A stretch of DNA of 64,000 bases from positions 66,202 to 130,201 of the forward strand of contig JAJYXQ010000043.1 of assembly GCA_021796385.1 (NCBI GenBank). Reading direction: 5' to 3'. Shown here in pieces: positions 1-64,000 of this stretch. The notes beneath the pieces are model-generated. The model saw nothing but the letters and a program-made list of their open reading frames with translations. It searched no databases and had not been told where the DNA came from. Numbering within the stretch: position 1 is the stretch's first letter; every line of letters begins with the position of its first letter. The DNA is from Thermoplasmata archaeon. Its GTDB lineage: Archaea > Thermoplasmatota > Thermoplasmata > Lutacidiplasmatales > UBA184. A program made the position numbers and the translations under genes.

Positions 1-1119
1 TTGAACCGGCAATGGCAGCTATCGGGAAAGTCGGCCTATGACTCTTTCGACGAGATTCCCAAGGAACCTTCCCCTGCGGGATTAGCCCGCTACCCACGCT
101 CCGCCGGGATGGACATTTCCGACTGGCTTGGGAGCCGGAAGAAGGCCTCGGGTTTGGGCGACGAGGGTGCGATCGAGGAGCTTTCGCGAATCGTGAAGAC
201 TTCCCGTCAGCCCCTCATCCTGACGGCCACCGACGCCTATGCCGTGCTCAGGGCCTCCACGATACCGAAGACGAGCCTGACTCGTATCCGATTCCTCCCA
301 GTTGACGGGAATACGATACAGACCCACCTAAAGGAAGTAGCGACACGAGAAGGACTGACAGTACCGCCGCGGACCTTTGACCTGATCGCTCAACGCTCGA
401 ACGGAGACCTTCGGGCGGCCCTGAACGACCTGGAGGCGTTCTCGGCTCTTCCCCCAGCGTACGATGCGAGCGAGGTGTTGACTTCCCGGGAGGTCGAACG
501 CAGCCTGTTCGAGGCGACGCGAAAACTACTATCGACCGGCCGGTTCGTGCCCTCGGCGGAGATACAGCGGCTAGCCGATGTCCCTCCGGATGAGCTCCTT
601 CCGTGGATGGAGGAGAACATCCCAGGGTTCGCCGAAGATGAGGAGGGACTTTTGACGGCCCAAGTGTCCCTCGCCCGGGCCGATCTTTTCCTCTTCCGGG
701 CAAACCGTTGGAGGATCTGGTCGCTCTGGAGCTACGCGAGCGAGCTCATGTCGGGCGGCGCTTCGGTGGGGATCTTCCATGCGGGTCGCCCGGGTCCGAA
801 CTACCGCCCCCCGGCCATCGATTTCCCCCAAACCTTCCGAAGCAGTAATCGAGAGACGCGTTGGGTCCGGGAAGCACTCGCCCGAAAACTCGGTGATTTT
901 GCCCATATGTCACGCCGTCGGGCCGCTTCCGAGATGATCCCGTTCGTCGAAAGACTTTTCCGGACGGTGAGCTCGACCGAGGACAGCGAAATGCGAACCT
1001 TCACGGAGTTCCAGCACCGACTAGCCCAGAACCTCGACCTCGATCCCGCCGAGCTTTCGTACTTCCTCCGAAGCTTGAGACCGAGCACAGCTCAGCGGGA
1101 TGCCGAACATCTCGATTGA
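1..1119 (+). CDS. rfcL: Replication factor C large subunit, C-terminal part (truncated by window edge)
   Basis: QPLILTATDAYAV, RSNGDLRAALNDLEAFS and the RFC-L collar region (RADLFLFRANRWRIWSLWSYASELM). The first ~50 aa of the ORF do not resemble RFC-L, so the true start is probably upstream or the frame is uncertain. Confidence 0.8.
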   Translation: MNRQWQLSGKSAYDSFDEIPKEPSPAGLARYPRSAGMDISDWLGSRKKASGLGDEGAIEELSRIVKTSRQPLILTATDAYAVLRASTIPKTSLTRIRFLPVDGNTIQTHLKEVATREGLTVPPRTFDLIAQRSNGDLRAALNDLEAFSALPPAYDASEVLTSREVERSLFEATRKLLSTGRFVPSAEIQRLADVPPDELLPWMEENIPGFAEDEEGLLTAQVSLARADLFLFRANRWRIWSLWSYASELMSGGASVGIFHAGRPGPNYRPPAIDFPQTFRSSNRETRWVREALARKLGDFAHMSRRRAASEMIPFVERLFRTVSSTEDSEMRTFTEFQHRLAQNLDLDPAELSYFLRSLRPSTAQRDAEHLD

Positions 1120-2083
1120 GGTGGGCGTGTCATCCAACCTTCACCCACCCACAACAGACCTCGCGGTCTCGGCTCATGGGATGCGTAAGGTCTACCACAC
1201 CCGGGGACACCCAGCTGTCGAAGCTCTACGCGGATTGGACCTTACCGTAAAGCGAGGGGAGCGCGTGGCGCTTTTGGGCCGAAACGGAGCTGGCAAGACC
1301 ACCTTCCTCAAGATCGCCTCCACGCTTTTGCTCCCGACCGCCGGAACCCTCGAGATATTCGGCCTGGACGCCGTCAAACGACCCGAGGAAGTCCGACCTC
1401 TCATCGCGGTGGTGCCGCAGGAGGGGCATCCGTTCTACCACCTTACCCCGTGGGAGCAAGTGTACACATATCTCCGATCCCGCGGATTCCCCCGAGATGT
1501 CGCGCGGGACCGGACCGAGTCCGCGCTCAAGGACATGGGGATCTTTGACATTCGCAGTCAACTGAACGTCACTCTCTCTGGGGGCCAACAGCAACGGACG
1601 ATGGTCGCCACGGTCCTCGCAACGGAGGCCCCACTACTCTTCTTGGACGAGCCCACATTGGGGATGGACCCCTTCGCCCGGAGGGGGGTGTGGGCTGCGC
1701 TCCGAAAGCTGACCGACCGGGGCTCAACGATCCTCTTGACTACGCACTACTTAGACGAGGCCGAGAGCTTGTCCCAACGGGTCTACATCGTCGAACATGG
1801 CCATGTGGTGGCCGAAGGTACGGCGGACGAGCTCAAGCGCCGAGTGGGAGGCACCGTTCGAGTGACGATGCCGGAGGCCGGAGCTCATCCAGCGGATTAT
1901 GAGAGCTTCGGGCGCATCATGGCGGGAGACGGCGTGCTCCACGTGATCACCGAGCCCCGACGGGTCAGCGAGATTTTGAATCTGGCCCTTTCCCGGGGCA
2001 TCAGCCCAACGGTTGGCCCGGTCACATTGGAAGAGGCATTTCTCCAACTTGTAGGACGGGCTATCGAGGAAGATGCTCGGTGA
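1100..2083 (+). CDS. ABC transporter ATP-binding protein (ABC-2 type export)
   Basis: Walker A GRNGAGKTT, signature LSGGQQQR, Walker B LLFLDEPTLGMDP, H-loop TTHYLDEAE. Confidence 0.95.
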   Translation: MPNISIEVGVSSNLHPPTTDLAVSAHGMRKVYHTRGHPAVEALRGLDLTVKRGERVALLGRNGAGKTTFLKIASTLLLPTAGTLEIFGLDAVKRPEEVRPLIAVVPQEGHPFYHLTPWEQVYTYLRSRGFPRDVARDRTESALKDMGIFDIRSQLNVTLSGGQQQRTMVATVLATEAPLLFLDEPTLGMDPFARRGVWAALRKLTDRGSTILLTTHYLDEAESLSQRVYIVEHGHVVAEGTADELKRRVGGTVRVTMPEAGAHPADYESFGRIMAGDGVLHVITEPRRVSEILNLALSRGISPTVGPVTLEEAFLQLVGRAIEEDAR

Positions 2084-2831
2084 TTCTCGCCCGGCGTGGC
2101 ATGGCCTGTGGGCCTTCGCGGCCACCGAGGCACGTGTCCAATTGCATGAGTACTTGTCGATCGCATCGACCGTGCTGGTGCAGGTGATCTTCATCTTCTT
2201 TGTTTGGTTGCTGGCTCCGCCGTACCTACTTCCCTTCGCACTCGTGGGCTCAATGGTCTTCTCTGCGTTCGTCATCGGCGAACGGGTGCTGAACGAGGCG
2301 GCGTACATCCGGATCGACCACAAGCTCAACGAACTCTACCACGCCTCCCCGCTCAGTCCCGAATCCTACTTCCTGGGAATGGGAATCGGTGTCCTCACCG
2401 CCTACCTTCCGACCCTGGTCTTCATCGGGCTGCTGACCGAGGCGGTCCACCCTCTCTCCTTGGCTGCGGGCGGCTTGCTCCTCTTGGTGCTGATCGGGGT
2501 GTGGCTGATCGCATCAAGCCTCGGCTACATCCTCTCAACGCTCTTCCGCGACATGCGTGCCATCTGGCCGTACTCGACGTTGCTCTTCAATTTCTTCGGT
2601 GTGCTGCCGCCGGTGTTCTATCCCCTGGGCCTCTTTCCCGGCTGGCTGGCTCCCCTCGCACTTGTCTTACCCCCCAGCGCGGGTGCGGCACTGCTGATGT
2701 ATGTCATTGGTCTCGAATCACTCTCGGGAGGGCAGGTCATACTGGCCGCCACGGCGCTCATCATCGAGACCCTCCTTCTTTCGGTGGCCGCCGTCTTCTG
2801 GTCCCGCCGCACCTCACGGGAGGGGGCTTGA
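2073..2831 (+). CDS. ABC-2 type transporter permease
   Basis: About six hydrophobic segments; directly follows the ATPase with a short overlap. Confidence 0.85.
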   Translation: MLGDSRPAWHGLWAFAATEARVQLHEYLSIASTVLVQVIFIFFVWLLAPPYLLPFALVGSMVFSAFVIGERVLNEAAYIRIDHKLNELYHASPLSPESYFLGMGIGVLTAYLPTLVFIGLLTEAVHPLSLAAGGLLLLVLIGVWLIASSLGYILSTLFRDMRAIWPYSTLLFNFFGVLPPVFYPLGLFPGWLAPLALVLPPSAGAALLMYVIGLESLSGGQVILAATALIIETLLLSVAAVFWSRRTSREGA

Positions 2832-3590
2832 ATGGCGGTAGCAACAGGGTATGCCATTCCCCGGCGGGGCAACCTCTTTCCGGCCTTCATCATCATCGGA
2901 TGGCGATGGATCTCGCGCAACCCCGCCGTCGCCGCCGCACCGGTGATCGTGCCTTTTTTGTTCCTCTATTTCCTCAAGATCATCTCCCAATACGCCTTTC
3001 CAGGGGAGGTGGTCGGGGCGATGCTCTTCATCTCCCAGAACGTCGGGAATTGGGTCCTCGGAGATTCCGCCACCTGGCGTATCCAGTGGTCGATCCAGGA
3101 CATGTTCGTTGCCTCACCCTTGACCAAGTTGCAGTATCTCTTTGGCATCGCCATTTCGAACGTTTTGGCTGCCCTTCCGGCGTATGTGGTGCTGGGGATC
3201 GTGCTGGCTCTGGTCTATCCCGTCTCCCCATTAGGGTGGCTGTTCCTCGTCATTTCCATTTTGGTGCTCTGGTTGTTGTTCTCGGCCATTGGCATCGCGA
3301 TCTCGAGCCGGATCACGTCACGGAGAGAAATCTGGCCGATTGGCAATTTTGTCTTCACGGCGGTGGGCATCTTGTCACCGCTCTATTACCCCGTGGAAGT
3401 GCTCCCCCCTTACCTGCGGACGGTGGCCTACTTCCTTCCCGGAACGTATGCGGCACTTTTTGCGAAGGGCGGCCTTGGGATGATCTCCATATCCGCGGCC
3501 CAGTTAGCGCTCTACGGCCTCCTCCTTGCGGTGCTAGCAACTGTCGGGATCCTGCTATCCCTTAGTGTCTACCGTTGGCGCGTTGGGTAG
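2832..3590 (+). CDS. ABC-2 type transporter permease
   Basis: Six-TM permease pattern; immediately follows the first permease. Confidence 0.85.
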   Translation: MAVATGYAIPRRGNLFPAFIIIGWRWISRNPAVAAAPVIVPFLFLYFLKIISQYAFPGEVVGAMLFISQNVGNWVLGDSATWRIQWSIQDMFVASPLTKLQYLFGIAISNVLAALPAYVVLGIVLALVYPVSPLGWLFLVISILVLWLLFSAIGIAISSRITSRREIWPIGNFVFTAVGILSPLYYPVEVLPPYLRTVAYFLPGTYAALFAKGGLGMISISAAQLALYGLLLAVLATVGILLSLSVYRWRVG

Positions 3591-3600
3591 GTCGGGTCGT

Positions 3601-4602
3601 TCACGAATGGATGGGAACGGGCGATACTGCCTTCGGCAAGGTCACTTCAAGCCCGGGAGGCAGGTTGGGCTTGGGGGGGACAGGGGGTTCAAACTGGGAG
3701 TGGACGAAGCCCAGCAGGTCCTTCCAGGCCCGTTCCGCGCTACGAACTCGGTAGGTCTTCTCGTCCCGGCCCAGAAAGTTGTGTCCGACCCCACGAAGCA
3801 CCGTGGTGGTGTATTTTACTCCGAAGCGCGTCAGGTTGCGTTGCAAGGCAACGCTGGACGTACCGGCCCGCATGTCCGCGGTTCCGTAGACCGCGTGCAC
3901 TGGAGCTTGGATCGAGGAAAGCCGACCCACCGGGCTCACGGAATACGGATAGGCCAGAGCGACCGCCTTCAACCCTTCAGTCTCTGCGGCGTACGCGAGC
4001 GCCACTGCGCCCCCATACGAGGCTCCGTACACGGCTTGTCGCGTGGGATCGACCATCTCATCTTGGAGCGCATACCGTCGACAGACGTCCAACACCTTGA
4101 GGACACGATCTCGCCGCGTGGTGGGCATCAGCACGGTGCCCTTCCAAAACCGGAATCCCCGGTTCATCGCGAACGAGATCGCAAAGGATAGCCCAGGGAT
4201 CCGGCCCGTGTCCGGAAAGATCACCTCGTAGCCTGCCCGGACGAAGCGCACTGCTGCCTCGATGGTCTGGGTGGTCACACCGACAGGATCGGGAGCGATG
4301 AGGATCAGCGGGTGCTTGACCGCCTTGCTGGGTCGGAGGCGGATGGCGTGGAGCACACCTCCAGGAACGGCAGAGGTCGGGATGAAATCGGTTGTGGAAG
4401 TGAAAGGAAGTGTAAAGGCCCGCGGAACCTCATCGCTCTTGATCCAGCTCTTGTTCAGAAAGTCGAGTACGCAGAGCTTGAATCGCTCTCGGGACAGGAT
4501 GATGACGGCCTGTCGTTGGTGACAGACGTCGCAGACCCCGACTACTCCGACCCCGAACTCTCGGTCGGGCACATCCTTGAGCAACAGGTCTTCGTCCGGC
4601 AT
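3601..4602 (-). CDS. Alpha/beta hydrolase (dienelactone hydrolase-like)
   Basis: Nucleophile elbow GASYGGA, strand PLILIAPDPVGV, C-terminal GVGHNF histidine. Start placed at internal Met (MPDEDLLLKD). Confidence 0.75.
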   Translation of the reverse strand: MPDEDLLLKDVPDREFGVGVVGVCDVCHQRQAVIILSRERFKLCVLDFLNKSWIKSDEVPRAFTLPFTSTTDFIPTSAVPGGVLHAIRLRPSKAVKHPLILIAPDPVGVTTQTIEAAVRFVRAGYEVIFPDTGRIPGLSFAISFAMNRGFRFWKGTVLMPTTRRDRVLKVLDVCRRYALQDEMVDPTRQAVYGASYGGAVALAYAAETEGLKAVALAYPYSVSPVGRLSSIQAPVHAVYGTADMRAGTSSVALQRNLTRFGVKYTTTVLRGVGHNFLGRDEKTYRVRSAERAWKDLLGFVHSQFEPPVPPKPNLPPGLEVTLPKAVSPVPIHS

Positions 4603-4711
4603 CGCCCTTCTCGAGACCTTTTCACATAAATCCTCTTCGCCAATTTGCCCTAGGGGAGCCGCTCGAGACGCGAGGTGAAATCCCAAGACCTCACCGGGTG
4701 GAAAAGCCCGC

Positions 4712-6049
4712 TCACAGATGGCGCGCCCGAAACGCTCGTGTGGACAGGAGCCAAACAGGTACCGCGAGCACCATCGCGACAACGGAGATCCCAAAGGTAG
4801 CACTGAAGCCGATGTCCGAAGTTATCACTCCGGAGAGACCCGAGCCCAGGATCGCGGCCAGACCCCCGAGGGCACTGTTCATCCCGAGATAGCTTCCGGC
4901 GCTCCGGCGCTCGAGTGAGCGGAAGAGGAGCAATGATGAAGAGGTCGTATAGAAGGCTACCGCCACTCCCAAAAGGCCGTAGAACACCACATTGAACGGA
5001 AGAAAGAGCGGATCGTGCCCGGAGCTTTTTAACAAGCCAAGGGGCAGGAGCGCAGCAAAAACGAAGACGCCCGCGTACCCGCTGGCGCGCATCCAACTGG
5101 CCGTCACTACACTGCGCTCGGCAAGTTCACCCTCGGATGTCCGCGCACTGAACGGTAGTGAAAAGGCTTGGGCGGCATTGTTGGCCAGATTGACCATGAA
5201 GACCCCGGCCGCACCCAGGCCGAGTACCTCGAGAAAGGGCGTATACGAGGTATTGAAGAGGTTTGCGGCAAAATTGAAAAGAAAGGAAGCAGCCAAGATT
5301 AGCGGAACATCATGGGTCGCCTCCTTGCGAAGCCAATGATAGGTACGGTCCCAGAACCGTCGGGTGGGGAGGCCAAGGAAGAACGGATACAAGGTACGAA
5401 GCCGGGAATCCAAGCTCTCATGGTGGTGGGCAATGGCACTCCGTTCCAACCGACCTTTTCGCTCGGGAACTAGGACGAAAAGCATGCTGAGGCTCACGAA
5501 GGCAAGCAGGGAGACCAGGTAGAGGAAGCTCGGAAGGTTCCCGGGATATTGGGTAACCCAGAAGAGCCCAGCGAGGATGCCCAGGGTCCCCCCGATCACC
5601 CCCATCTCGGTGAACGATGTGTATGCCGTGGGTCGTTCGTGGAGGTCAAATCGCTCCATGATCATCAGGTTGGATGCCGCGGCCCCTGAGGGAGCAAACC
5701 ATCCGAAAATCGCGTACAGTACCAACAGGGCATCCAGAGAATGGATCAAGCCCGACAGCAAGAAAATGACCCCGACGGCAGCGTAGTTGAGTGCCAGAAG
5801 GGGGCGCCGTCTCGACATGACGTCGCAGACCCGTCCCCAAAAGAACGCTCCAGGGATCACCATGATGTTGTACAGGGTGATCGCCAGCGCCACTGCGACC
5901 ACCGTCCCGCCATAGGCGAACAAGATGAGTACGGGGAGGATCACCGAGAAGCCTGACAGGGCAGCATTGATGGGAAGGAACACGGTGAGCCATGGTCGCG
6001 CCAAGATCGCGGACCCATGAACCGCCGAGAGCTCTTCCCGGGTCTTCAT
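4712..6049 (-). CDS. Major facilitator superfamily transporter
   Basis: About 12 hydrophobic segments, GRVCDVMSRRRPLL loop typical of MFS. Start chosen at MKTREELS from promoter spacing; the longer ORF reaches 6091. Confidence 0.85.
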   Translation of the reverse strand: MKTREELSAVHGSAILARPWLTVFLPINAALSGFSVILPVLILFAYGGTVVAVALAITLYNIMVIPGAFFWGRVCDVMSRRRPLLALNYAAVGVIFLLSGLIHSLDALLVLYAIFGWFAPSGAAASNLMIMERFDLHERPTAYTSFTEMGVIGGTLGILAGLFWVTQYPGNLPSFLYLVSLLAFVSLSMLFVLVPERKGRLERSAIAHHHESLDSRLRTLYPFFLGLPTRRFWDRTYHWLRKEATHDVPLILAASFLFNFAANLFNTSYTPFLEVLGLGAAGVFMVNLANNAAQAFSLPFSARTSEGELAERSVVTASWMRASGYAGVFVFAALLPLGLLKSSGHDPLFLPFNVVFYGLLGVAVAFYTTSSSLLLFRSLERRSAGSYLGMNSALGGLAAILGSGLSGVITSDIGFSATFGISVVAMVLAVPVWLLSTRAFRARHL

Positions 6050-6074
6050 TGAGCGGGAAGAAGTAGCGGAGTCG

Positions 6075-6082
6075 ATTTTAAG
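6075..6082. promoter_or_regulatory. Candidate shared bidirectional TATA element (ATTTTAAG)
   Basis: Near-symmetric TTTTAA about 28 bp from the GTG at 6107 (+) and about 29 bp from the ATG at 6049 (-). Confidence 0.5.
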
Positions 6083-6106
6083 TCCCACCATAACTCAGTC
6101 ACCAGT

Positions 6107-7405
6107 GTGACGAACACTCCAAGCCTAACCCTGCGCGGGGCCCTGATCGCGACCCAAGACGAGAACCGGCGGGTCTTTCGGGGCGATGTCCGGATAGAAA
6201 ACGGTCGGATCGCCGGAGTTGCGGAGGACCTACCGGGCCGCTCGGATGAAGAGATGGATGCTCGCTCCTTCCTCGTCACGCCCGGACTCATCAACTTGCA
6301 TACCCATGTGGCCAACACGCTCCTCAAAGGGGTAGCAGACGACCTCGACTTCGACCAGTTCCTGGAGAAGATGTTCGCCTATGATGCCCGACGGACCGAA
6401 GAGGACATCGAGGCCGGAGCCCTCCTTGGGATCGGAGAGATGTTGCTCGGCGGGACGACCTCCTTCCTCGACATGTATTATGGAATGGATGGTGTGGCAC
6501 GGGCCTGCGAGCGTCTAGGCATCCGGGGATTCCTGGGTTGGGCGGTCCTCGACCCCGAGTACACGACCCAGAAAGGTGTGCCGCTTCGCAATGCCGAGGC
6601 GTTCATGGAGCGTTGGAAGGGGCACGAACGCATCACACCCCTGCCGGCGCCCCAAGGTGTCTACGTCGTGAACGAAGAGAACTGGCTCGGCGCCCGTGAA
6701 CTCGCCGTACGGCATGGGACGATAGTGCACTACCACCTTTCGGAGACGCTAAAGGAGGTCGAGGGTCATGTGGCGAAGACGGGGATGCGCCCGCCCGAAT
6801 GGCTGGACAAGATTGGCTTCCTTGGCCCGAACCAGGTGGCTGCCCATTCCGTCTGGCTCAAGAACAACGAGATCGAGCTTTTGGCAAAGCGGGGAACGGC
6901 TGTTGCCCATTGTCCGTCTTCGAACATGAAATTGGCTTCCGGCGGCGGTGGCTTGGCTCCTGTGACCGAGCTTCGAGAACGGAAGGGCATCGTGGGCCTG
7001 GGAACCGACTCCTCTACAAGTAGCAATTCCCTGTCGATGCTACGGTTGATGCAACTCACAGGCCTTGCCCACAAGCATGCCCGGCACGATCCGAAGAGCC
7101 TCCCCGCTGGCACGCTTCTTGACATGGCGACCCTCGAGGGAGCGCGTGCCCTGGGAAAGGTAGGGCGTTTGGGTACGATCCGCCCCGGAGCCGATGCCGA
7201 CCTCGTTTTGTTCGATCTGGCGCATCCCTCCCTCGCACCGGTCACTTCACCCGAAAAGGCCATCCCGAACCTCGTGTATTCGGCGAATGAGGGCGCCGTC
7301 CATACGGTGTTCGTCGGGGGTCGCAAGGTAGTGTCCGCGGGTCGATTGACGCTCGTGAACGAGGAGGAGATACGCCACATCGCCCTCGATCCACCTTTGC
7401 AATAA
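6107..7405 (+). CDS. Amidohydrolase of the SAH/5'-methylthioadenosine/adenosine deaminase group
   Basis: NLHTHVANTLLKGVADD metal motif, VHYHLSET, AHSVWL, LGTDSSTSSNSLSM; complete metallohydrolase pattern. Confidence 0.9.
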   Translation: MTNTPSLTLRGALIATQDENRRVFRGDVRIENGRIAGVAEDLPGRSDEEMDARSFLVTPGLINLHTHVANTLLKGVADDLDFDQFLEKMFAYDARRTEEDIEAGALLGIGEMLLGGTTSFLDMYYGMDGVARACERLGIRGFLGWAVLDPEYTTQKGVPLRNAEAFMERWKGHERITPLPAPQGVYVVNEENWLGARELAVRHGTIVHYHLSETLKEVEGHVAKTGMRPPEWLDKIGFLGPNQVAAHSVWLKNNEIELLAKRGTAVAHCPSSNMKLASGGGGLAPVTELRERKGIVGLGTDSSTSSNSLSMLRLMQLTGLAHKHARHDPKSLPAGTLLDMATLEGARALGKVGRLGTIRPGADADLVLFDLAHPSLAPVTSPEKAIPNLVYSANEGAVHTVFVGGRKVVSAGRLTLVNEEEIRHIALDPPLQ

Positions 7406-7922
7406 GGTTCTCCACAAGGTGGGAACCTCTTTGGCAAAAATCGCACAAGGCTCGACACTCGGCACCGTACTCCACCGGGCGCGAGACACCCCGTCGGGGA
7501 GGAGTCACTGCCGGCCGGACGAGCGCCTCATCGAAAGACCCGCGTTTCCTTTCCCATGGTCCCCCACATTGGGATGAACTGGACCACTCATGCCGGACCC
7601 CCATCCGAGACAAAGGTAGCCCGCAAGGAGGGGCGCCATCCCTACCCACCGATAACCTCAGGACGGGGGACCCCCGCTTCCCAAAGCAAGCCGTATAATA
7701 CCCGGGAGATAGCTGTAGAAGCCATGTCTGGAGACATTTCTGTGACTCCAAGGGTAGAACTGCCCATTTGCCGGTGCGGGTGGGATTCCGTTTTTCCCAC
7801 GGTGATCGCGGAGCGGTTAGGTGCCTCATGAAGGTTCAACCCCATGCTCGCCCACCAACGGGGGTGAGACACGCCTCGACCATTGAACGCCCACAGCCTG
7901 TACGTCGCGTGAGGTCGGAGGT

Positions 7923-9653
7923 TTGAGCCCCGGTTCGAAGGTTCAGTCCCCGTCGACGCCAGGACCGGGTCCTCTCACTAAGTTGGTCCAGCTTCCGCGA
8001 CAGAGCCTGGGCCTGGTGGTGGACCGGATCCGGCACTGGGACCCGTGGTTCCGGAACGTCGTCCTTGCCATGGCGGTGTACGCCTTCCTCTATTCAGTGA
8101 TCTCCTCTCTGAAGTACCTTACGTTCAACACGTTCGCCTGGGACCTCGGGATCTACAATCAGGTCATGTACTCCCTCGTGAACGGCCATGGTTTCCATTA
8201 CACCGTAGAATATTTTATCAACCCAAGCGGGAACTACATGGCGCAGCACTTTGCCCCGGACCTGCTTCTCATCGCTCCGATCTATGCGCTGTATCCATCG
8301 CCCATCACCTTGCTCGTCATACAGAGCATCGTGGTGGCCCTTGGTGCCTACCCGATCTGGCTCATCGCCCGGGCCCGCGGATTCACTCCCCGGTCCTCTG
8401 CGATGCTATCCTGGGCGTATCTCCTTTTCACGCCGGTCTGGGGGGCAAATTGGTACGACTTCCACTTGGAGACCTTCCTCATCGCCGCGATGCTCTTTGC
8501 CGTGTATTTCTGGATGAAGCACCGTTGGATCCTCTTTTGGGCTTCTTTGTGCGTCGCCCTGTTCACGGAGGAGAGCGCGGCCTTCTTCGTCATCTTTTTC
8601 GGGATCACCCTTGTCCTGACCAACCTGGATGCCCTATTGCGCATGTTCCGGCGCCCGGTACGCTTTTTGGTCGAGGGATGGATGCCACTGGTCGTTGTCG
8701 TGGTCGGCACCATATACTTCGTTGGAGTCCGCGCGGTGCAACACGCTCTGAACCCGGTAATCCCTGCCCCCTTTCTTGGCGTGTACGAGGCTTCGTCCAA
8801 TTGGTCGATCCTCGGCATCTCAAACCCCTTGGACCCCCTTCCTTTGCTTGGGTTATTCGTGCACGACCCGGGGCGGATATGGGAGGCTCTCATCTTCGCA
8901 TTCCCCGCTAAATTCCTTTACCTCGCCTTCTTTTTTGTGCCGCTCCTACTGACACCTTTGCGACGGATCTGGTGGCTGATCCCCGGCGTCCCGTGGTTTG
9001 TGGCGATCTTGCTCAGTAACTACCCCCCGTACTATACTTTGGGTTACCAGTATTCCTCTTTCCTGATCCCATGGTTCTTTGTTGCAACGATCCGGGCGCT
9101 GGAGCCCGGCGGCCTCTCTTGGAAGGCCCCTCAGTTCCTTCACCTTCGTTGGGTACCGCGGCGTCTTCGGGGATCCCCGCAAAGGATCGTGCTTGCGATC
9201 CCCACCTTCTTCATCTTGGTGACGTTGCTCCTCGTCGCCGTCCCCACCGCCTCCACAGCGGTCGGTTCCGGACCGGGATTTCAACCCTCATTGGTGTACC
9301 CGAGCATGATCCCCGGAGAACGTTCTTCAGGTATCTGGACCCTCATCGGGCTTATCCCCCCTTCCGCTTCCGTCGTGACCCAAGAGAACCTCTTTCCCGC
9401 GGTCTCTTCTCGGGAAGACGCGTACGTGGTCCCGTACGTCTCTCCCCAATCGGAAGCGTGGGCCCTGGACGCCTCGCACATTCACGGGCCTATACAGTTC
9501 GTTTTGTTCGATCCGGCTTCGGAACCCGGATCATCGATATTCTTGAACGACACCTTCATCGCCCCCGGCGGCTATGAGCTCCGGGGACAAGCTGGCAGCG
9601 CCGTGCTCTACGAGTGGGATTATCATGGGACTGTCAGCGTGATCTCGGTGTGA
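7923..9653 (+). CDS. DUF2079 family polytopic membrane protein
   Basis: FNTFAWDLGIYNQVMYSLVNGHGFHYT and NWYDFHLETF motifs typical of DUF2079; many TM segments; TTG start. Confidence 0.85.
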   Translation: MSPGSKVQSPSTPGPGPLTKLVQLPRQSLGLVVDRIRHWDPWFRNVVLAMAVYAFLYSVISSLKYLTFNTFAWDLGIYNQVMYSLVNGHGFHYTVEYFINPSGNYMAQHFAPDLLLIAPIYALYPSPITLLVIQSIVVALGAYPIWLIARARGFTPRSSAMLSWAYLLFTPVWGANWYDFHLETFLIAAMLFAVYFWMKHRWILFWASLCVALFTEESAAFFVIFFGITLVLTNLDALLRMFRRPVRFLVEGWMPLVVVVVGTIYFVGVRAVQHALNPVIPAPFLGVYEASSNWSILGISNPLDPLPLLGLFVHDPGRIWEALIFAFPAKFLYLAFFFVPLLLTPLRRIWWLIPGVPWFVAILLSNYPPYYTLGYQYSSFLIPWFFVATIRALEPGGLSWKAPQFLHLRWVPRRLRGSPQRIVLAIPTFFILVTLLLVAVPTASTAVGSGPGFQPSLVYPSMIPGERSSGIWTLIGLIPPSASVVTQENLFPAVSSREDAYVVPYVSPQSEAWALDASHIHGPIQFVLFDPASEPGSSIFLNDTFIAPGGYELRGQAGSAVLYEWDYHGTVSVISV

Positions 9654-9675
9654 GAGGCGACGACCGCGGTTCAAG

Positions 9676-10827
9676 ATGAAGGTACTTCTGACCACAATGG
9701 CCCTCGGCCTCGGGGGAGGCACGGACCTCGTGGTCTTGGACGCCGCTCGAGCCATTCAAAGCCGCGGACATACGGTCGAACTGCATACGGTGGACCCAAC
9801 CGATTGGGGATCGCTTGGAAGGACCTTCCCCGAAGTAGCCCGCTTGCCAGAGGTCGCCTGGCTTTCTCGCAGGGAAGCTCAGGCTCGCCACCCCCCTTCC
9901 TGGTTGCAAAGGGTACGATGGTATCGGCGGATTCTCTCGAGATTGTGGCACGAACGACGAGGCTGCCTCATTGTGAATCTCAATGGGGACATTCTTCCCG
10001 CCCCGGCCCACCTGACCTGCGTTTACTTTCCTCTCGCTGCATCGGAGAAATGGCCGGAAGCGAGTCCATGGCGGTCTTCCCTGAGCCGCCGAGTTATCCC
10101 ACCACTGCTCCGCCTAGAGAATCGACGGTCGCTCCGGCAGGCCCATACCCGGATCGTAGCCATCTCCACCTACACGCAGGAGGCGGTCCGTGCAGCCTGG
10201 GGTGTCCCTTCCACGGTCGTTCACCCGCCCGTGCAACTCTTCCTTCCCGAACCTCCTCCGGGGACACGGGCGAACGCGATCGTCACCGTGGCCTCATTCC
10301 GACACCGTAAACGGCTCGACCGGGTCCTGGAGGTGGCCCGCCTGGTCCCCGACGCCCGCTTCTCTTTGCTGGGGGCGAGTGGACCCGAGAGTGGCCCTAT
10401 CTTGGCCGACCTCCAAACAACCGCCGCCAAGGAAGGTTTCACAGCCCGGATGACATTTGGACTGGATGCCCCGCGGGCGGAGGTGGAGGGACAACTCTGG
10501 AAAAGCAAGATATATCTTCATCCGACCCCTCATGAGCACTTCGGAATCTCTTTGGTAGAAGCGATGCAGGCGGGTTGCGTGCCTGTGATCCCACGTTCCG
10601 GAGGACAATGGACGGACATTTTGGAAGCTAAGGATGGGATCTGGGGGTATGGGTATGACACCCCCGAAGAGGCGGCCACCCGCATACGGTCAGTCCTCGA
10701 GGATGATTCGCTCCAGCGCCGCATGAGTGCCCGAGCCCAGGAACGGGGACTTCAGTTCTCCCGTGATCGATTCCGAGAACGATTCCTGAACGTGTTCGAG
10801 GAGGTGGTTTCCTCTGCCACACACTGA
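9676..10827 (+). CDS. Glycosyltransferase family 4 (GT-B)
   Basis: N-terminal LGLGGGTDLVVLDAARAI; C-terminal KIYLHPTPHEHFGISLVEAMQAGCVPVIPRSGGQ. Confidence 0.92.
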   Translation: MKVLLTTMALGLGGGTDLVVLDAARAIQSRGHTVELHTVDPTDWGSLGRTFPEVARLPEVAWLSRREAQARHPPSWLQRVRWYRRILSRLWHERRGCLIVNLNGDILPAPAHLTCVYFPLAASEKWPEASPWRSSLSRRVIPPLLRLENRRSLRQAHTRIVAISTYTQEAVRAAWGVPSTVVHPPVQLFLPEPPPGTRANAIVTVASFRHRKRLDRVLEVARLVPDARFSLLGASGPESGPILADLQTTAAKEGFTARMTFGLDAPRAEVEGQLWKSKIYLHPTPHEHFGISLVEAMQAGCVPVIPRSGGQWTDILEAKDGIWGYGYDTPEEAATRIRSVLEDDSLQRRMSARAQERGLQFSRDRFRERFLNVFEEVVSSATH

Positions 10828-10843
10828 TCTCTCCCAACCCAAG

Positions 10844-11923
10844 GTGACCATCCTCATCGTGAACTGGAACGGAAAACGGTTCCTAAAGGGCCTCTTCGAA
10901 TCTTTGGCGTCGACCACCTACGAGAATTATGAGATCCTTATCGTGGACAACGGGTCAACCGAAGGGGATGGGGAAATTCTTCGACAGATGGCCGATCGGT
11001 ACTCGAACCTTCGGCTGGTATGCCTTGCGTCGAACCTGGGATTTGCCGGAGGGAACAACGTGGGCCTCCGACAACTCCCCCCCGATACCCGATATGTCTG
11101 CTTCCTGAACAGCGATGTCCTCGTGGAACCCGGGTGGTTGGAACCCCTTGTGACATTTCTGGAGGAGCATCCGGATGCCGGAATCGTGCAGCCGAAGCTT
11201 CTGCGTCCAGAGAACCACCGGAAGATCGACCGGGCCGTCCTCACAGTCGACCGGCTCGGCTACGACGTCTACGACATCTTCACGGACCGCGAGGACGGGC
11301 CTGACCTCGACGCTCCGTGTCCGGTGTTCTCCGTCTCCGGGGCTGCATTCCTGGTCCGCCGCAGCCTCCTCGATCAGGTGAGCTTCGGCCCTGACGTGTT
11401 CGATCCTTCGTACTTCACGTACTTTGAAGAGACCGATCTTTGTTGGCGGGCGCGACTGACGGGTGCGCAGATTTGGTTCTGCCCTGCCTCACGGGTGTAT
11501 CACTACCGGGGAGGTGCCACGCGCCCCACCGGGGCCATTCCCCCACCGCTCGTATTCCACCACACCAAGAACCGCCTCTCGTCCCTGCTCAAGAATTACT
11601 CATTGGGGAATGTCGCCCTATGGCTTCCCCTCCTCGTAGGCTGCGAGTCCTTCCGCGCCCTCGCCACTACGGGGCGGAATCGAGACCACTCTCGGGAGAT
11701 CCTCCGGGGGATCCGGTGGGTCTTCGACCAATGGGACGAGATCATGTTGCGCAGAGAGTTCGTGCAACGAAACCTTCGTAAGGTCTCGGACCGACAGGCC
11801 CTCAAGCTGATGGCCCTTCCGAATCCCTTGCGACTGCTCAGGAACTTTGGAAAGGTCTATCAGCCCACCAAGATCCCTATCCGTCCGCTGACCGATAAGC
11901 CCAGCACAATCCGGAGCCCATGA
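10844..11923 (+). CDS. Glycosyltransferase family 2
   Basis: VTILIVNWNGKRFLKGLFESL, ILIVDNGSTEGD, FLNSDVLVEPGWL, YFTYFEETDLCWRARL. Confidence 0.93.
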   Translation: MTILIVNWNGKRFLKGLFESLASTTYENYEILIVDNGSTEGDGEILRQMADRYSNLRLVCLASNLGFAGGNNVGLRQLPPDTRYVCFLNSDVLVEPGWLEPLVTFLEEHPDAGIVQPKLLRPENHRKIDRAVLTVDRLGYDVYDIFTDREDGPDLDAPCPVFSVSGAAFLVRRSLLDQVSFGPDVFDPSYFTYFEETDLCWRARLTGAQIWFCPASRVYHYRGGATRPTGAIPPPLVFHHTKNRLSSLLKNYSLGNVALWLPLLVGCESFRALATTGRNRDHSREILRGIRWVFDQWDEIMLRREFVQRNLRKVSDRQALKLMALPNPLRLLRNFGKVYQPTKIPIRPLTDKPSTIRSP

Positions 11924-14247
11924 GTCCGGTGCATTCCTCTTCCAGATCTGGCATCGTGTCATGGCTCCGCGCCGGATCCATTTTGCGAGGGCAGGGCATA
12001 TCCCGGAGGTTCGTCCAAAAGGCCCGGGCTATCCTCACTCCACCGGTATTGATACTTCTAGCCGCTACCGTCCTATACACCGCCTATTGGTCCTGGGTGT
12101 CCATCGCAAAGTTCTACGCGTTGAACGCGTCGATCTACGACCTCGGTGTGAATGCGGAGTCCCTTTGGGCCGTCTTCAATTTACCATGGTCCCCAGGCCA
12201 GGTCCTCTTCCAGGTCACCTTTGCCGGATGGGTCTTCGTGGCCTCCCCCCTCATCCTGTTTCGGAGCTACCCGCTTTTGCTGGTCGTGCAATCCGCGGTC
12301 CTTGCCGCACCGGTTTTCCCACTTTATGGAGCCGCTCGGCGTCTTCTCGGACGTAGCTGGATCGCCTTTCTCCTCGCCATCGGTTATCTCCTATACTTCC
12401 CGTTGGCGGGGGTCAATTGGTTCGACTTCCACTTCGAAGCCTTCTTCCCGCTGCTCTTCCTCACGGGGTACTATTGCTATGTAACGAAGCATTGGCGATG
12501 GGCGGCGATTTTCTTGCTCCTGTCAGGAACCGTGGCCTACCTCTACATGCTCTATCCCTTGCTCTTCGCACTGATCATCCCCTTGGAATTGGTCTACGAC
12601 GGAGTTGCGGTCCGATCCTGGTTCCACGACCCTCGTGGGCGGCTGGCTCTCATGCTGGGGGGGGTGGCATTGATATTCCTTGGCATCGCCATGAGTTTCG
12701 GAGGTTCTGGGGTCGATCAGGCGACCGGAGGCTACCTCCATGATGCCTCACGAGGGATAACGGTCAATCTGGATACGAAGGTCCTCACCCTCTTTCTGTT
12801 GCTCTCACCGTTGCTCTTCCTTCCAGTCTTTTCGGTGCGGGGGGTGGTCCTCTCGACCCCCTTCTTGTACCTCTTGTTCAACGTGAACTTTCCTCCATTC
12901 GAGTATCCCGCCCTACTATCCCATCAGTATGTCACTCTCATTGTGCCGTTCCTTTGGATGGGCACAATGGAGGGTTTACGGTGGATCCTGCCTGCAAGGA
13001 AGATATCACAGGACTCGGGTCGGTGGGATATGGGGAAGGTGCGAAGTCGGGGATTGCACTCGACATTGCGCCCGGACTACTTCATACCCGTGGCAATGGT
13101 CGTCCTGCTCAGTTCTTCCGCCATGGTCTTTGAGCCGTACGGTCCCTGGAATCGATACACGACCGCCTCCTTCGACCTCGCCAACGCAACCTCGGTGAAC
13201 CTATCCCTCTTCAACGACGTCTCCGAAGTTCTGTCGATGATCCCGCCGAGCAACCCCAATGTCCTGTTGCAGTACAATCTGCCGCAGGCACTGCCAGGCC
13301 GTTGGGGGGACCCACCCATCCTCCCCGGTTTCGTCGGTCCTGAGATCACCCGCACGGACATGGTCAACAACACTTTCCCTTGCTCACAAAGCCCGGACTG
13401 TGTGGTGCACATCGACTATGCCGTTGCTGACCTCACGCATCCCGCCTACTTCGTGAACCCGATGGAACCGGGATTCCCGGGAATGGCGACCCTTCTTCAC
13501 GACCTCCTCGGATCTGGATTCTATGGGGTCGAGGCAGACCTGGCCGGTATCGTATTAGTGACCCGAGGATTCCATGGGCCTCCGCTCCGTTTTGCTCCCT
13601 TCGACCGGACCATTCCCGCGACGTCGTTCGTTATGGGCCCGAACATGACCGCCGAGCAGGGAGTGTATTGCACGAACAACTTCAGTAGCCCCGTCGGGAA
13701 TTCTTATGCCGGCACCACATTATGGTTCGGACCGTACCTTTCACTCGCACCCGGCTCGTACATGGCGAACTTCTCGCTGTACACTAATGACAATCGTTCT
13801 CCGAATTTCATGACGCTCGATGTTGCGGGAGATTCGGGGCTCGATATCGTGAAGATCGTTCCCGTGCGCAGCAGCCTTCTCATCCAAGGGCAGTGGACCA
13901 CGATACCGGTCCAGTTCAACCTGAGCAATTTCCTCGCTCAGGTCGAGTTCCGAGGTTACACACAGAACTGGTCTGGGACACGGTGTCTTTCCAAGGTCTC
14001 ACTGGTCCAATTGAATGCGACGATACCCATGACCGTTCCGACACAGCCCCGAGCCGCCCTGGGGCCAGACAAGGTTGCTCCTCACGTCCGCTCCTTCCAC
14101 CAGACCGCCAACATCATACCCGTACCCAACCGAAAAGGGCTGCCAAACCCTCCGCTTTTTCACACTCGACCGGGCCGTTGCCGGATAGGGTCACCGTATC
14201 CGTCAGCCGAAAAAAGAGTAACAGACCGGCGGATCCCCATGTGGTGA
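11920..14247 (+). CDS. DUF2079-like membrane protein with extracytoplasmic C-terminal domain
   Basis: LNASIYDLGVNAESLW and NWFDFHFEAFFPLLFLTGYYCY parallel the first DUF2079 protein; ATGA overlap with the upstream GT2; Asn/Ser/Thr-rich C-terminal region. Confidence 0.8.
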   Translation: MSPVHSSSRSGIVSWLRAGSILRGQGISRRFVQKARAILTPPVLILLAATVLYTAYWSWVSIAKFYALNASIYDLGVNAESLWAVFNLPWSPGQVLFQVTFAGWVFVASPLILFRSYPLLLVVQSAVLAAPVFPLYGAARRLLGRSWIAFLLAIGYLLYFPLAGVNWFDFHFEAFFPLLFLTGYYCYVTKHWRWAAIFLLLSGTVAYLYMLYPLLFALIIPLELVYDGVAVRSWFHDPRGRLALMLGGVALIFLGIAMSFGGSGVDQATGGYLHDASRGITVNLDTKVLTLFLLLSPLLFLPVFSVRGVVLSTPFLYLLFNVNFPPFEYPALLSHQYVTLIVPFLWMGTMEGLRWILPARKISQDSGRWDMGKVRSRGLHSTLRPDYFIPVAMVVLLSSSAMVFEPYGPWNRYTTASFDLANATSVNLSLFNDVSEVLSMIPPSNPNVLLQYNLPQALPGRWGDPPILPGFVGPEITRTDMVNNTFPCSQSPDCVVHIDYAVADLTHPAYFVNPMEPGFPGMATLLHDLLGSGFYGVEADLAGIVLVTRGFHGPPLRFAPFDRTIPATSFVMGPNMTAEQGVYCTNNFSSPVGNSYAGTTLWFGPYLSLAPGSYMANFSLYTNDNRSPNFMTLDVAGDSGLDIVKIVPVRSSLLIQGQWTTIPVQFNLSNFLAQVEFRGYTQNWSGTRCLSKVSLVQLNATIPMTVPTQPRAALGPDKVAPHVRSFHQTANIIPVPNRKGLPNPPLFHTRPGRCRIGSPYPSAEKRVTDRRIPMW

Positions 14248-14263
14248 ACATGAGGGGGTAGAT

Positions 14264-16225
14264 TTGTCGATTGCCACTTCGCCTAAGGACCCCTTGGCAG
14301 GCGGGGTCAAATCCACTCCCACCAGACCGAGCACGTTGGCCGGAGGCGCTGGCCTTTCGCGAGAGAGGAGCCCAGGATCTTGGCAACGCCTCTTGACCCT
14401 GACGGAAACCGGGAAGCGTTGGCTCCGCACCTCCGCAGGCGGCCGGGTATGGATCTTCTTCCTGACGGCTTTCGTTGTGCTCAGCTTGGCGCTCATCCCG
14501 TTCATTCTCTTACCCCCCGCACAGAACAGCCAGAGCGTGACCAACAGTTGGGGGACGTTCTCGCTTTCCCCGACCGACATCTACAACCCGGGGAATCTCC
14601 AGTTCTATCCGACTCTAAACCTGACCGCGATCCTCAACGTGCCCTTCAATGGCACCGTCACAATCTACCAACTCAACGGATCGAGCAGTCCCCCCAGTCC
14701 CGCAGAATCGATCGAGTCCTTTGCACAAAGTGCTAGTAGCTATTTCACCCGCACCCTCCATGCATCCTGGCTCCGTCATGGCACCGACCCGCTCGCTGTC
14801 GCTTTGAACGGCTCGGTCGCGGCTATCTTCCTTGTCACGGTCAACACGGACCCGGGGATCCCCTGGTTGGACGTGGGGGCGTTGGCCGTTCCCGTGCTCT
14901 TTGCCATGGGTGTTTGGCTCGCGCCTGTACGACCCCGATGGATGCTGTTCGGATCGGTCCCGCTCTTCATCATAGCGGCTGCGTTCTTCGGTCAACGTTA
15001 CGACATGTTCTTCATGCTCAGCTCCGGGGTACGTTCGCTGCACCAAGTGAACCCGTTCGTTCCCTCTTCCGCTCTCCCTGCCTACCTCAAATGGATCTAT
15101 CCTCCCTTGTACGTCCCCTATAGCGAACTGAGTGGCCTTTTCTACCACTACGGGCTCGGGTTGCCACTTCCCGCCAATACAGCGCTCAACTATCCAGGGG
15201 CGTCTCAAGGCGATCCCTACTCGGCCTGGAAGACGTTCGCCCCTCCTCAGCTGCCGGCCTATTATCTCATCCTGAAGCTTCCGATGATCGCCGCGACACT
15301 GGGAACGTACTTCCTTCTAGCCCGCAAGTTCCGGGTCCCCGGAGCCGAGAAGCTTTGGCTCCTCAATCCGTTCGTGGTCTTGATCGGTGCCGCATGGGGC
15401 CAGTTGGATGTGTTGGCAGTGGCTTGTATGGGCCTTTCCCTGTGGTGCTTGCAAAAGAACGACACCCTTACTGCCTCGACCTTTGCCGCAGTCGGTGGAG
15501 CCATCAAGTTCTTCCCGGCCCTCCTCCTTCCCTTCATCCTGATCCAGAGCCGACGGAAGGGGCGCGACCTGTTGCCCATCGCGGGAGTCGTCGCGCTTTC
15601 GCTGGGGATATACTGGGCGGCGGGTTCGGTCACCGGGGCGCTCGGGATCCTTATCGGTACCAATGCCCAACCCACCGCTCTGGGGACCTTCTTTGCGAGC
15701 GGCCTCTCCTGGCAGATCTTGCTCCCCGTGACCCAGTTCCCGCCGCTCCTCTTGTACGTGTTCGGCCCGTTCTACCTCTACCAGATTTGGAGCTTTGCCC
15801 GCACTCACCGAAACATCGTCCCGATCCTCATCGAGCTCTTCCTCGTTTTCTACCTGACGTACAATATGGTCAACTCGCAGTACTTCATCTACATCGTTTT
15901 CCTTTTCCTCGTTGCGAAGGACGGACGGAGCGCACTCATCTTCTCGCTGCTCCCGGCGGTTTACCTGTGGTTGACGCAGAGCCTTACTTACTTCGTCAAC
16001 CCCTCGCTCTCGTACTGGTACTTTTCCTCACCGGTCGGACAGGCAGAACAAATGCAGGTCGTTGCAGTGGCCCATGCCCACCTCGTCTGGGTCCTAGCCC
16101 TTGCGGCTACCGCCATATACTTGTGGCGCCTGCTACGTTCCGAAGGAATCCATGCGATTGGAAGAGACCTGCGTCGCGCTCTTCGCCTACAACGACCAGG
16201 AGAGGCTGGAACGCATCGTACCTGA
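14264..16225 (+). CDS. Polytopic GT87/GT39-like membrane glycosyltransferase
   Basis: Many TM helices; GQRYDMFFMLSSGVRSLHQVNPFV-YPPLYVPYSEL and GAAWGQLDVLAV patterns typical of DUF2029/GT87-type proteins. Confidence 0.7.
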   Translation: MSIATSPKDPLAGGVKSTPTRPSTLAGGAGLSRERSPGSWQRLLTLTETGKRWLRTSAGGRVWIFFLTAFVVLSLALIPFILLPPAQNSQSVTNSWGTFSLSPTDIYNPGNLQFYPTLNLTAILNVPFNGTVTIYQLNGSSSPPSPAESIESFAQSASSYFTRTLHASWLRHGTDPLAVALNGSVAAIFLVTVNTDPGIPWLDVGALAVPVLFAMGVWLAPVRPRWMLFGSVPLFIIAAAFFGQRYDMFFMLSSGVRSLHQVNPFVPSSALPAYLKWIYPPLYVPYSELSGLFYHYGLGLPLPANTALNYPGASQGDPYSAWKTFAPPQLPAYYLILKLPMIAATLGTYFLLARKFRVPGAEKLWLLNPFVVLIGAAWGQLDVLAVACMGLSLWCLQKNDTLTASTFAAVGGAIKFFPALLLPFILIQSRRKGRDLLPIAGVVALSLGIYWAAGSVTGALGILIGTNAQPTALGTFFASGLSWQILLPVTQFPPLLLYVFGPFYLYQIWSFARTHRNIVPILIELFLVFYLTYNMVNSQYFIYIVFLFLVAKDGRSALIFSLLPAVYLWLTQSLTYFVNPSLSYWYFSSPVGQAEQMQVVAVAHAHLVWVLALAATAIYLWRLLRSEGIHAIGRDLRRALRLQRPGEAGTHRT

Positions 16226-17096
16226 GGTCCTCCGTTCGGGGGTCGGCCGGCTCGTCGTGGCCGTCGAAGGGGACCCTTCCCAAGCCGACTATCTTTTCCG
16301 GCTCCGCGATCCCCGCCTGGTCGTTTCGTACCTCCCCGGGCGTGAGGGAAAGGCCCGGGCTTACAACCGTATCCTTCCCTTGCTCGAGGGTGCCCCGATT
16401 GTTTTTCTCGTCTCCGCAGATGTTACTCTCCAGGCGGAGATCTTCGCTGAGGTGCTCCGACTCTTCGAAGACCCACAAATGGGCGTAGTCGTGCCTCGGG
16501 TCCAACCTTCACCGACAGGTACCCTTGCCGGAGGGGTCGGAAAGCTGCTCTGGGATCTCCATGATCTGCAGTTGAGCGCGCTATCCGATGGGTCCCGCAA
16601 CGTGCATGGCGGCGAATTCGTCGCGATCCGTGGGGAACTCCTCGTGCCCTTTCCTGAGGACCTGATTAATGATGATGCGTACTTATGCGTCCATGCGATC
16701 AAGCAGGGTTTTCGACTCCACTACGCCCGAGAGGTCGTCGTGCAGAACGAGGTGCCTCGTACGTTGAAGGAACTTTTCAACCAACGACGGAGGGTCAGCT
16801 ATGGGCATTGGCAACTTTCGCATATGGGGTACCGGCCTGCGATCCTGACCCACATGCTTACGGATGACCTGAGGGCGGCACTCCGGATCCTGACCAGGTC
16901 GGTACGAACCTATCCAGAAGACCTGCCCTACATGCCCGTTCTTCTCCTGGAAGAGTCTTACGCGGTCCTTTTGTCCCGAGGGGACCGAAAAGGGGAGATC
17001 GACCACACAAAATGGACGATGGTACCCCGGGTCACTTCACCGGATAGTCGAACGGAAGCCGTTCCCCCGGGTACTTCACATCCTCGTACGCGGTGA
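16152..17096 (+). CDS. Glycosyltransferase family 2
   Basis: GREGKARAYNRILPLL, FLVSADVTL, HGGEFVAIRGEL, FNQRRRVSYGHWQ. Confidence 0.88.
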   Translation: MRLEETCVALFAYNDQERLERIVPEVLRSGVGRLVVAVEGDPSQADYLFRLRDPRLVVSYLPGREGKARAYNRILPLLEGAPIVFLVSADVTLQAEIFAEVLRLFEDPQMGVVVPRVQPSPTGTLAGGVGKLLWDLHDLQLSALSDGSRNVHGGEFVAIRGELLVPFPEDLINDDAYLCVHAIKQGFRLHYAREVVVQNEVPRTLKELFNQRRRVSYGHWQLSHMGYRPAILTHMLTDDLRAALRILTRSVRTYPEDLPYMPVLLLEESYAVLLSRGDRKGEIDHTKWTMVPRVTSPDSRTEAVPPGTSHPRTR

Positions 17097-17586
17097 TCAA
17101 CGCCGCGATCATGGCGAGCGCCGTGCCGATCAAGAAGAGATAGATCGTTCCGGAATAGTCGAACATGATCGAGACGCTTCCCGAGGAAAAGCCGATCGAA
17201 GCCATCAGAATCGCGTTCCATGCGATGAGCAGAACATACCCTACCTTGACGACCGCCCGGAAGAACCAGATGGGGCCAAACCAACGGGTGGGTTTCGCAA
17301 TGTGCCGCGCTCCGGTAAGAAGGGACAAGACGATTCCCAAGTCGATGAGGGCTTGGAAAGGGAGGTCCGAGTGGACCGAAATGCCGCTGGAAGATGACCC
17401 CGAGAAATGCCCGAGCAACTGGAAGACGAAATAGGGGACGACGGCAAAGAAGAAGAGGGACCAGAGCGTCTTCAACACGCCGACGGTATACAACCAGGGA
17501 GGGGAAGGGCGACGGAAAGGCAGCCATGCCCCGTCCGGCGACGAAACAAGGGTCGGTGGCGGAGACGATGGGTACGCTGCAGTCAT
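17032..17586 (-). CDS. Membrane protein, 3-4 TM, unknown function
   Basis: Hydrophobic segments; overlaps the upstream gene start by 4 nt, suggesting an operon. Confidence 0.65.
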   Translation of the reverse strand: MTAAYPSSPPPTLVSSPDGAWLPFRRPSPPWLYTVGVLKTLWSLFFFAVVPYFVFQLLGHFSGSSSSGISVHSDLPFQALIDLGIVLSLLTGARHIAKPTRWFGPIWFFRAVVKVGYVLLIAWNAILMASIGFSSGSVSIMFDYSGTIYLFLIGTALAMIAALITAYEDVKYPGERLPFDYPVK

Positions 17587-18260
17587 CGTCCCATCCTCTC
17601 AGAGAGCGCGTAAGATCTTCGCATTGGAGATTGAAGGTTCCCGCATTGGTCGCCGTGATTTAGCGGTGGCCCCGAGGAGGGTACCTTGACAAATGCGGGG
17701 TTGGACAAACCACCGCGAGCATGCGTCACCACCGGGGTTCCGGGGGAAAAGGAAAATTTCCCATTTAGGGAGATCGTGATCGTCAAGGAGAACAGAGAGG
17801 CATAGGAGCCATTGATCCAGCCACTCGCGACATACGTCGAATTGTTCGATGGGAGCGCCAAAAATTCGAGGGACAATGCCACATTCTCCGACGTGGACGG
17901 AGCGATGGTAACAAGGGGGGTGGAACCATGGGCAAGGAGCGGCCCGTTCACCTCATGGATGCTAAAGGCGGCCTGGAGGGTCAACGGGAACCACCCGGGA
18001 TTTGTCACGTTGAAGCCACACGCATTGGCGGAACCCGACCCTCCCCGGGTCTGATTCGCACAGGAACCAAAGGGTGACCCACCCCCGCTCCCACTACCGT
18101 AGAATGTAAATGTGGGGTGATAAACCACGAGCGAAAATATCGCCAAGACGATGTACACGAAGACAAGGACCGTCGCCAGAACGGATGCCCAACGGAGATA
18201 ACGCGAGATACGGTACAGACGGGGCTTCGGCGGTCTACCGTATGGGTAGTACGTGTTCAC
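17583..18260 (-). CDS. Single-TM surface protein with possible LEA2/WHy-like domain
   Basis: N-terminal TM, then FNVTNPGWFPLTLQAAFSIHEVNGPLLAHGSTPLVTIAPSTSENVALSLEF. Confidence 0.6.
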   Translation of the reverse strand: MNTYYPYGRPPKPRLYRISRYLRWASVLATVLVFVYIVLAIFSLVVYHPTFTFYGSGSGGGSPFGSCANQTRGGSGSANACGFNVTNPGWFPLTLQAAFSIHEVNGPLLAHGSTPLVTIAPSTSENVALSLEFLALPSNNSTYVASGWINGSYASLFSLTITISLNGKFSFSPGTPVVTHARGGLSNPAFVKVPSSGPPLNHGDQCGNLQSPMRRSYALSERMGR

Positions 18261-18799
18261 GGCCCACGCTCGGGGATGGATGGGTCACGCCCCGCACTTT
18301 CGGGCTCGTTGGGAGGCGCACTCGGCGGAACTGGGGGAACAGGTTGCACCGGGGTAGTCGACACCAGGGAAGAGGGCTCTGATTGAGACGGGACTACTTG
18401 GGCCGGTGCGCGGCCCAAGGGTGCGGGACCCGGCATTCGAACGAACCGAACGCGGTCGTTCTTGTGACGACGGCTCCAAGCCCAGCTGGCAATACCTCCT
18501 CCCACCAGCACCAGGATTGACAATAGGGCAAGGTATTCGAAGGCGATGACCAGCGCGAAGACGGAGTCTCCTACACGACTCACATTGCCAAACGAACTGT
18601 TGTTGGATGATGTTCCGGAAGGTACGCTTAGAAACTCCCAGATGGCGCCATCACCTTGGACCAATGGATGAACTGCCGAGGAGCGCATATTCCCTTCCCC
18701 AGGGTCAAACCCGCCGAGTGGGAAAGTTCCGCTGAGCAAGACCACCCAAAGCACTCCCCAGACCACGTACCGGCCGGGCAGGCTGCTTTGGCTCGGCAT
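18257..18799 (-). CDS. Secreted/membrane protein with two hydrophobic segments and a Pro/Ser-rich cytoplasmic tail
   Basis: Signal-like N-terminus, TM ALLSILVLVGGGIASWAWSRRHKND, Pro-rich tail; 4-nt overlap with the next gene. Confidence 0.6.
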   Translation of the reverse strand: MPSQSSLPGRYVVWGVLWVVLLSGTFPLGGFDPGEGNMRSSAVHPLVQGDGAIWEFLSVPSGTSSNNSSFGNVSRVGDSVFALVIAFEYLALLSILVLVGGGIASWAWSRRHKNDRVRFVRMPGPAPLGRAPAQVVPSQSEPSSLVSTTPVQPVPPVPPSAPPNEPESAGRDPSIPERGP

Positions 18800-18865
18800 C
18801 CGATTGGCTTCATGCCGTCCCAGGCTTTAAAGCATTGTGCGGCGACAGAGGAAGTTAGAAAAGGG

Positions 18866-19468
18866 CTACAGCAGACCGGCCGAGCGCAAAAAACTCCGGT
18901 GAAGCCGATCATCCCCACTAAGCTCCGGATGGAACGTAAGTCCCCAGACATTCGCCTGCCGAACGAGGACCGGTGCGCCATCGAACCGGGCCAAAATCTC
19001 CACACTCTTCCCCGTCCTCGTGATCCGGGGAGCCCGGATAAAACTGGCTTCGAAGGCCCTCCCTTCCATACCGTCGATCTCGAGAGGGGTTTCAAAGGAT
19101 TCCGGTTGTCGTCCATAGTCGTTCCGCCGTACCGTAACGTCGAGGAGCCTCATCGGGACTGGATCGCGCCCTCCCGGGGACCTTTCGACTCTTTGGGCGA
19201 TAAGGATAAGGCCAGCGCACGTCGCGAGGATGCTCATCCCCTGCCGCGCCCGTGCCTTAATAGGGTTACGCAGATCGGTTGCATCAAGGAGTTCGGAGAG
19301 AGTCGTACTCTCCCCTCCGGGCAGGACAAGCGCTTGTAATCCTTCAAGGTTCTTTGGGGAGTCTACGAGGATCGCGCGATCGCTCCCCAAAAGTCGCCGA
19401 AGCACACCAAGATGCTCCGGGACATCTCCCTGAAGAGCTAGCACGCCAGCCGTTCGAGCGTTCCCCAT
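18866..19468 (-). CDS. pdxT: Pyridoxal 5'-phosphate synthase glutaminase subunit
   Basis: GVLALQGDVPEH, VLPGGESTT, ATCAGLILIA, FHPELSGD. Confidence 0.95.
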   Translation of the reverse strand: MGNARTAGVLALQGDVPEHLGVLRRLLGSDRAILVDSPKNLEGLQALVLPGGESTTLSELLDATDLRNPIKARARQGMSILATCAGLILIAQRVERSPGGRDPVPMRLLDVTVRRNDYGRQPESFETPLEIDGMEGRAFEASFIRAPRITRTGKSVEILARFDGAPVLVRQANVWGLTFHPELSGDDRLHRSFLRSAGLL

Positions 19469-19473
19469 GGGGA

Positions 19474-20799
19474 CTAAGCGTGCGACCGTAAAGTCGAGAG
19501 GATCTCCTTGGCTTTGTCAATCCGCACCGTGCCGGACCGGGCCAAGGCTTCGGCAACCCGATCTACCTCGGAAGCATTCGCTCCGGCGGCCATGGCGACA
19601 TTGCGCGCGTGGAGTGACATGTGTCCCTTCTGGATCCCTTCGGTCGCGAGAGCGCGGAGCGCGGCGAAGTTCTGGGCGAGACCCACCGAGGTAATGACCC
19701 GAGCGAGTTCTTCCGCTCCCGAGATGCCCAACAACCGGACGTTCAACCGGGCCGTCGGATGCGAAACGGTGGCTCCACCAACGGTACCGACAGCCATGGG
19801 CAGTTCGATCGTACCGACGAGATTGCCGTTAGCATCCTGCTCGTACGTGCTTAGAGGCGCAATGACACCACCGGGCCGAGCTTTCCAAGCGGCATAGGAA
19901 TGCGCACCGGACTCCAGCGCACGGAAATCATTCCCTGTGGCAATGGCCACCGCGGATATCCCGTTCATGATCCCCTTGTTGTGCGTGGCGCACCGGAAAG
20001 GATCGCAGGCCGCCATGGCCCAAGCGTCCAAGATGCCATCGACCACGTCGGACCCTTTCCAATCCCCAAAGGCCAAGGAATCCCGAGGAAAGACTGCCCG
20101 TGAACGGGCGACCCGGTATATGGCGAGGTTTGAGATGATCCGGAGATGCGAGCGCCCCTCAGCCAATCGGGCAAACTCCGGCGCGAGAGCCTCCGACATC
20201 GTGTTGACGGCATTAGCGCCCATGGCGTCCCGCACGTCAACCACAAGATGGACGATGATCATCGGTCCCCGGGGGGACTCCACTACCCGAGCCTCCAAGC
20301 GACGGGCGCCGCCTCCGACCTTGGCGAGGACTGGGTCCTTCGCATTGGCCAACTCAAGCAGGCGGGTCTCGTCCTCCAGGATGCGGTGCAGGGCACCATG
20401 CGGGTCCTTGGCACCGAGGATCTGCACCTGACCGATCATCTGCGGAGCACTGACCATGGCGTGGAATCCCCCACCTGCCCTCGCGATCTTAGCGGCGTGG
20501 CTGGCCGCCGCCACGACAGAGGGTTCCTCGATCGCCATGGGAACGAGATAGTCTTTCCCATTGACAAGGAAATGCGTGGCGATCCCGAGAGGTAGCGAGA
20601 AGGCGCCGACGACGTTCTCGATCATCCGGTCGAGTATGCCAATGTCGACGCCCGTGCCGGGTTGCCATCCGTCCACCTCAGAGGCGGGCAGACCGGCCAC
20701 CTCAGCGATCTTCTTGCGCCGCTCCTCTACGCTCAGCTTGTAAAAGCCGGGCAACTCGGAATTCTGAACTCCCATCTTGGTCCTCGTGGTCAGCATCAT
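19474..20799 (-). CDS. Hydroxymethylglutaryl-CoA reductase, class II type
   Basis: ENVVGAFSLPLGIATHFLVNGKDYLVPMAIEEPSVVAAASHAAK, DAMGANAVNTMSEA, GGATVSHPTARLNVRLLG. Start may be the internal Met at 20778. Confidence 0.93.
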   Translation of the reverse strand: MMLTTRTKMGVQNSELPGFYKLSVEERRKKIAEVAGLPASEVDGWQPGTGVDIGILDRMIENVVGAFSLPLGIATHFLVNGKDYLVPMAIEEPSVVAAASHAAKIARAGGGFHAMVSAPQMIGQVQILGAKDPHGALHRILEDETRLLELANAKDPVLAKVGGGARRLEARVVESPRGPMIIVHLVVDVRDAMGANAVNTMSEALAPEFARLAEGRSHLRIISNLAIYRVARSRAVFPRDSLAFGDWKGSDVVDGILDAWAMAACDPFRCATHNKGIMNGISAVAIATGNDFRALESGAHSYAAWKARPGGVIAPLSTYEQDANGNLVGTIELPMAVGTVGGATVSHPTARLNVRLLGISGAEELARVITSVGLAQNFAALRALATEGIQKGHMSLHARNVAMAAGANASEVDRVAEALARSGTVRIDKAKEILSTLRSHA

Positions 20800-20909
20800 G
20801 CACCGCCACTAATAAACGTCGTCCGCCGTTCGCCAGGCATCGGCGAGTGTCGATGGGTTCGCATGCTTCCCACATCGAAGGTGCGAGCGCAGACGCTCGC
20901 TTACTTTGG

Positions 20910-21497
20910 TCACGCTGAATCTTCAGACGGAAGCGGCTTGGACTTCTCCGTGCGGTAGACGAGCACCTTCGCAGGTCGGAGCACGACACCGTCGATGGAG
21001 TATCCCTGCTGGACCACGTGACCGACCGTATGCTCACGTGCCCCCTCTGTGGCCGGGAGATTCCCCACAGCCTCATGGAGCACCGGGGAGAACTCGTCTC
21101 CCGGATTGGCGATGGGACGGAGCCGTTCATCCTTCATCAGCCCTTCTAGGTTCTTCATGACCATTGTAAGACCTTCCTTGACGGTGCGGGCTTCGGCGGG
21201 TAAGGTTGCCGAGGTCTTCTCTATCCCATCGTGCAAGTCCACGATCCGGAGCAAGAGACGACCCAAGGCGGACCGGACCGCTTGCTCCTTTTCCCGGTCG
21301 ACCCGCTTACGGAAGTTGTCGAAATCGGCCAAAAGATACCGGTAATTCCTCTCCCAATCCGGGGGGGACGTAGGAGTGGTCTCCTTTTCATAGGAGGTCT
21401 CTGGCTCCTGTGACGGCTTCTCAGGGTGGGGTTGTTCCGTGGGAGCCGAAGAGGTTTCTGTCCCCGGGCGCGCCTTTTCACTGCTCTCGACCGGCAT
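20910..21497 (-). CDS. grpE: Co-chaperone GrpE
   Basis: RNYRYLLADFDNFRKRVDREKEQA, RLLLRIVDLHDGIEK, HEAVGNLP, VVQQGYSIDGVVLRPAKVLV. Confidence 0.95.
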   Translation of the reverse strand: MPVESSEKARPGTETSSAPTEQPHPEKPSQEPETSYEKETTPTSPPDWERNYRYLLADFDNFRKRVDREKEQAVRSALGRLLLRIVDLHDGIEKTSATLPAEARTVKEGLTMVMKNLEGLMKDERLRPIANPGDEFSPVLHEAVGNLPATEGAREHTVGHVVQQGYSIDGVVLRPAKVLVYRTEKSKPLPSEDSA

Positions 21498-21506
21498 GGA
21501 GTCTCG

Positions 21507-22268
21507 CTACCGGGTCAGAAGATAGCCGATGATGTTGAAAAGGATGTAGGTGATCGCCGCACCTCCCAGGCCGATAGCGAGGGTCTGGAGCGCCCCCTTG
21601 AGTGGTCGTCCCTCTCCAAATCGCTCCTTAAAAGCACCGATGATCGCAAGTCCGATCGCCGACAGGATAAGAGCTCCCAGCAGGGATACCTCACCCCCGG
21701 AAAGGTTGTCCAAATGCGCGAGCCCCGGCAGGAATAGTACGAGGAGAAAGGGGATGAGAGGGATGACCGAGCCGAGGAAGGTCGAGATACCGACGAGGCT
21801 CTCCCGCCGGATCGTCGGGGGGGACATCTCCTCTTCTCCAAACCCAAGTTCCTCGCGCATCATCATCTGGACCCAGAGCTTCTTGTCCGATGTCACCCGT
21901 TGTACCATGATCTCGGTTTCCTCGGGAGTGAATCCCTGCTTAAGATAGATGTCGCGCACCTCCTGGCGTTCGACTTCGGGGACTTCTTCCACCTCCCGGA
22001 TCTCGCGGGCCATTTCGCGCATGGTGTACTTGTAGCGGGTCTGGGCGGATACGTACGCTCCCAAGAACATGCTCACCGAACTGGCAAAGGCCGCAGCAAT
22101 GGACGCTACGACGACACTGTAGAGCGATGTGTTGGGCGCGGCGACCACACCAGCGACAACCGAGAGGTTTGTGATCAGTCCGTCCATGAACCCGAAGACC
22201 GTGTTCTCTAGCATGACCCCAAGATGGCGGTTCACTTCGGATTCCAAGGGGTGGTCCGGTATTGTCAT
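21507..22268 (-). CDS. VIT1/CCC1 family transporter
   Basis: NTVFGFMDGLITNLSVVAGVVAA, FASSVSMFLGAYVSAQTR, C-terminal TM bundle. Confidence 0.88.
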   Translation of the reverse strand: MTIPDHPLESEVNRHLGVMLENTVFGFMDGLITNLSVVAGVVAAPNTSLYSVVVASIAAAFASSVSMFLGAYVSAQTRYKYTMREMAREIREVEEVPEVERQEVRDIYLKQGFTPEETEIMVQRVTSDKKLWVQMMMREELGFGEEEMSPPTIRRESLVGISTFLGSVIPLIPFLLVLFLPGLAHLDNLSGGEVSLLGALILSAIGLAIIGAFKERFGEGRPLKGALQTLAIGLGGAAITYILFNIIGYLLTR

Positions 22269-22383
22269 GGGTTGCCTTGGACCCGATTCCGATTCCCATT
22301 AAACGATTATTGGGGTCACCGGGCGCATGCTCCGCCAGGTCGAGGGGAGGCAGAGTTTTAAAGGGGCATTCCTGCAGGAAGGT

Positions 22384-23343
22384 ATGGCTGTCAGTTCAGA
22401 AAGAGGAAAAGGGGGTGGAAAGTCCGGTTTACGGTTCCTGCGCCGAGGGAAGGTCAAAGAGATCTACGAGGTCTCCGACGACGTCTTGGAGTTCCGGTTC
22501 ACTGACGATGTCAGTGTCTTCGACAAGAAGATCCCCAATATCATCCCATACAAGGGTGAAAGTCTCGCCCGGACCAGCGCCCATTGGTTCAAGATGTGTG
22601 ACCGTCTGGGCATCCGACACCATTTCATCGAGCTTATCGATGCGAACCGGATGCGCGTGAAACGCGTTGAGGTCGAGCCCGAGATGAAGGGTCGGGAGAA
22701 GAAGAAGGTCCTCATTCCCCTCGAGTTCATCGCGCGCTACTTTGTTGCGGGTACTCTGTGGGACCGGTTGCGGAAAGGTAAGGTCAGCCCGCAGGAACTG
22801 GGCTTTTCCTCGGGACATATGGTCACCTACGGAGAGAAGCTACCCTCGCCCCTCTTCGAGATGACCACCAAGCTGGAACATGTCGATCGTCTTTTGAACG
22901 AGAAGCAGGCCATGGAGATCGGGGGAATGTCCCACGAGCAGGTGTCCAAACTTCAGGAGATGACCCTCAAGATCGACCAAGGGATATCAAAGAGCATCGA
23001 ACCCCGGGGCCTTATCCATGTGGACGGCAAAAAGGAGTTCGCTTTCGACGCCGAGGGCGAACTCATGATCGTGGACACGTTCGGGACGGGGGATGAGGAC
23101 CGGTTCTGGGACCGCAAGGAGATGGAGCGGGGCCGCTTCGAAGATTTCTCTAAGGAGTTCGTTCGCCAGTTCTATCGCAAGAGCGGATACTTCGACCAAC
23201 TCATTTCGGCCCGTGAGGGCGGAAAGGAGGAACCTCCGATCCCAGCCTTGCCCCCCACGATGGTGGAAGAGGTGAGTCGGATGTATACGACGATATATGA
23301 GCGACTCACCGGAGAGCCCTTCCGGACAATCACATCCCACTAG
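22384..23343 (+). CDS. purC: Phosphoribosylaminoimidazole-succinocarboxamide synthase
   Basis: [76 protein letters not shown]. Confidence 0.93.
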
Positions 23344-23347
23344 TTCC

Positions 23348-25684
23348 ATGCCCCCAAAAGCAAACAAAACAGAAGACGAGAAGGCTCAGGACCAAGAATC
23401 CTTAGAGGACCTGCCCGGGGTTGGCCCGAGCACAGCGGAAAAGTTACGGGAAGCCGGGTACCGGGATTTCATGGAAGTGGCCGTTGCGTCACCGGATGAT
23501 CTGGCCGCCGCGGCGGATGTCGGTGAGGGCATCGCCCAGAAGATCATTTTGGAGGCACGCAAGAAAGCCAACATCGGCGGTTTCGAGTCCGGCAGTCAGA
23601 TCTTGGAGCGACGCAAGCGCATCGGGCACATCTCAACCCAGTCCCAAGCAATCAACGAGCTCCTCGGGGGAGGCATCGAGACGCAAGCGATCACCGAGTT
23701 CTATGGACAGTTTGGCAGCGGAAAGTGCGTGGGACCCGAAACCCCAATCCTCTACTTCAACGACAACAACAGCCACCTTGAGCCGATCGAAGCAATGTAT
23801 GATCGTTACCGGGCCGCCCAAGGCGAGGTCCCGTTCGATTCGGGTTGGATGGTCCCGCTGACTACCGTCCAAGTAGCCGGAATCTCAAAGGCCGGTATCG
23901 CTCGGACTCGCGCATCGTACCTTTATCGAGAGAACTGTCGTGAGACAATGCATATTCGGACCCGCTCTGGTCGGAAGGTCGTATTGACCCCGCCACACAA
24001 GGTCGTTTCCTTCACGCCGGACGGAATCGCCTGGGTACCGGCATTAAAGCTCAAGGAGGGAGACAGCATGGGAGTCCCACGGACTCTCGAAGGGCTTGCA
24101 GCGAAACCCCATAGGTCATACCCGACCGAAGAGACGGCGTACCTCGGCGGGCTCGTTTTTGCCACTTCCAGCGCGGATGGACAAAAGGTCGTCGAAGTGC
24201 CAGATGCGGAACTTGCCACTTGGGTCTACTCCCACGCCGAGAGACTGGGAGCGGTCCCATCGATTTCCCACCTGAAATCCCGGGGAGGTTCAGAGTTCTA
24301 TCGCATCCTTATCGAAAAGTCCCCTTCTCTTCCCCGAGCGAGTGATCTGATCGGAGCCCCAGAGAATGTCCGCAAATCATTCTTGATCGGCTACTTCGAT
24401 GGCACGCGCACGCGACCCGGTAGGGATTCCGAGATTTCCTCTTCGGATGCGCAAAGCCATCTGGAGTTGATCTATCTGCTGTCGAGTTTTGGGATTCGGC
24501 CCCTCCGCGTCGGCGTACCCAAACGGAAGGGGGAGAAATGGACGATACGGATTTCGGATCCGGTTCTGGAAAAGCTCCGAAGCCTCCATGAGAGCACACC
24601 AGGTCCGAGCGAGTCTGCAGACGACTCGGTTGCAGAGACATACCCGGTCCAAGCAACGGCCTATGTCCAAGGACTCCTAGAGCGGCTGAAGACGGGGGCA
24701 GGTCCAGCGCACGTGGCCCCTTACCCGTGGGCCGAGGAGTTGCCTCCAAATCTATTGCGGAAGCTCGAAAAGGAGACTTCCCTTTCGGTATCCGACATCC
24801 GTCGCATCATCGTGGTGTTGATCAAGTTCGAGTCCCGGATCCTCGCCGGCACAGCTTCCGGTGACGAAGACGGGGAGGTCAGTACGCGCCGAAGGAACCC
24901 CGCCTCGGAGCTGCGGAAGGAGATACGGGAGGGCCTTCTTCAGTTGAAGAACTTGCTCGGTTTCTCGTGGGATTCTGTACACAAGATCGCTACGAAGCGT
25001 CAGAGCGGTTATGTGTACGACCTCGTGGTCCCTGACGGGCATGCGTTCGTTGGGGGTGAAGTTCCGACGATTCTCCACAACACGCAGATGGCGCTCCAGG
25101 CCTCAGTCACAGTGCAGCTACCTCCCGAGAAGGGAGGACTTTCCGGTGACGTGGTCTACATCGATACCGAGAACACCTTCCGCGCCGAACGGTTCGCGGA
25201 CATGGCGAAAGCTCTGGGTGTCGATCCCGACAAGGCGCTTTCCCACGTCCATGTTGCCCGGGCCTTCAATTCGAACCATCAGGAGCTCCTCGTTCCAAAG
25301 GCCTTCGAACTGGCCCACGATCGACCCGTCCGTCTTCTTGTGGTCGACTCCCTGACCGCCCATTTCAGGGCCGAATTCTTGGGACGGGGGGCGCTGGCGG
25401 ACCGCCAACAGCGGCTCAATCGCCACATGCACGAACTCTTGCGATTCGCGGACGTCTTCAACGCCGCCATCGTCTGTACCAACCAGGTGAGTGCCCGCCC
25501 GGACGTCCTGTTCGGTGACCCGACAGGTCCTATCGGCGGCAACATTGTCGGCCATACAGCCACCTACCGCGTCTACCTGCGGCGGTCGAAGCCCCCGCAC
25601 CGCATTGCCAGACTAGTCGATTCGCCGAATCTTCCGGAAGGGGAAGCGGTCTTCTCGGTCACAGGGGAAGGGATCAGAGACTAG
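23348..25684 (+). CDS. radA: DNA repair and recombination protein RadA, intein-containing precursor
   Basis: N-terminal HhH domain ([20 protein letters not shown]); exteins FYGQFGSGK and [75 protein letters not shown]. Confidence 0.97.
23726..25081 (+). mobile_element. RadA intein (452 aa) with LAGLIDADG-type endonuclease region
   Basis: Cys1 ([10 protein letters not shown]), block B TPPHKV, DOD-like [14 protein letters not shown] and FLIGYFDGT, block [17 protein letters not shown], terminal VPTILHN, +1 Thr of the Walker A GSGK/T. Confidence 0.95.
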
Positions 25685-27437
25685 TGGCCGGGGTCTCTTC
25701 CTTCTTTGAGGAAGGGGGAGGGGTCTGCCGAGATATGCGGCGGGTCCGGACGATGAGGTAGAGAGTTCCGGCCACCGTGGCCACTAAAGCCCCAACCTCG
25801 AGAAGGAAGACATCGAACGCCGATACCGGGGATGGAGAGGGTGGAGCGGTGAGCTGCAGGACTACCGTCTGACCCACAGCGGTCACGTTCACGGTCCGGG
25901 TGGCGGATGTTCCGTCGGCCGAAGCCGTCAGGGTATAGGTCCCGACAAAGGCATACCCTGGACCGCTCAAATTGTCCGTGTAGAGAAAGAGCCCATACAG
26001 TGCACTCGGGGGTAACGTCAGGACCGTTGGAGACGAGGAAAGGGCCGGATTCACGATCTTGAGCGTCACGTTCGAGGTAGGGGTTCCGCCCCCTGGGGCT
26101 TGAACACTGATGCGGAGGTAGCGGTAGACCTTGACGGACGCGCTATGGTTCTGGACGGTGATGCTTGGGAGCTCCCACAAACCATTGGCTGTCTGGTTCG
26201 TGGGCTTGTTCCAGTTGTATACCGTTGCCCGGGTTTTTCCATTGAAGTCGAGCGAAGGAGCCGTGCTGTTGACCCAGACGACCTCTGCGGTGGCATTGAT
26301 CACGACCGGGAAGTCGAAGACGCTACCCTCGGACACGTTGAAGTTGGAGGTCGCCTCGGTCACGTTTTGGGCCCCGGACTCCATCGTGGAATTGACGAGC
26401 AGGACTCGGCTTGCACCGCTCCAAGAGATCTGTCCCAGGGATGTGTGCGCGAAGGCCGCCGTACCTGCGATCGTAATGGGGATGGACAGGTGAACGATCG
26501 AAGTATGGTCCGGCGAAGTGGTCGTCGAGTTGCCCACCGTGAGGTTTCCCACCTGCTGGAACGTGGAGTCGATGAGGTAAGCGTTGTCGATACGCAGATT
26601 CCGTATCGATGTGTAATTTGCGCTCACATGTTGTATCTCCGCCGCCTGTGCATAAGAGCCCTCCACGTCCATCATTGAGATATTGAGCGAGCTCATATTC
26701 AGGAAATAGACCGATGTGCTGCTTAGAATGATCGACCGGAGCCGTCCCGGTCCCGCAATCGTGACGTTGGACAGTATCGATGGGGCGTTCTTGGCAAGGG
26801 GTTTTACTCCACCGAACAACGTTCCATTGCTGACCGTGATGGATCCCCCTTCTTCTGCGTTCGAGCCGGAGGCGACGCTTAGCGTGATGCCGTTCAGAAG
26901 GACGCGGGATGCGGATCCGATGGACAACCCCGAGGTCGAACTGTTCGAAATGGTGAGGAAGTCCGTCCGATTGAAGCTAACGACCGTACCGTTGGTGACG
27001 GACAGATCTCCGCCAAGCGAGATCTTCCAGGCACCGCTCAGGTTGACGACACCGCCTCCCGAAACAGTCATGTTCGGAACGATCAGGGAGAGGTTCGTAT
27101 CTTCGGAAGCAGGCACCAAGCCCTTGAGAGTGGTCACATTCCACAAGCACGCACTGGTGGCATTCACACGGAGGTCGATGGCTCCGGACGCTGTTTTCGT
27201 AGCAATGCATGCTCCCAAAGTGAGGTTGGCTGAAGGGACGGCGGGAATGGGGGATCCTGAGTGTGCGGAAAAGACCTCTTTTATCTCACGCGGAGACGAA
27301 AGGGACCCCCGATCTACCGACACTTCCGGGGAAGGGTGATAGGAAACCGTTCCAGATCCGAGGAGCAACAAAGCGAGTGTGACCGCCGAGAGCAACGGGA
27401 GGAGGGCCTGATGCACGCCAGCTGGAAGCTCACCCAT
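25674..27437 (-). CDS. Secreted, C-terminally anchored surface protein (beta-helix-like and Ig-like repeats)
   Basis: N-terminal hydrophobic segment ([18 protein letters not shown]), Asn/Ser/Thr-rich extracellular region with many N-x-S/T sites, C-terminal [23 protein letters not shown] and basic tail. Confidence 0.75.
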
Positions 27438-27595
27438 CCTATAAACCCAACTGGCGGGTAGACGATTACAGCGGACCAACTTCTCCGATGGATCCTTTGC
27501 CGCGGTGGGAACTGAACTGGGACGGCCTTCGGGCCGATTTTCCCCACGTATCGGGTCAAGGACCTTTAATACGCCCATCCAATGAGCTGGACCAC

Positions 27596-28927
27596 ATGAC
27601 GTTCCAAGCCCTTCGAGGCTTCCGGGATTACCTTCCCCCAGAGGCCGGCCGACGGACATCGCTGTTTGCGACCATGCGCAAGACCGCCCGTCTCTATGGT
27701 TTCGAGGAGATCGAGACCCCTTCGGTGGAGAGCTTGGAGCTGTTCAAAGTCAAGAGCGGAGAAGGGATCGTCGAAGAGACCTTCGCCTTCAAAGACAAGG
27801 GAGACAGGGACGTCTGCCTGATCTCGGAGAATACGCCCTCGCTGGCCCGCCTGTTCAGTGAACGATCGAAATCCATCCCACTACCCGTGAAATGGATGGC
27901 GCTGCCCAAGCTGTGGCGCTATGAGGAACCGCAATCGGGCCGCACCCGGGAGTTCACACAGCTTTCACTTGACATCTATGGTGTCCCAGGGAGAGAAGCG
28001 GAGGTCGAACTCCTCTCGGCAGCCAAGGGAATCCTGGATGCCATTGGCCTTCGGGACAAGTATGAATTCCGCATCTTTGACCGTCGCATCACAGAAGCGC
28101 TTGGAGAACGGTTGGGAGTTGGGGATATGGGGGCATTTTTCCGGGCGATGGACCGCTATCGCAAAGCCTCTGTGACGGAATTCTCTTCGGACTTGGCCCG
28201 CGCCGGGGTCTCCCAGGAAGGACAGCAGCGGTTGACCGACCTTATCTCGCGCTCTGAAAGGCGAGAGCCCGCCGAAGCGATTCTCCAAGAGCTCTCCAGT
28301 TGGGACCTCTCGGAAGAAGGACGACACGGGATCGAGAACCTTCGTGGAATATTGGGATCCGCGGACGCCGCAGGCTTATCGGGAACGCTGGTGTTGGACC
28401 TCACGCTTGTCCGGGGTCTCGCCTACTACACTTCCACTGTATTCGAGGCCTTCGGGACCGCGGTCGCCACACGAGCCTGGTTTGGGGGAGGCCGGTACGA
28501 CCGGCTGATCGAACTGTTCGGAGGCGGGAGCGTGCCGGCCTGCGGACTCGCCATGGGGGATCAGACGCTAGAGATCATCTTGCGAGAACTGGACCAATGG
28601 ACACGCCAGACCACGTCGGTGGACGTCTACGTGGCTTGTGCATCGGCAGAGCTTCGGGGAGAAGCCCGACGCCTCGTGCAGGAACTTCGCTCTCGGGGCG
28701 TCCCGACGGACCACGACCTCCTGGAGCGAACTTTGTCGGGCCAGTTGAAGGACGCCAACCGACGAACGGCACGCATGCTGGTCATCGTAGGAACCCGAGA
28801 GATGGCCGAGGGGAAGGTGACCGTCAGAAATATGCGGACCGGTCAACAACAGGTCGTACCGGTCGGCGAGGTTCCGGCGGCCGTAACTTCGCCGGAGGAC
28901 GGACCTCCGGTGCAGACCCCGGAGTAG
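27596..28927 (+). CDS. hisS: Histidyl-tRNA synthetase
   Basis: ALRGFRDYLPPEA, EEIETPSVESLELF, LTLVRGLAYYTSTVFE, WFGGGRYDRLIELFGG, C-terminal anticodon-binding domain. Confidence 0.95.
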   Translation: MTFQALRGFRDYLPPEAGRRTSLFATMRKTARLYGFEEIETPSVESLELFKVKSGEGIVEETFAFKDKGDRDVCLISENTPSLARLFSERSKSIPLPVKWMALPKLWRYEEPQSGRTREFTQLSLDIYGVPGREAEVELLSAAKGILDAIGLRDKYEFRIFDRRITEALGERLGVGDMGAFFRAMDRYRKASVTEFSSDLARAGVSQEGQQRLTDLISRSERREPAEAILQELSSWDLSEEGRHGIENLRGILGSADAAGLSGTLVLDLTLVRGLAYYTSTVFEAFGTAVATRAWFGGGRYDRLIELFGGGSVPACGLAMGDQTLEIILRELDQWTRQTTSVDVYVACASAELRGEARRLVQELRSRGVPTDHDLLERTLSGQLKDANRRTARMLVIVGTREMAEGKVTVRNMRTGQQQVVPVGEVPAAVTSPEDGPPVQTPE

Positions 28928-29708
28928 TCGGCGCAAGCGATTCGAAGGTTTCCCCATCCAGCACCTTGATTCCGGGAGGAACCGGCTTACCGCCGGTCAT
29001 AAAGCCGAACCAGTAGACCACCACTCCTTGACCGAACATCTGCACATATGGGAGCAATTGCTTGCGGATGTTGCGTCCGAGTTCCACGTCATCACCGAAA
29101 TTCGCCTTCGATTCGATCCATTGGACTTCCTGCCCATCAAGCCAGATGGGCGCGGAAAGCAACGCATCCGGGGTCTTCGGATAACGGCCCCTCAGTTCCT
29201 TCTCCGTACGGAATCCGATGTTGTACTTCTTGAGCCAATTGGCGAGCCTTTCCTCTCCTTTGATGCCTCGTTCCCTTTGGATCTCCCCCCCCCGGGGTGA
29301 ATAGATCCAATCCGCGGCCATGGCTTCTTGAACCTCTTGTCGGATACGAGCATCCGGGATCTCTTGCGGTCGGCGAAACCCGTCCCAGAAGAGCTTGCGG
29401 GGGGTGTTCTTCTGCTTCTCGATCATCTGGGCGATCAACACTGGCGGGAAATCCCACTTGCGCGCGATCTCGGTATAGCTCTTCCCATGGTCCCACTCCT
29501 TCACCATCTCGTGGGTGTGGTTGAGGACGGTATAGTATCGGCGGGTTGCGTCTCGGGTCACCCGTTGAGTGTAGATGATCATCAGGAGGTCCTTGTCTAG
29601 TCCTCGGGACTCGTGGAGTCGCACCACATCGTCGTACGTTCTGAGCTCGCGGGAAAGGGCGGCATATTCGGCTCGGGTCAATTGCAACATATCCGTATCA
29701 ATTTCCAA
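28824..29708 (-). CDS. CDIN1/C15orf41-like TPD-motif nuclease
   Basis: GRYPKTPDALL (TPD motif), WIESKANFGDD (PD-(D/E)XK-like), N-terminal helical region with HTH-like SYTEIARKWDFPPVLIAQMIE. Confidence 0.75.
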   Translation of the reverse strand: MEIDTDMLQLTRAEYAALSRELRTYDDVVRLHESRGLDKDLLMIIYTQRVTRDATRRYYTVLNHTHEMVKEWDHGKSYTEIARKWDFPPVLIAQMIEKQKNTPRKLFWDGFRRPQEIPDARIRQEVQEAMAADWIYSPRGGEIQRERGIKGEERLANWLKKYNIGFRTEKELRGRYPKTPDALLSAPIWLDGQEVQWIESKANFGDDVELGRNIRKQLLPYVQMFGQGVVVYWFGFMTGGKPVPPGIKVLDGETFESLAPTTPGSAPEVRPPAKLRPPEPRRPVRPVVDRSAYF

Positions 29709-29901
29709 AGAGGAGGCCGGAGGGTCAAAGTGGGAAAAAACGTCGTAGCTGCCAATCCAGTCGCCTGTCTAAGTGGGCCCATTGCACAAGGGTTTATGAA
29801 GTCCAACCCTGCTCGAGAACCCTTTCGGGACGCGTTCTGGGTTGGTCTTATATATCGGGCCCTCTTGGTCGGCATTGCTAAATCGGTGGTGCGAATTCCG
29901 T

Positions 29902-30126
29902 ATGAGAACCTACGTGAGAGTGATCTTTAATTCAGAAGGAGCCGATCCGCAGGAAGTGACCAAGGTCATGCGCGAACTTGGATTCGAGGAGTCAATGGGC
30001 ATGCATGACTTCGTCTACAAATGGAAGAACAAGGCCGCCATCGACGAAGTGCTCAAGCTCGTGAGCAACATGCACGGACGCATCCGGGGACTTCACCTCA
30101 ACTACGAAGTGACCACGATCGCCTGA
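29902..30126 (+). CDS. Conserved small protein, unknown function (75 aa)
   Basis: Compact ORF with a TATA-like element (TCTTATATAT at 29846) upstream; balanced alpha/beta sequence. Confidence 0.65.
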   Translation: MRTYVRVIFNSEGADPQEVTKVMRELGFEESMGMHDFVYKWKNKAAIDEVLKLVSNMHGRIRGLHLNYEVTTIA

Positions 30127-30144
30127 AGTTCCCTTTCCTTCTGC

Positions 30145-30465
30145 ATGCTGAGCAGCCCAACCATTCCCTCCCCGGATGCCAAAACGGACCTGCTGCTCCA
30201 CTTGTTGGCACATCGTGCCCATCAGACCCGTTTCGAGATGGACAAGTTCGTCACGGAGTTTGCCATCATGAAGGCGTTCCGATGGATGGGCCCCCACAAG
30301 ATCCGGTCCGCCCTCCAAGATCTGGAGACACGACGTTTGGTCACGCGACAGACCCAGTACGTTGTGGGATACAATGAGCCTAAGGTTCTCTACCTGCTCA
30401 CGCCCGCCGGCCGGCTTTTTTCGAAGAGGGTGATAGCCGGTGACGGGAAGCACGAAACCCACTGA
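30145..30465 (+). CDS. Winged-helix-like DNA-binding protein
   Basis: FVTEFAIMKAFRWMGPHKIRSALQDLETRRLVTRQTQYVVGYNEPKVLYLLTPAGR wHTH-like pattern. Confidence 0.6.
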   Translation: MLSSPTIPSPDAKTDLLLHLLAHRAHQTRFEMDKFVTEFAIMKAFRWMGPHKIRSALQDLETRRLVTRQTQYVVGYNEPKVLYLLTPAGRLFSKRVIAGDGKHETH

Positions 30466-31027
30466 GAAGCGACGGCGACCTGGGCCCCGATTACAACTGC
30501 GGGGATCCTCGTTGCTGTTACGCCCTCCCCGACCTCAGGAGACCTCGCTTCTCTATGAATGGATGAGCGACCCGAACATGGCATTCCCCTGGGACACCTT
30601 CGCCGCGGAGAGCTATCGAGTCTTTGAGGAGGGGCTCCATACGGCTTCGCGGGAGGAGACTTCGCTCTATCCCCGCTTCGTCGTCACCCGAAGGGAGGAT
30701 GCGCGTCCCATCGGGGTGACGGGCTACTACCGGGCCCACCCCGTGCTGGAAGGTTACGATCTTTGGTACGCCATCTGCGACCCGACCGAGCGAGGCAAGG
30801 GATATGGAACCGAAGCCGTCGCGATAACGGCAGACTACCTGTTCTCCAATACACATGTCGAGCGATTGGGGGCGGTCTGCGACATCAAGAATGTTCCCTC
30901 CTACCGCCTTCTGGAATCGCTTCACTTCCGACGGGAAGGCCGCCTACGGCGGGCCCTCTTCCACCATGGCGGCTGGCACGACGCCTTTGTCTATGGGATC
31001 ACCCGTGAAGATTGGAAAGGCCGCTGA
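30440..31027 (+). CDS. GNAT family N-acetyltransferase
   Basis: LRPPRPQETSLLYEWMSDP, DLWYAICDPTERGKGYGTEAVAITADYLF, VCDIKNVPSYRLLESLHFRREG. Confidence 0.9.
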   Translation: MTGSTKPTEKRRRPGPRLQLRGSSLLLRPPRPQETSLLYEWMSDPNMAFPWDTFAAESYRVFEEGLHTASREETSLYPRFVVTRREDARPIGVTGYYRAHPVLEGYDLWYAICDPTERGKGYGTEAVAITADYLFSNTHVERLGAVCDIKNVPSYRLLESLHFRREGRLRRALFHHGGWHDAFVYGITREDWKGR

Positions 31028-31409
31028 ACTGTTCCGGGAACGGCAAAAGATCGCCGTCGCGGATCGGGCAATGACCCAACTACTCGGCCGTCGGATGCAA
31101 CTGGTCAAGAACGTTTGGGAAATCAAACGCAGATCCGATATGCCTCTGGTCGACAAAGACCAGGAGCGTGAAGTGCTCTCCCGGGTGGGGGTTTGGGGTG
31201 TCAGCGAGGGACTCGACCCTTCCTTTGTGAAGTCCCTTTGGATGGTCATCATACGTGAAGCGAAACGGCAGGCCCTCTCGGGAGGAGGAGGCGTCTCTCC
31301 GGCTCAACGGGTGCGCAAGAACTCCGGACCCGGCCGGAGGGTCCCGAAGAGCAAACGACCCCAAGCCCTACGCCAGGTTTCCCGTGCCCGGCCGCAAAGG
31401 TCTCGATGA
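30993..31409 (+). CDS. Chorismate mutase type II (AroQ-like) with basic C-terminal tail
   Basis: DRAMTQLLGRRMQLVKNVWEIKRRSDMPLVDKDQEREVLSRV...FVKSLWMVIIREAKRQ. Confidence 0.75.
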   Translation: MGSPVKIGKAAELFRERQKIAVADRAMTQLLGRRMQLVKNVWEIKRRSDMPLVDKDQEREVLSRVGVWGVSEGLDPSFVKSLWMVIIREAKRQALSGGGGVSPAQRVRKNSGPGRRVPKSKRPQALRQVSRARPQRSR

Positions 31410-32530
31410 AACTACGGAACGTGCTCAAGGAGATATGGAAGCCCCTGATCGTTATCGTTGGGGTGTTCATGTTCTCGACCACTGGGTTCGTCCTTACCCA
31501 ACGAGTCTCTTGGTTCACGGGCTTCTACTGGGGCCTGACCACCCTATCAACGGTCGGCTACGGTGACGTCGTGCCCACCAATACCTACTCCCGGCTCTTT
31601 GCCATGGTCCTCATGGTGACGACGATCGGAGTCATAGGTTATCTGGTTTCCAGCATCACAATACTTGCAATGCGCGCCCGGGATGAAGAATTGCTGGGTA
31701 GCGGTGGAACAAAGCTGACCGGTCATGTGATCCTGTTGGGGTGGACTCCGACGGCACGGACTGCGCTTCGGGAACTCATCCTCTCGGGTCAATCGGTGGC
31801 GGTCATGACACGACAACACGAATCCATCGTGGAGATCCACACGTTCGTGACTGACCTGATCGAACACTACACCAAGAATCCAGCGCTTCGGGGCACCGTG
31901 TCGAAACCGAGTGACATCTATATCGGTTACGGGGATTACACTGAGAAATCCGCGCTCACCCACTTGAACTTGGGGAAGGCCACCCGGGCCATTGTCGCAA
32001 GTCATGACGATGCGCACAACGTGATGACGTCGCTTATCCTCAAGGAGCTGGCCCCTCAACTTCGGATCGTGGTCGCCCTTGTCCAAGAGCAGTTCCGGGA
32101 GACCCTGGTAGCGGCTGGGATCACCTACGTCATTAGCCCGGCCGAAATGGGAGGACGGGTCCTGGCCGAAGCGGCGGTCCAGCCGGAGGTGGCGATCACG
32201 TTTGACGAGATAACCAACCGCGGAAACGGAGTGGCGTTCGACGAGTACGAGTTGCGGGCGGGTTCCCCGCTCGTCGGCAAGCCGTTCGGCGAGGCCATCT
32301 CCCTCGTGCAAAGGCACTGTGATTCGGTTCTCCTCGGCATCGCAAAGCCGGTTACCAAGGTGGACCGTTCTCGCTTCCAAGTGGCCGTTGCACCGCCAGC
32401 CGCGACATTGGTGAACATCGGGGATTATGCCTTGATCATTGCATCCAATGGGGAGGGTCGGGAGCGGGTCGAGCATTATCTGGGCGTCGCGTCGGGGCGC
32501 GAACGAACCCAGTCATCGGGTACTCCCTGA
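31406..32530 (+). CDS. Potassium channel with TrkA-N/TrkA-C (RCK) domains
   Basis: Selectivity filter TLSTVGYGDVVP, flanking TM helices, RCK region HVILLGWTPTARTALREL, TrkA-C-like C-terminus. Confidence 0.93.
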   Translation: MKLRNVLKEIWKPLIVIVGVFMFSTTGFVLTQRVSWFTGFYWGLTTLSTVGYGDVVPTNTYSRLFAMVLMVTTIGVIGYLVSSITILAMRARDEELLGSGGTKLTGHVILLGWTPTARTALRELILSGQSVAVMTRQHESIVEIHTFVTDLIEHYTKNPALRGTVSKPSDIYIGYGDYTEKSALTHLNLGKATRAIVASHDDAHNVMTSLILKELAPQLRIVVALVQEQFRETLVAAGITYVISPAEMGGRVLAEAAVQPEVAITFDEITNRGNGVAFDEYELRAGSPLVGKPFGEAISLVQRHCDSVLLGIAKPVTKVDRSRFQVAVAPPAATLVNIGDYALIIASNGEGRERVEHYLGVASGRERTQSSGTP

Positions 32531-32600
32531 TCCCTACGTTTCGTCCCAAGCACCACCCGAACACGGGCCGGAAAGGAGAAGCACTGTCCGGAACTTTGCC

Positions 32601-33020
32601 CTACGCAGGGACTTCTTCGACCAAGCTCTCCGAGTGTTGCAGGAGAAGCTTTTCAGAGGGGCCAGCCTCGCTCTTGGCCTCCTTGTAGAGCAACAACATG
32701 GTCTTGAAATAGAACTCGGCGACTTCTTCGCCAGCTCCAGCCCCGTAGGAGACGTAATCGTTGAAATATACGTAGACCCGGCCCCAACCGTTCGCCTTAA
32801 GGCTTGAGACGAGCTGCTGCTTTGTGAGGGATCCGCCGGATTTCGCATCGGGGACTTCCCGGACCTTCACTGTACCGCGCTCGATCTCCTCGAGGATATC
32901 CCGCAAGATGGGGCGGTCGGAAAGACCGACGAGACCGTCGTAGCTGACGTAGATCTGCGGATTCGGTTTCAAGTTGACCACATGGACGGACCGAAGTCCC
33001 TCGACACGCTTTATCCTCAT
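32601..33020 (-). CDS. Conserved hypothetical protein
   Basis: 139-aa ORF with protein-like composition. Confidence 0.55.
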   Translation of the reverse strand: MRIKRVEGLRSVHVVNLKPNPQIYVSYDGLVGLSDRPILRDILEEIERGTVKVREVPDAKSGGSLTKQQLVSSLKANGWGRVYVYFNDYVSYGAGAGEEVAEFYFKTMLLLYKEAKSEAGPSEKLLLQHSESLVEEVPA

Positions 33021-33045
33021 GAGGTGGTGAGCCGATTACGGTCTC

Positions 33046-34170
33046 CTATTTAAGGGGTTGGCTGGGTTTCGTTTCCGGCTCTGGCTTCGGTTCTGCAGAG
33101 GGAACGGGGACCTGCTTTCCGCATTTCCAGCAGAACACTTCGCCGGGCTTGAGTTCCGCCCCGCAATTCTCGCAGGTCTTCTCGTCTTCTGCCGGGGTCC
33201 CCTCGGCGGACTCGGCGGCAACGGCCATTCGCTTTTTCTCCCGGGTCTTGAGCCATCGGTAGACGAAGAGGATGGCGATGAGTATCGCCCCCAAGGCACC
33301 GGTCAAGAGGTAGAAACTGGGCAAGAGCTTCACGGCGTAGATGTAGGACCATGTCCCAGTGATGGGTCCCTCGTTCCAATAATAGCTCTGGTTTGGCACC
33401 GGGACGGCGTGCCCCTGATAGATCTCACAGTAGCCCAGGCAGGAATAGTCGTACCCCAGGCCGTTCTTGTCGAACGTATAGTTCGCAGTGAAGATGTAGT
33501 ACATGATCGAGTCGCCCGGCAGCGACATGTTGAACCAGACCTGGTTCTCGGTGCGGTTGAACGTGGAAGGACCCAACTGGTCCGGGCCGTACTCATGGAA
33601 GAAATCGGGGTTCCCGCCGCAGCCATTCGTGGATCCCTGCCCATCGTAAGGACAATCCGTGACCCAGAGGTAGACGGCCGTCACATGGATCTGTGAAGTG
33701 ACCGTGCCGTTGAACGACACGTTCTGATTCACGGCCGTGACGGTGAAGTGGAAGATCCCACCGGGTCCGGAAGATGATGAAAAAGGGGTCACTCCCGCGT
33801 CTTGGAGAACGTGGGAGTTGTTGTTGAATCCATCAAGAGACGGGCCCGGGCTATAGGGGGTAAAAAGTTCATTGTTGGTGAACGCGGCCCACAGGGGAGC
33901 CACTCCGGCTGTGACGACAATGGCGACGATGAGAAGTGTCCGGAAGGACTTGTTCCATCCCAGGTACACCGGGAGGCCGAAGGCCAGCATTATCATGATG
34001 ATGGCACCGAAGAGGATTCCGGTCTCGAACAAGGCGAGCCCGGTCAGGAGAATGATCACGACCACGAAAAAGATGTAGCCGACCGGTTTGTGGGCGAAGG
34101 CTAGTATGCTTTCTTTGAAGCCGGCCACGGTGGGGCATAATACGAGGTGTTCTTTAAGGTGACGGAGCAA
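33046..34170 (-). CDS. Membrane protein with C-terminal zinc ribbon
   Basis: TM segments at both ends of an extracytoplasmic domain; C-terminal CENCGAELKPGEVFCWKCGKQV. Confidence 0.8.
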   Translation of the reverse strand: MLRHLKEHLVLCPTVAGFKESILAFAHKPVGYIFFVVVIILLTGLALFETGILFGAIIMIMLAFGLPVYLGWNKSFRTLLIVAIVVTAGVAPLWAAFTNNELFTPYSPGPSLDGFNNNSHVLQDAGVTPFSSSSGPGGIFHFTVTAVNQNVSFNGTVTSQIHVTAVYLWVTDCPYDGQGSTNGCGGNPDFFHEYGPDQLGPSTFNRTENQVWFNMSLPGDSIMYYIFTANYTFDKNGLGYDYSCLGYCEIYQGHAVPVPNQSYYWNEGPITGTWSYIYAVKLLPSFYLLTGALGAILIAILFVYRWLKTREKKRMAVAAESAEGTPAEDEKTCENCGAELKPGEVFCWKCGKQVPVPSAEPKPEPETKPSQPLK

Positions 34171-34289
34171 AAAGGTTCGAGAGCAGGACCGGCCGGTACT
34201 CTCCCGCGGTCGGAACCTTCCAGGCCGCTCGGGCCGTCGAGGGTATGCTCGGGCGGTTTATCTACCCAATCGTTGTAGGAGCCGGAACG

Positions 34290-35600
34290 ATGGAGGCAAA
34301 CGACCGACGGATCATTCTCGTCGTCCTCGATGGGTTGGGCGACCTCCCTCACCCAGCCCTCGGGGGGAAGACCCCCCTTGAGGCGGCCGTCACCCCACAC
34401 CTAGACCGGTTGGCTCAAGATTCCCGCCTCGGACTCCTCTACCCCGTTCGAAAGGGTGTGGCTCCCGAGTCGGATGCGGGTGTGCTCGGACTCCTCGGGT
34501 ATGATCCCGAGGCCGAGTCACCAGGACGCGGGGTGCTCGAGGCGATGGGGATCGGTTTGGACCTCGCACCGGGGGATGTCGCCTTGAGGTTCAACTTTGC
34601 CACGGCGGATAGTGGGGGGCGTATCATCGATCAGCGGGTCGGGCGGAACCTTTCCACCGCTGAGGCAACGGCCCTTGCGGATGCCGTTTCCAAGGCGGAC
34701 TTGCTTCATGACCTTGGGATCCAAGCTACGGTTCGGGCCACGGTCGGCCATCGAGGGGTGCTCCGTCTTCGCCCACTGGATGGCGGGGCACTGTCGGCAG
34801 ATGTAACGAACTCAGACCCGTTCTATCTTCGGGCGGGCCGGGCGGGCCATGCGGTCAAGCCCAAGGAGCCCAGGGTTCTCGAAGTGGCTCCCCAGACGAA
34901 CACCCCCGCCGCTCTCCGGACCGCACAGGCCCTCAATCGGTTCTCGGAGCGAGCTACCGATATCCTTCTCTCACATCCGGTGAACGGTGCACGGGTGCTT
35001 CGCGGGGTTCTTGTGGCGAATCGGCTCATTGTCCGGGATGCTGGGAACGTCGCACAGGGCCTTCCTGGGTTCCAAGCAAGGCACGGGATATCCGGGGCGG
35101 CGATAACCGAGATGCCCGTGGAACGCGGCATCGCCCTCCTGCTCGGTCTGTCGGACCGTTTTGTCGGGCCGATGGGAGCCGATGTTCCCTTGGCGCTTCG
35201 GGACCGAGCCGAGGCGGTCCGAACCGCGGCAGGCACCCCAGACATCCGCTTTGTGTACGTGCATTTGAAGGGGCCAGACGTTCCCGGTCACGATGGAGAG
35301 GCGCAACGCAAGCGGGAGATCATCGAGGAGATCGACGCGCACTTCTTCGGACCGCTGCTGAAAGGCTTCGACCTCACTTCAATAACCATCGCAATTACCG
35401 CAGATCACTCCACCCCGTGCATTCTCAAGGGTCACAGCGACGACCCGGTGCCATTACTGGTGACCGGAAATCCTCCTCCCACGGCCCATCCTTCGGTCAG
35501 GTACACCGAAGCTTGTGCGAGGGAAGGAACGCTCGGTGTGCACCGTGGGGTGGAGATCATTCCTTTCCTCCTTCACGGGGTTTGGAAAAACCTCGCATGA
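34290..35600 (+). CDS. apgM: 2,3-bisphosphoglycerate-independent phosphoglycerate mutase, archaeal type
   Basis: IILVVLDGLGDLPHPALGGKTPLEAA, HLKGPDVPGHDGE, ITADHSTPCILKGHSDDPVPLLV. Confidence 0.95.
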   Translation: MEANDRRIILVVLDGLGDLPHPALGGKTPLEAAVTPHLDRLAQDSRLGLLYPVRKGVAPESDAGVLGLLGYDPEAESPGRGVLEAMGIGLDLAPGDVALRFNFATADSGGRIIDQRVGRNLSTAEATALADAVSKADLLHDLGIQATVRATVGHRGVLRLRPLDGGALSADVTNSDPFYLRAGRAGHAVKPKEPRVLEVAPQTNTPAALRTAQALNRFSERATDILLSHPVNGARVLRGVLVANRLIVRDAGNVAQGLPGFQARHGISGAAITEMPVERGIALLLGLSDRFVGPMGADVPLALRDRAEAVRTAAGTPDIRFVYVHLKGPDVPGHDGEAQRKREIIEEIDAHFFGPLLKGFDLTSITIAITADHSTPCILKGHSDDPVPLLVTGNPPPTAHPSVRYTEACAREGTLGVHRGVEIIPFLLHGVWKNLA

Positions 35601-36625
35601 CCTTGGCCAAGGCCGTCCGGGTGCCCCGAGACCGCGCTGAGACGGTCCGAAGGGACCTCGCGCAGCAGAATCTGCTCTCCCGGTCGTTGAAACCCCTCCG
35701 GGTCAATTCGCATGTGCTGTTTCCCTTGGAAGGAGATCCGGGGGATATTGCGGAGGAAGTGGTCTCGGCCGACTTTCCCGACCAGAAGTCCCGACCTCGT
35801 TCATTCGAAGATCTGGCGCAGGTACCCGAGACCATACGGTCCCAGCTTCCCCGGTCGTTTGACGTGGTGGGAAGCGTCGTGGCGATACGCCTGGAGGAGC
35901 CGTTGCTTCCATACCGGGAAGAAATCGGACGAGCCCTGTTGGCCTTCGTTCCCGGAGTTAGGACCGTGGCGATCGACCATGGGGTTCAAGGCGTCGCGCG
36001 GATCCGCTCCCTCGAGGTCATTGCTGGAGAACGCACCTTGGTCACATCGGTCAAGGAGAACGGACTGACCTTCACGGTCGACCTGGGAGGAGTCTACTTT
36101 TCCCCCCGCCTTGCGCGGGAGCACGGGCGGGTGGCGGCGCTTGTGGAGGATGGGGAGAAGGTCCTCGACATCTTCTGTGGGTTTGGCCCTTTCGGGCTCA
36201 CGATCCTGCGTAGGAATGCGCACGCGAGCGTGGTGAGCCTAGATTCGAATCCCAGGGCGATAGATCTGCTATTGCTTAATGCCCGATCGCTGAAAGTCGA
36301 TCAACGTCTCGAGGCATACTGTCAAGACGCGGCGGTCTTCCTTGAGGAGGAACGGAGCTTCGACCGCGCGATCATGAATCTCCCTCGCGAAGGATATAAG
36401 TACCTTGGGAAGGTGGGGAGGCGCGTGAAGAGGCATGGGAGGCTCCACTTCTATGGCCTGTTCCTCCGGGACCAGCGCCGCACCGCGGACCAGGAGGTGC
36501 TGTCCGCCCTATCATCCCCGAGAGTCCAGAACGCTTGGAGCCTCGAAGAATCCCGGGAAGTGCATCCCTACTCCCCGTCGCGATCCCTCATGACCTTCAC
36601 CCTGAGGAAAGATGGAGAAATCTAA
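35597..36625 (+). CDS. tRNA (guanine37-N1)-methyltransferase Trm5 family
   Basis: GVYFSPRLAREHGRVAALVEDGEKVLDIFCGFGPFGLTI, SLDSNPRAIDLLLLNARSL, IMNLPREGYKYL. Confidence 0.9.
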   Translation: MTLAKAVRVPRDRAETVRRDLAQQNLLSRSLKPLRVNSHVLFPLEGDPGDIAEEVVSADFPDQKSRPRSFEDLAQVPETIRSQLPRSFDVVGSVVAIRLEEPLLPYREEIGRALLAFVPGVRTVAIDHGVQGVARIRSLEVIAGERTLVTSVKENGLTFTVDLGGVYFSPRLAREHGRVAALVEDGEKVLDIFCGFGPFGLTILRRNAHASVVSLDSNPRAIDLLLLNARSLKVDQRLEAYCQDAAVFLEEERSFDRAIMNLPREGYKYLGKVGRRVKRHGRLHFYGLFLRDQRRTADQEVLSALSSPRVQNAWSLEESREVHPYSPSRSLMTFTLRKDGEI

Positions 36626-38975
36626 GGCCCGCCTGCGGCATAGCGACGAGAGCGCAAAGACCGAAGAACGACTGATCGTCCCTCTCGAAGATGTCGGCGA
36701 GAGCGATCTAGCCCTCGCTGGAGGCAAAGCCTCCAAGCTCGGCGACCTCGTAAAGACGGGCATTCCGATCCCTCCCGGATACGTCGTCACCACCCATGCC
36801 TATGCCGCATACGTGAACGAGACCGGGGTCGGAAAGAAGATCGATGCGCTCCTGGCCCGGTTGGACAGGTCGGGCGAAACGGGTGCCGAAGAGGTATCCA
36901 TCGCCATCCGGAAACTGTTCGAAGAGACCCCGATGCCCTCGGCCCTGCAAGATCTCATCCTTACTGCCCACCGTAAGTTCTGCGCGGATCATGATGTCGA
37001 GTTCTCTGCCGTTCGGTCATCCGCGACCGCGGAGGACCTGGACGATGCCAGCTTCGCTGGTCTCCAGGACACATACCTGAACGTGGGCACCCCCGAGGAA
37101 GTTGTCCTGCGCATCCGACGCTGCTGGGGGTCGCTTTTCACCCCGCGCGTTTTGGTCTACCGGAACCGTAAAGGGATCGCTCACGAAGGCGTCAAGCTGG
37201 CGGTCCTTGTCCAGAAGATGGTCGCTTCCGATGTCTCGGGAGTGCTCTTCACCGCGGACCCCAACACCGGAGAGAAGCGGACGATCATTGAAGCGGCATG
37301 GGGGCTCGGAGAACTGGTCGTGGGCGGGGAGGTCACCCCTGACCACTACGTTGTGGACCCCGCCTCCTCTAAGATCATCACCCGGAGCGTGGCGACGCAA
37401 CGGGTGAAGCTTGTCCGAAAACCCGGCGGGGGCAACGAACGGATCCCGGTCGAGGACTCTCTACAACGGGCACCCAAGCTTCAGGACCAACAGCTTCTCC
37501 GCTTGGCTTCACTGGGGAAAATGATCGAGTCCCACTACCGCCGGCCAATGGATGTGGAATGGTGCTTCGAGGGTCGGGAACCTTATATTGTCCAAGCTCG
37601 TCCCGTGACCACGTTGAGCGCCCAACCGGCAACGACTCCCGCAACAACCCCGCCGACTGGCCCGGCCGCCATCCTGCTCAAGGGATTGGGAGCGAGCCCG
37701 GGCGTCGCCGTTGGAAAGGTGAAGGTCCTTTCCGGGGCGGCGGAGATCAACCGCATGGAACCGGGTGAGATCCTGGTCACCACGATGACCACCCCCGACA
37801 TGGTTCCCGCAATGACGAAGGCGGCCGCCATCATCACTGATGAAGGAGGAATGACCTGTCACGCGGCGATCGTATCCCGCGAGCTTGGGGTGCCCTGCAT
37901 TGTCGGGACTCAGGAAGCCACCCGGGTTCTCCATCCGGGCATGACGGTCACGGTGGATGGAAAGCTGGGTCTCGTGTATGAGGGGGCCAAGCCCTCCGAG
38001 GCGCCCTCTCCGAAGGAGACGCACACGGCCCACGGCGGGAGCGGAGGGACGCACCACCCGGTCACGACGACCAAGATCTACGTCAACGTGTCGATCCCGG
38101 AGAAAGCGAAGGAATACGCCCAACTCCCGGTCCAAGGGGTCGGACTGTTCCGGATCGAGTTCCTCTTCACGAGCTACGTGAAGGTGCACCCGCTCTCGCT
38201 GTTGAAACAAGGGAAGGGCAAAGAGCTCGTGGACAAGCTTGCCAAGGGAATCGAGGTGGTCTGCGAGGCGTTCAATCCGCGACCGGTGATCATCCGCACG
38301 AGCGATTTCAAGACGAACGAGTACCGCGGGATGCCTGGCGGGGCGGAGTTCGAGCCCGAGGAGGCCAACCCCATGATCGGCTGGCGGGGATGTTCTCGGT
38401 ACGTTTCGAAGAGCTACCGGGAGGCGTTCATGCTGGAGTTGGAGGCCATCGAACGCGTGCGGAACAGCCGGGGGCTACGCAATGCCCAGGTCATGCTCCC
38501 CTTCGTCAGGAACACGGAGGAGCTTGACCTCATCCGGGTGATGATGGAAGAGAAAGGCCTCCGCCGATCGAAGGACATGAAGCTCTACCTCATGGCCGAA
38601 GTCCCGAGCATCATCTTCAGGGCTCGCGAGTTCGCCAAATATGCGGACGGATTCTCGATAGGGTCCAACGATCTGACCCAGCTCGTGATGGGGGCCGATC
38701 GGGATTCGGACATCTTGGGGAAGATGGGCTACTTCGATGAGCGGGACCCGGCGGTGAAGCGCGCCATCCAGATGCTCATCCATGACGCGCACGAGGCCGG
38801 AGCGACCGTGGGCATCTGCGGACAGGCGCCCAGTGTCTACCCCGAGTTTGCCGAGTTCCTGGTGGACGAAGGGATCGATTCCATCTCACTCAACGCAGAT
38901 ACCGTAGCGCCGACCATCCGCACGATCGCCGCCGCCGAACAGAAGCTCCTGCTCCACGCGGCCCGCCGGGCCTGA
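36612..38975 (+). CDS. ppsA: Phosphoenolpyruvate synthase
   Basis: LALAGGKASKLGDL, SSATAEDLDDASFAGLQDTYLNV, GGMTCHAAIVSRELGVPCIVGT, DGFSIGSNDLTQLVMGADRDS. Confidence 0.96.
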   Translation: MEKSKARLRHSDESAKTEERLIVPLEDVGESDLALAGGKASKLGDLVKTGIPIPPGYVVTTHAYAAYVNETGVGKKIDALLARLDRSGETGAEEVSIAIRKLFEETPMPSALQDLILTAHRKFCADHDVEFSAVRSSATAEDLDDASFAGLQDTYLNVGTPEEVVLRIRRCWGSLFTPRVLVYRNRKGIAHEGVKLAVLVQKMVASDVSGVLFTADPNTGEKRTIIEAAWGLGELVVGGEVTPDHYVVDPASSKIITRSVATQRVKLVRKPGGGNERIPVEDSLQRAPKLQDQQLLRLASLGKMIESHYRRPMDVEWCFEGREPYIVQARPVTTLSAQPATTPATTPPTGPAAILLKGLGASPGVAVGKVKVLSGAAEINRMEPGEILVTTMTTPDMVPAMTKAAAIITDEGGMTCHAAIVSRELGVPCIVGTQEATRVLHPGMTVTVDGKLGLVYEGAKPSEAPSPKETHTAHGGSGGTHHPVTTTKIYVNVSIPEKAKEYAQLPVQGVGLFRIEFLFTSYVKVHPLSLLKQGKGKELVDKLAKGIEVVCEAFNPRPVIIRTSDFKTNEYRGMPGGAEFEPEEANPMIGWRGCSRYVSKSYREAFMLELEAIERVRNSRGLRNAQVMLPFVRNTEELDLIRVMMEEKGLRRSKDMKLYLMAEVPSIIFRAREFAKYADGFSIGSNDLTQLVMGADRDSDILGKMGYFDERDPAVKRAIQMLIHDAHEAGATVGICGQAPSVYPEFAEFLVDEGIDSISLNADTVAPTIRTIAAAEQKLLLHAARRA

Positions 38976-38990
38976 ACCCGGAGACCTCAC

Positions 38991-40880
38991 ATGACCAATC
39001 GTGACATGCGCGCTGCCGTACTTGGCGGCGGCAACATGGGATCGGGCATTGCCCAGACCTTTGCTACGGCGGGATACCCCGTCTCCGTCCGGGACTTGAC
39101 CGAGAAGGACCTCGACCGGGGTCGGGGGATCATAGAGAAGAACCTGTCCCGATCGGTCGAGCGCGGGCGTATCGATGCACCCAAGAAGGCACAGATCCTC
39201 TCCCGGATCGAGTTCACGACCGAGCTCGCCGGGGCCGTTTCCGGTGCTCAACTGATCGTCGAGGCGGTCTTCGAGGACCCGAAGGTCAAGAAGGCCCTTT
39301 ACACGGACCTCGCCCCCCTCGTCTCTCCGGAAGCAATCGTTGCGACCAATACTTCGAGTCTCTCGGTGGGGAAGCTATTCAACGACTTCCCAGTACCGGA
39401 ACGATGTGCGGGCCTCCATTTCTTCTTTCCCGCCTCCGTCAACAAGCTCGTTGAAGTGATCCCCGGGCCTTCCACATCCCGAAGGACTTTAGACCAACTC
39501 TCCGGAATCTGCTATTCCATCCGAAAGATCCCCATCAAAGTGAAGGATGCACCCGGCTTCTGCGTCAATCGGTTCTTTGTCCCCTTCCTGAACGAATCTA
39601 CTCGTATCGTGGAGGAAGGCATCGCCGGCATTCCCACGGTCGAAGAGGCGGCCAATGAGCTCCTCGGGACCAAGATGGGGCCCTTCCAGCTGATGAACGT
39701 CACGGGGATCCCCATCGCCTTCCATTCGATCTCAACGCTGGGGGACGCCTTTGGTGACTATTACCGCCCCTCAAAGCTTCTAAAGGAGCAATTCGAACGG
39801 GGGGCGAACTGGAGCCTGGAGGGCGCAGTCGAGACCTCTGCCAAGGATGACGTCAAAGGACGGCTCGCGGGTACCGTGATCGGCATCGCCTCTCGCCTCG
39901 TGGAGGAGGGGGTGGCCCGGGCGGAGGAGACCGACCGGGGAGCCCGCATCGGGCTTGCTTGGAAGCAGGGCCCGTTCGAGCTGCTGAACTCGCTCGGTAC
40001 GATCGCGGGGTACGAGCATGTGGACAAGCTCCACCGGCGCTGGGGCGTCACGTTTCCGGTCTCCCCACGCCTTGCAGAGATCGCGATCTTAAATGAACCC
40101 TGGCCGCTGTCGACCGTGCTCTATACAAAGGAGGCGCCGATCGCATGGATACAGCTCGACCGTCCGGAGGCGCTCAATGCCCTCAACTCATCGGTGTTGA
40201 GAGACCTGGACTCCGCCGTGGGCCAGGCGGCGGCAGACCCGGAGGTCCGGGTGGTCCTGATCTCGAGCACATCGAACAATTTTGCCGCAGGAGCGGACAT
40301 TGCCGAGATGGTATCCAAAACCCCCGCAGAGTCGCTCGCTTACACCACGCGGGGCCACGAAGTCCTTCGGAAAATCGAGACGCTTGAAAAGCCGGTCATT
40401 AGTGTGGTAGATGGCTATGCACTGGGGGGAGGTCTCGAGCTCGCGCTCTCCGCCGATTTCATTCTGGCCGGAGAAGATGCGACCTTGGGCCTACCCGAGG
40501 TCTCCTTGGGCATCATCCCGGGTTTCGGAGGGACCCAACGCCTATCCCGGCTTATCGGTAGGGCCAAGGCCAAGATGCTGATCCTGAGCGGGCTCCCCGT
40601 GAGGGCACCTGAGGCGTGCGCCTTGGGGTTTGTAGCCCGGACATACCCTTCCGAGCAGCTGCGGGACGAAGCCCGCGCCTTAGCCCTGACGATCGCCTCC
40701 CGGGCGCCGCGTGCCGTGCAACTGGCGAAACAGGCCGTCGACGGCGGGACCGAAGCTTCCTTACCAACGGGACTGGCCCTTGAGCGTCAGCTCGCAACGT
40801 ACACCTTCACGACCACGGACCTTCGGGAAGGCATGAGGGCCTATCTCGAGAAGCGGAAGCCCGAATTCACGGGTGCCTAA
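38991..40880 (+). CDS. Fused 3-hydroxyacyl-CoA dehydrogenase / enoyl-CoA hydratase
   Basis: AAVLGGGNMGSGIAQTFATAGYPV (Rossmann) and hydratase part FAAGADIAEM, YALGGGLELALSADFILAGEDATLGLPEVSLGIIPGFGGTQRL. Confidence 0.96.
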   Translation: MTNRDMRAAVLGGGNMGSGIAQTFATAGYPVSVRDLTEKDLDRGRGIIEKNLSRSVERGRIDAPKKAQILSRIEFTTELAGAVSGAQLIVEAVFEDPKVKKALYTDLAPLVSPEAIVATNTSSLSVGKLFNDFPVPERCAGLHFFFPASVNKLVEVIPGPSTSRRTLDQLSGICYSIRKIPIKVKDAPGFCVNRFFVPFLNESTRIVEEGIAGIPTVEEAANELLGTKMGPFQLMNVTGIPIAFHSISTLGDAFGDYYRPSKLLKEQFERGANWSLEGAVETSAKDDVKGRLAGTVIGIASRLVEEGVARAEETDRGARIGLAWKQGPFELLNSLGTIAGYEHVDKLHRRWGVTFPVSPRLAEIAILNEPWPLSTVLYTKEAPIAWIQLDRPEALNALNSSVLRDLDSAVGQAAADPEVRVVLISSTSNNFAAGADIAEMVSKTPAESLAYTTRGHEVLRKIETLEKPVISVVDGYALGGGLELALSADFILAGEDATLGLPEVSLGIIPGFGGTQRLSRLIGRAKAKMLILSGLPVRAPEACALGFVARTYPSEQLRDEARALALTIASRAPRAVQLAKQAVDGGTEASLPTGLALERQLATYTFTTTDLREGMRAYLEKRKPEFTGA

Positions 40881-41060
40881 GCGAGAGCCCCGGGACTTCC
40901 ATCCCGTAAGGGAAGGTACTTAACGGAACTTATAGACACCTTTTCCAATGGTTTAGGCTGGGAGCAAGGTATCTGAACACTGGGGGAGGGGAAGCGCCGT
41001 GTCGTATCGAACGGAACCTTCTACTCGTCGTTCGGAGCGAGGGCGAGCCGCGCGGTCGCT

Positions 41061-42356
41061 TCACGCCCGCTCTAGAGTAGCGGTCAAACAATGAGCGCCC
41101 CCAAAGGCTCCCGTGATGTTCGATAGCCGGATCTTCTCGGCCTTCACCCCATGGTCCCGAGCCAGCGGCTTGTTCGGGAAAAAGGTACCGGAGGAACGGA
41201 GCTCGCTATAGTCCATGCTGGCCTGCGTGAAGAGGTCGTGGTACTTCCAGGGATTGGCATCCTCGGCCCGCTTCAAGTTCGCCAAGACCTTTTCGGCGTT
41301 GCTCGCCACATCGGGTACAACGATGTTCCGGTCCCGAATGGTGAGGAAATTGGTCGCGTAGCACATTTGCTCAAGGGTGGTGATAGGAATGATGGTGAAC
41401 CCTTGTCCCGTGAGATAATGGGAGAGCCGGGTCCGGCGGGACAGGTGGTACTTCCCCTCCTCGGCCTTACGGTAGACATCGGTGCGGGCACTGCTTAACA
41501 TGTCGGGGTAACCGACGGCGAGGCCTTCCCCGGGAAAGTTGAGGTACGTGTCGAGATGCATGTTGACCATGGGGTCATTGGTCCGGAGCAGCGGGTGCCG
41601 GGGCTGGTGCACGACCGCCACTTCGGGGTATCCCACGCCTTGGGTTAGGATCTCTCGAACGGCGGCTGGGCTGGTCCGGTCTCCCGTCCCGATGAGCGCA
41701 AAGCTCCCGCATGGGAGGAAATCCCCTCCCTCAAAGGTTCCGGTCCGGACGGCGGCCACGGGCTTTTCTCCAATGGCCCGCCAGGCGAACGAGGTGAGCT
41801 CGGTCTCGCGCCTACGCTGGGGTTTGGCCATGCGCGAAAGGATGATCCCTCGGTCCCCTACGGCCTGTTGGTCCCGCATGAAGAAGAGGTTCGTGAGCGG
41901 AACCCGGAGAGTGGTGAATGGCATGATGCTCCGCGTTCCCTTGCGCTTGACAAAATTGATGGAAGGAGCGAGGACCAGAATCTGCAGAAGGACATCCCGC
42001 TCCAAGAGCGGAAGGTTCTCCAAGAAGTGCCGCCGGGCTCGGCCGGCTCCGTAACCTGTGAACTGGAGGGCCTGGGTAGTCCACTGGGCGAGTTCTTCGT
42101 ACACATCGTGGGAGCGTCCGGCCGCCTCCATGATTATTTCGTCCAGATACTCCACATTGACGCCAAAATCTCGGCGCAGGGTCTTCACCAGGTCATCGTG
42201 TTCGCGGACCGCCCGCTCCAAGCTGAAGACCCGCTCGTACAATGCCGAGAAGGGCTCGAGCAGACCAAAGAGCGCCTCGATACCGGGTCGGCGGACCACG
42301 ACCCGCCGCAACTGGCCCCATTCGGCGACCGCCTTTGCCTTGCCCACGAAAATCAC
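41061..42356 (-). CDS. Arginine deiminase / amidinotransferase family protein
   Basis: RRVVVRRPGIEA, FMRDQQAV, GTFEGGDFLPCG, MHLDTYLNF, catalytic-type GGAHCLTATL near the C-terminus. Confidence 0.85.
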   Translation of the reverse strand: MIFVGKAKAVAEWGQLRRVVVRRPGIEALFGLLEPFSALYERVFSLERAVREHDDLVKTLRRDFGVNVEYLDEIIMEAAGRSHDVYEELAQWTTQALQFTGYGAGRARRHFLENLPLLERDVLLQILVLAPSINFVKRKGTRSIMPFTTLRVPLTNLFFMRDQQAVGDRGIILSRMAKPQRRRETELTSFAWRAIGEKPVAAVRTGTFEGGDFLPCGSFALIGTGDRTSPAAVREILTQGVGYPEVAVVHQPRHPLLRTNDPMVNMHLDTYLNFPGEGLAVGYPDMLSSARTDVYRKAEEGKYHLSRRTRLSHYLTGQGFTIIPITTLEQMCYATNFLTIRDRNIVVPDVASNAEKVLANLKRAEDANPWKYHDLFTQASMDYSELRSSGTFFPNKPLARDHGVKAEKIRLSNITGAFGGAHCLTATLERA

Positions 42357-42383
42357 CCCCGGTCCGGGTAACGGTCGAGCCTA

Positions 42384-43289
42384 TTAAAGGCTGGAACTCG
42401 GTTCGGGATGAAGGGGGATGATGCCCGGAGGCTCGGGAGGGACCCCTGGGGGCCAGTATCCGGGCAGGATCTCTTGCCGCCCCTCCCATTGTGGCCTTGG
42501 AAATCTCCCTTGCCGGGCATAGAGGCTCAGAGCGACGAAGGCGCAACCGAACAGTAGTGCATAGCGGATCACCGCGCTTGCCTCGAGCATTCCCGGAGCC
42601 AGCGATAGGAAGCTGATGGCGTCGAATGCGCCGTGGAGAAGAGCGGGCAGCAAGAGATTCCCTCCGGAGTAGATGTAGATATAGGAAAAGGCCAACGCCA
42701 AGGTTACCAGTTGCGCGTAATACACGGGAGAGACCTCAAGGTACGTCTGCGCGTAATAGAGGTGGACACCGGCGAACAGGAACGAAGTCCAGAGGGCATG
42801 GATGGACCAACTCCGGGTCCCCCGGAGGTGAAGGACAGTCCCAAGGACGTATCCTCGGAAGAGTGTCTCCTCCACGAATCCTACAAAGAATATCGAGAAC
42901 AGGATGTAGAAGAGGGGCTCCGACGAGGCCGCCTGGATCACTTGGGTCTGCCTTGATATCAGTTCCTCCGCCCGATGCGGCTCTATGGCCAGATAGGCGA
43001 TGAGAAGAACAAAGGCCAAGATGAATCCCAGGAATCCGAACACCCCATACCATCGCACGGTCTCCACCCCCGCCAAACCGGAGCGGCGGAAGAAGTTTCG
43101 AAGGGGAGTGATGCCGAAGAGCAAGAAGTAGGCGGCAAGGCCAACCCCATAGACCAAAAGAAGTCCCAGGACAAAACCTACCAGGCCGGCCGGGATCCAA
43201 CTCGAGGGAATGACGTACTGGGAAAGTACACCGGCGGCGGTTGCCACCACGGCGAGCGCATAACGAAAGGTGCGATCAGGCCGCACCAT
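42384..43289 (-). CDS. CPBP family intramembrane metalloprotease
   Basis: FVEETLFRGYVLG, SFLFAGVHL, GAFDAISFL. Confidence 0.9.
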   Translation of the reverse strand: MVRPDRTFRYALAVVATAAGVLSQYVIPSSWIPAGLVGFVLGLLLVYGVGLAAYFLLFGITPLRNFFRRSGLAGVETVRWYGVFGFLGFILAFVLLIAYLAIEPHRAEELISRQTQVIQAASSEPLFYILFSIFFVGFVEETLFRGYVLGTVLHLRGTRSWSIHALWTSFLFAGVHLYYAQTYLEVSPVYYAQLVTLALAFSYIYIYSGGNLLLPALLHGAFDAISFLSLAPGMLEASAVIRYALLFGCAFVALSLYARQGRFPRPQWEGRQEILPGYWPPGVPPEPPGIIPLHPEPSSSL

Positions 43290-43293
43290 CCGG

Positions 43294-43770
43294 TTACGGC
43301 GTCGGAGGTACGGGGGATTGGAATGCCGAACGTGAATTGAGCATGGGGGATCGGTCGTAGGCGGTGGAGTGTTTGAGACCCGCCTTCTTCAACATGGACG
43401 ATATCGATTCGGTAAGGCCAACCACCTCGGGGCAACGGGCGTGCTTGCTGACGTAGAACTCGACCTGACCGTCTTCCCGGATGGGAAAGATGAGCCGAAC
43501 GCCTCCCAGGTCATACCGGTTGATACCCGAAGGCTTCTTGTCGGCCTTGATAGCCCGGATGTTCTCATCCAAGATGAGCTCCCCTACGGCCGGGTCCTCT
43601 TGCGTGGCGGTGGGGGCACCGGCCTCAATGACCTTCCGATGGATGTCAGGGTAGACCTCTTGGAGACTCTTGAATGTGTAGCGTTCATTCAACACGATAT
43701 GCCCCGTGTATGCCTTGACGACCACCATGTGGGGTGCCAGCCCAACCGGGTATATCTTGATTGCTACCAA
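43294..43770 (-). CDS. Conserved hypothetical protein
   Basis: 158-aa ORF, protein-like composition, divergent from the geranylgeranyl reductase gene. Confidence 0.55.
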   Translation of the reverse strand: MVAIKIYPVGLAPHMVVVKAYTGHIVLNERYTFKSLQEVYPDIHRKVIEAGAPTATQEDPAVGELILDENIRAIKADKKPSGINRYDLGGVRLIFPIREDGQVEFYVSKHARCPEVVGLTESISSMLKKAGLKHSTAYDRSPMLNSRSAFQSPVPPTP

Positions 43771-43829
43771 TAAGGTCAGAGCGAGGGCGAAACGAGGGAG
43801 TCAAGTACTCCCACCGCATCGGTCCGACA

Positions 43830-45071
43830 ATGGAGCGAGCAGACGTCGTAGTGGTGGGTGCCGGCCCGGCCGGGAGCACCGCAGCCCACCATCTTGCCCG
43901 GCGAGGTTGGTCGGTCATTCTACTCGAGGAGCATCCCCTGGTCGGCCGGCCGGTCCAATGTGCGGGTCTGGTGTCCCAACGGGTGCTCGACATGGCCGGG
44001 ACCGACAAGATGGTCCGGCATCACCTCGGCGGCGCCACCATCTGGAGTCCCTCCATGAACCCCTTAAGGTTCCAGGCGGGGGAGACCCGGGCCCATGTGA
44101 TCTCCCGAGAACAGCTCGACTTCCTATTGGCAGAACGAGCGGCCCGAAGCAATGTGCAGATCCGGACCGGCTGGAAGTTCCGAAAGATCGTCCAAGGCCC
44201 CACCGCCCCAGGATCGGCACTACAGATCGAGGTTGAGACACCGGGAGGGCACGACACGGTGGAGACCCGTTTGTTGATTGGTGCGGACGGGGTGGCGAGC
44301 ACGGTCGCGCGCCGACTGCGATTACACCGACCGATCGAGATCCTCCCCGCTTTCGAAGCGGACATTCCCTTCGCCGATGTTCCCCAAGACGAGGTTGAGA
44401 TCTATCTAGGCCGTCAACTGGCCCCGGGATTCTTTGGCTGGTCGATACCGGACGGGGAAGGCAACCTCAGGGTAGGGGTCGGGATCAACGCCCGGAACGG
44501 ATTGCTCGCCATCGAAGGATATGAACATCTAGTACGCGCGATGGAACGGCGCTACAAGACGCGGTTCCCGAGCCCGATACGGACGATCGTGAGCGGGATC
44601 CCGATCGGTCGGGTACCAAACATTTCCACGGACCACGGTTTGCTGGTCGGGGACGCAGCGGCCCAAGTAAAGCCCTTGTCCGGTGGTGGGATCTTCACCG
44701 GGATGCGGGCGGCAGAGATCGCCGCTGACGTGGCCCACGGCGCTCTGGCGGACCAGGACCTCTCCGCCTCCCGCCTAAGAGCATATGATCTGCATTGGCG
44801 GGAGGAACTGGGTGGGGAGACCGACCGGGCGCTATACTTCCGGCGTCTCTTCGTCCAATTGAGCGACCGGGACCTGGACAGGGTCCTCGAGATCCTCCGC
44901 GATTCCAAGCTCGTATCGACCATCGTGGCCTTCGGGGACATCGACTTTCCCACCGTCACCATTCGCGAACTGCTTGGGCAGTCTCCGTCGCTGGTTCACT
45001 TGTTCCCGAAGGCGCTCTCCGCCTACTTCCGGCGGCGCCACGGGCTTGCTCCAGATGTCCTGGCCGCTTGA
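43830..45071 (+). CDS. Geranylgeranyl reductase family flavoprotein
   Basis: DVVVVGAGPAGSTAAHHLARRG, LIGADGVASTVARRL, HGLLVGDAAAQVKPLSGGGIFTGMRAAEIAAD. Confidence 0.93.
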   Translation: MERADVVVVGAGPAGSTAAHHLARRGWSVILLEEHPLVGRPVQCAGLVSQRVLDMAGTDKMVRHHLGGATIWSPSMNPLRFQAGETRAHVISREQLDFLLAERAARSNVQIRTGWKFRKIVQGPTAPGSALQIEVETPGGHDTVETRLLIGADGVASTVARRLRLHRPIEILPAFEADIPFADVPQDEVEIYLGRQLAPGFFGWSIPDGEGNLRVGVGINARNGLLAIEGYEHLVRAMERRYKTRFPSPIRTIVSGIPIGRVPNISTDHGLLVGDAAAQVKPLSGGGIFTGMRAAEIAADVAHGALADQDLSASRLRAYDLHWREELGGETDRALYFRRLFVQLSDRDLDRVLEILRDSKLVSTIVAFGDIDFPTVTIRELLGQSPSLVHLFPKALSAYFRRRHGLAPDVLAA

Positions 45072-45787
45072 CGCTCGGAGCGAACCCACAAGAACCCCCC
45101 GGCACCCGCCAGTACAAGCGCTGTACCGAGAAAAAGCCAGAGCCAGGGGGCCGCCGTGTCAGTAACGACCACGATCGAGGTCTCCGGGCTCACCCCAGAA
45201 ACGTTCAGAAGCGTCAGGTTGAGGATGGGATGACCCCCCGGTCCCAAGGTGGCCTTCTGCCAGAGCGCACCCGAAAAGAACCCACGGGATAGCATCACGT
45301 ATCGGGTCCCGTTCGAAAGCGTGAGGTTGAGCGAGCTCCGTAGGAAAAAGGTCCCTTGCGGGCAGCCTGAAGGGACCTGAACCGCCACAGAGAACGTTTG
45401 ATGATCTCCCGAGGCTACCGCATTCTCTGTCCATGATACGGATTTAGTTGCGGGACTCCCATTCAAGCTGATCCCAGGGGTCCAGGAATCACTTGGACCG
45501 ACCGGACCGGAACTGCTGTTGTCCAGGGCGGTCCAAGCATAGACACCAAGAGAGAGCGCCACCGAGGCGATGGATTCAGAGAATGGGTTCGAGAAGTTGA
45601 CCGTGAGACTGCCGGAAGTCCCCGGAGCCATGGCAGGGGAAGTTAGACCCAGCATCTCTCCCGGAAGGTTGGGTGGCAGCGGTGGAGGGGATAAGGCCAT
45701 GGTCCTTCCTGTGGGAAGGATGACCAACAACAGTCCCACCGCAAGGACGAAGGCGCGTATAGGGACGTTTCGTTTCAGCGGGAGCAC
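45023..45787 (-). CDS. Secreted C-terminally anchored protein (Ig-like)
   Basis: GTG start gives signal peptide LPLKRNVPIRAFVLAVGLLLVILPTGRTMA; C-terminal TM APWLWLFLGTALVLAGAGGFLWVRSERQ. Confidence 0.7.
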   Translation of the reverse strand: MLPLKRNVPIRAFVLAVGLLLVILPTGRTMALSPPPLPPNLPGEMLGLTSPAMAPGTSGSLTVNFSNPFSESIASVALSLGVYAWTALDNSSSGPVGPSDSWTPGISLNGSPATKSVSWTENAVASGDHQTFSVAVQVPSGCPQGTFFLRSSLNLTLSNGTRYVMLSRGFFSGALWQKATLGPGGHPILNLTLLNVSGVSPETSIVVVTDTAAPWLWLFLGTALVLAGAGGFLWVRSERQAARTSGASPWRRRK

Positions 45788-45845
45788 CGGGTGACCTATC
45801 GCAACGGCGTTAAAATGGGTGCGTGTCACACTGTCGGCGCGACAC

Positions 45846-45854
45846 CTATATATG
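45846..45854 (+). promoter_or_regulatory. TATA box of the AbrB-PhoU gene
   Basis: CTATATATG about 30 bp upstream of the ATG at 45880. Confidence 0.6.
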
Positions 45855-45879
45855 TCACTCCTGTTCTATAGAGATTGCT

Positions 45880-46914
45880 ATGAAGACCCCCCGGGGCTAC
45901 GAAGGTCGTCGGCTGCAGCAGACGGGCGGGAGCACGTTCGCGGTCTCCCTCCCTAAGGCCTGGGTTCGGGGGAGCAATCTAGGTCGGGGGGACCTCGTCT
46001 ACTTCCTGCCCCGGGAGGACGGTTCGCTCTCCGTCTACACGGAGGAGGTACCGCGCCTTGAGAAGTCCCGTCGTGTCTGCCTCGTGGACAACCGGATGCC
46101 CGAGGACCACATCTTCCGGAAGCTTATCAGTGTGTACATTTCAGGAGCCCCTCTGGTCGAAGTCCGGACCCGTGACCGGATGGAGCCCTCCACGCGCGAG
46201 GTGATCCGGAAGTTCGCCCAGCATGTCATCGGACCCGAGATCCTAGAGGAGACCTCGAACGGCGTCGTCCTTCAGGACATGATCAGCTCGAACCCGATGC
46301 CACTACCTTCGGTCATTCGTCGCATGCATCTCATGGCGAAGGAAATGCAATCCGATGCCATGACCGCCTTTCGGGAGCAGAACGCCTCCATTGCGAAGGA
46401 TGTAACCGCTCGCGACTGGGAGATCGATCGGTTGCACTGGTTCGTGAACAAGACAGTTGTCATGGCCCTCAAGGACCCCCGCCTCCTGACATCGATGGAT
46501 ATCACGCTTCCCGACTGTCTCACGTACGATCTCGCTTCCAAGACCCTGGAACGGATCGCGGACCATGCCGTCCGCATCGCGAAAGTGACGGATATTGTGG
46601 AGGGTGGGCGGTTGCCCAGCGGCCCTGTCGAAGAGCTCTCGCGACTTTCCGCCGACGCATTGAAACTGCTTGAGACGGCCGTGGAAACTTTGTTCTCGCG
46701 CAACATGGAACACGCGAACGAGGTCATAGACGCCGTGTCGAGGATGGTCTCATCCCGGGACCCCGAGCTCCAGGATTTCTTCACCCGCAAGGGGCGGGTC
46801 GCCGTCGCCTTGGCGTATGTCCTCGAGAGCCTTGAGCGTACCGCCCTCTATGCTTCCGATATCGCGGAGATCGCGCTCAATCACGCGGTGAATTCAACGA
46901 CAGAAGCGCTCTGA
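45880..46914 (+). CDS. AbrB-like plus PhoU domain regulator
   Basis: N-terminal GRRLQQTGGSTFAVSLPKAWV (SpoVT/AbrB), then two PhoU-like helical repeats. Confidence 0.85.
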   Translation: MKTPRGYEGRRLQQTGGSTFAVSLPKAWVRGSNLGRGDLVYFLPREDGSLSVYTEEVPRLEKSRRVCLVDNRMPEDHIFRKLISVYISGAPLVEVRTRDRMEPSTREVIRKFAQHVIGPEILEETSNGVVLQDMISSNPMPLPSVIRRMHLMAKEMQSDAMTAFREQNASIAKDVTARDWEIDRLHWFVNKTVVMALKDPRLLTSMDITLPDCLTYDLASKTLERIADHAVRIAKVTDIVEGGRLPSGPVEELSRLSADALKLLETAVETLFSRNMEHANEVIDAVSRMVSSRDPELQDFFTRKGRVAVALAYVLESLERTALYASDIAEIALNHAVNSTTEAL

Positions 46915-46947
46915 GCGCACCTGGGGAGACATCCGGGGCCCACGTTC

Positions 46948-47637
46948 TCACAGCAAGCTCAGGATCGGGTGGATCATTGCGATGAGCATGGCCGTCCAGC
47001 CAAGAGCCAAAGCGGCAAGCATGACCCGGTAACCTTCTGGCTGCTCTATCCGGAACGGCAGGAACCGCTCTCCGACCCGAAGATCCAGTAGGAAAGAGAC
47101 CAAGGTTATGGCCCACGCCACTCCCGCCATCACGATCGGGACGATGTAGTCAGGCGCCTTGGCGCCGATCGAGGTGGCGGAGGACGCGCTTGTCCCGTAG
47201 GCCGTCCAGTGCCCGAAGCCGAGCTGGATCGAAGAGAAGATCACCACGGTTCCGAGGATGGAGAATGCGATCCCCGTGATGAGAAAGCGCTTCTCATGGA
47301 ACCGGAAGGCATAGACCAAGGCGAGGAACGATGCCACCAAGAACGCCCCCACCGAGGCGACATAGAGGTAAACCGAATCGAACAGGGTCGCTTGTACGAG
47401 CGAGATGTTGACGGTGAGGTAGACGATATTGAAAAACAGGGCGAAGAGCAGCCACTTGGTCAAACCGTGCATCGAGGGATCCAACTGTTCGTTCTCCTCC
47501 TCGGATACCAAGAGGGAGGTCGTGTTGTGGTTACGGTAGTACCGGTCCACCTCACGGATCGTGACCAAGGTGAGGCCCGCTGCCAAGGCAAGGGGGAACG
47601 CCAGGACCTCAAGTAGATAGAGCCAGACCGCCGACAT
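46948..47637 (-). CDS. Six-TM membrane protein, unknown function
   Basis: Six clear hydrophobic helices; follows cbf5 on the same strand. Confidence 0.7.
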   Translation of the reverse strand: MSAVWLYLLEVLAFPLALAAGLTLVTIREVDRYYRNHNTTSLLVSEEENEQLDPSMHGLTKWLLFALFFNIVYLTVNISLVQATLFDSVYLYVASVGAFLVASFLALVYAFRFHEKRFLITGIAFSILGTVVIFSSIQLGFGHWTAYGTSASSATSIGAKAPDYIVPIVMAGVAWAITLVSFLLDLRVGERFLPFRIEQPEGYRVMLAALALGWTAMLIAMIHPILSLL

Positions 47638-47674
47638 TACGCCACCATCCCCTGATGGAACAAGGGGGAGGGAA

Positions 47675-48610
47675 CTATTGAGCTTTCGCCCGGCCCTTTT
47701 CGGGACCCCAGTAGCGGGGATACTGCCCCGGCGCCAAGAAGACGCTCTCCGCATCGACCACCCAACCCTCGGTCTTAGACGAAATCGCGGAGGCGTTCAC
47801 CAGCGCACGGCCAGTGGCGATGAGTTCGTTCCGGCGTGTGACAAGGGCCAAGCGGTCTCCGGCGGAGAAGGTGCCCAGGAGGGAGGCAACCCCCGCTGCA
47901 GCGAGGTCCGCACCGTGGGCGAGAGCGTCCACCGCCGAATCCTTCACGACAACCCTGGGAACGCGGCTCCAGACCTCCTCAGGACGGTGCAGCATGCCCT
48001 GGAATATCTCGGGGTGCCCTTCCCGGACCAGCGCGATGGCGTCCGAAAGCATAGGGAGGGAGATCAGTTGCTCCTCCACGAACGGGCCGGTCGCCACCCT
48101 CCGTAGCTCCGAGAGATGGCCCCCCACGCCGAGGGCATCTCCAAGGTCCACCGCGAGGGTCCGCACATAGGTACCCGACTCGCAGGTGACGTCGATGAGC
48201 AAGGTGTTCTCCTGCCTTTCGATGACTTCGAGGGAGTGGATCGAGCGGACGCGTCGCTGACGTTTTACGGCAGACCGCACGGGGGGAGTTTGATAGATCG
48301 GTCCGACAAAATCAGCGAGCGCCGACTGCAGAGCCGCTCGTTCCACCGGGCCATGCAATTGCACGACCCCGACGTACCGCTTTGAGAATGTCAGGACGAG
48401 TGGAATGAGGCGGAGCGCTTTGCCGACCGCGATGACGAGGAGGCCGCTCACTCCGGGGTCTAGGGTCCCCGCGTGGCCAGCCCGGGAGACACCGAGCATG
48501 TCGCGGACCCATGCAGTGACCTGATGGGAGCTCGGGCCCCGGGGCTTGTCGATCAGGAGAAAAGCCCCGTCCGACGGGATAGGGAGAGGGGACGGATTAC
48601 CGGAACTCAT
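47675..48610 (-). CDS. cbf5: tRNA/rRNA pseudouridine synthase Cbf5/TruB family
   Basis: LLIDKPRGPSSHQVTAWVR, RAGHAGTLDPGVSGLLVIAVG, YQTPPVRSAVKRQRRVR, CESGTYVRTLAVDLG. Confidence 0.95.
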   Translation of the reverse strand: MSSGNPSPLPIPSDGAFLLIDKPRGPSSHQVTAWVRDMLGVSRAGHAGTLDPGVSGLLVIAVGKALRLIPLVLTFSKRYVGVVQLHGPVERAALQSALADFVGPIYQTPPVRSAVKRQRRVRSIHSLEVIERQENTLLIDVTCESGTYVRTLAVDLGDALGVGGHLSELRRVATGPFVEEQLISLPMLSDAIALVREGHPEIFQGMLHRPEEVWSRVPRVVVKDSAVDALAHGADLAAAGVASLLGTFSAGDRLALVTRRNELIATGRALVNASAISSKTEGWVVDAESVFLAPGQYPRYWGPEKGRAKAQ

Positions 48611-49995
48611 CCCACGCTCTTGAGAGCGTGCGCAATGGAGGCATCGAGGATCTCCACGGCTTCGTCGATGTGCTCTTCCTGAACGATGAGGGGCGGTATG
48701 TACCGGATGCCAGACTTGCCGCATCCCAGGAGCACGAGTCCCCGACGGTAGGCTTCCTGCTCGATCTCGTCACGCAAGGCGATCGCCGGTTCCTTCGTGC
48801 GGCGGTCCTTCACGAACTCGGTAGCGACCATGAGGCCGACCCCACGCACATCGCCGATGACCATGTACTTCTCCTTGAGCTCTTCCAGACGCTTTTTCAG
48901 GTAACTTCCTTGGCGGCTGGCGTTCTCGAGGAGTCGTTCCTTGTCCATCACATCCAGCGTGGCATTGGCCGCGGCGCAGGCCACGAGGTTGCCGCCGAAC
49001 GTGTTGGAATGGGCGCCCTGGACGGGATAGTCCAGTTTCTGGTCGAAGATCATGGCCCCGATGGGGATCCCGCTTCCCAAGGCCTTCGCGCTCGTGATCA
49101 TGTCGGGCACCACCCCGAAATGTTCGATCGCCCACATCTTGCCGGTGCGACCGACGCCGGCCTGCACCTCATCATCGATGTGGAGGATCCCATGAGGTTT
49201 CAGCACTTTATGAATGGCCTGGAAGTAGTCCTTGGGTGGGACCACGTACCCTCCTTCGCCCATAACGGGCTCTACAATGAAAGCGGCCACGTCTTCCGGG
49301 GGAAGGACACTCGAGAAATAGAGCTCGTCCAAGATCTTCACGCAGTAGAGACCACAGCTTGGGTATTCGAGTTTGTATGGGCACCGGTAGCAGTACGGGG
49401 CCGGAATGTGGGTCCCACCGCCGGTGAACGCATTGAACCGCCGGCGCTGGACCGGCCGGCTCGAAGTCATGCTCAGGGCGCCCATGGTGCGCCCATGGAA
49501 AGCTCCGATGAGACCCAGGGTCATGGGTCGGCCGGACTGCCATCGGGCCATCTTGATGGCGGCCTCGACGCTCTCCGCCCCCGAATTGGTGTAGAAGACC
49601 TTCTTTGGATTGTCCCCCGGAGCAGATTTTGCCAAGCGCTCGGCCAGACGTGTCTGCACCTCGTAGTAAAAGTCCGTCCCGGCAAAGTGCATGAGCTCTT
49701 CTGCCTGATGTTTGACCGCCTCGACGACATGCGGGTGGCAATGCCCGGTGCCGAGGACCCCGACACCGCTAGCGAAGTCCAGAAAGACATTCCCGTCCAC
49801 ATCCGTCACCAGCACCCCCTTTCCTCGGGCGGCGACCACCGGCCCGCTCTTTGTGGAGGTCATGATGGATGCCTGGTCCCTCCGGATGATCTCTTTGGCC
49901 TTCGGTCCCGGGATCGGGGTCACGATCTTGACATGAAGCTTTGTCGTGCTCTTCGACTCTTTGGACTCCTTAACAGGCGCTACAGAACTCGACAT
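48607..49995 (-). CDS. Class III aminotransferase (4-aminobutyrate/acetylornithine type)
   Basis: FLDFASGVGVLGTGHCHPHVVEAV, YTNSGAESVEAAIKMAR, AFHGRTMGALSMT, HIDDEVQAGVGRTGKMWAIEHFGVVPDMITSAKALGSGIPIGAM. Confidence 0.95.
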   Translation of the reverse strand: MSSSVAPVKESKESKSTTKLHVKIVTPIPGPKAKEIIRRDQASIMTSTKSGPVVAARGKGVLVTDVDGNVFLDFASGVGVLGTGHCHPHVVEAVKHQAEELMHFAGTDFYYEVQTRLAERLAKSAPGDNPKKVFYTNSGAESVEAAIKMARWQSGRPMTLGLIGAFHGRTMGALSMTSSRPVQRRRFNAFTGGGTHIPAPYCYRCPYKLEYPSCGLYCVKILDELYFSSVLPPEDVAAFIVEPVMGEGGYVVPPKDYFQAIHKVLKPHGILHIDDEVQAGVGRTGKMWAIEHFGVVPDMITSAKALGSGIPIGAMIFDQKLDYPVQGAHSNTFGGNLVACAAANATLDVMDKERLLENASRQGSYLKKRLEELKEKYMVIGDVRGVGLMVATEFVKDRRTKEPAIALRDEIEQEAYRRGLVLLGCGKSGIRYIPPLIVQEEHIDEAVEILDASIAHALKSVG

Positions 49996-50053
49996 GGACC
50001 TGTTCCGGCAGAGGAACGGAGAAGCTAAAAAGTCTTGTGCAACTAGTTGGACG

Positions 50054-50713
50054 ATGCCCGAGGAAAAGAAAATCACGCTCCAGGTGACCCAGTTAGCGGA
50101 GACGGAACTCAAGCAATTGCTTGCGCGTCAGAAGAAACCGCTCGATGTTCGGCTCTATGTGGTGTCCGGGGTCTTTCCCACGATCCACATGAACTTGGAC
50201 ACGGCCAAACCGGGTGATGCAGTCGTGGAAGCTTCTGGGATCAAGTTCGTGATCGATCCCTTGAGCACGCGATACTTGGATGATGCGAAGGTCGATTGCG
50301 TGCTGGATGCGGAAGGTCCGGCCTTCAAGATCACCGGACCTAACGTCCCGGAGGACGTGGAATCTAAGGGAAAGCCCACGGAAACGGCCATTCCTCCCAC
50401 CGCTTCCAACAAGGAGAAGGAGGAGGCCGTTCGGAAGGCCCTGAAGAAGGTCTTCGATCCGGAAATACCCATGAACATCGTGGACCTAGGCCTGATCTAC
50501 GCCTACGAATGGAACGAGCAGGGCAAGCTCAACATCCGTATGACCATGACAAGCCCGGGATGCCCCGTGGCGGACATCCTAGTGGAAGAGGTCAAGCGGG
50601 TGGCGGACGACGCTTTGGGTGGAGATCAGAGCGTGGTCGAGGTCGTCTGGGAGCCACCGTGGGGGCCGGACAAGATGAGCGAGTTCGCCAAGCGCCAGTT
50701 CGGATACGCTTGA
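50054..50713 (+). CDS. Degenerate A-type (HesB/IscA-like) carrier domain fused to DUF59/MIP18 domain
   Basis: N-term KITLQVTQLAETELKQLL...GIKFVIDPLSTRYLDDAKVDCVLDAEGPAFKITGPN; C-term ALKKVFDPEIPMNIVDLGLIYAYEW...MTMTSPGCPVADILVEEV...WEPPWGPDKMSEFAKRQFGY. Confidence 0.82.
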   Translation: MPEEKKITLQVTQLAETELKQLLARQKKPLDVRLYVVSGVFPTIHMNLDTAKPGDAVVEASGIKFVIDPLSTRYLDDAKVDCVLDAEGPAFKITGPNVPEDVESKGKPTETAIPPTASNKEKEEAVRKALKKVFDPEIPMNIVDLGLIYAYEWNEQGKLNIRMTMTSPGCPVADILVEEVKRVADDALGGDQSVVEVVWEPPWGPDKMSEFAKRQFGYA

Positions 50714-50746
50714 GGCCGGACCCGAGGTCCTGGGCCTGTTTGGCTT

Positions 50747-51232
50747 TCAGCCGATAGCCTTCTTCACTAGCGACACGATCTTGGCCTCCACCTCGGGTGT
50801 TAGTTTCGTCAGTGCATAGGTGATGGGCCACATGAGCCCGTCGTCGAGCCGGGCCTCGTCACTGAATCCCAAAGTGCCATAGCGAACCTTGAACTTGCTC
50901 GCAGGCTGGTAGAAGCAAAGGACCTTCCCGGCCTTGGTGTATGCTGGCATCCCATACCAAAGTCTTGGCGCTAGACTGGGTGCGTGGGTCCTGATGAGGG
51001 TGTGGACGCGGCTTCCCTGGGAACGGTCGGGTTCTGGCATCTGAGCGATCTTCGCCAGCACGACCCGTTCATCTTCGGCCAAGTTCTTGCCCCAGACCAT
51101 CGCTCGTTCTTGGGCGGTATCTCGCAAGGCCGCACGCTCCTCGGCGCTGAATCCCTTGGACCGACCACCGGCTGCCTTGGAACGCAAAGAAGACGAACGC
51201 GAACTGACCTTTCCCTGCCGATTCCCCGTCAT
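50747..51232 (-). CDS. DUF1801 (YdhG/YjhX-like) family protein
   Basis: [58 protein letters not shown]. Confidence 0.8.
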
Positions 51233-51364
51233 GCCGCCCAAAGAATCCGCTCTCGTATTTATCGTACAACGGACGTCTGGGGACTGGACCTGTTGAATGG
51301 ATTCAAGAGACCCCTTTGCCATCCCTATGTGAGTTTATAATCGTAAAGGTCCTTCTGAAGGGGG

Positions 51365-51724
51365 ATGGAGCTTCACCTCGGGCGGCGGACTAGACGATTC
51401 CGGGTGCATGACTGGAGCATGGCCCCGACGTTCGTTCCCGGGGATATCATCCGCGTAACTCCCCAAACCGATGCGGAAAAAGTGCCGGACCAAGGGGATG
51501 CCATTGTCCTTCGGGACCCAGAGATGAAGGGACGAAAGCTCCTCAAACGGGTCCAGTCGGTGATGTTCGAAGGAGGCGCGGTGAAGGTCTTTGTCATTGG
51601 AGACAACCCTCTCCGTAGCCGCGACAGCCGACATTTCGGAGCGGTACCCGTCGAGGACATCATTGGACGGGTCGTCCCGACGAACCCTTCGGCTTCGCGC
51701 GTGGTCCGAGACCGCTTCTCATGA
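51365..51724 (+). CDS. S26-family peptidase, putative Ni-SOD maturation protease (SodX-like)
   Basis: Catalytic Ser region DWSMAPTFVPGDIIRV, Lys region GRKLLKRVQSV, GDNPLRSRDSRHFGAVPVEDIIGRV; gene lies upstream of sodN. Confidence 0.88.
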   Translation: MELHLGRRTRRFRVHDWSMAPTFVPGDIIRVTPQTDAEKVPDQGDAIVLRDPEMKGRKLLKRVQSVMFEGGAVKVFVIGDNPLRSRDSRHFGAVPVEDIIGRVVPTNPSASRVVRDRFS

Positions 51725-52359
51725 GTCGTTCCGGGTTGCTTACATCGGATGGAAAGGGGGTTCCCCTTTCCGCTCCAGACCTTGTGGGGCCATGGAGTGT
51801 AGAGAACTGGGCCGAACTCATTCCCGCCCATCGTCACAAGCGCACCTTCCACCATGTCCACCTCGAGGTCCGTCTGAAGGGGGGCAAGGTCGACCCGGGT
51901 GCGGTCCCAGGCTGGACGAAGGTCCTGTCCGCCCTGAAAGAGCAGAAGGTAATTGAATCCTCCGACCTCGCTTCCCTGGCTGTCTCAGTCCTGCTCGCTC
52001 TGGAGAAGGAACAACTCCGGTTGGTCGGCTCGTGGTCCCTCGTACCTGGTGGTTTGTTCCATCAAGGTTCGAGGGGCATCAAAGAGGGATCGTTCGATGT
52101 CCGGCGTCTTGTCCAAGAGCTCGAGCGCCAGAACGGGGAGATCCTTACCGAAGCCGTGGGGTTCCATACTACCCTTACAGGCGGGAAAGGCTGGATGGCC
52201 GAAGTGACCCTCTTCCGTGTGCACCGAGCTCGGAAGCCTGCGCTCTCGCTCGACCTCTGGGGAACGATCTCCAGGGAGCGTCTGCAATCGGTCCTTTCGT
52301 CGCTGCGAACTCACCTCCCGGTGGCGAAGGCCCTCCTCACGCGATACTCGGTGGATTGA
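51721..52359 (+). CDS. Unknown protein encoded between sodX-like and sodN genes, His-rich N-terminal motif
   Basis: ATGA overlap with the S26 peptidase; contains HRHKRTFHHVHLEV. Confidence 0.75.
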   Translation: MSRSGLLTSDGKGVPLSAPDLVGPWSVENWAELIPAHRHKRTFHHVHLEVRLKGGKVDPGAVPGWTKVLSALKEQKVIESSDLASLAVSVLLALEKEQLRLVGSWSLVPGGLFHQGSRGIKEGSFDVRRLVQELERQNGEILTEAVGFHTTLTGGKGWMAEVTLFRVHRARKPALSLDLWGTISRERLQSVLSSLRTHLPVAKALLTRYSVD

Positions 52360-52407
52360 CGACCTCAGCGCAGCACTGAAAGGAGCAATTTCGCCACCGC
52401 TGGACAA

Positions 52408-52417
52408 CTATTTATTC
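52408..52417 (+). promoter_or_regulatory. Candidate TATA box for sodN
   Basis: ACTATTTATT about 26 bp upstream of the ATG at 52439. Confidence 0.45.
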
Positions 52418-52438
52418 CTCCATGGTGATGGGGAAAGC

Positions 52439-52951
52439 ATGAAGCGCTGGTTAGCGAAAATCGTTGATCTGTTGGCTCCCGCCGAACCTGTCTATGCCCA
52501 CTGTGACATTCCCTGTGGGATCTATGACCCTCACGAAGCGCAGATCGGGGCGCTCACCGTCTTGCGGATGGCCCAGCTTGCTGCTGACCTCACGCCCCCT
52601 CAGGAGAGCGCAGCTCCTGAAGCGCGCCGCGAGTTCCACGCCAAGCTCGCCCGTTACACAGCAACGAAGGAAGCACATGCGGAAATCGTCAAACACCAGG
52701 TCCGGGTGATCTGGGGCGACTATTTCACACCGGAAATGACCAAGGAGTTTCCCGAGGTGAACGACCTCGTCCTGAAGATCCTGCACGATGCCTCCAAGGC
52801 GCGACAATCCTTCTCTGTGGAGCAGGCCAATGCCCTTGTCTCCGACGTACAGAAGTTCGCGGAAATCTTCTGGAAAACCAAGAAGGTCGAGACAAAAGTG
52901 CTGCCCTCCCACCAGAAATCCGGGGGGAACATCGTGGTTCCCGTGGCATGA
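52439..52951 (+). CDS. sodN: Nickel-type superoxide dismutase precursor
   Basis: Short leader MKRWLAKIVDLLAPAEPVYA followed by the Ni-hook HCDIPCGIYDP; conserved helical body (HQVRVIWGDYFTPEM). Confidence 0.93.
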   Translation: MKRWLAKIVDLLAPAEPVYAHCDIPCGIYDPHEAQIGALTVLRMAQLAADLTPPQESAAPEARREFHAKLARYTATKEAHAEIVKHQVRVIWGDYFTPEMTKEFPEVNDLVLKILHDASKARQSFSVEQANALVSDVQKFAEIFWKTKKVETKVLPSHQKSGGNIVVPVA

Positions 52952-53047
52952 GCCACCCGATGGGCCACAGGGGTTGCCCATTCTGAGAGCGGGTCCGGCA
53001 AGGGGATATATACTCACGCACACTAGGGAAATTGAAGGTGTGTCGAA

Positions 53048-53365
53048 ATGCCCGTGACCGAGCTCAGCAACGGAGACTTTGACAAATTCTCCCAATCGAA
53101 CCCCGTAGCCCTTGTCGATGTCTGGGCCCCGTGGTGTGGTCCCTGCCGCATGGTATCGCCTGTCGTGGAACGATTGTCTCAGAAGTATGCGGGCAAGGTT
53201 GCTTTCGGCAAACTGAATTCCGATGACAACATGGAGATAGCGCAGAAACTTGGCATCATGAGTATACCCACCCTCCTCATCTACAAGGAAGGCAAGTTGG
53301 TGGACCGGATCGTGGGCGCTTATCCTCAAGAGATTATCGAGGACCACATCGCAAAGTTCCTGTGA
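53048..53365 (+). CDS. Thioredoxin
   Basis: VDVWAPWCGPCRMVSPVVERL, IMSIPTLLIYKEGK. Confidence 0.97.
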   Translation: MPVTELSNGDFDKFSQSNPVALVDVWAPWCGPCRMVSPVVERLSQKYAGKVAFGKLNSDDNMEIAQKLGIMSIPTLLIYKEGKLVDRIVGAYPQEIIEDHIAKFL

Positions 53366-53425
53366 CTCCCGCCCCGCCCTGGGGCACGTGCAGGGTACTC
53401 GCCGAACCGTTTGGAGGCGAGTTGA

Positions 53426-54556
53426 ATGGCCACTACAGACCCCCAGTTGGAGCGTTACAACTTTCGTCACCTTCTGGATGAAATAGCGGCTTGCGAGGGC
53501 CGGGGGACGGAACTCATCACGCTCTACGTTCCGCCCGGGCGGGCCATCGCCGACGTCATGAACTACCTCCGCAACGAATATGCCCAGGCAGGGAATATCA
53601 AGAGCCGGGTCACACGTAAGAACGTCACCGGATCGCTCGAATCTCTCATGAACAAGGTGAAGCAGTACCGGGTGGCCCCGGACCACGGTGTTGCATTTTT
53701 CGTCGGAGCAAAGGCAATCGGGGCCGACCGGAGCGAAGAGGTGTCTTTCGTGATCGAACCCCCCGAACCCCTCAACACCTACATGTACCGTTGCGATTCC
53801 CACTTTATCTTGGATCCGTTGCTCGACATGGTCCACGAGCCGGACGTCTGGGGGTTGATCGTCATCGACCGGAAAGAGGTCACCTTCGGGATCCTCCGAG
53901 GCAAGAGGGTGGAGGCGCTGCGCAACAAGCAATCCCAAGTCCCGAGCAAGCACGGCATGGGAGGGCAGTCTGCGCATCGGTTCGAGAGATTGATCGAGCA
54001 CGCTGCCCATGATTTCTTCGTCCGATGCGCGGACAACGCGACCGAGCTTTTTCTTCCCATCAAGGACAAGATCAAAGGAATTCTCGTGGGTGGCCCGGGC
54101 GCCACCAAAGAGTACTTCGTCAAGGAAGGGTTTCTCCATTACGAGCTGCAGAAGAAGGTCGTTGAGCCGCTCTTCGACGTAGGATACACCGATGAGTATG
54201 GCCTCAGAGAACTCGTCGAAAAGGCCTCCGGCACGCTCCACGGGCTCGAGATCACAGAGGAGAAGCAGATCGTCCGGCAACTCCTTTCGGAGATACGCAA
54301 ACCCCGGGAACCTCTGGCGATCTACGGACTGAAGGAGACCTGGGCGGCCTTGGAGGCCGGGGCGGTCTCAACGCTCCTCGTCTCGGAAGGGCTGAAGGAC
54401 AAGGACCTGGTGACCCGGCTCTTTGAGTCCGCTTCGGCACACAGCTCGACCATCCGGATGATCTCGGTGGAGAGTGAGGAGGGTGAGATGCTCCTCAAGG
54501 CCTTCGGTGGCCTGGCGGCAATCCTCCGATACCCCTACCAGGTCCCCGCCGCGTGA
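53426..54556 (+). CDS. prf1: Peptide chain release factor aRF1
   Basis: NIKS motif (AGNIKSRVTRKNV) and GGQ motif (HGMGGQSAHRFERL). Confidence 0.94.
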   Translation: MATTDPQLERYNFRHLLDEIAACEGRGTELITLYVPPGRAIADVMNYLRNEYAQAGNIKSRVTRKNVTGSLESLMNKVKQYRVAPDHGVAFFVGAKAIGADRSEEVSFVIEPPEPLNTYMYRCDSHFILDPLLDMVHEPDVWGLIVIDRKEVTFGILRGKRVEALRNKQSQVPSKHGMGGQSAHRFERLIEHAAHDFFVRCADNATELFLPIKDKIKGILVGGPGATKEYFVKEGFLHYELQKKVVEPLFDVGYTDEYGLRELVEKASGTLHGLEITEEKQIVRQLLSEIRKPREPLAIYGLKETWAALEAGAVSTLLVSEGLKDKDLVTRLFESASAHSSTIRMISVESEEGEMLLKAFGGLAAILRYPYQVPAA

Positions 54557-54588
54557 GCCCCGCCGCCAAAACGATCGAGGTCACCCCG

Positions 54589-55323
54589 TTAGAGGGCTTC
54601 GGCTTGGCCCTCGGCGAGTTCGTGGAGCAGTTTGTTCTCGATGTGCGCAAGAGTCTCGGATATCGTTGATTTGGAGACCCGGAAACGTTGGGCGATCTCC
54701 CCGAGGTTTGCCCTGCGTGGGATGTCCCAGTAGCCCGCACTCATGGCCACTCGGAACACCTGAGCCTGTCGGGGGGTCAACAGACGATCCGGTCCCGGAT
54801 CGGCGCTTGGATAGATCGCTCGAACCTGGGTTCCGGGTACTATCCGACGGGCCTTGCGGAAGAGTCGCTGGAGCTTTCGATTGTCGGCCACGAGAAGGAA
54901 CTGTAACTCACCGTTGCTGATGGTGAACGGAAGCCGGATGCCAATCCCGAGGTCCTCTACACTGCGCAGGCCCGCTTGAAACGGTTCTGATGCCTTGGTG
55001 ACCAGCCGGAAGAGCACCCCGCCATTCGATTCATGCAACTTTTGAACGGAGATCACGCCCGGATAGTCCGAGAGGTCTCCGAGAAGCTCCTTCCAGTTCC
55101 AACCTTGCCCTACAACGTCCACATCTTCGATGATCCGATGATCCTCCGTGATAAGGAAGCTCAGCAGACGGAACTGTAGCTCCGGATGTTTACCGGACAC
55201 ATATTGCAAAGGGACGTTACCCGTCTTCGGGAGCGGCACCGATAACCGACAGGTCATGATCTGTTGCCCATCCCTCCCGGGCCACTCGTCTTGAGCTCCT
55301 GCATTCGACCTCGATCTCTTCAT
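54589..55323 (-). CDS. Bat/HTH-10 family transcriptional regulator
   Basis: C-terminal TPRQAQVFRVAMSAGYWDIPRRANLGEIAQRFRVSKSTISETLAHIENKLL. Confidence 0.88.
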   Translation of the reverse strand: MKRSRSNAGAQDEWPGRDGQQIMTCRLSVPLPKTGNVPLQYVSGKHPELQFRLLSFLITEDHRIIEDVDVVGQGWNWKELLGDLSDYPGVISVQKLHESNGGVLFRLVTKASEPFQAGLRSVEDLGIGIRLPFTISNGELQFLLVADNRKLQRLFRKARRIVPGTQVRAIYPSADPGPDRLLTPRQAQVFRVAMSAGYWDIPRRANLGEIAQRFRVSKSTISETLAHIENKLLHELAEGQAEAL

Positions 55324-55522
55324 CCGGACACCTCACCGGCAGTCGTTAAGAATGTGCCATCCGCGGGACGATGATATTCTTTGCGGCCTTGGGACCGTTA
55401 GTAACGGAAACCAAGTTTGGGGGGGGGAGAGCCTAGATGGAACCTCGTACGAACAGTTGATATCACGCGAGGAATGGTAGCTCACAGGTGCCCGGGAGTG
55501 TCCAGCGTCCTGGGCGCACCAT

Positions 55523-55597
55523 GCGCCGGTGGCTCAGCTTGGACAGAGCAGCGGCTTCCTAAGCCGCCTGTCGTGGGTTCAAATCCCACCCGGCGCG
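55523..55597 (+). tRNA. tRNA-Arg(CCT)
   Basis: Acceptor GCGCCGG/CCGGCGC, D-stem GCTC/GAGC, anticodon stem GCGGC-TTCCTAA-GCCGC, T-arm GTGGG-TTCAAAT-CCCAC; no encoded CCA, no intron. Confidence 0.95.
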
Positions 55598-55685
55598 TTG
55601 AAACGGTTTCCTATCCGATCTCAGCTGCTTCAAAATGTTGGCATTCCAGAGCTAGGTTCCTGTGCGGACAGGGAAGAGAGACGTT

Positions 55686-56756
55686 TCAGGTTGCGGTGAT
55701 GAGCTCTCGGGTAAGCGCATCAGCCGGGAGGCCATAGACCTTCCCGTAAATGATCTTCCGAAGGTCTTCGCGCTCGATACGGGCCCGAAGCAAGAAATGG
55801 AATATCCCGGCCAATGACAAGGGAAAGATCCGCATCCTCTCTTGATTCATGGATGCGTGACGACGCTGCAGCGCGATCTCGAACGGGACAAGCGTGGCAT
55901 GTTCCCGGTACTGCGTAAGGGCGTCCGTCAAAGCGTAGCCGGTGCCCAGACCGGAAATGATCTCTTCGATGCTGCGGGCCTGGGCGAGGTCTTGGAACTG
56001 TTTGAGCGGAAGGATACCTCCTGGAATGAAGAACGAGGAAAGCCCCTCCGCTCGCACCCCGGACTCCTTACCCTTGAGCAGCGTAAGAATGTTCTTCGTG
56101 TCGATCTCCTCGGCGATGAACTGCCGTACGACCCACTCGTCGCCCTGGAAGAAGACCGCACTCCGAAGCAACTCGGCGTAGTACTGGGCCTCAAGGGCGC
56201 GGGTGATGGGAAAGATATTCTGGGTCTTGGTGAACTCTCCGAGGTGCTCCATGATAGTGACACCATATCCGTACCGCGTGAGGTTCTGCACGACCGCATC
56301 GACGCTGGGCTGTGCGAGCAGGTTCCTTAGGTCATCGATCGAGAGTACGCCAGCGGAGAATCCGGTGGGGGTCTTCCGGTCCGAGACAATGAACGTGTCG
56401 GACTCGGAAAGAATGCGCCCATACGCCTTTGCCGCTAGGATCGCCAGCACGTTCTCGATGTCCCACCATCGGAGGTAGGCCGCGATAGGGGCACGCCCCG
56501 CGAAGGGAGCCACTTGGTAGACAAGGCGGGTCACTGTGACGAAATGCCGGTTGACCGCCACCTCGAGTGCGTCGGAATCCTTGTATATCTCGAGGGCCCG
56601 CGTCAGATCGCCAGCATAGGGGGTGCCTTCCATCAGCTTGCCAAGATCGGCCACATCCTTGGCGACTGTCATCGAAAGCAACGTGTCCCGGTTTAAAAGC
56701 AAGCCGGAAAGGGCTTTCAACCGGCCCATGGATGATGCGTAGGTCGTCTCGCTCAT
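55686..56756 (-). CDS. V/A-type ATPase subunit C
   Basis: YASSMGRLKALSGLLLNRDTLLSM, RWWDIENVLAILAAKAYG, EIDTKNILTLLKGKESGV. Confidence 0.93.
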   Translation of the reverse strand: MSETTYASSMGRLKALSGLLLNRDTLLSMTVAKDVADLGKLMEGTPYAGDLTRALEIYKDSDALEVAVNRHFVTVTRLVYQVAPFAGRAPIAAYLRWWDIENVLAILAAKAYGRILSESDTFIVSDRKTPTGFSAGVLSIDDLRNLLAQPSVDAVVQNLTRYGYGVTIMEHLGEFTKTQNIFPITRALEAQYYAELLRSAVFFQGDEWVVRQFIAEEIDTKNILTLLKGKESGVRAEGLSSFFIPGGILPLKQFQDLAQARSIEEIISGLGTGYALTDALTQYREHATLVPFEIALQRRHASMNQERMRIFPLSLAGIFHFLLRARIEREDLRKIIYGKVYGLPADALTRELITAT

Positions 56757-57313
56757 TGCCGCGCGAGGATCTCGGTGATCTGGTCCTCCTTCCAGCGGAG
56801 GAGATCTTCGAACGACATTGAAATCCTTCGCTTCCCGTCGGAGGTCTCCGCGACCAATCCCCCCATGGCAGTGAGATTTCGTCCCTTGAGCATTCGAATG
56901 CTAAGGTACGGTGGCAACTGCTGAGCGTCCTCCTTTCGGACAACGAGTCGGGTATCCTCACCCAATACCGCGATGGCGGCATCAGCCATCCGTTGCAACA
57001 TCTGGATGTACTCGGGGGTGCTGGTGAAGGCCTTCAAGCGTTGATTGAGAAGAAGGCGGCCTTCTTGGATTCGGCGCTCCTTCGCCTCGTCCAGGACTTT
57101 CCGGGCCTGGAGACGGGCCTCGGCGCGCGTCCGATTCGCCTCCACCTCGACCTCATGGGCCGACTCTTTCTCCTCGAGCTCGTTTATGCGGGATATCTCT
57201 TGCTCGGCCTGCCGGGAGATCTCGGCCCGTTCCTGCTCGGAACGGGTCAGTATCGCTTGAAGTTCCCTCTCCGTCCGGTCCCGGACCTCACGGACCAGAT
57301 CTTCGAGCGACAC
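56753..57313 (-). CDS. V/A-type ATPase subunit E
   Basis: N-terminal coiled coil, C-terminal GGLVAETSDGKRRISMSFEDLLRWKEDQITEILA. Confidence 0.92.
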   Translation of the reverse strand: MSLEDLVREVRDRTERELQAILTRSEQERAEISRQAEQEISRINELEEKESAHEVEVEANRTRAEARLQARKVLDEAKERRIQEGRLLLNQRLKAFTSTPEYIQMLQRMADAAIAVLGEDTRLVVRKEDAQQLPPYLSIRMLKGRNLTAMGGLVAETSDGKRRISMSFEDLLRWKEDQITEILARQ

Positions 57314-57315
57314 GT

Positions 57316-57702
57316 TCAGAAGATCTTGAGCAGGAGGAGGAAACCCAGCACGAGACCGATGATCCAGAGCGTTTCCGGAATCACGAAGAAGACCAGGACG
57401 GAGCCGAATTTCTCCGGCCGCTCAGCGATGATGCCCATCCCCGCCGCGCCGATACCGGACTGGGCCATCCCCGTCCCGATAAGTCCGCCCGCGATCGCGA
57501 TCGCCGCGGCCAGCGTGTACAATGCAGTTCCGATGTCGGAACTCGACGAACTGGACGTGGAATTCGAGGCCGCCGGATGGGCCGTTCCGAACACTACGCT
57601 CGTCGCCGAGGCCGAACCCAGAAACGCCAACGTCACCGCAAAGATGGCGACGGCAATCCCCAGTGTAAGCCCCACACCCTTCAGCGCCTTGACCGAGTGC
57701 AT
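57316..57702 (-). CDS. V/A-type ATPase subunit K (proteolipid)
   Basis: ALYTLAAAIAIAGGLIGTGMAQSGIGAAGMGIIAERPEKFGSVLVFFVIPETLWIIGLVLGFLLL. Confidence 0.93.
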   Translation of the reverse strand: MHSVKALKGVGLTLGIAVAIFAVTLAFLGSASATSVVFGTAHPAASNSTSSSSSSDIGTALYTLAAAIAIAGGLIGTGMAQSGIGAAGMGIIAERPEKFGSVLVFFVIPETLWIIGLVLGFLLLLKIF

Positions 57703-57850
57703 GGCAGGCCACGAACAAGTCAGCTATATAATAATTCGCACCGGAGAGCTACCGAGGCTCAACGTGACGGGGGGCGCTCTTGTTCGGGCAGCATCCCGTT
57801 GACTCAACCGAAGCTATCGGCTGCCGTGTAGGGAGGGGGATTTAGCCGCC

Positions 57851-60800
57851 CTATCTCGTACCCTGCGGCGGTCGCTCGTGGCCGCCACCTCCCGAGCGTT
57901 CCAGCTCCGTCATCTCCCGGGGGGTGAGCCGGTGCATCATGACGTACTCCGCCGCCTCCATCACATCGTTTGCCTCGACCTCGTTCCGTCCCTCGAAAGC
58001 ACAATTGGCCCGCGAGATCTCCTCGATCTGCAGGTCGAACCGAGTGCTCTGGTTGTCCAGGATCGTAAGGTTCGTGATTAGGGAGAGCATTTTGGGGGAC
58101 ACCGTGATCGACGGCAGACGTTCCCGGGCGGCCCGGATCTGTTCCACGTACTTCTCTGCGGCTGTTTGATAACCTTCACGGAAGGAGGTGGGATTGCTGC
58201 GGAACTGGGCATTCCGGTTGAGGATCTCCATCCGGGTCTCCGCAGAGTTCGGGGGGATCACCTCGACGTGGAGCATCGAACCGCTCAGAAGGTGGTAGGC
58301 TTCCTCATCCTGGTCCCGCAGCTGGCTGAACTGGAGCTGGGGGAGGCCCAGCGCCCGCCCCTCCGAATGTTTTTGCGGGGCAGGGATCGAGAGGACCGAG
58401 CACTCGTAGAAACGGTCGGAAAGGTATCGCGCCCGTTCTTTGCCATAATGGATCCTTCCTGTGAGATAGCGCTCAGGGTCGTTCCAGTCGAAGTGCAGGG
58501 TCGTCCCCCGACCCAACTGGGCATCGATCGGTGAGATCAACTCCGCAAGGGAGAGCAGCATCGAACTCTTCCCGCTTCCCTCCCGGCCCCACAGGAGAAC
58601 GCCCCCGATCGCCGGGTTTACGGCGTTCAGCACGAGGGCTCTCTTAGACTTCTCCATTCCCACGAAGGCGAGGAATGGGTAGGGTAGGCGCTTGAGCTTC
58701 TGGGAAAGACCCGAGTACGCCCCACGGTTCAGCAGCTCTCGCTTCAACCGTTCTTCCAATGCGCGGTTAGACACCTCCTGCTGGGCCCGGATCCGCTGCT
58801 CCATGGATTCGCGGGCCTTCTCAAGCAGCTGGTTGTTCGCCAGGGCGAGCCGGGACTCTTCGGCATGCACACGGAATTCCATTTCGGATTTCAGGCGTGC
58901 TTTTTCCGTCTCAAGCTGCTGGGTCGCTCGCCGCTGCAATTCGATCTCGGCATCCTTCCACCGGTTCCGCAGCTCTTCCTCAAGGTGAGCCCGTGCCTCG
59001 GACTGTTCCTTGAGCTGTGCCTCCGCCAGGCGCGCCCTTTCACCGGCCAACCGCTGATTGAATTCGATATCCAGACGCTGCTTCTCGGCAGTGATTCTGT
59101 CCGACGTCTCCTTGGCCGATAGCATCTCTATCTCATCGATCCGGTTGTCGAACTCCGCTTCGGACTTGGCGGCGGCTTCTGCAAGGCGCCGTTCGAGCTC
59201 GGCGGTAAGCCGCTGTTCCTCGGCCTGGAGTTTGGCCGCGGACTCCGCTTCTATCCGGGTGCGCTCGATGGCAATCTTGTCCGCAAGTTCCTTCTGAAGG
59301 TTCTCCTCGAGACGCTCGAGCCGTTGCGCGAAGCTTTCCTTGAGCTTCTTCTCGGCATTCTGACGTTTGGCCTGTATCTCATCGCTGAGCTCCTTCACCT
59401 CGGTCCGGACCCGCTCTTCGGACTGTTTTTGGAGTTGCGCCTTCTCGGACTCGAGTTGCCGGGCGAGCTCATCAACGTTCTCGGACACGAGCGCGGCTTT
59501 CAGTTGGGAAAGGGTAGATTCGTTTCGACTTTCGAGTTCCTTCTCCCGGGCGGCGAGTTCGGATGCAAGCCGGCCCTGCTCAAGGCGGACCTTCTCACCA
59601 AATTCAGCCTCGAGGCGAGTTCGCTCGGCGGCTTGGAATGCCGCATTCTCTTTCGCGGATAACTCCTCAATCTCCTTGACCCGTGCCCGAAGCTTCTCCT
59701 CGTTGGCACCCTGTAATTCGATCTGCTTCTGGAGGTTTTCTTCTGTAAGGCGGGTCATCTCGGCAGCCAGTTTCTGGGCGGCAGTCTCGTCCAGCTTTTT
59801 TTGCTCTTGCTCCAGACGAGTTGCCAGGTCCTTCTCTGCCGCCGCTTGAAGCGCCTTAAACCGATCGGTAAGTTCGGATTCGAATTTTGCACGAGCCTCC
59901 GCTTCCCGTTGCGTGGACTCCTCCTTGAGACGACTCTCCTCCTTGCGCAACTTCTCAGAGAACTCATTCTCTAACCGGCCCCGTTCCGTGGCCAGAGCCT
60001 CCGCGCTTTGCTTGGCGAAGGACTCCTCCAGCTCGTGGGTACGCGACCGAAGTTTCTCCTCGATCTCAGCCAGTGCCGCCATCTGCCTTTTCAGGTTCTC
60101 TTCCGTCAGGCGGTTCTCGTCCGCTGCCAGCTTTTGGTTGTACTCCGAAACCAGGCGCTGCGTCTCTTGTTCTATCCGAATCTGGAACGCCTTGTCCGCC
60201 TCGGCGGCCAGTTCACTCCGCCGTTTTGCGATGTCCTCTTCGGCCTTTGTTTGAACCTCGGAACGGCGCCGCTCGAACTCTTGGGCGAGCCGCGTTTCGG
60301 CTTCGGCCGACTTCTGACCGAGTTCAATGGCGAACCGGGTTTTCATGTCCTCCAGGGCCTGGCTGGAGGCCTTCTCCATAGCTGCCGCTAGTTCTTTCTC
60401 TCGGCTCCGGAACGACTCCTCAAGCTTGGATTGGGCCTGGGCGAGCCTCTGACCATACTCGTTCTCCAAAGTGCGTCGGAAATCGCTTTCCCGCACCTTG
60501 TATTCTTGCTCCAGCCGGGACCGGAGCTCCTCTTCGTACGTCCGAGAACGGTTCGAAAACGCGGCCTCGAGCGTCGCGCGTTCCCGCTTGAGGTCTGCGT
60601 CGAACTTGCGCTGTAGTTCCACTTCAAGGGTGTTCCGCTGCTCCGCGTAGCGGGCGGCCAGTTCCTGCTCTATCCTTGAAATGTTGCGCGTGAAATCGGT
60701 TGTGAGGCGCGTGGCAAGCTCTTTGCGCTCCGAGTCTGAGCGAGCCCGCAACGTCTGCTCGAGTTGCGCGAGCTCTTCCTGATAAGCCTGTTTCTGCTCC

Positions 60801-60955
60801 GTGGACCTATGCTCAAAGTCCGCCCGCAGCTCGTCGATCGAGGTCCGATGCCGGTGTTCAAGCTCCTTTTGCAGTTTCGCCAGATCGCCCGAGAGCTCCT
60901 TCTTCACGTAGGCGAGTTCGAGGTCCAGGTCCCGCTCGTGTATTTCATCGCCCAT
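57851..60955 (-). CDS. Giant coiled-coil protein with C-terminal Mg-chelatase/BchI-like AAA+ domain
   Basis: ~750-aa charged coiled coil followed by PFLAFVGMEKSKRALVLNAVNPAIGGVLLWGREGSGKSSMLLSLAELI...LHVEVIPPNSAETRMEILNRN...EISRANCAFEGRNEVEANDVMEAAEYVMMHRL. Confidence 0.85.
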   Translation of the reverse strand: MGDEIHERDLDLELAYVKKELSGDLAKLQKELEHRHRTSIDELRADFEHRSTEQKQAYQEELAQLEQTLRARSDSERKELATRLTTDFTRNISRIEQELAARYAEQRNTLEVELQRKFDADLKRERATLEAAFSNRSRTYEEELRSRLEQEYKVRESDFRRTLENEYGQRLAQAQSKLEESFRSREKELAAAMEKASSQALEDMKTRFAIELGQKSAEAETRLAQEFERRRSEVQTKAEEDIAKRRSELAAEADKAFQIRIEQETQRLVSEYNQKLAADENRLTEENLKRQMAALAEIEEKLRSRTHELEESFAKQSAEALATERGRLENEFSEKLRKEESRLKEESTQREAEARAKFESELTDRFKALQAAAEKDLATRLEQEQKKLDETAAQKLAAEMTRLTEENLQKQIELQGANEEKLRARVKEIEELSAKENAAFQAAERTRLEAEFGEKVRLEQGRLASELAAREKELESRNESTLSQLKAALVSENVDELARQLESEKAQLQKQSEERVRTEVKELSDEIQAKRQNAEKKLKESFAQRLERLEENLQKELADKIAIERTRIEAESAAKLQAEEQRLTAELERRLAEAAAKSEAEFDNRIDEIEMLSAKETSDRITAEKQRLDIEFNQRLAGERARLAEAQLKEQSEARAHLEEELRNRWKDAEIELQRRATQQLETEKARLKSEMEFRVHAEESRLALANNQLLEKARESMEQRIRAQQEVSNRALEERLKRELLNRGAYSGLSQKLKRLPYPFLAFVGMEKSKRALVLNAVNPAIGGVLLWGREGSGKSSMLLSLAELISPIDAQLGRGTTLHFDWNDPERYLTGRIHYGKERARYLSDRFYECSVLSIPAPQKHSEGRALGLPQLQFSQLRDQDEEAYHLLSGSMLHVEVIPPNSAETRMEILNRNAQFRSNPTSFREGYQTAAEKYVEQIRAARERLPSITVSPKMLSLITNLTILDNQSTRFDLQIEEISRANCAFEGRNEVEANDVMEAAEYVMMHRLTPREMTELERSGGGGHERPPQGTR

Positions 60956-61158
60956 GGGTCCAACCCTCCGCTGCGCTACGAGTCATGGCAACGATGGAAT
61001 ATGGACAGGGAAGGTCAAAAACGTTTGGATGTCATCCCGACTCTGGCTGGACAGGCACCCATGGAGGCATTCCTTCGGTTCCACTACTCCCCCTGAGGGT
61101 GAGACCACGAGGTTAAGTCGACGCTAGGCGGGTACCCCCAGCGGGGGAGCGGCTCCCC

Positions 61159-63045
61159 CTACTTGTCGTTAACGACCTTGAAATCCGCATCCATCGGACC
61201 CTTGTCCGATGAGGACGTCTCGTCGGGTTTCTCTTCCTCGGGAGGAGAGGTCGGTTCGGCGGACCCCGCGTTCGTAGTGGTTCCCGCATCAGCCCCTCCC
61301 GCCTGATAAAGGCGCGCGGAGAGCTTGTGCATGGCGGCCAGAAGCTCCTCGACCTTGGGTTTGAGCGAGGGTTCCTTTGCGGAGAGTTCCTTGCGCAGGG
61401 CTTCCACTTTCTGTGTGATTTCCGTGCGCTCTTCTGACGTGACCTTGTCGCCCAGTTCCTTGAGGAGGTGTTCGGCCTCATAGGTGAGGCTCTCCGCTTG
61501 GTTGCGCTCCTGCACCATCGTCTGCTTGGCCTTGTCCTGGTCCGCAAACTCCTCGGCTTGCTTGACCATCTTCTCGACCTCAGACTTTGAGAGTTTGTTC
61601 GAGGCCGTGATTGTGATGCTCTGCTTCTTTCCGGTCGCCTTGTCTTGCGCCGAGACGCTCAGGATGCCGTTCGCATCGATGTCGAAAGTAACCTCGATCT
61701 GGGGCATGCCGCGGGGGGCGGGTGGAATCCCGGTCAGCATGAAAGTGCCGAGCGAAATGTTGTCCGCCGCCATCGGGCGCTCTCCTTGGATCACATGGAT
61801 CTCGACCGAAGTCTGGTTTTCCGCCGCCGTCGTGAAGATCTGGCTCTTACGGCTGGGGATCGTGGTGTTCCGCTCGATGAGATGGGTGGCGACACCGCCC
61901 TGGGTCTCGACACCCAGCGAAAGCGGTGTCACATCGAGGAGCAGGATATCCTTGACCTCACCCGCCAGAACGCCCCCTTGGATCGCGGCTCCCATCGCAA
62001 CGCATTCCATGGGATCGACTCCACGCTCGATAGGGCGGCCCACTTCGGTCTCCAAGAACTTCTGAACGATGGGCATCCGCGTCGGACCACCCACCGTAAT
62101 GATCTTGTCGATATCCGTGAGCTTCAGTTTGGCATCCGAGAGCGCCCGCTCGACCGGTGCCTTGCAACGCTCGATGATAGGACGAACCAGCTCTTCGAGC
62201 TTCGCCCGGGAGAGGTTCAGTGTGAGGTGTTTCGGGCCCTCGCTCGTCGCGGTGAGGAACGGCAGGTTGATGGTGGTCTCCATCACACCGGAAAGCTCGA
62301 TCTTGGCCTTCTCGGCGGCATCCCGGACCCTCTGCATGGCCATCTTGTCCTTGCGAATGTCGATGCCCGACTCCTTCTGGAACTCCTTGGCCACGTACTC
62401 CGTAAGGACATTGTCCATGTCGGTCCCACCCAACTGAGTATCACCGCTCGTGGAATCCACTTCGAAGACACCCTCAGAGAACTCTAGGATCGTGACATCG
62501 AGCGTTCCCCCTCCCAAGTCGAAGACGAGGATGCGCTGGCTCTTTTGGGAGGTCTTGTCCAATCCATAAGCGAGAGATGCGGCGGTGGGCTCATTGATGA
62601 TCCGGACGACCTCAAGCCCGGCGATCGCTCCGGCATCCTTGGTCGCCTGCCGTTGATTGTCGTTGAAATAGGCGGGGACAGTGATCACGGCCTTCTCGAT
62701 CTTCTCGCCGAGGTAGGCCTCCGCATCCCGCTTGATCTTCTGGAGAAGAAAGCCTGAAAGCTGCTGCGGGGTGAATTCCTTACCGGCGACACGGTATTTG
62801 AAGTCCGACCCCATCTTGCGCTTGAAGGCATAGACCGTCCCCTCGGGGTTGGTCACTGCCTGACGGCGAGCCGGTTCGCCTACGAGGAGCTGGCCATCCT
62901 TGGCAAACGCGACGTACGACGGAAACGCCTTGCCTCCACCGACAGTAGTCCCTTCCGCACTGGGAACGATGACGGGCCGGCCGCCCTCGAGCAGGGCGGC
63001 GGCGGAATTGCTTGTACCTAGGTCGATCCCCAAGATCTTCGACAT
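61159..63045 (-). CDS. dnaK: Molecular chaperone DnaK (Hsp70)
   Basis: [78 protein letters not shown]. Confidence 0.98.
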
Positions 63046-63347
63046 GTTCTTTCTCCTCCTCCCTTTCTGGAATGGTCCGCTGTTATGTAACTTTGCCTTG
63101 GGTCCTTCCCAGGCTACAAAACTATATTATCGCTACTATATAAGTCTTCGCATCACAACCTCGGCTGAGTGCATTGCGAGATTCCGAAGCCTCACTCGGG
63201 ACTAGAGGAATGCGAGATTCTACCTATGGTGACATACCGCTCTATCCGACGCTCCACTCGCCCCCCGAGGCCCCAAGTCTCTCGTCAACGGTAGCTTATG
63301 GACCGGTCCTCAGAGCGTGTCCGATCGGGGTGCTCGCGTCTCGTATG

Positions 63348-63950
63348 AGACGCCCGCAGGGACCTCAGGCGCACCCTGATCGAATGGTTCCTCATGCGGA
63401 ACCTTTTCGGCGCCAAAGGCCCGTTCCTTGAAGTAGGCTCTGGCCCGGGGGGGCTTCACACCGCTCATCGCCGCCACGGGTGAGCCGTTCGCACTCCTTG
63501 GCCTCTCCGGCCCCATACTTCGCTCGGCGCTCTCCACCATCGTCCATCGTCACCGTACACCAGGACCTTGGTGCTACTTCGAAACCCCGGCAGGAGGGGC
63601 TCCGCATGATCCGGGACGACACGTTAGGGGCCGTGGTCATCATCGGTCTTTTTGGAATGTTCAGCTATGAAGGCATCGATCTCTTACGGGATGCTCATCG
63701 AGCGCTTCGAGCACGAGCTCTACTTGTCATCGGGGCGCAAACGGCGAGCCACGCGATATTCACAGAGCTCTCACATCCCGGACCGGGGGCTCGTTAGTTC
63801 TTCCGAGACCCGGAACGGTACCATCTCCGTCGCTTCCTAGAGGAGGGCCCTCAACCGAAAGATCCCAAACACCTTGCGATTTTCAACTAGAGGTACAGGA
63901 GTCCAGACGAACTGTTGGAGGCGGCGCGTTGTTCTAATTTCTCCCCGGGA
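63348..63950 (+). pseudogene. Decayed SAM-dependent methyltransferase
   Basis: Consecutive frames: RRTLIEWFLMRNLFGAKGPFLEVGSGPG; shift to PLIAATGEPFALLGLSGPILRSALSTIVHRHR; shift to DTLGAVVIIGLFGMFSYEGIDLLRDAHRALRARALLVIG; then two in-frame stops around FFRDPERYHLRRFLEEG...KHLAIFN and RYRSPDELLEAAR. Confidence 0.65.
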
Positions 63951-64000
63951 GAGCGGATGTCGATAGCACCGACGTTCGGAACCCAAGACATCTCCCACCG

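Follow-up and report, generated by a model that had tools for sequence, protein, structure and literature searches.

The question raised by this locus is whether an archaeon carries a genuine nickel superoxide dismutase (Ni-SOD) gene, sodN, along with the peptidase that would activate its product, and what the gene lying between the two contributes. The window, meaning the whole 64,000-nucleotide stretch of DNA analysed, belongs to a soil or mine-water archaeon of the Lutacidiplasmatales, and the features under discussion are as follows.

51334..51341, forward strand: TATA-like box (TTTATAAT) of sodX, about 30 nt 5' of the ATG, a putative promoter
51365..51724, forward strand: SodX-type S26 peptidase of 119 aa with a Ser18/Lys61 dyad (Peptidase_S26 E=2.5e-16)
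51721..52359, forward strand: passenger gene for a function-unassigned, family-restricted protein of 212 aa, with homologues unlinked to sodN in relatives
52408..52417, forward strand: TATA box (CTATTTATTC) of sodN, about 28 nt 5' of the ATG, from family upstream regions
52439..52951, forward strand: sodN, encoding a Ni-SOD precursor of 170 aa (PF09055, TIGR02753, and Streptomyces NiSOD by sequence and fold)
52439..52498, forward strand: 20-aa leader MKRWLAKIVDLLAPAEPVYA, read from the sequence, with cleavage predicted
52499..52525, forward strand: Ni hook HCDIPCGIY (His1, Cys2, Cys6, Tyr9), from conservation in 38 aligned proteins
52883..52948, forward strand: C-terminal extension (KVETKVLPSHQKSGGNIVVPVA), a predicted beta-hairpin, from AF2 strands and a 33-row clade
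53048..53365, forward strand: thioredoxin (TIGR01068, 113 bits against a cut-off of 96.8)
53426-54556: archaeal release factor aRF1, by reading, about 0.5 kb downstream of sodN

The product of sodN exceeds the curated thresholds for the enzyme family by a wide margin, with scores of 136 bits against Sod_Ni (PF09055; cut-off 25, E=1.4e-39) and 139.5 bits against TIGR02753 (curated cut-off 90), and a phmmer match to Streptomyces Ni-SOD at E 2e-17. The gene runs from an ATG at 52439 to a stop codon ending at 52951; the mechanical call, a GTG ORF at 52217-52951, is over-long, and the ATG is the better start because 82 distinct family upstream regions share a TATA box 28–25 nt 5' of the equivalent ATG. 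The preliminary description had proposed a SodN precursor with HCDIPCGIYD placed directly after a 20-aa leader, and both elements are present, with the hook following the pattern H-C-x-x-P-C-G-x-Y and the codons for His1, Cys2, and Cys6 at 52499, 52502, and 52514. Residues H1, C2, D3, P5, C6, G7, and Y9 are invariant across all 38 aligned relatives, and an Ala immediately precedes the HC..PCG hook in the sodN loci inspected. Judged on these features of its sequence, the locus is read as encoding a genuine nickel superoxide dismutase precursor.

The assignment extends to the predicted structure, with a metal-free AF2 model built from the 38-sequence alignment reaching a mean pLDDT of 91.9 and, in Foldseek, retrieving 16 PDB hits at E<=0.001, every one of them a NiSOD (TM by target 0.85–0.90). 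The four-helix-bundle fold of the NiSOD crystals is thus found in the SodN model. Hook residues 1–6, which include the predicted nickel ligands His1, Cys2, and Cys6, fall below a pLDDT of 50, which is unsurprising in a metal-free model given that the apo NiSOD chains among the PDB matches comprise 109–111 residues, compared with 115–117 in the native chains. SodN resembles the Streptomyces enzyme (SodN; PDB 1t6u, 1q0d) in its HCDxPCGxYDP hook, four-helix fold, and N-terminal propeptide, but differs from it in having a longer stretch between its first helices and a C-terminal hairpin of ~22 residues.

The strands of this hairpin are predicted at mature residues 132–136 and 144–148, with a pLDDT of about 86–88. 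A tail of the same kind, 21–24 residues long, occurs in every sampled Lutacidiplasmatales SodN and one same-class relative, as well as in six Nanoarchaeota, four Patescibacteria, Thaumarchaeota and groundwater Euryarchaeota MAGs, and Novosphingobium (loci compared: L160, L164, L165, L167, L168, L180, and L182–L186). In the sampled alignment it is absent from the SodN of Streptomyces, Nonomuraea, and the remaining Patescibacteria and Nanoarchaeota, while SodN of the f34/f42 type has a different C-terminal end of about 10 residues. The 33 tailed proteins are split from all the others by a single branch (99/97) in a tree from which the tail columns were excluded, with the hairpin type represented in this sample, in which bacterial Ni-SODs are thinly covered and the genome scan contributes the best 80 of 490 loci, by Lutacidiplasmatales, Nanoarchaeota, some Patescibacteria, and one alphaproteobacterium. 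Searches of viral contigs returned no relatives, and those of plasmids returned two matches only, both distant and bacterial. By sequence comparison, then, SodN is placed in a tailed clade of archaea, DPANN, and some Patescibacteria, with a predicted hairpin that is absent from solved Ni-SODs. As the solved structures found are short Streptomyces-type proteins, this clade offers a well-defined variant of the Ni-SOD structure that can be put to the test. It is conceivable, if somewhat doubtful, that it represents a distinct, structurally unsolved subfamily spread among archaea and small-genome lineages, whose conserved hairpin would alter hexamer assembly or cover the active site.

The S26 peptidase said by the preliminary description to lie two genes upstream of sodN, with Ser and Lys motifs, was found there, with Ser18 in SMAP (nt 51416) and Lys61 in LLKRV (nt 51545) occupying the corresponding columns in an alignment with other archaeal and bacterial SodX-like proteins. 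Archaeal signal peptidases typically have His in place of Lys, so the Ser-Lys dyad marks this peptidase as being of the bacterial catalytic type. Its score against the NCBI SodX equivalog model TIGR02754 (55.9 bits) is below the cut-off of 63.25 bits, and we therefore label it SodX-type rather than a SodX equivalog. The proposed SodX–SodN pairing is borne out by linkage under that label, since 180 of the 182 loci collected from several lineages, a set that counts some genomes twice, have a SodX-like ORF no more than 1.2 kb from sodN. The arrangement of the pair varies: sodX lies on the same strand downstream of sodN in families f34/f42 and in most Nanoarchaeota and Patescibacteria, and is divergent from sodN in the actinobacterium Nonomuraea (L161) and most Lutacidiplasmatales genomes. 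In the window's genus it lies upstream on the same strand, and the window itself departs from the Streptomyces/SodX system in having this order with one gene in between. On this sequence evidence, the nearby soluble peptidase probably activates SodN.

Whether the neighbouring gene supplies the processing enzyme may still be questioned, as the leader of SodN ends in Ala in the manner of a signal peptide and the peptidase falls short of the SodX model, both of which would suit export of SodN and its processing by a general signal peptidase. We regard export as very unlikely, however, for the leader is without a strongly hydrophobic core (mean hydropathy 0.43 over its 20 residues), the S26 peptidase has no transmembrane segment (maximum 19-residue hydropathy 0.93), in keeping with processing in the cytoplasm, and its close linkage to sodN persists through several changes of gene order. 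The 212-aa protein might in turn be taken for a further member of the system that acts alongside SodX and SodN, perhaps as a nickel chaperone or maturation factor. Its gene overlaps sodX by 4 nt, which makes joint translation of the pair likely in the window's species, and the same order of sodX, middle gene, and sodN recurs in a second assembly (L080). Such a part for it nevertheless seems highly improbable, since the gene adjoins sodN only in the window's species (L001/L080) and is missing from the sodN loci of all other relatives examined. Homologues, with 28–54% identity in 17 further family genomes and as two weak matches elsewhere in the phylum, are either on a different contig from sodN or distant from it; two genomes (G090 and G355) have a homologue and no detected sodN, and in six sodN genomes (G101, G290, G186, G272, G344, and G379) no homologue was detected. 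The three-gene functional unit implied by the preliminary description was rejected on this lack of linkage. The protein has no Pfam or NCBIfam match, its single-sequence AF2 model has a pLDDT of 34, and no consistent neighbour of its homologues was found. In L076 the homologue directly follows a gene read as SufD-like, and in the window the middle gene is near an Fe-S assembly gene (49946-50713), with L073 and L076 among the homologue loci. The most economical history is an inversion of sodX within the genus, as suggested by L033, a genus member that keeps the divergent order of the rest of the family, followed by insertion of the middle gene between sodX and sodN in the window's species.

A further concern is that the segment is bacterial contamination or part of a mis-assembled contig, as Ni-SOD was first known from bacteria and the dyad of the SodX-type peptidase is of the bacterial type. 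The surroundings argue so consistently against this that its probability is close to negligible: G+C is even across the window (0.57–0.63), the aRF1 gene and A-type ATPase-like genes lie close to sodN, an archaeal TATA box precedes it, and sequences in the SodN tree cluster according to archaeal family. Gene order is identical in independent assemblies of the genus, with fes-(sodX)-sodN-trx-aRF1 kept in three other genus genomes, sodX being divergent in L033, and sodN is carried by 22 of the 24 Lutacidiplasmatales genomes sampled. Contamination, which the preliminary description had named as a refuting outcome of a phylogeny or binning check, was accordingly rejected in favour of an archaeal origin. 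The neighbouring thioredoxin gene, also pointed out in that description, is indeed adjacent to sodN in the window and its genus; a link outside the genus is unsupported and the gene has a TATA-like box of its own, and it was set aside as an operon partner. Adjoining the A-type ATPase-like genes is a gene for a 1034-aa protein (57851-60955, reverse strand) whose N-terminal part is very long, charged, and coiled-coil-like and whose C-terminal part matches an AAA lid only.

The promoter of sodN is itself conserved, with T/T/A/T at -28 to -25 from the ATG in 78–99% of family upstream regions, a comparison whose general control for TATA position rests on uncertain start codons and is indicative only. 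This spacing is that of leaderless archaeal promoters, suggesting that the sodN transcript is probably leaderless. A CGxCAxC block precedes the TATA element in the family, and in many Lutacidiplasmatales (L035–L052, L084–L158) the block CCGGCA(T/A)C(C/T)TTAT is located 24–37 nt 5' of sodN. Among the family loci scanned the longer motif occurs at sodN only, and it may therefore represent a regulator site as well as a TATA/BRE element.

The view that Ni-SOD is uncommon in archaea does not hold for this lineage: beyond the near-universal occurrence in the family, Sod_Ni was found in 109 of 390 genomes of the phylum Thermoplasmatota, and one earlier study (PMC9287336) already reports nickel SOD in Lutacidiplasmatales, with another (PMC10783094) reporting it in marine group II and, more rarely, in other archaea. 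Elsewhere it is sparser, with Ni-SOD in 10 of 148 genomes in the phylum of a Nanoarchaeota MAG, 16 of 192 in that of a Patescibacteria MAG, and one of 200 in that of a Thaumarchaeota MAG. The sodN of the Thaumarchaeota MAG (L155/L162) sits on a 9.7-kb contig from a groundwater assembly shared with L139, and as its SodN falls inside the Lutacidiplasmatales clade, it may be misbinned or transferred.

SodN of SubAcS10-22 and AcS5-116, genomes from Sheridan et al. 2022 (PMC9287336), belongs to the same clade as the window protein, and contigs of SubAcS10-22, SubAcS15-31, AcS5-107, and UBA184, also named there, are in the same Lutacidiplasmatales set. The window genome represents another genus with its own gene order compared with those described there, and SodX, the leader, and the C-terminal tail are not discussed in the passages of the paper that were consulted. 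The paper lists an arginine deiminase gene (arcA, an acid-tolerance trait) for Lutacidiplasmatales, and the window has a matching gene at 41061-42356 on the reverse strand. Marine group II, whose Ni-SOD has been linked to cyanobacteria (PMC10783094), belongs to the same phylum as the window's archaeon, and families f34/f42, with their adjacent SodX-like gene, are probably marine group II. SodN of this type differs from the window's protein in having HCDGPCGVYDPASA, in an identity of about 30%, in the downstream position of sodX, and in the absence of the hairpin, and falls on a branch of its own in the phylogeny.

Searches of the window's genome, which is about 92% complete, detected neither Fe/Mn-SOD nor Cu/Zn-SOD nor desulfoferrodoxin. 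Of 31 family genomes, one has Fe/Mn-SOD and none has Cu/Zn-SOD or a superoxide reductase of the desulfoferrodoxin type, which leaves Ni-SOD as apparently the sole superoxide enzyme among those sought. A NicO nickel/cobalt permease is encoded in the window's genome (contig C49) and in 24 of the 31, with the CbiM nickel/cobalt transporter found in none of them.

Coordination of nickel by His1, Cys2, and Cys6 is established for the Streptomyces enzyme, and a corresponding route can be proposed here. The SodN precursor would be translated, probably from a leaderless mRNA, and its 20-residue propeptide cut after Ala20 in the cytoplasm by the soluble Ser-Lys SodX-type peptidase. The new N terminus, His1-Cys2-...-Cys6, would then fold round nickel, with the His1 imidazole and amine, the Cys2 backbone amide, and the thiolates of Cys2 and Cys6 as predicted ligands, and Ni2+/Ni3+ cycling in the putatively hexameric enzyme would dismutate superoxide. 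Nickel may be imported by the NicO-type permease of contig C49. Alongside the observed family membership, fold, hook conservation, SodX-type linkage, archaeal context, and lack of other detectable superoxide enzymes, we hold with high confidence that sodN encodes the SOD of this cell, whose precursor the nearby SodX-type peptidase probably matures into the nickel enzyme.

The locus is an ordinary archaeal Ni-SOD locus, real and, as the enzyme was already reported in Lutacidiplasmatales, unsurprising; the details that are new are the apparent sole-SOD status, the conserved archaeal TATA box of sodN, and the tailed clade. An aerobic archaeal family appears to rely on nickel alone for superoxide defence, with a bacterial-type protease near the gene, and the Lutacidiplasmatales present a clean case in which to study how a metal-specific enzyme and its activating protease came to be acquired jointly.

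Follow-up and report, generated by a model that had tools for sequence, protein, structure and literature searches.

The 64,000-nucleotide stretch of DNA analysed here (the window) encodes a 1034-residue protein that probably arose by duplication, in one lineage, of the rod subunit of a chelatase-type AAA+/VWA machine. This machine of Thermoplasmata would have four parts, and the duplicate has a longer rod. This reading builds on an intact open reading frame (ORF), the fold family of its C-terminal domain, the loss of catalytic motifs, the periodicity of the rod, the co-occurrence of the family with three partner proteins, the duplication itself and a site that is empty in related genomes.

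A rod of 15-residue repeats on a degenerate chelatase domain

The original prediction of a very long rod joined to a BchI-like AAA+ module was right: the ORF is intact and its C-terminus is of the chelatase I family. The features of the gene are the following:

57851..60955, minus strand: rod and pseudo-ChlI protein, 1034 aa, ATG start, a single uninterrupted ORF
58751..60895, minus strand: rod, aa 21-735, 47-48 tandem 15-residue repeats, from periodicity analysis
57893..58696, minus strand: degenerate ChlI/BchI-type AAA+ domain, about aa 754-1021, without the ChlI Walker B/sensor 1 segment, from profile and structure-database matches
58565..58588, minus strand: P-loop GREGSGKS, aa 790-797, canonical in the window copy
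57899..58048, minus strand: AAA_lid_2 domain, aa 970-1019, Pfam match above cut-off

The ATG start is credible because the first 50 residues, with the N-terminus DLDLELAYVKKELSGDLAK, align with those of relatives (ELDAEMAFIQKKIAEGIAR). An assembly error joining two separate genes, named earlier as a finding that would undo the fusion, is refuted by the presence of the same architecture in many independent genomes and by a search for near-identical DNA repeats inside the window gene that found none.

Is the rod a heptad-rich coiled coil, as had been proposed? The hydrophobic periodicity of aa 21-735 peaks at 3.75 residues, i.e. 15/4, with a power of 51, compared to a maximum in shuffled sequences of 11.5 (wider period range) or 8.3 (the other period range) and to a power of only 0.6 at 3.5. 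The phase at 3.75 stays constant within about 60 degrees along aa 21-740, that is, over 720 residues and ~47 repeats without a register break, and the label 'heptad-rich' is therefore wrong. Charges recur at 7.5, the repeat consensus is roughly LAEEExRLEEELxxR, and the self-similarity of the protein peaks at multiples of 15, most strongly at multiples of 60. The usual way of reading supercoil handedness from hydrophobic periodicity (PMC9858780) gives a right-handed supercoil for a period of 15/4, and we infer that the rod would be a right-handed coiled coil with a predicted length of about 107 nm at 1.5 Å per residue. The rods of relatives show peaks at 3.745-3.77 in three genera (g1, g3 and g8) and at 3.62-3.64 in family f9; the 3.75 peak is absent from the other coils, namely AtpE, AtpH, GrpE, the PRC partner described below and the coils of family f6. 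An origin of the rod by tandem duplication at the DNA level was considered and rejected, as the DNA repeats are only weak and divergent. Given these repeats and the protein self-similarity at multiples of 15 and 60, any duplications must be old. The SMC-like role suggested earlier is unsupported: SMC and Rad50-like proteins combine a heptad coiled coil with an ABC-type head, whereas here the period is 3.75 and the head is a chelatase AAA+ domain.

The last ~270 aa of the window protein match NCBIfam TIGR02442 (5e-39) and TIGR02030 (BchI, 5e-32), with all NCBIfam scores falling under the curated equivalog cut-offs, and the domain also matches ChlI/BchI structures in the PDB (6l8d, 7e-24; 1g8p, 1e-21). 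Together with the N-terminal PF-A-VGQ motif, the P-loop and the lid, these sequence comparisons confirm membership in the chelatase I (ChlI/BchI) AAA+ family rather than in an unrelated P-loop family. The original prediction had further claimed a diagnostic order of chelatase-type motifs; the family placement stood, but the order is incomplete. From the P-loop half to the 'LLDRF' region, ChlI has about 136 residues and the window protein about 75. In the profile alignment with the partner ChlI, the Walker B strand, there LYVDEIN, falls within the missing stretch, and neither sensor 1 (GSMNPEE in the partner) nor the arginine-finger region (RPQLLDR) has a kept counterpart. The window protein thus lacks all three catalytic elements that mark the ChlI family, namely Walker B, sensor 1 and the arginine finger; the zinc-ribbon ChlI beside the paralogue described below has them. 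Owing to these losses, the domain is very probably a pseudo-ATPase like that of ChlD, and they contradict the active ATPase head that had been envisaged. The lid residues are conserved. The Ser/Thr of the P-loop is replaced in every relative examined (GKF, GKY, GKR, AKF, AKK), and since the window copy nests within these relatives, its serine is most simply a secondary gain. To judge from the motif, the regained serine may restore ATP binding; hydrolysis by this copy is unlikely. An AlphaFold2 model of the domain from 8 sequences reached a pLDDT of only 41 and was set aside.

Partner proteins and their co-occurrence

In keeping with the earlier statement that no characterised protein has this architecture, a search of open-access papers turned up none. 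The protein has relatives, however, and belongs to a Thermoplasmata family with three recurrent partners. The same fusion occurs in 16/400 Thermoplasmata genomes, truncated in one of them (counting matches with E < 1e-4 in rod-family frames), and a phylum-wide search found no member beyond the lineages already seen. A zinc-ribbon ChlI is present in 16/16 of the rod-protein genomes and in 0/6 other genomes tested. A membrane protein with a PRC barrel and a coiled coil is found in the same 16 genomes and in one other among the 400. Full-length members of a VWA family occur in 14 genomes, all among the 16 and nowhere else in the 400, and the window genome adds a copy that is truncated where its contig ends, which brings the total to 15/16. 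Fisher tests of the co-occurrence gave p values of 5e-24 or lower with phylogeny ignored, the independent support being three lineages.

The window genome contains a 555-aa paralogue on contig C70. Genes of this type adjoin a zinc-ribbon ChlI with all catalytic motifs as well as a protein that combines a PRC-like barrel, a coiled coil, a zinc ribbon and a hydrophobic helix at its C-terminus; the cluster of family f9 additionally holds the VWA protein. The partner genes are adjacent in f9, partly adjacent in family f1 and mostly unlinked in genus g8, so that their co-occurrence is not mere linkage. Anatomy and co-occurrence are the strong parts of the evidence.

The rod protein matches the AAA (N-terminal) half of TIGR02442, while the VWA protein matches positions 405-638 of the 641 in this model and 346-608 of BchD, i.e. 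the C-terminal half. Because they match the two halves of TIGR02442, rod protein and VWA protein together amount to a split ChlD. ChlD/BchD carries a dead AAA domain and a C-terminal VWA domain on one chain; here the VWA domain resides on a separate protein, and the tree separates the rod proteins from ChlD. The VWA MIDAS is incomplete, with DxS present and a variable third loop. As in the MoxR/chelatase-VWA systems, an AAA+ protein of the clade co-occurs with a VWA protein.

The AlphaFold2 model of the PRC protein has a mean pLDDT of 68 (about 85 in the barrel), and its best Foldseek matches are the CdvA filament structures 9s9i/9s9g (E 1.6e-7, TM to target about 0.55-0.64); other PRC barrels rank below them. 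The resemblance depends on this model and is owed in part to the generic PRC barrel, and in the f9 homologue the Pfam PRC match is only weak (0.012). Like CdvA, the partner combines a PRC barrel and a coiled coil. CdvA is a division scaffold, and PRC-barrel proteins, which also form its N-terminal domain, are needed for Haloferax division (PMC11188069). The modelled match may therefore point to a membrane-scaffold role, as a lead rather than a proof, and the tether or cytoskeletal role suggested earlier for the rod is plausible to this extent, as rod, tether or scaffold next to a partner resembling a CdvA filament protein. PADLOC found no defence family, the sole exception being a weak coiled-coil match of the PRC protein to LmuB.

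Several further proteins were noticed as well. In g8, the VWA partner makes up the C-terminal portion of a longer protein of 908 aa (L105 7583-10309, minus strand; L106 7331-10057, minus strand), whose N-terminal half resembles, by eye, a degenerate RecA/KaiC-type domain. Directly upstream of ChlI, family f9 encodes a protein of ~815-834 aa that carries a hydrophobic segment at its N-terminus and gives weak Ig-like/carboxypeptidase-regulatory-like matches, a candidate client or surface component, at the following loci:

L071 11212-13656, minus strand
L072 8609-11098, minus strand
L073 291-2792, plus strand
L070 11159-13663, minus strand

Family f6 has a protein of 871-882 aa with zinc ribbon, transmembrane segment, coiled coil and intact ChlI (L075 2279-5961, L076 467-9175), adjoining further ChlI paralogues and secreted or membrane proteins; elsewhere it has a VWA and pseudo-ChlI fusion beside a pure coiled-coil protein (L113 5869-8426). 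The f6 proteins may make up a parallel version of the proposed machine.

An extra copy between dnaK and atpK

The window protein is 479 residues longer than the C70 paralogue, close to 32 repeats, and the extra length lies in the rod. Other members of the genus carry the C70-type gene only. In the tree the window copy falls inside the genus clade (support 99/96) on a long branch of 0.86; it is fast-evolving and was seen in one genome only. Its gene lies between dnaK and atpK-E-C on the same strand. In three congeners (G015, G003 and G009), dnaK is directly followed by atpK-E-C, with no room for a gene. The AT-rich element GCGAATTATTATATAGCTG precedes atpK both in the window and in G003, and since it stays beside atpK in both, the gene was inserted upstream of it. 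The flanks of the insertion show no similarity to those of the paralogue above shuffled sequences. The window gene is thus a lineage-specific extra copy inserted between dnaK and atpK. Two side observations concern the same genome: its A-type ATP synthase genes are split, with K-E-C at 55686-57702 (minus strand) of the window and I, an H-like small coiled-coil gene, D and B on contig C76 (L036 9787-14309), and a RadA recombinase of 795 aa (window 23297-25684, plus strand) has, by eye from the translation, an apparent intein inserted in its P-loop.

Could the protein serve its neighbours, as a proteostasis factor with DnaK or as an accessory of the A-type ATP synthase? Position and strand would fit, and 15-residue repeats are also found in the A-ATPase stalk subunit G (PMC6131620). 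However, the site is empty in the three congeners, so that the neighbourhood is incidental; the element GCGAATTATTATATAGCTG never left atpK, and the paralogues lie elsewhere, adjoining ChlI instead. The proteostasis role once drawn from the adjacent dnaK is contradicted by this, and we regard either function as extremely improbable. A copy known from one genome only, on a long branch and unlinked to its partners, could also be losing its function. That it is a decaying duplicate without any function is nonetheless improbable, as the frame of 1034 codons is intact, the 15-residue register is kept over 700 aa, the lid residues are conserved and the rod has been lengthened rather than eroded.

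Proposed machine and its relatives

We infer the assembly steps, the membrane work and the client of the machine by analogy with Mg chelatase, where ChlD's inactive AAA domain has an allosteric regulatory role (PMC3789969), and, as a second analogy, with MoxR-VWA chaperones (PMC7159879, PMC9976466). The zinc-ribbon ChlI would form the active ring and hydrolyse ATP. The C-terminal domain of the rod protein would play the part of the dead AAA half of ChlD, here split in two: it would stack on, cap or mix into this ring and couple hydrolysis to the separate protein that supplies the VWA half, which in turn would grip the client. The rod would extend out of the ring towards a membrane or filament partner, either setting a distance or serving as a scaffold, and membrane attachment would come from the tail-anchored, CdvA-like PRC-barrel/coiled-coil protein. 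The window copy would serve as an alternative subunit whose rod is about three times as long and whose P-loop has been restored for nucleotide binding and not for hydrolysis. More tentatively, we speculate that the split-ChlD ring works on a CdvA-like PRC scaffold at the membrane and that the rod is a molecular ruler tuned in 15-residue steps, the window duplicate having gained 479 aa or about 32 repeats.

A use in cell division is the rival closest to this proposal. Rod and CdvA-like PRC protein might build a membrane-bound filament or ring, a cytoskeletal or division scaffold that the ChlI/VWA pair remodels or disassembles; the CdvA filaments as best structural matches, the part of PRC-barrel proteins in Haloferax division and CdvA (PMC11188069) and the very long uninterrupted rod all speak for it. 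No linkage to ftsZ, sepF or cdv was noticed in the neighbourhoods read, and most of the family lacks the system, which therefore is not a general division machine; we consider this explanation rather unlikely. An active motor, with the rod as an ATP-driven tether or SMC-like arm and ATP hydrolysis in its head, draws on the canonical GREGSGKS of the window copy and is very improbable in view of the deleted Walker B segment, the lost sensor-1 Asn and arginine finger, the absence of the P-loop Ser/Thr from all relatives examined and a rod without heptads. Least credible is a subunit of a true Mg/Co tetrapyrrole chelatase. The sequence family would suggest it, but CobN/ChlH (PF02514) was found in 0/14 rod-protein genomes tested by a search that was positive in controls and in G342, which argues against a tetrapyrrole chelatase.

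How does the proposed split-ChlD machine compare to known systems? With Mg chelatase (ChlI/ChlD, BchI/BchD) and the putative cobaltochelatase TIGR02442 it shares an active ChlI, a dead AAA domain and a ChlD-type VWA domain. Unlike in Mg chelatase, the halves of ChlD are separate proteins, the AAA half bears a rod, ChlI bears zinc ribbons, there is an additional PRC membrane protein and the H subunit was not found in the 14 rod-protein genomes tested. The MoxR-VWA pairs (RavA-ViaA, NorQ-NorD, CoxD-CoxE) and the MoxR-vWA ternary systems (PMC7159879) likewise join an AAA+ protein of the clade to a VWA co-chaperone and a third component, and some act at membranes (PMC9489729); here, however, the AAA+ protein belongs to the chelatase subclade, and what comes as the third component is a rod with a pseudo-AAA domain. 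The membrane partner resembles CdvA in its PRC barrel followed by a coiled coil, but differs in carrying a zinc ribbon and in its hydrophobic helix at the C-terminus, and no linked CdvB/CdvC was noticed in the neighbourhoods read. Long rods of non-heptad periodicity are known from pentadecad and hendecad proteins (A-ATPase subunit G, PMC6131620; Scy/FilP, PMC9858780); Scy/FilP consist mainly of hendecads, whereas about 47 pentadecads in one register sit on an AAA+ domain here. Every module is known, and the combination, present in some acid-mine and other Thermoplasmata, is apparently undescribed: we found no description of the four parts together in open-access papers, and one may exist elsewhere.

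The roles known for chelatase-type AAA+/VWA pairs are mostly metal insertion and the assembly of complexes. In the proposed machine, the ChlD architecture would have been dismantled and put together anew, with the addition of a very long rod, probably right-handed, and of a membrane anchor that resembles CdvA. This would be a non-chelatase use of the ChlI ATPase family, and a testable one, in archaea in which the tetrapyrrole-binding subunit was not found. The rod itself is a natural long pentadecad structure of use to structural work on coiled coils, and the machine as a whole may form a bridge between AAA+/VWA chaperones and archaeal membrane scaffolds.
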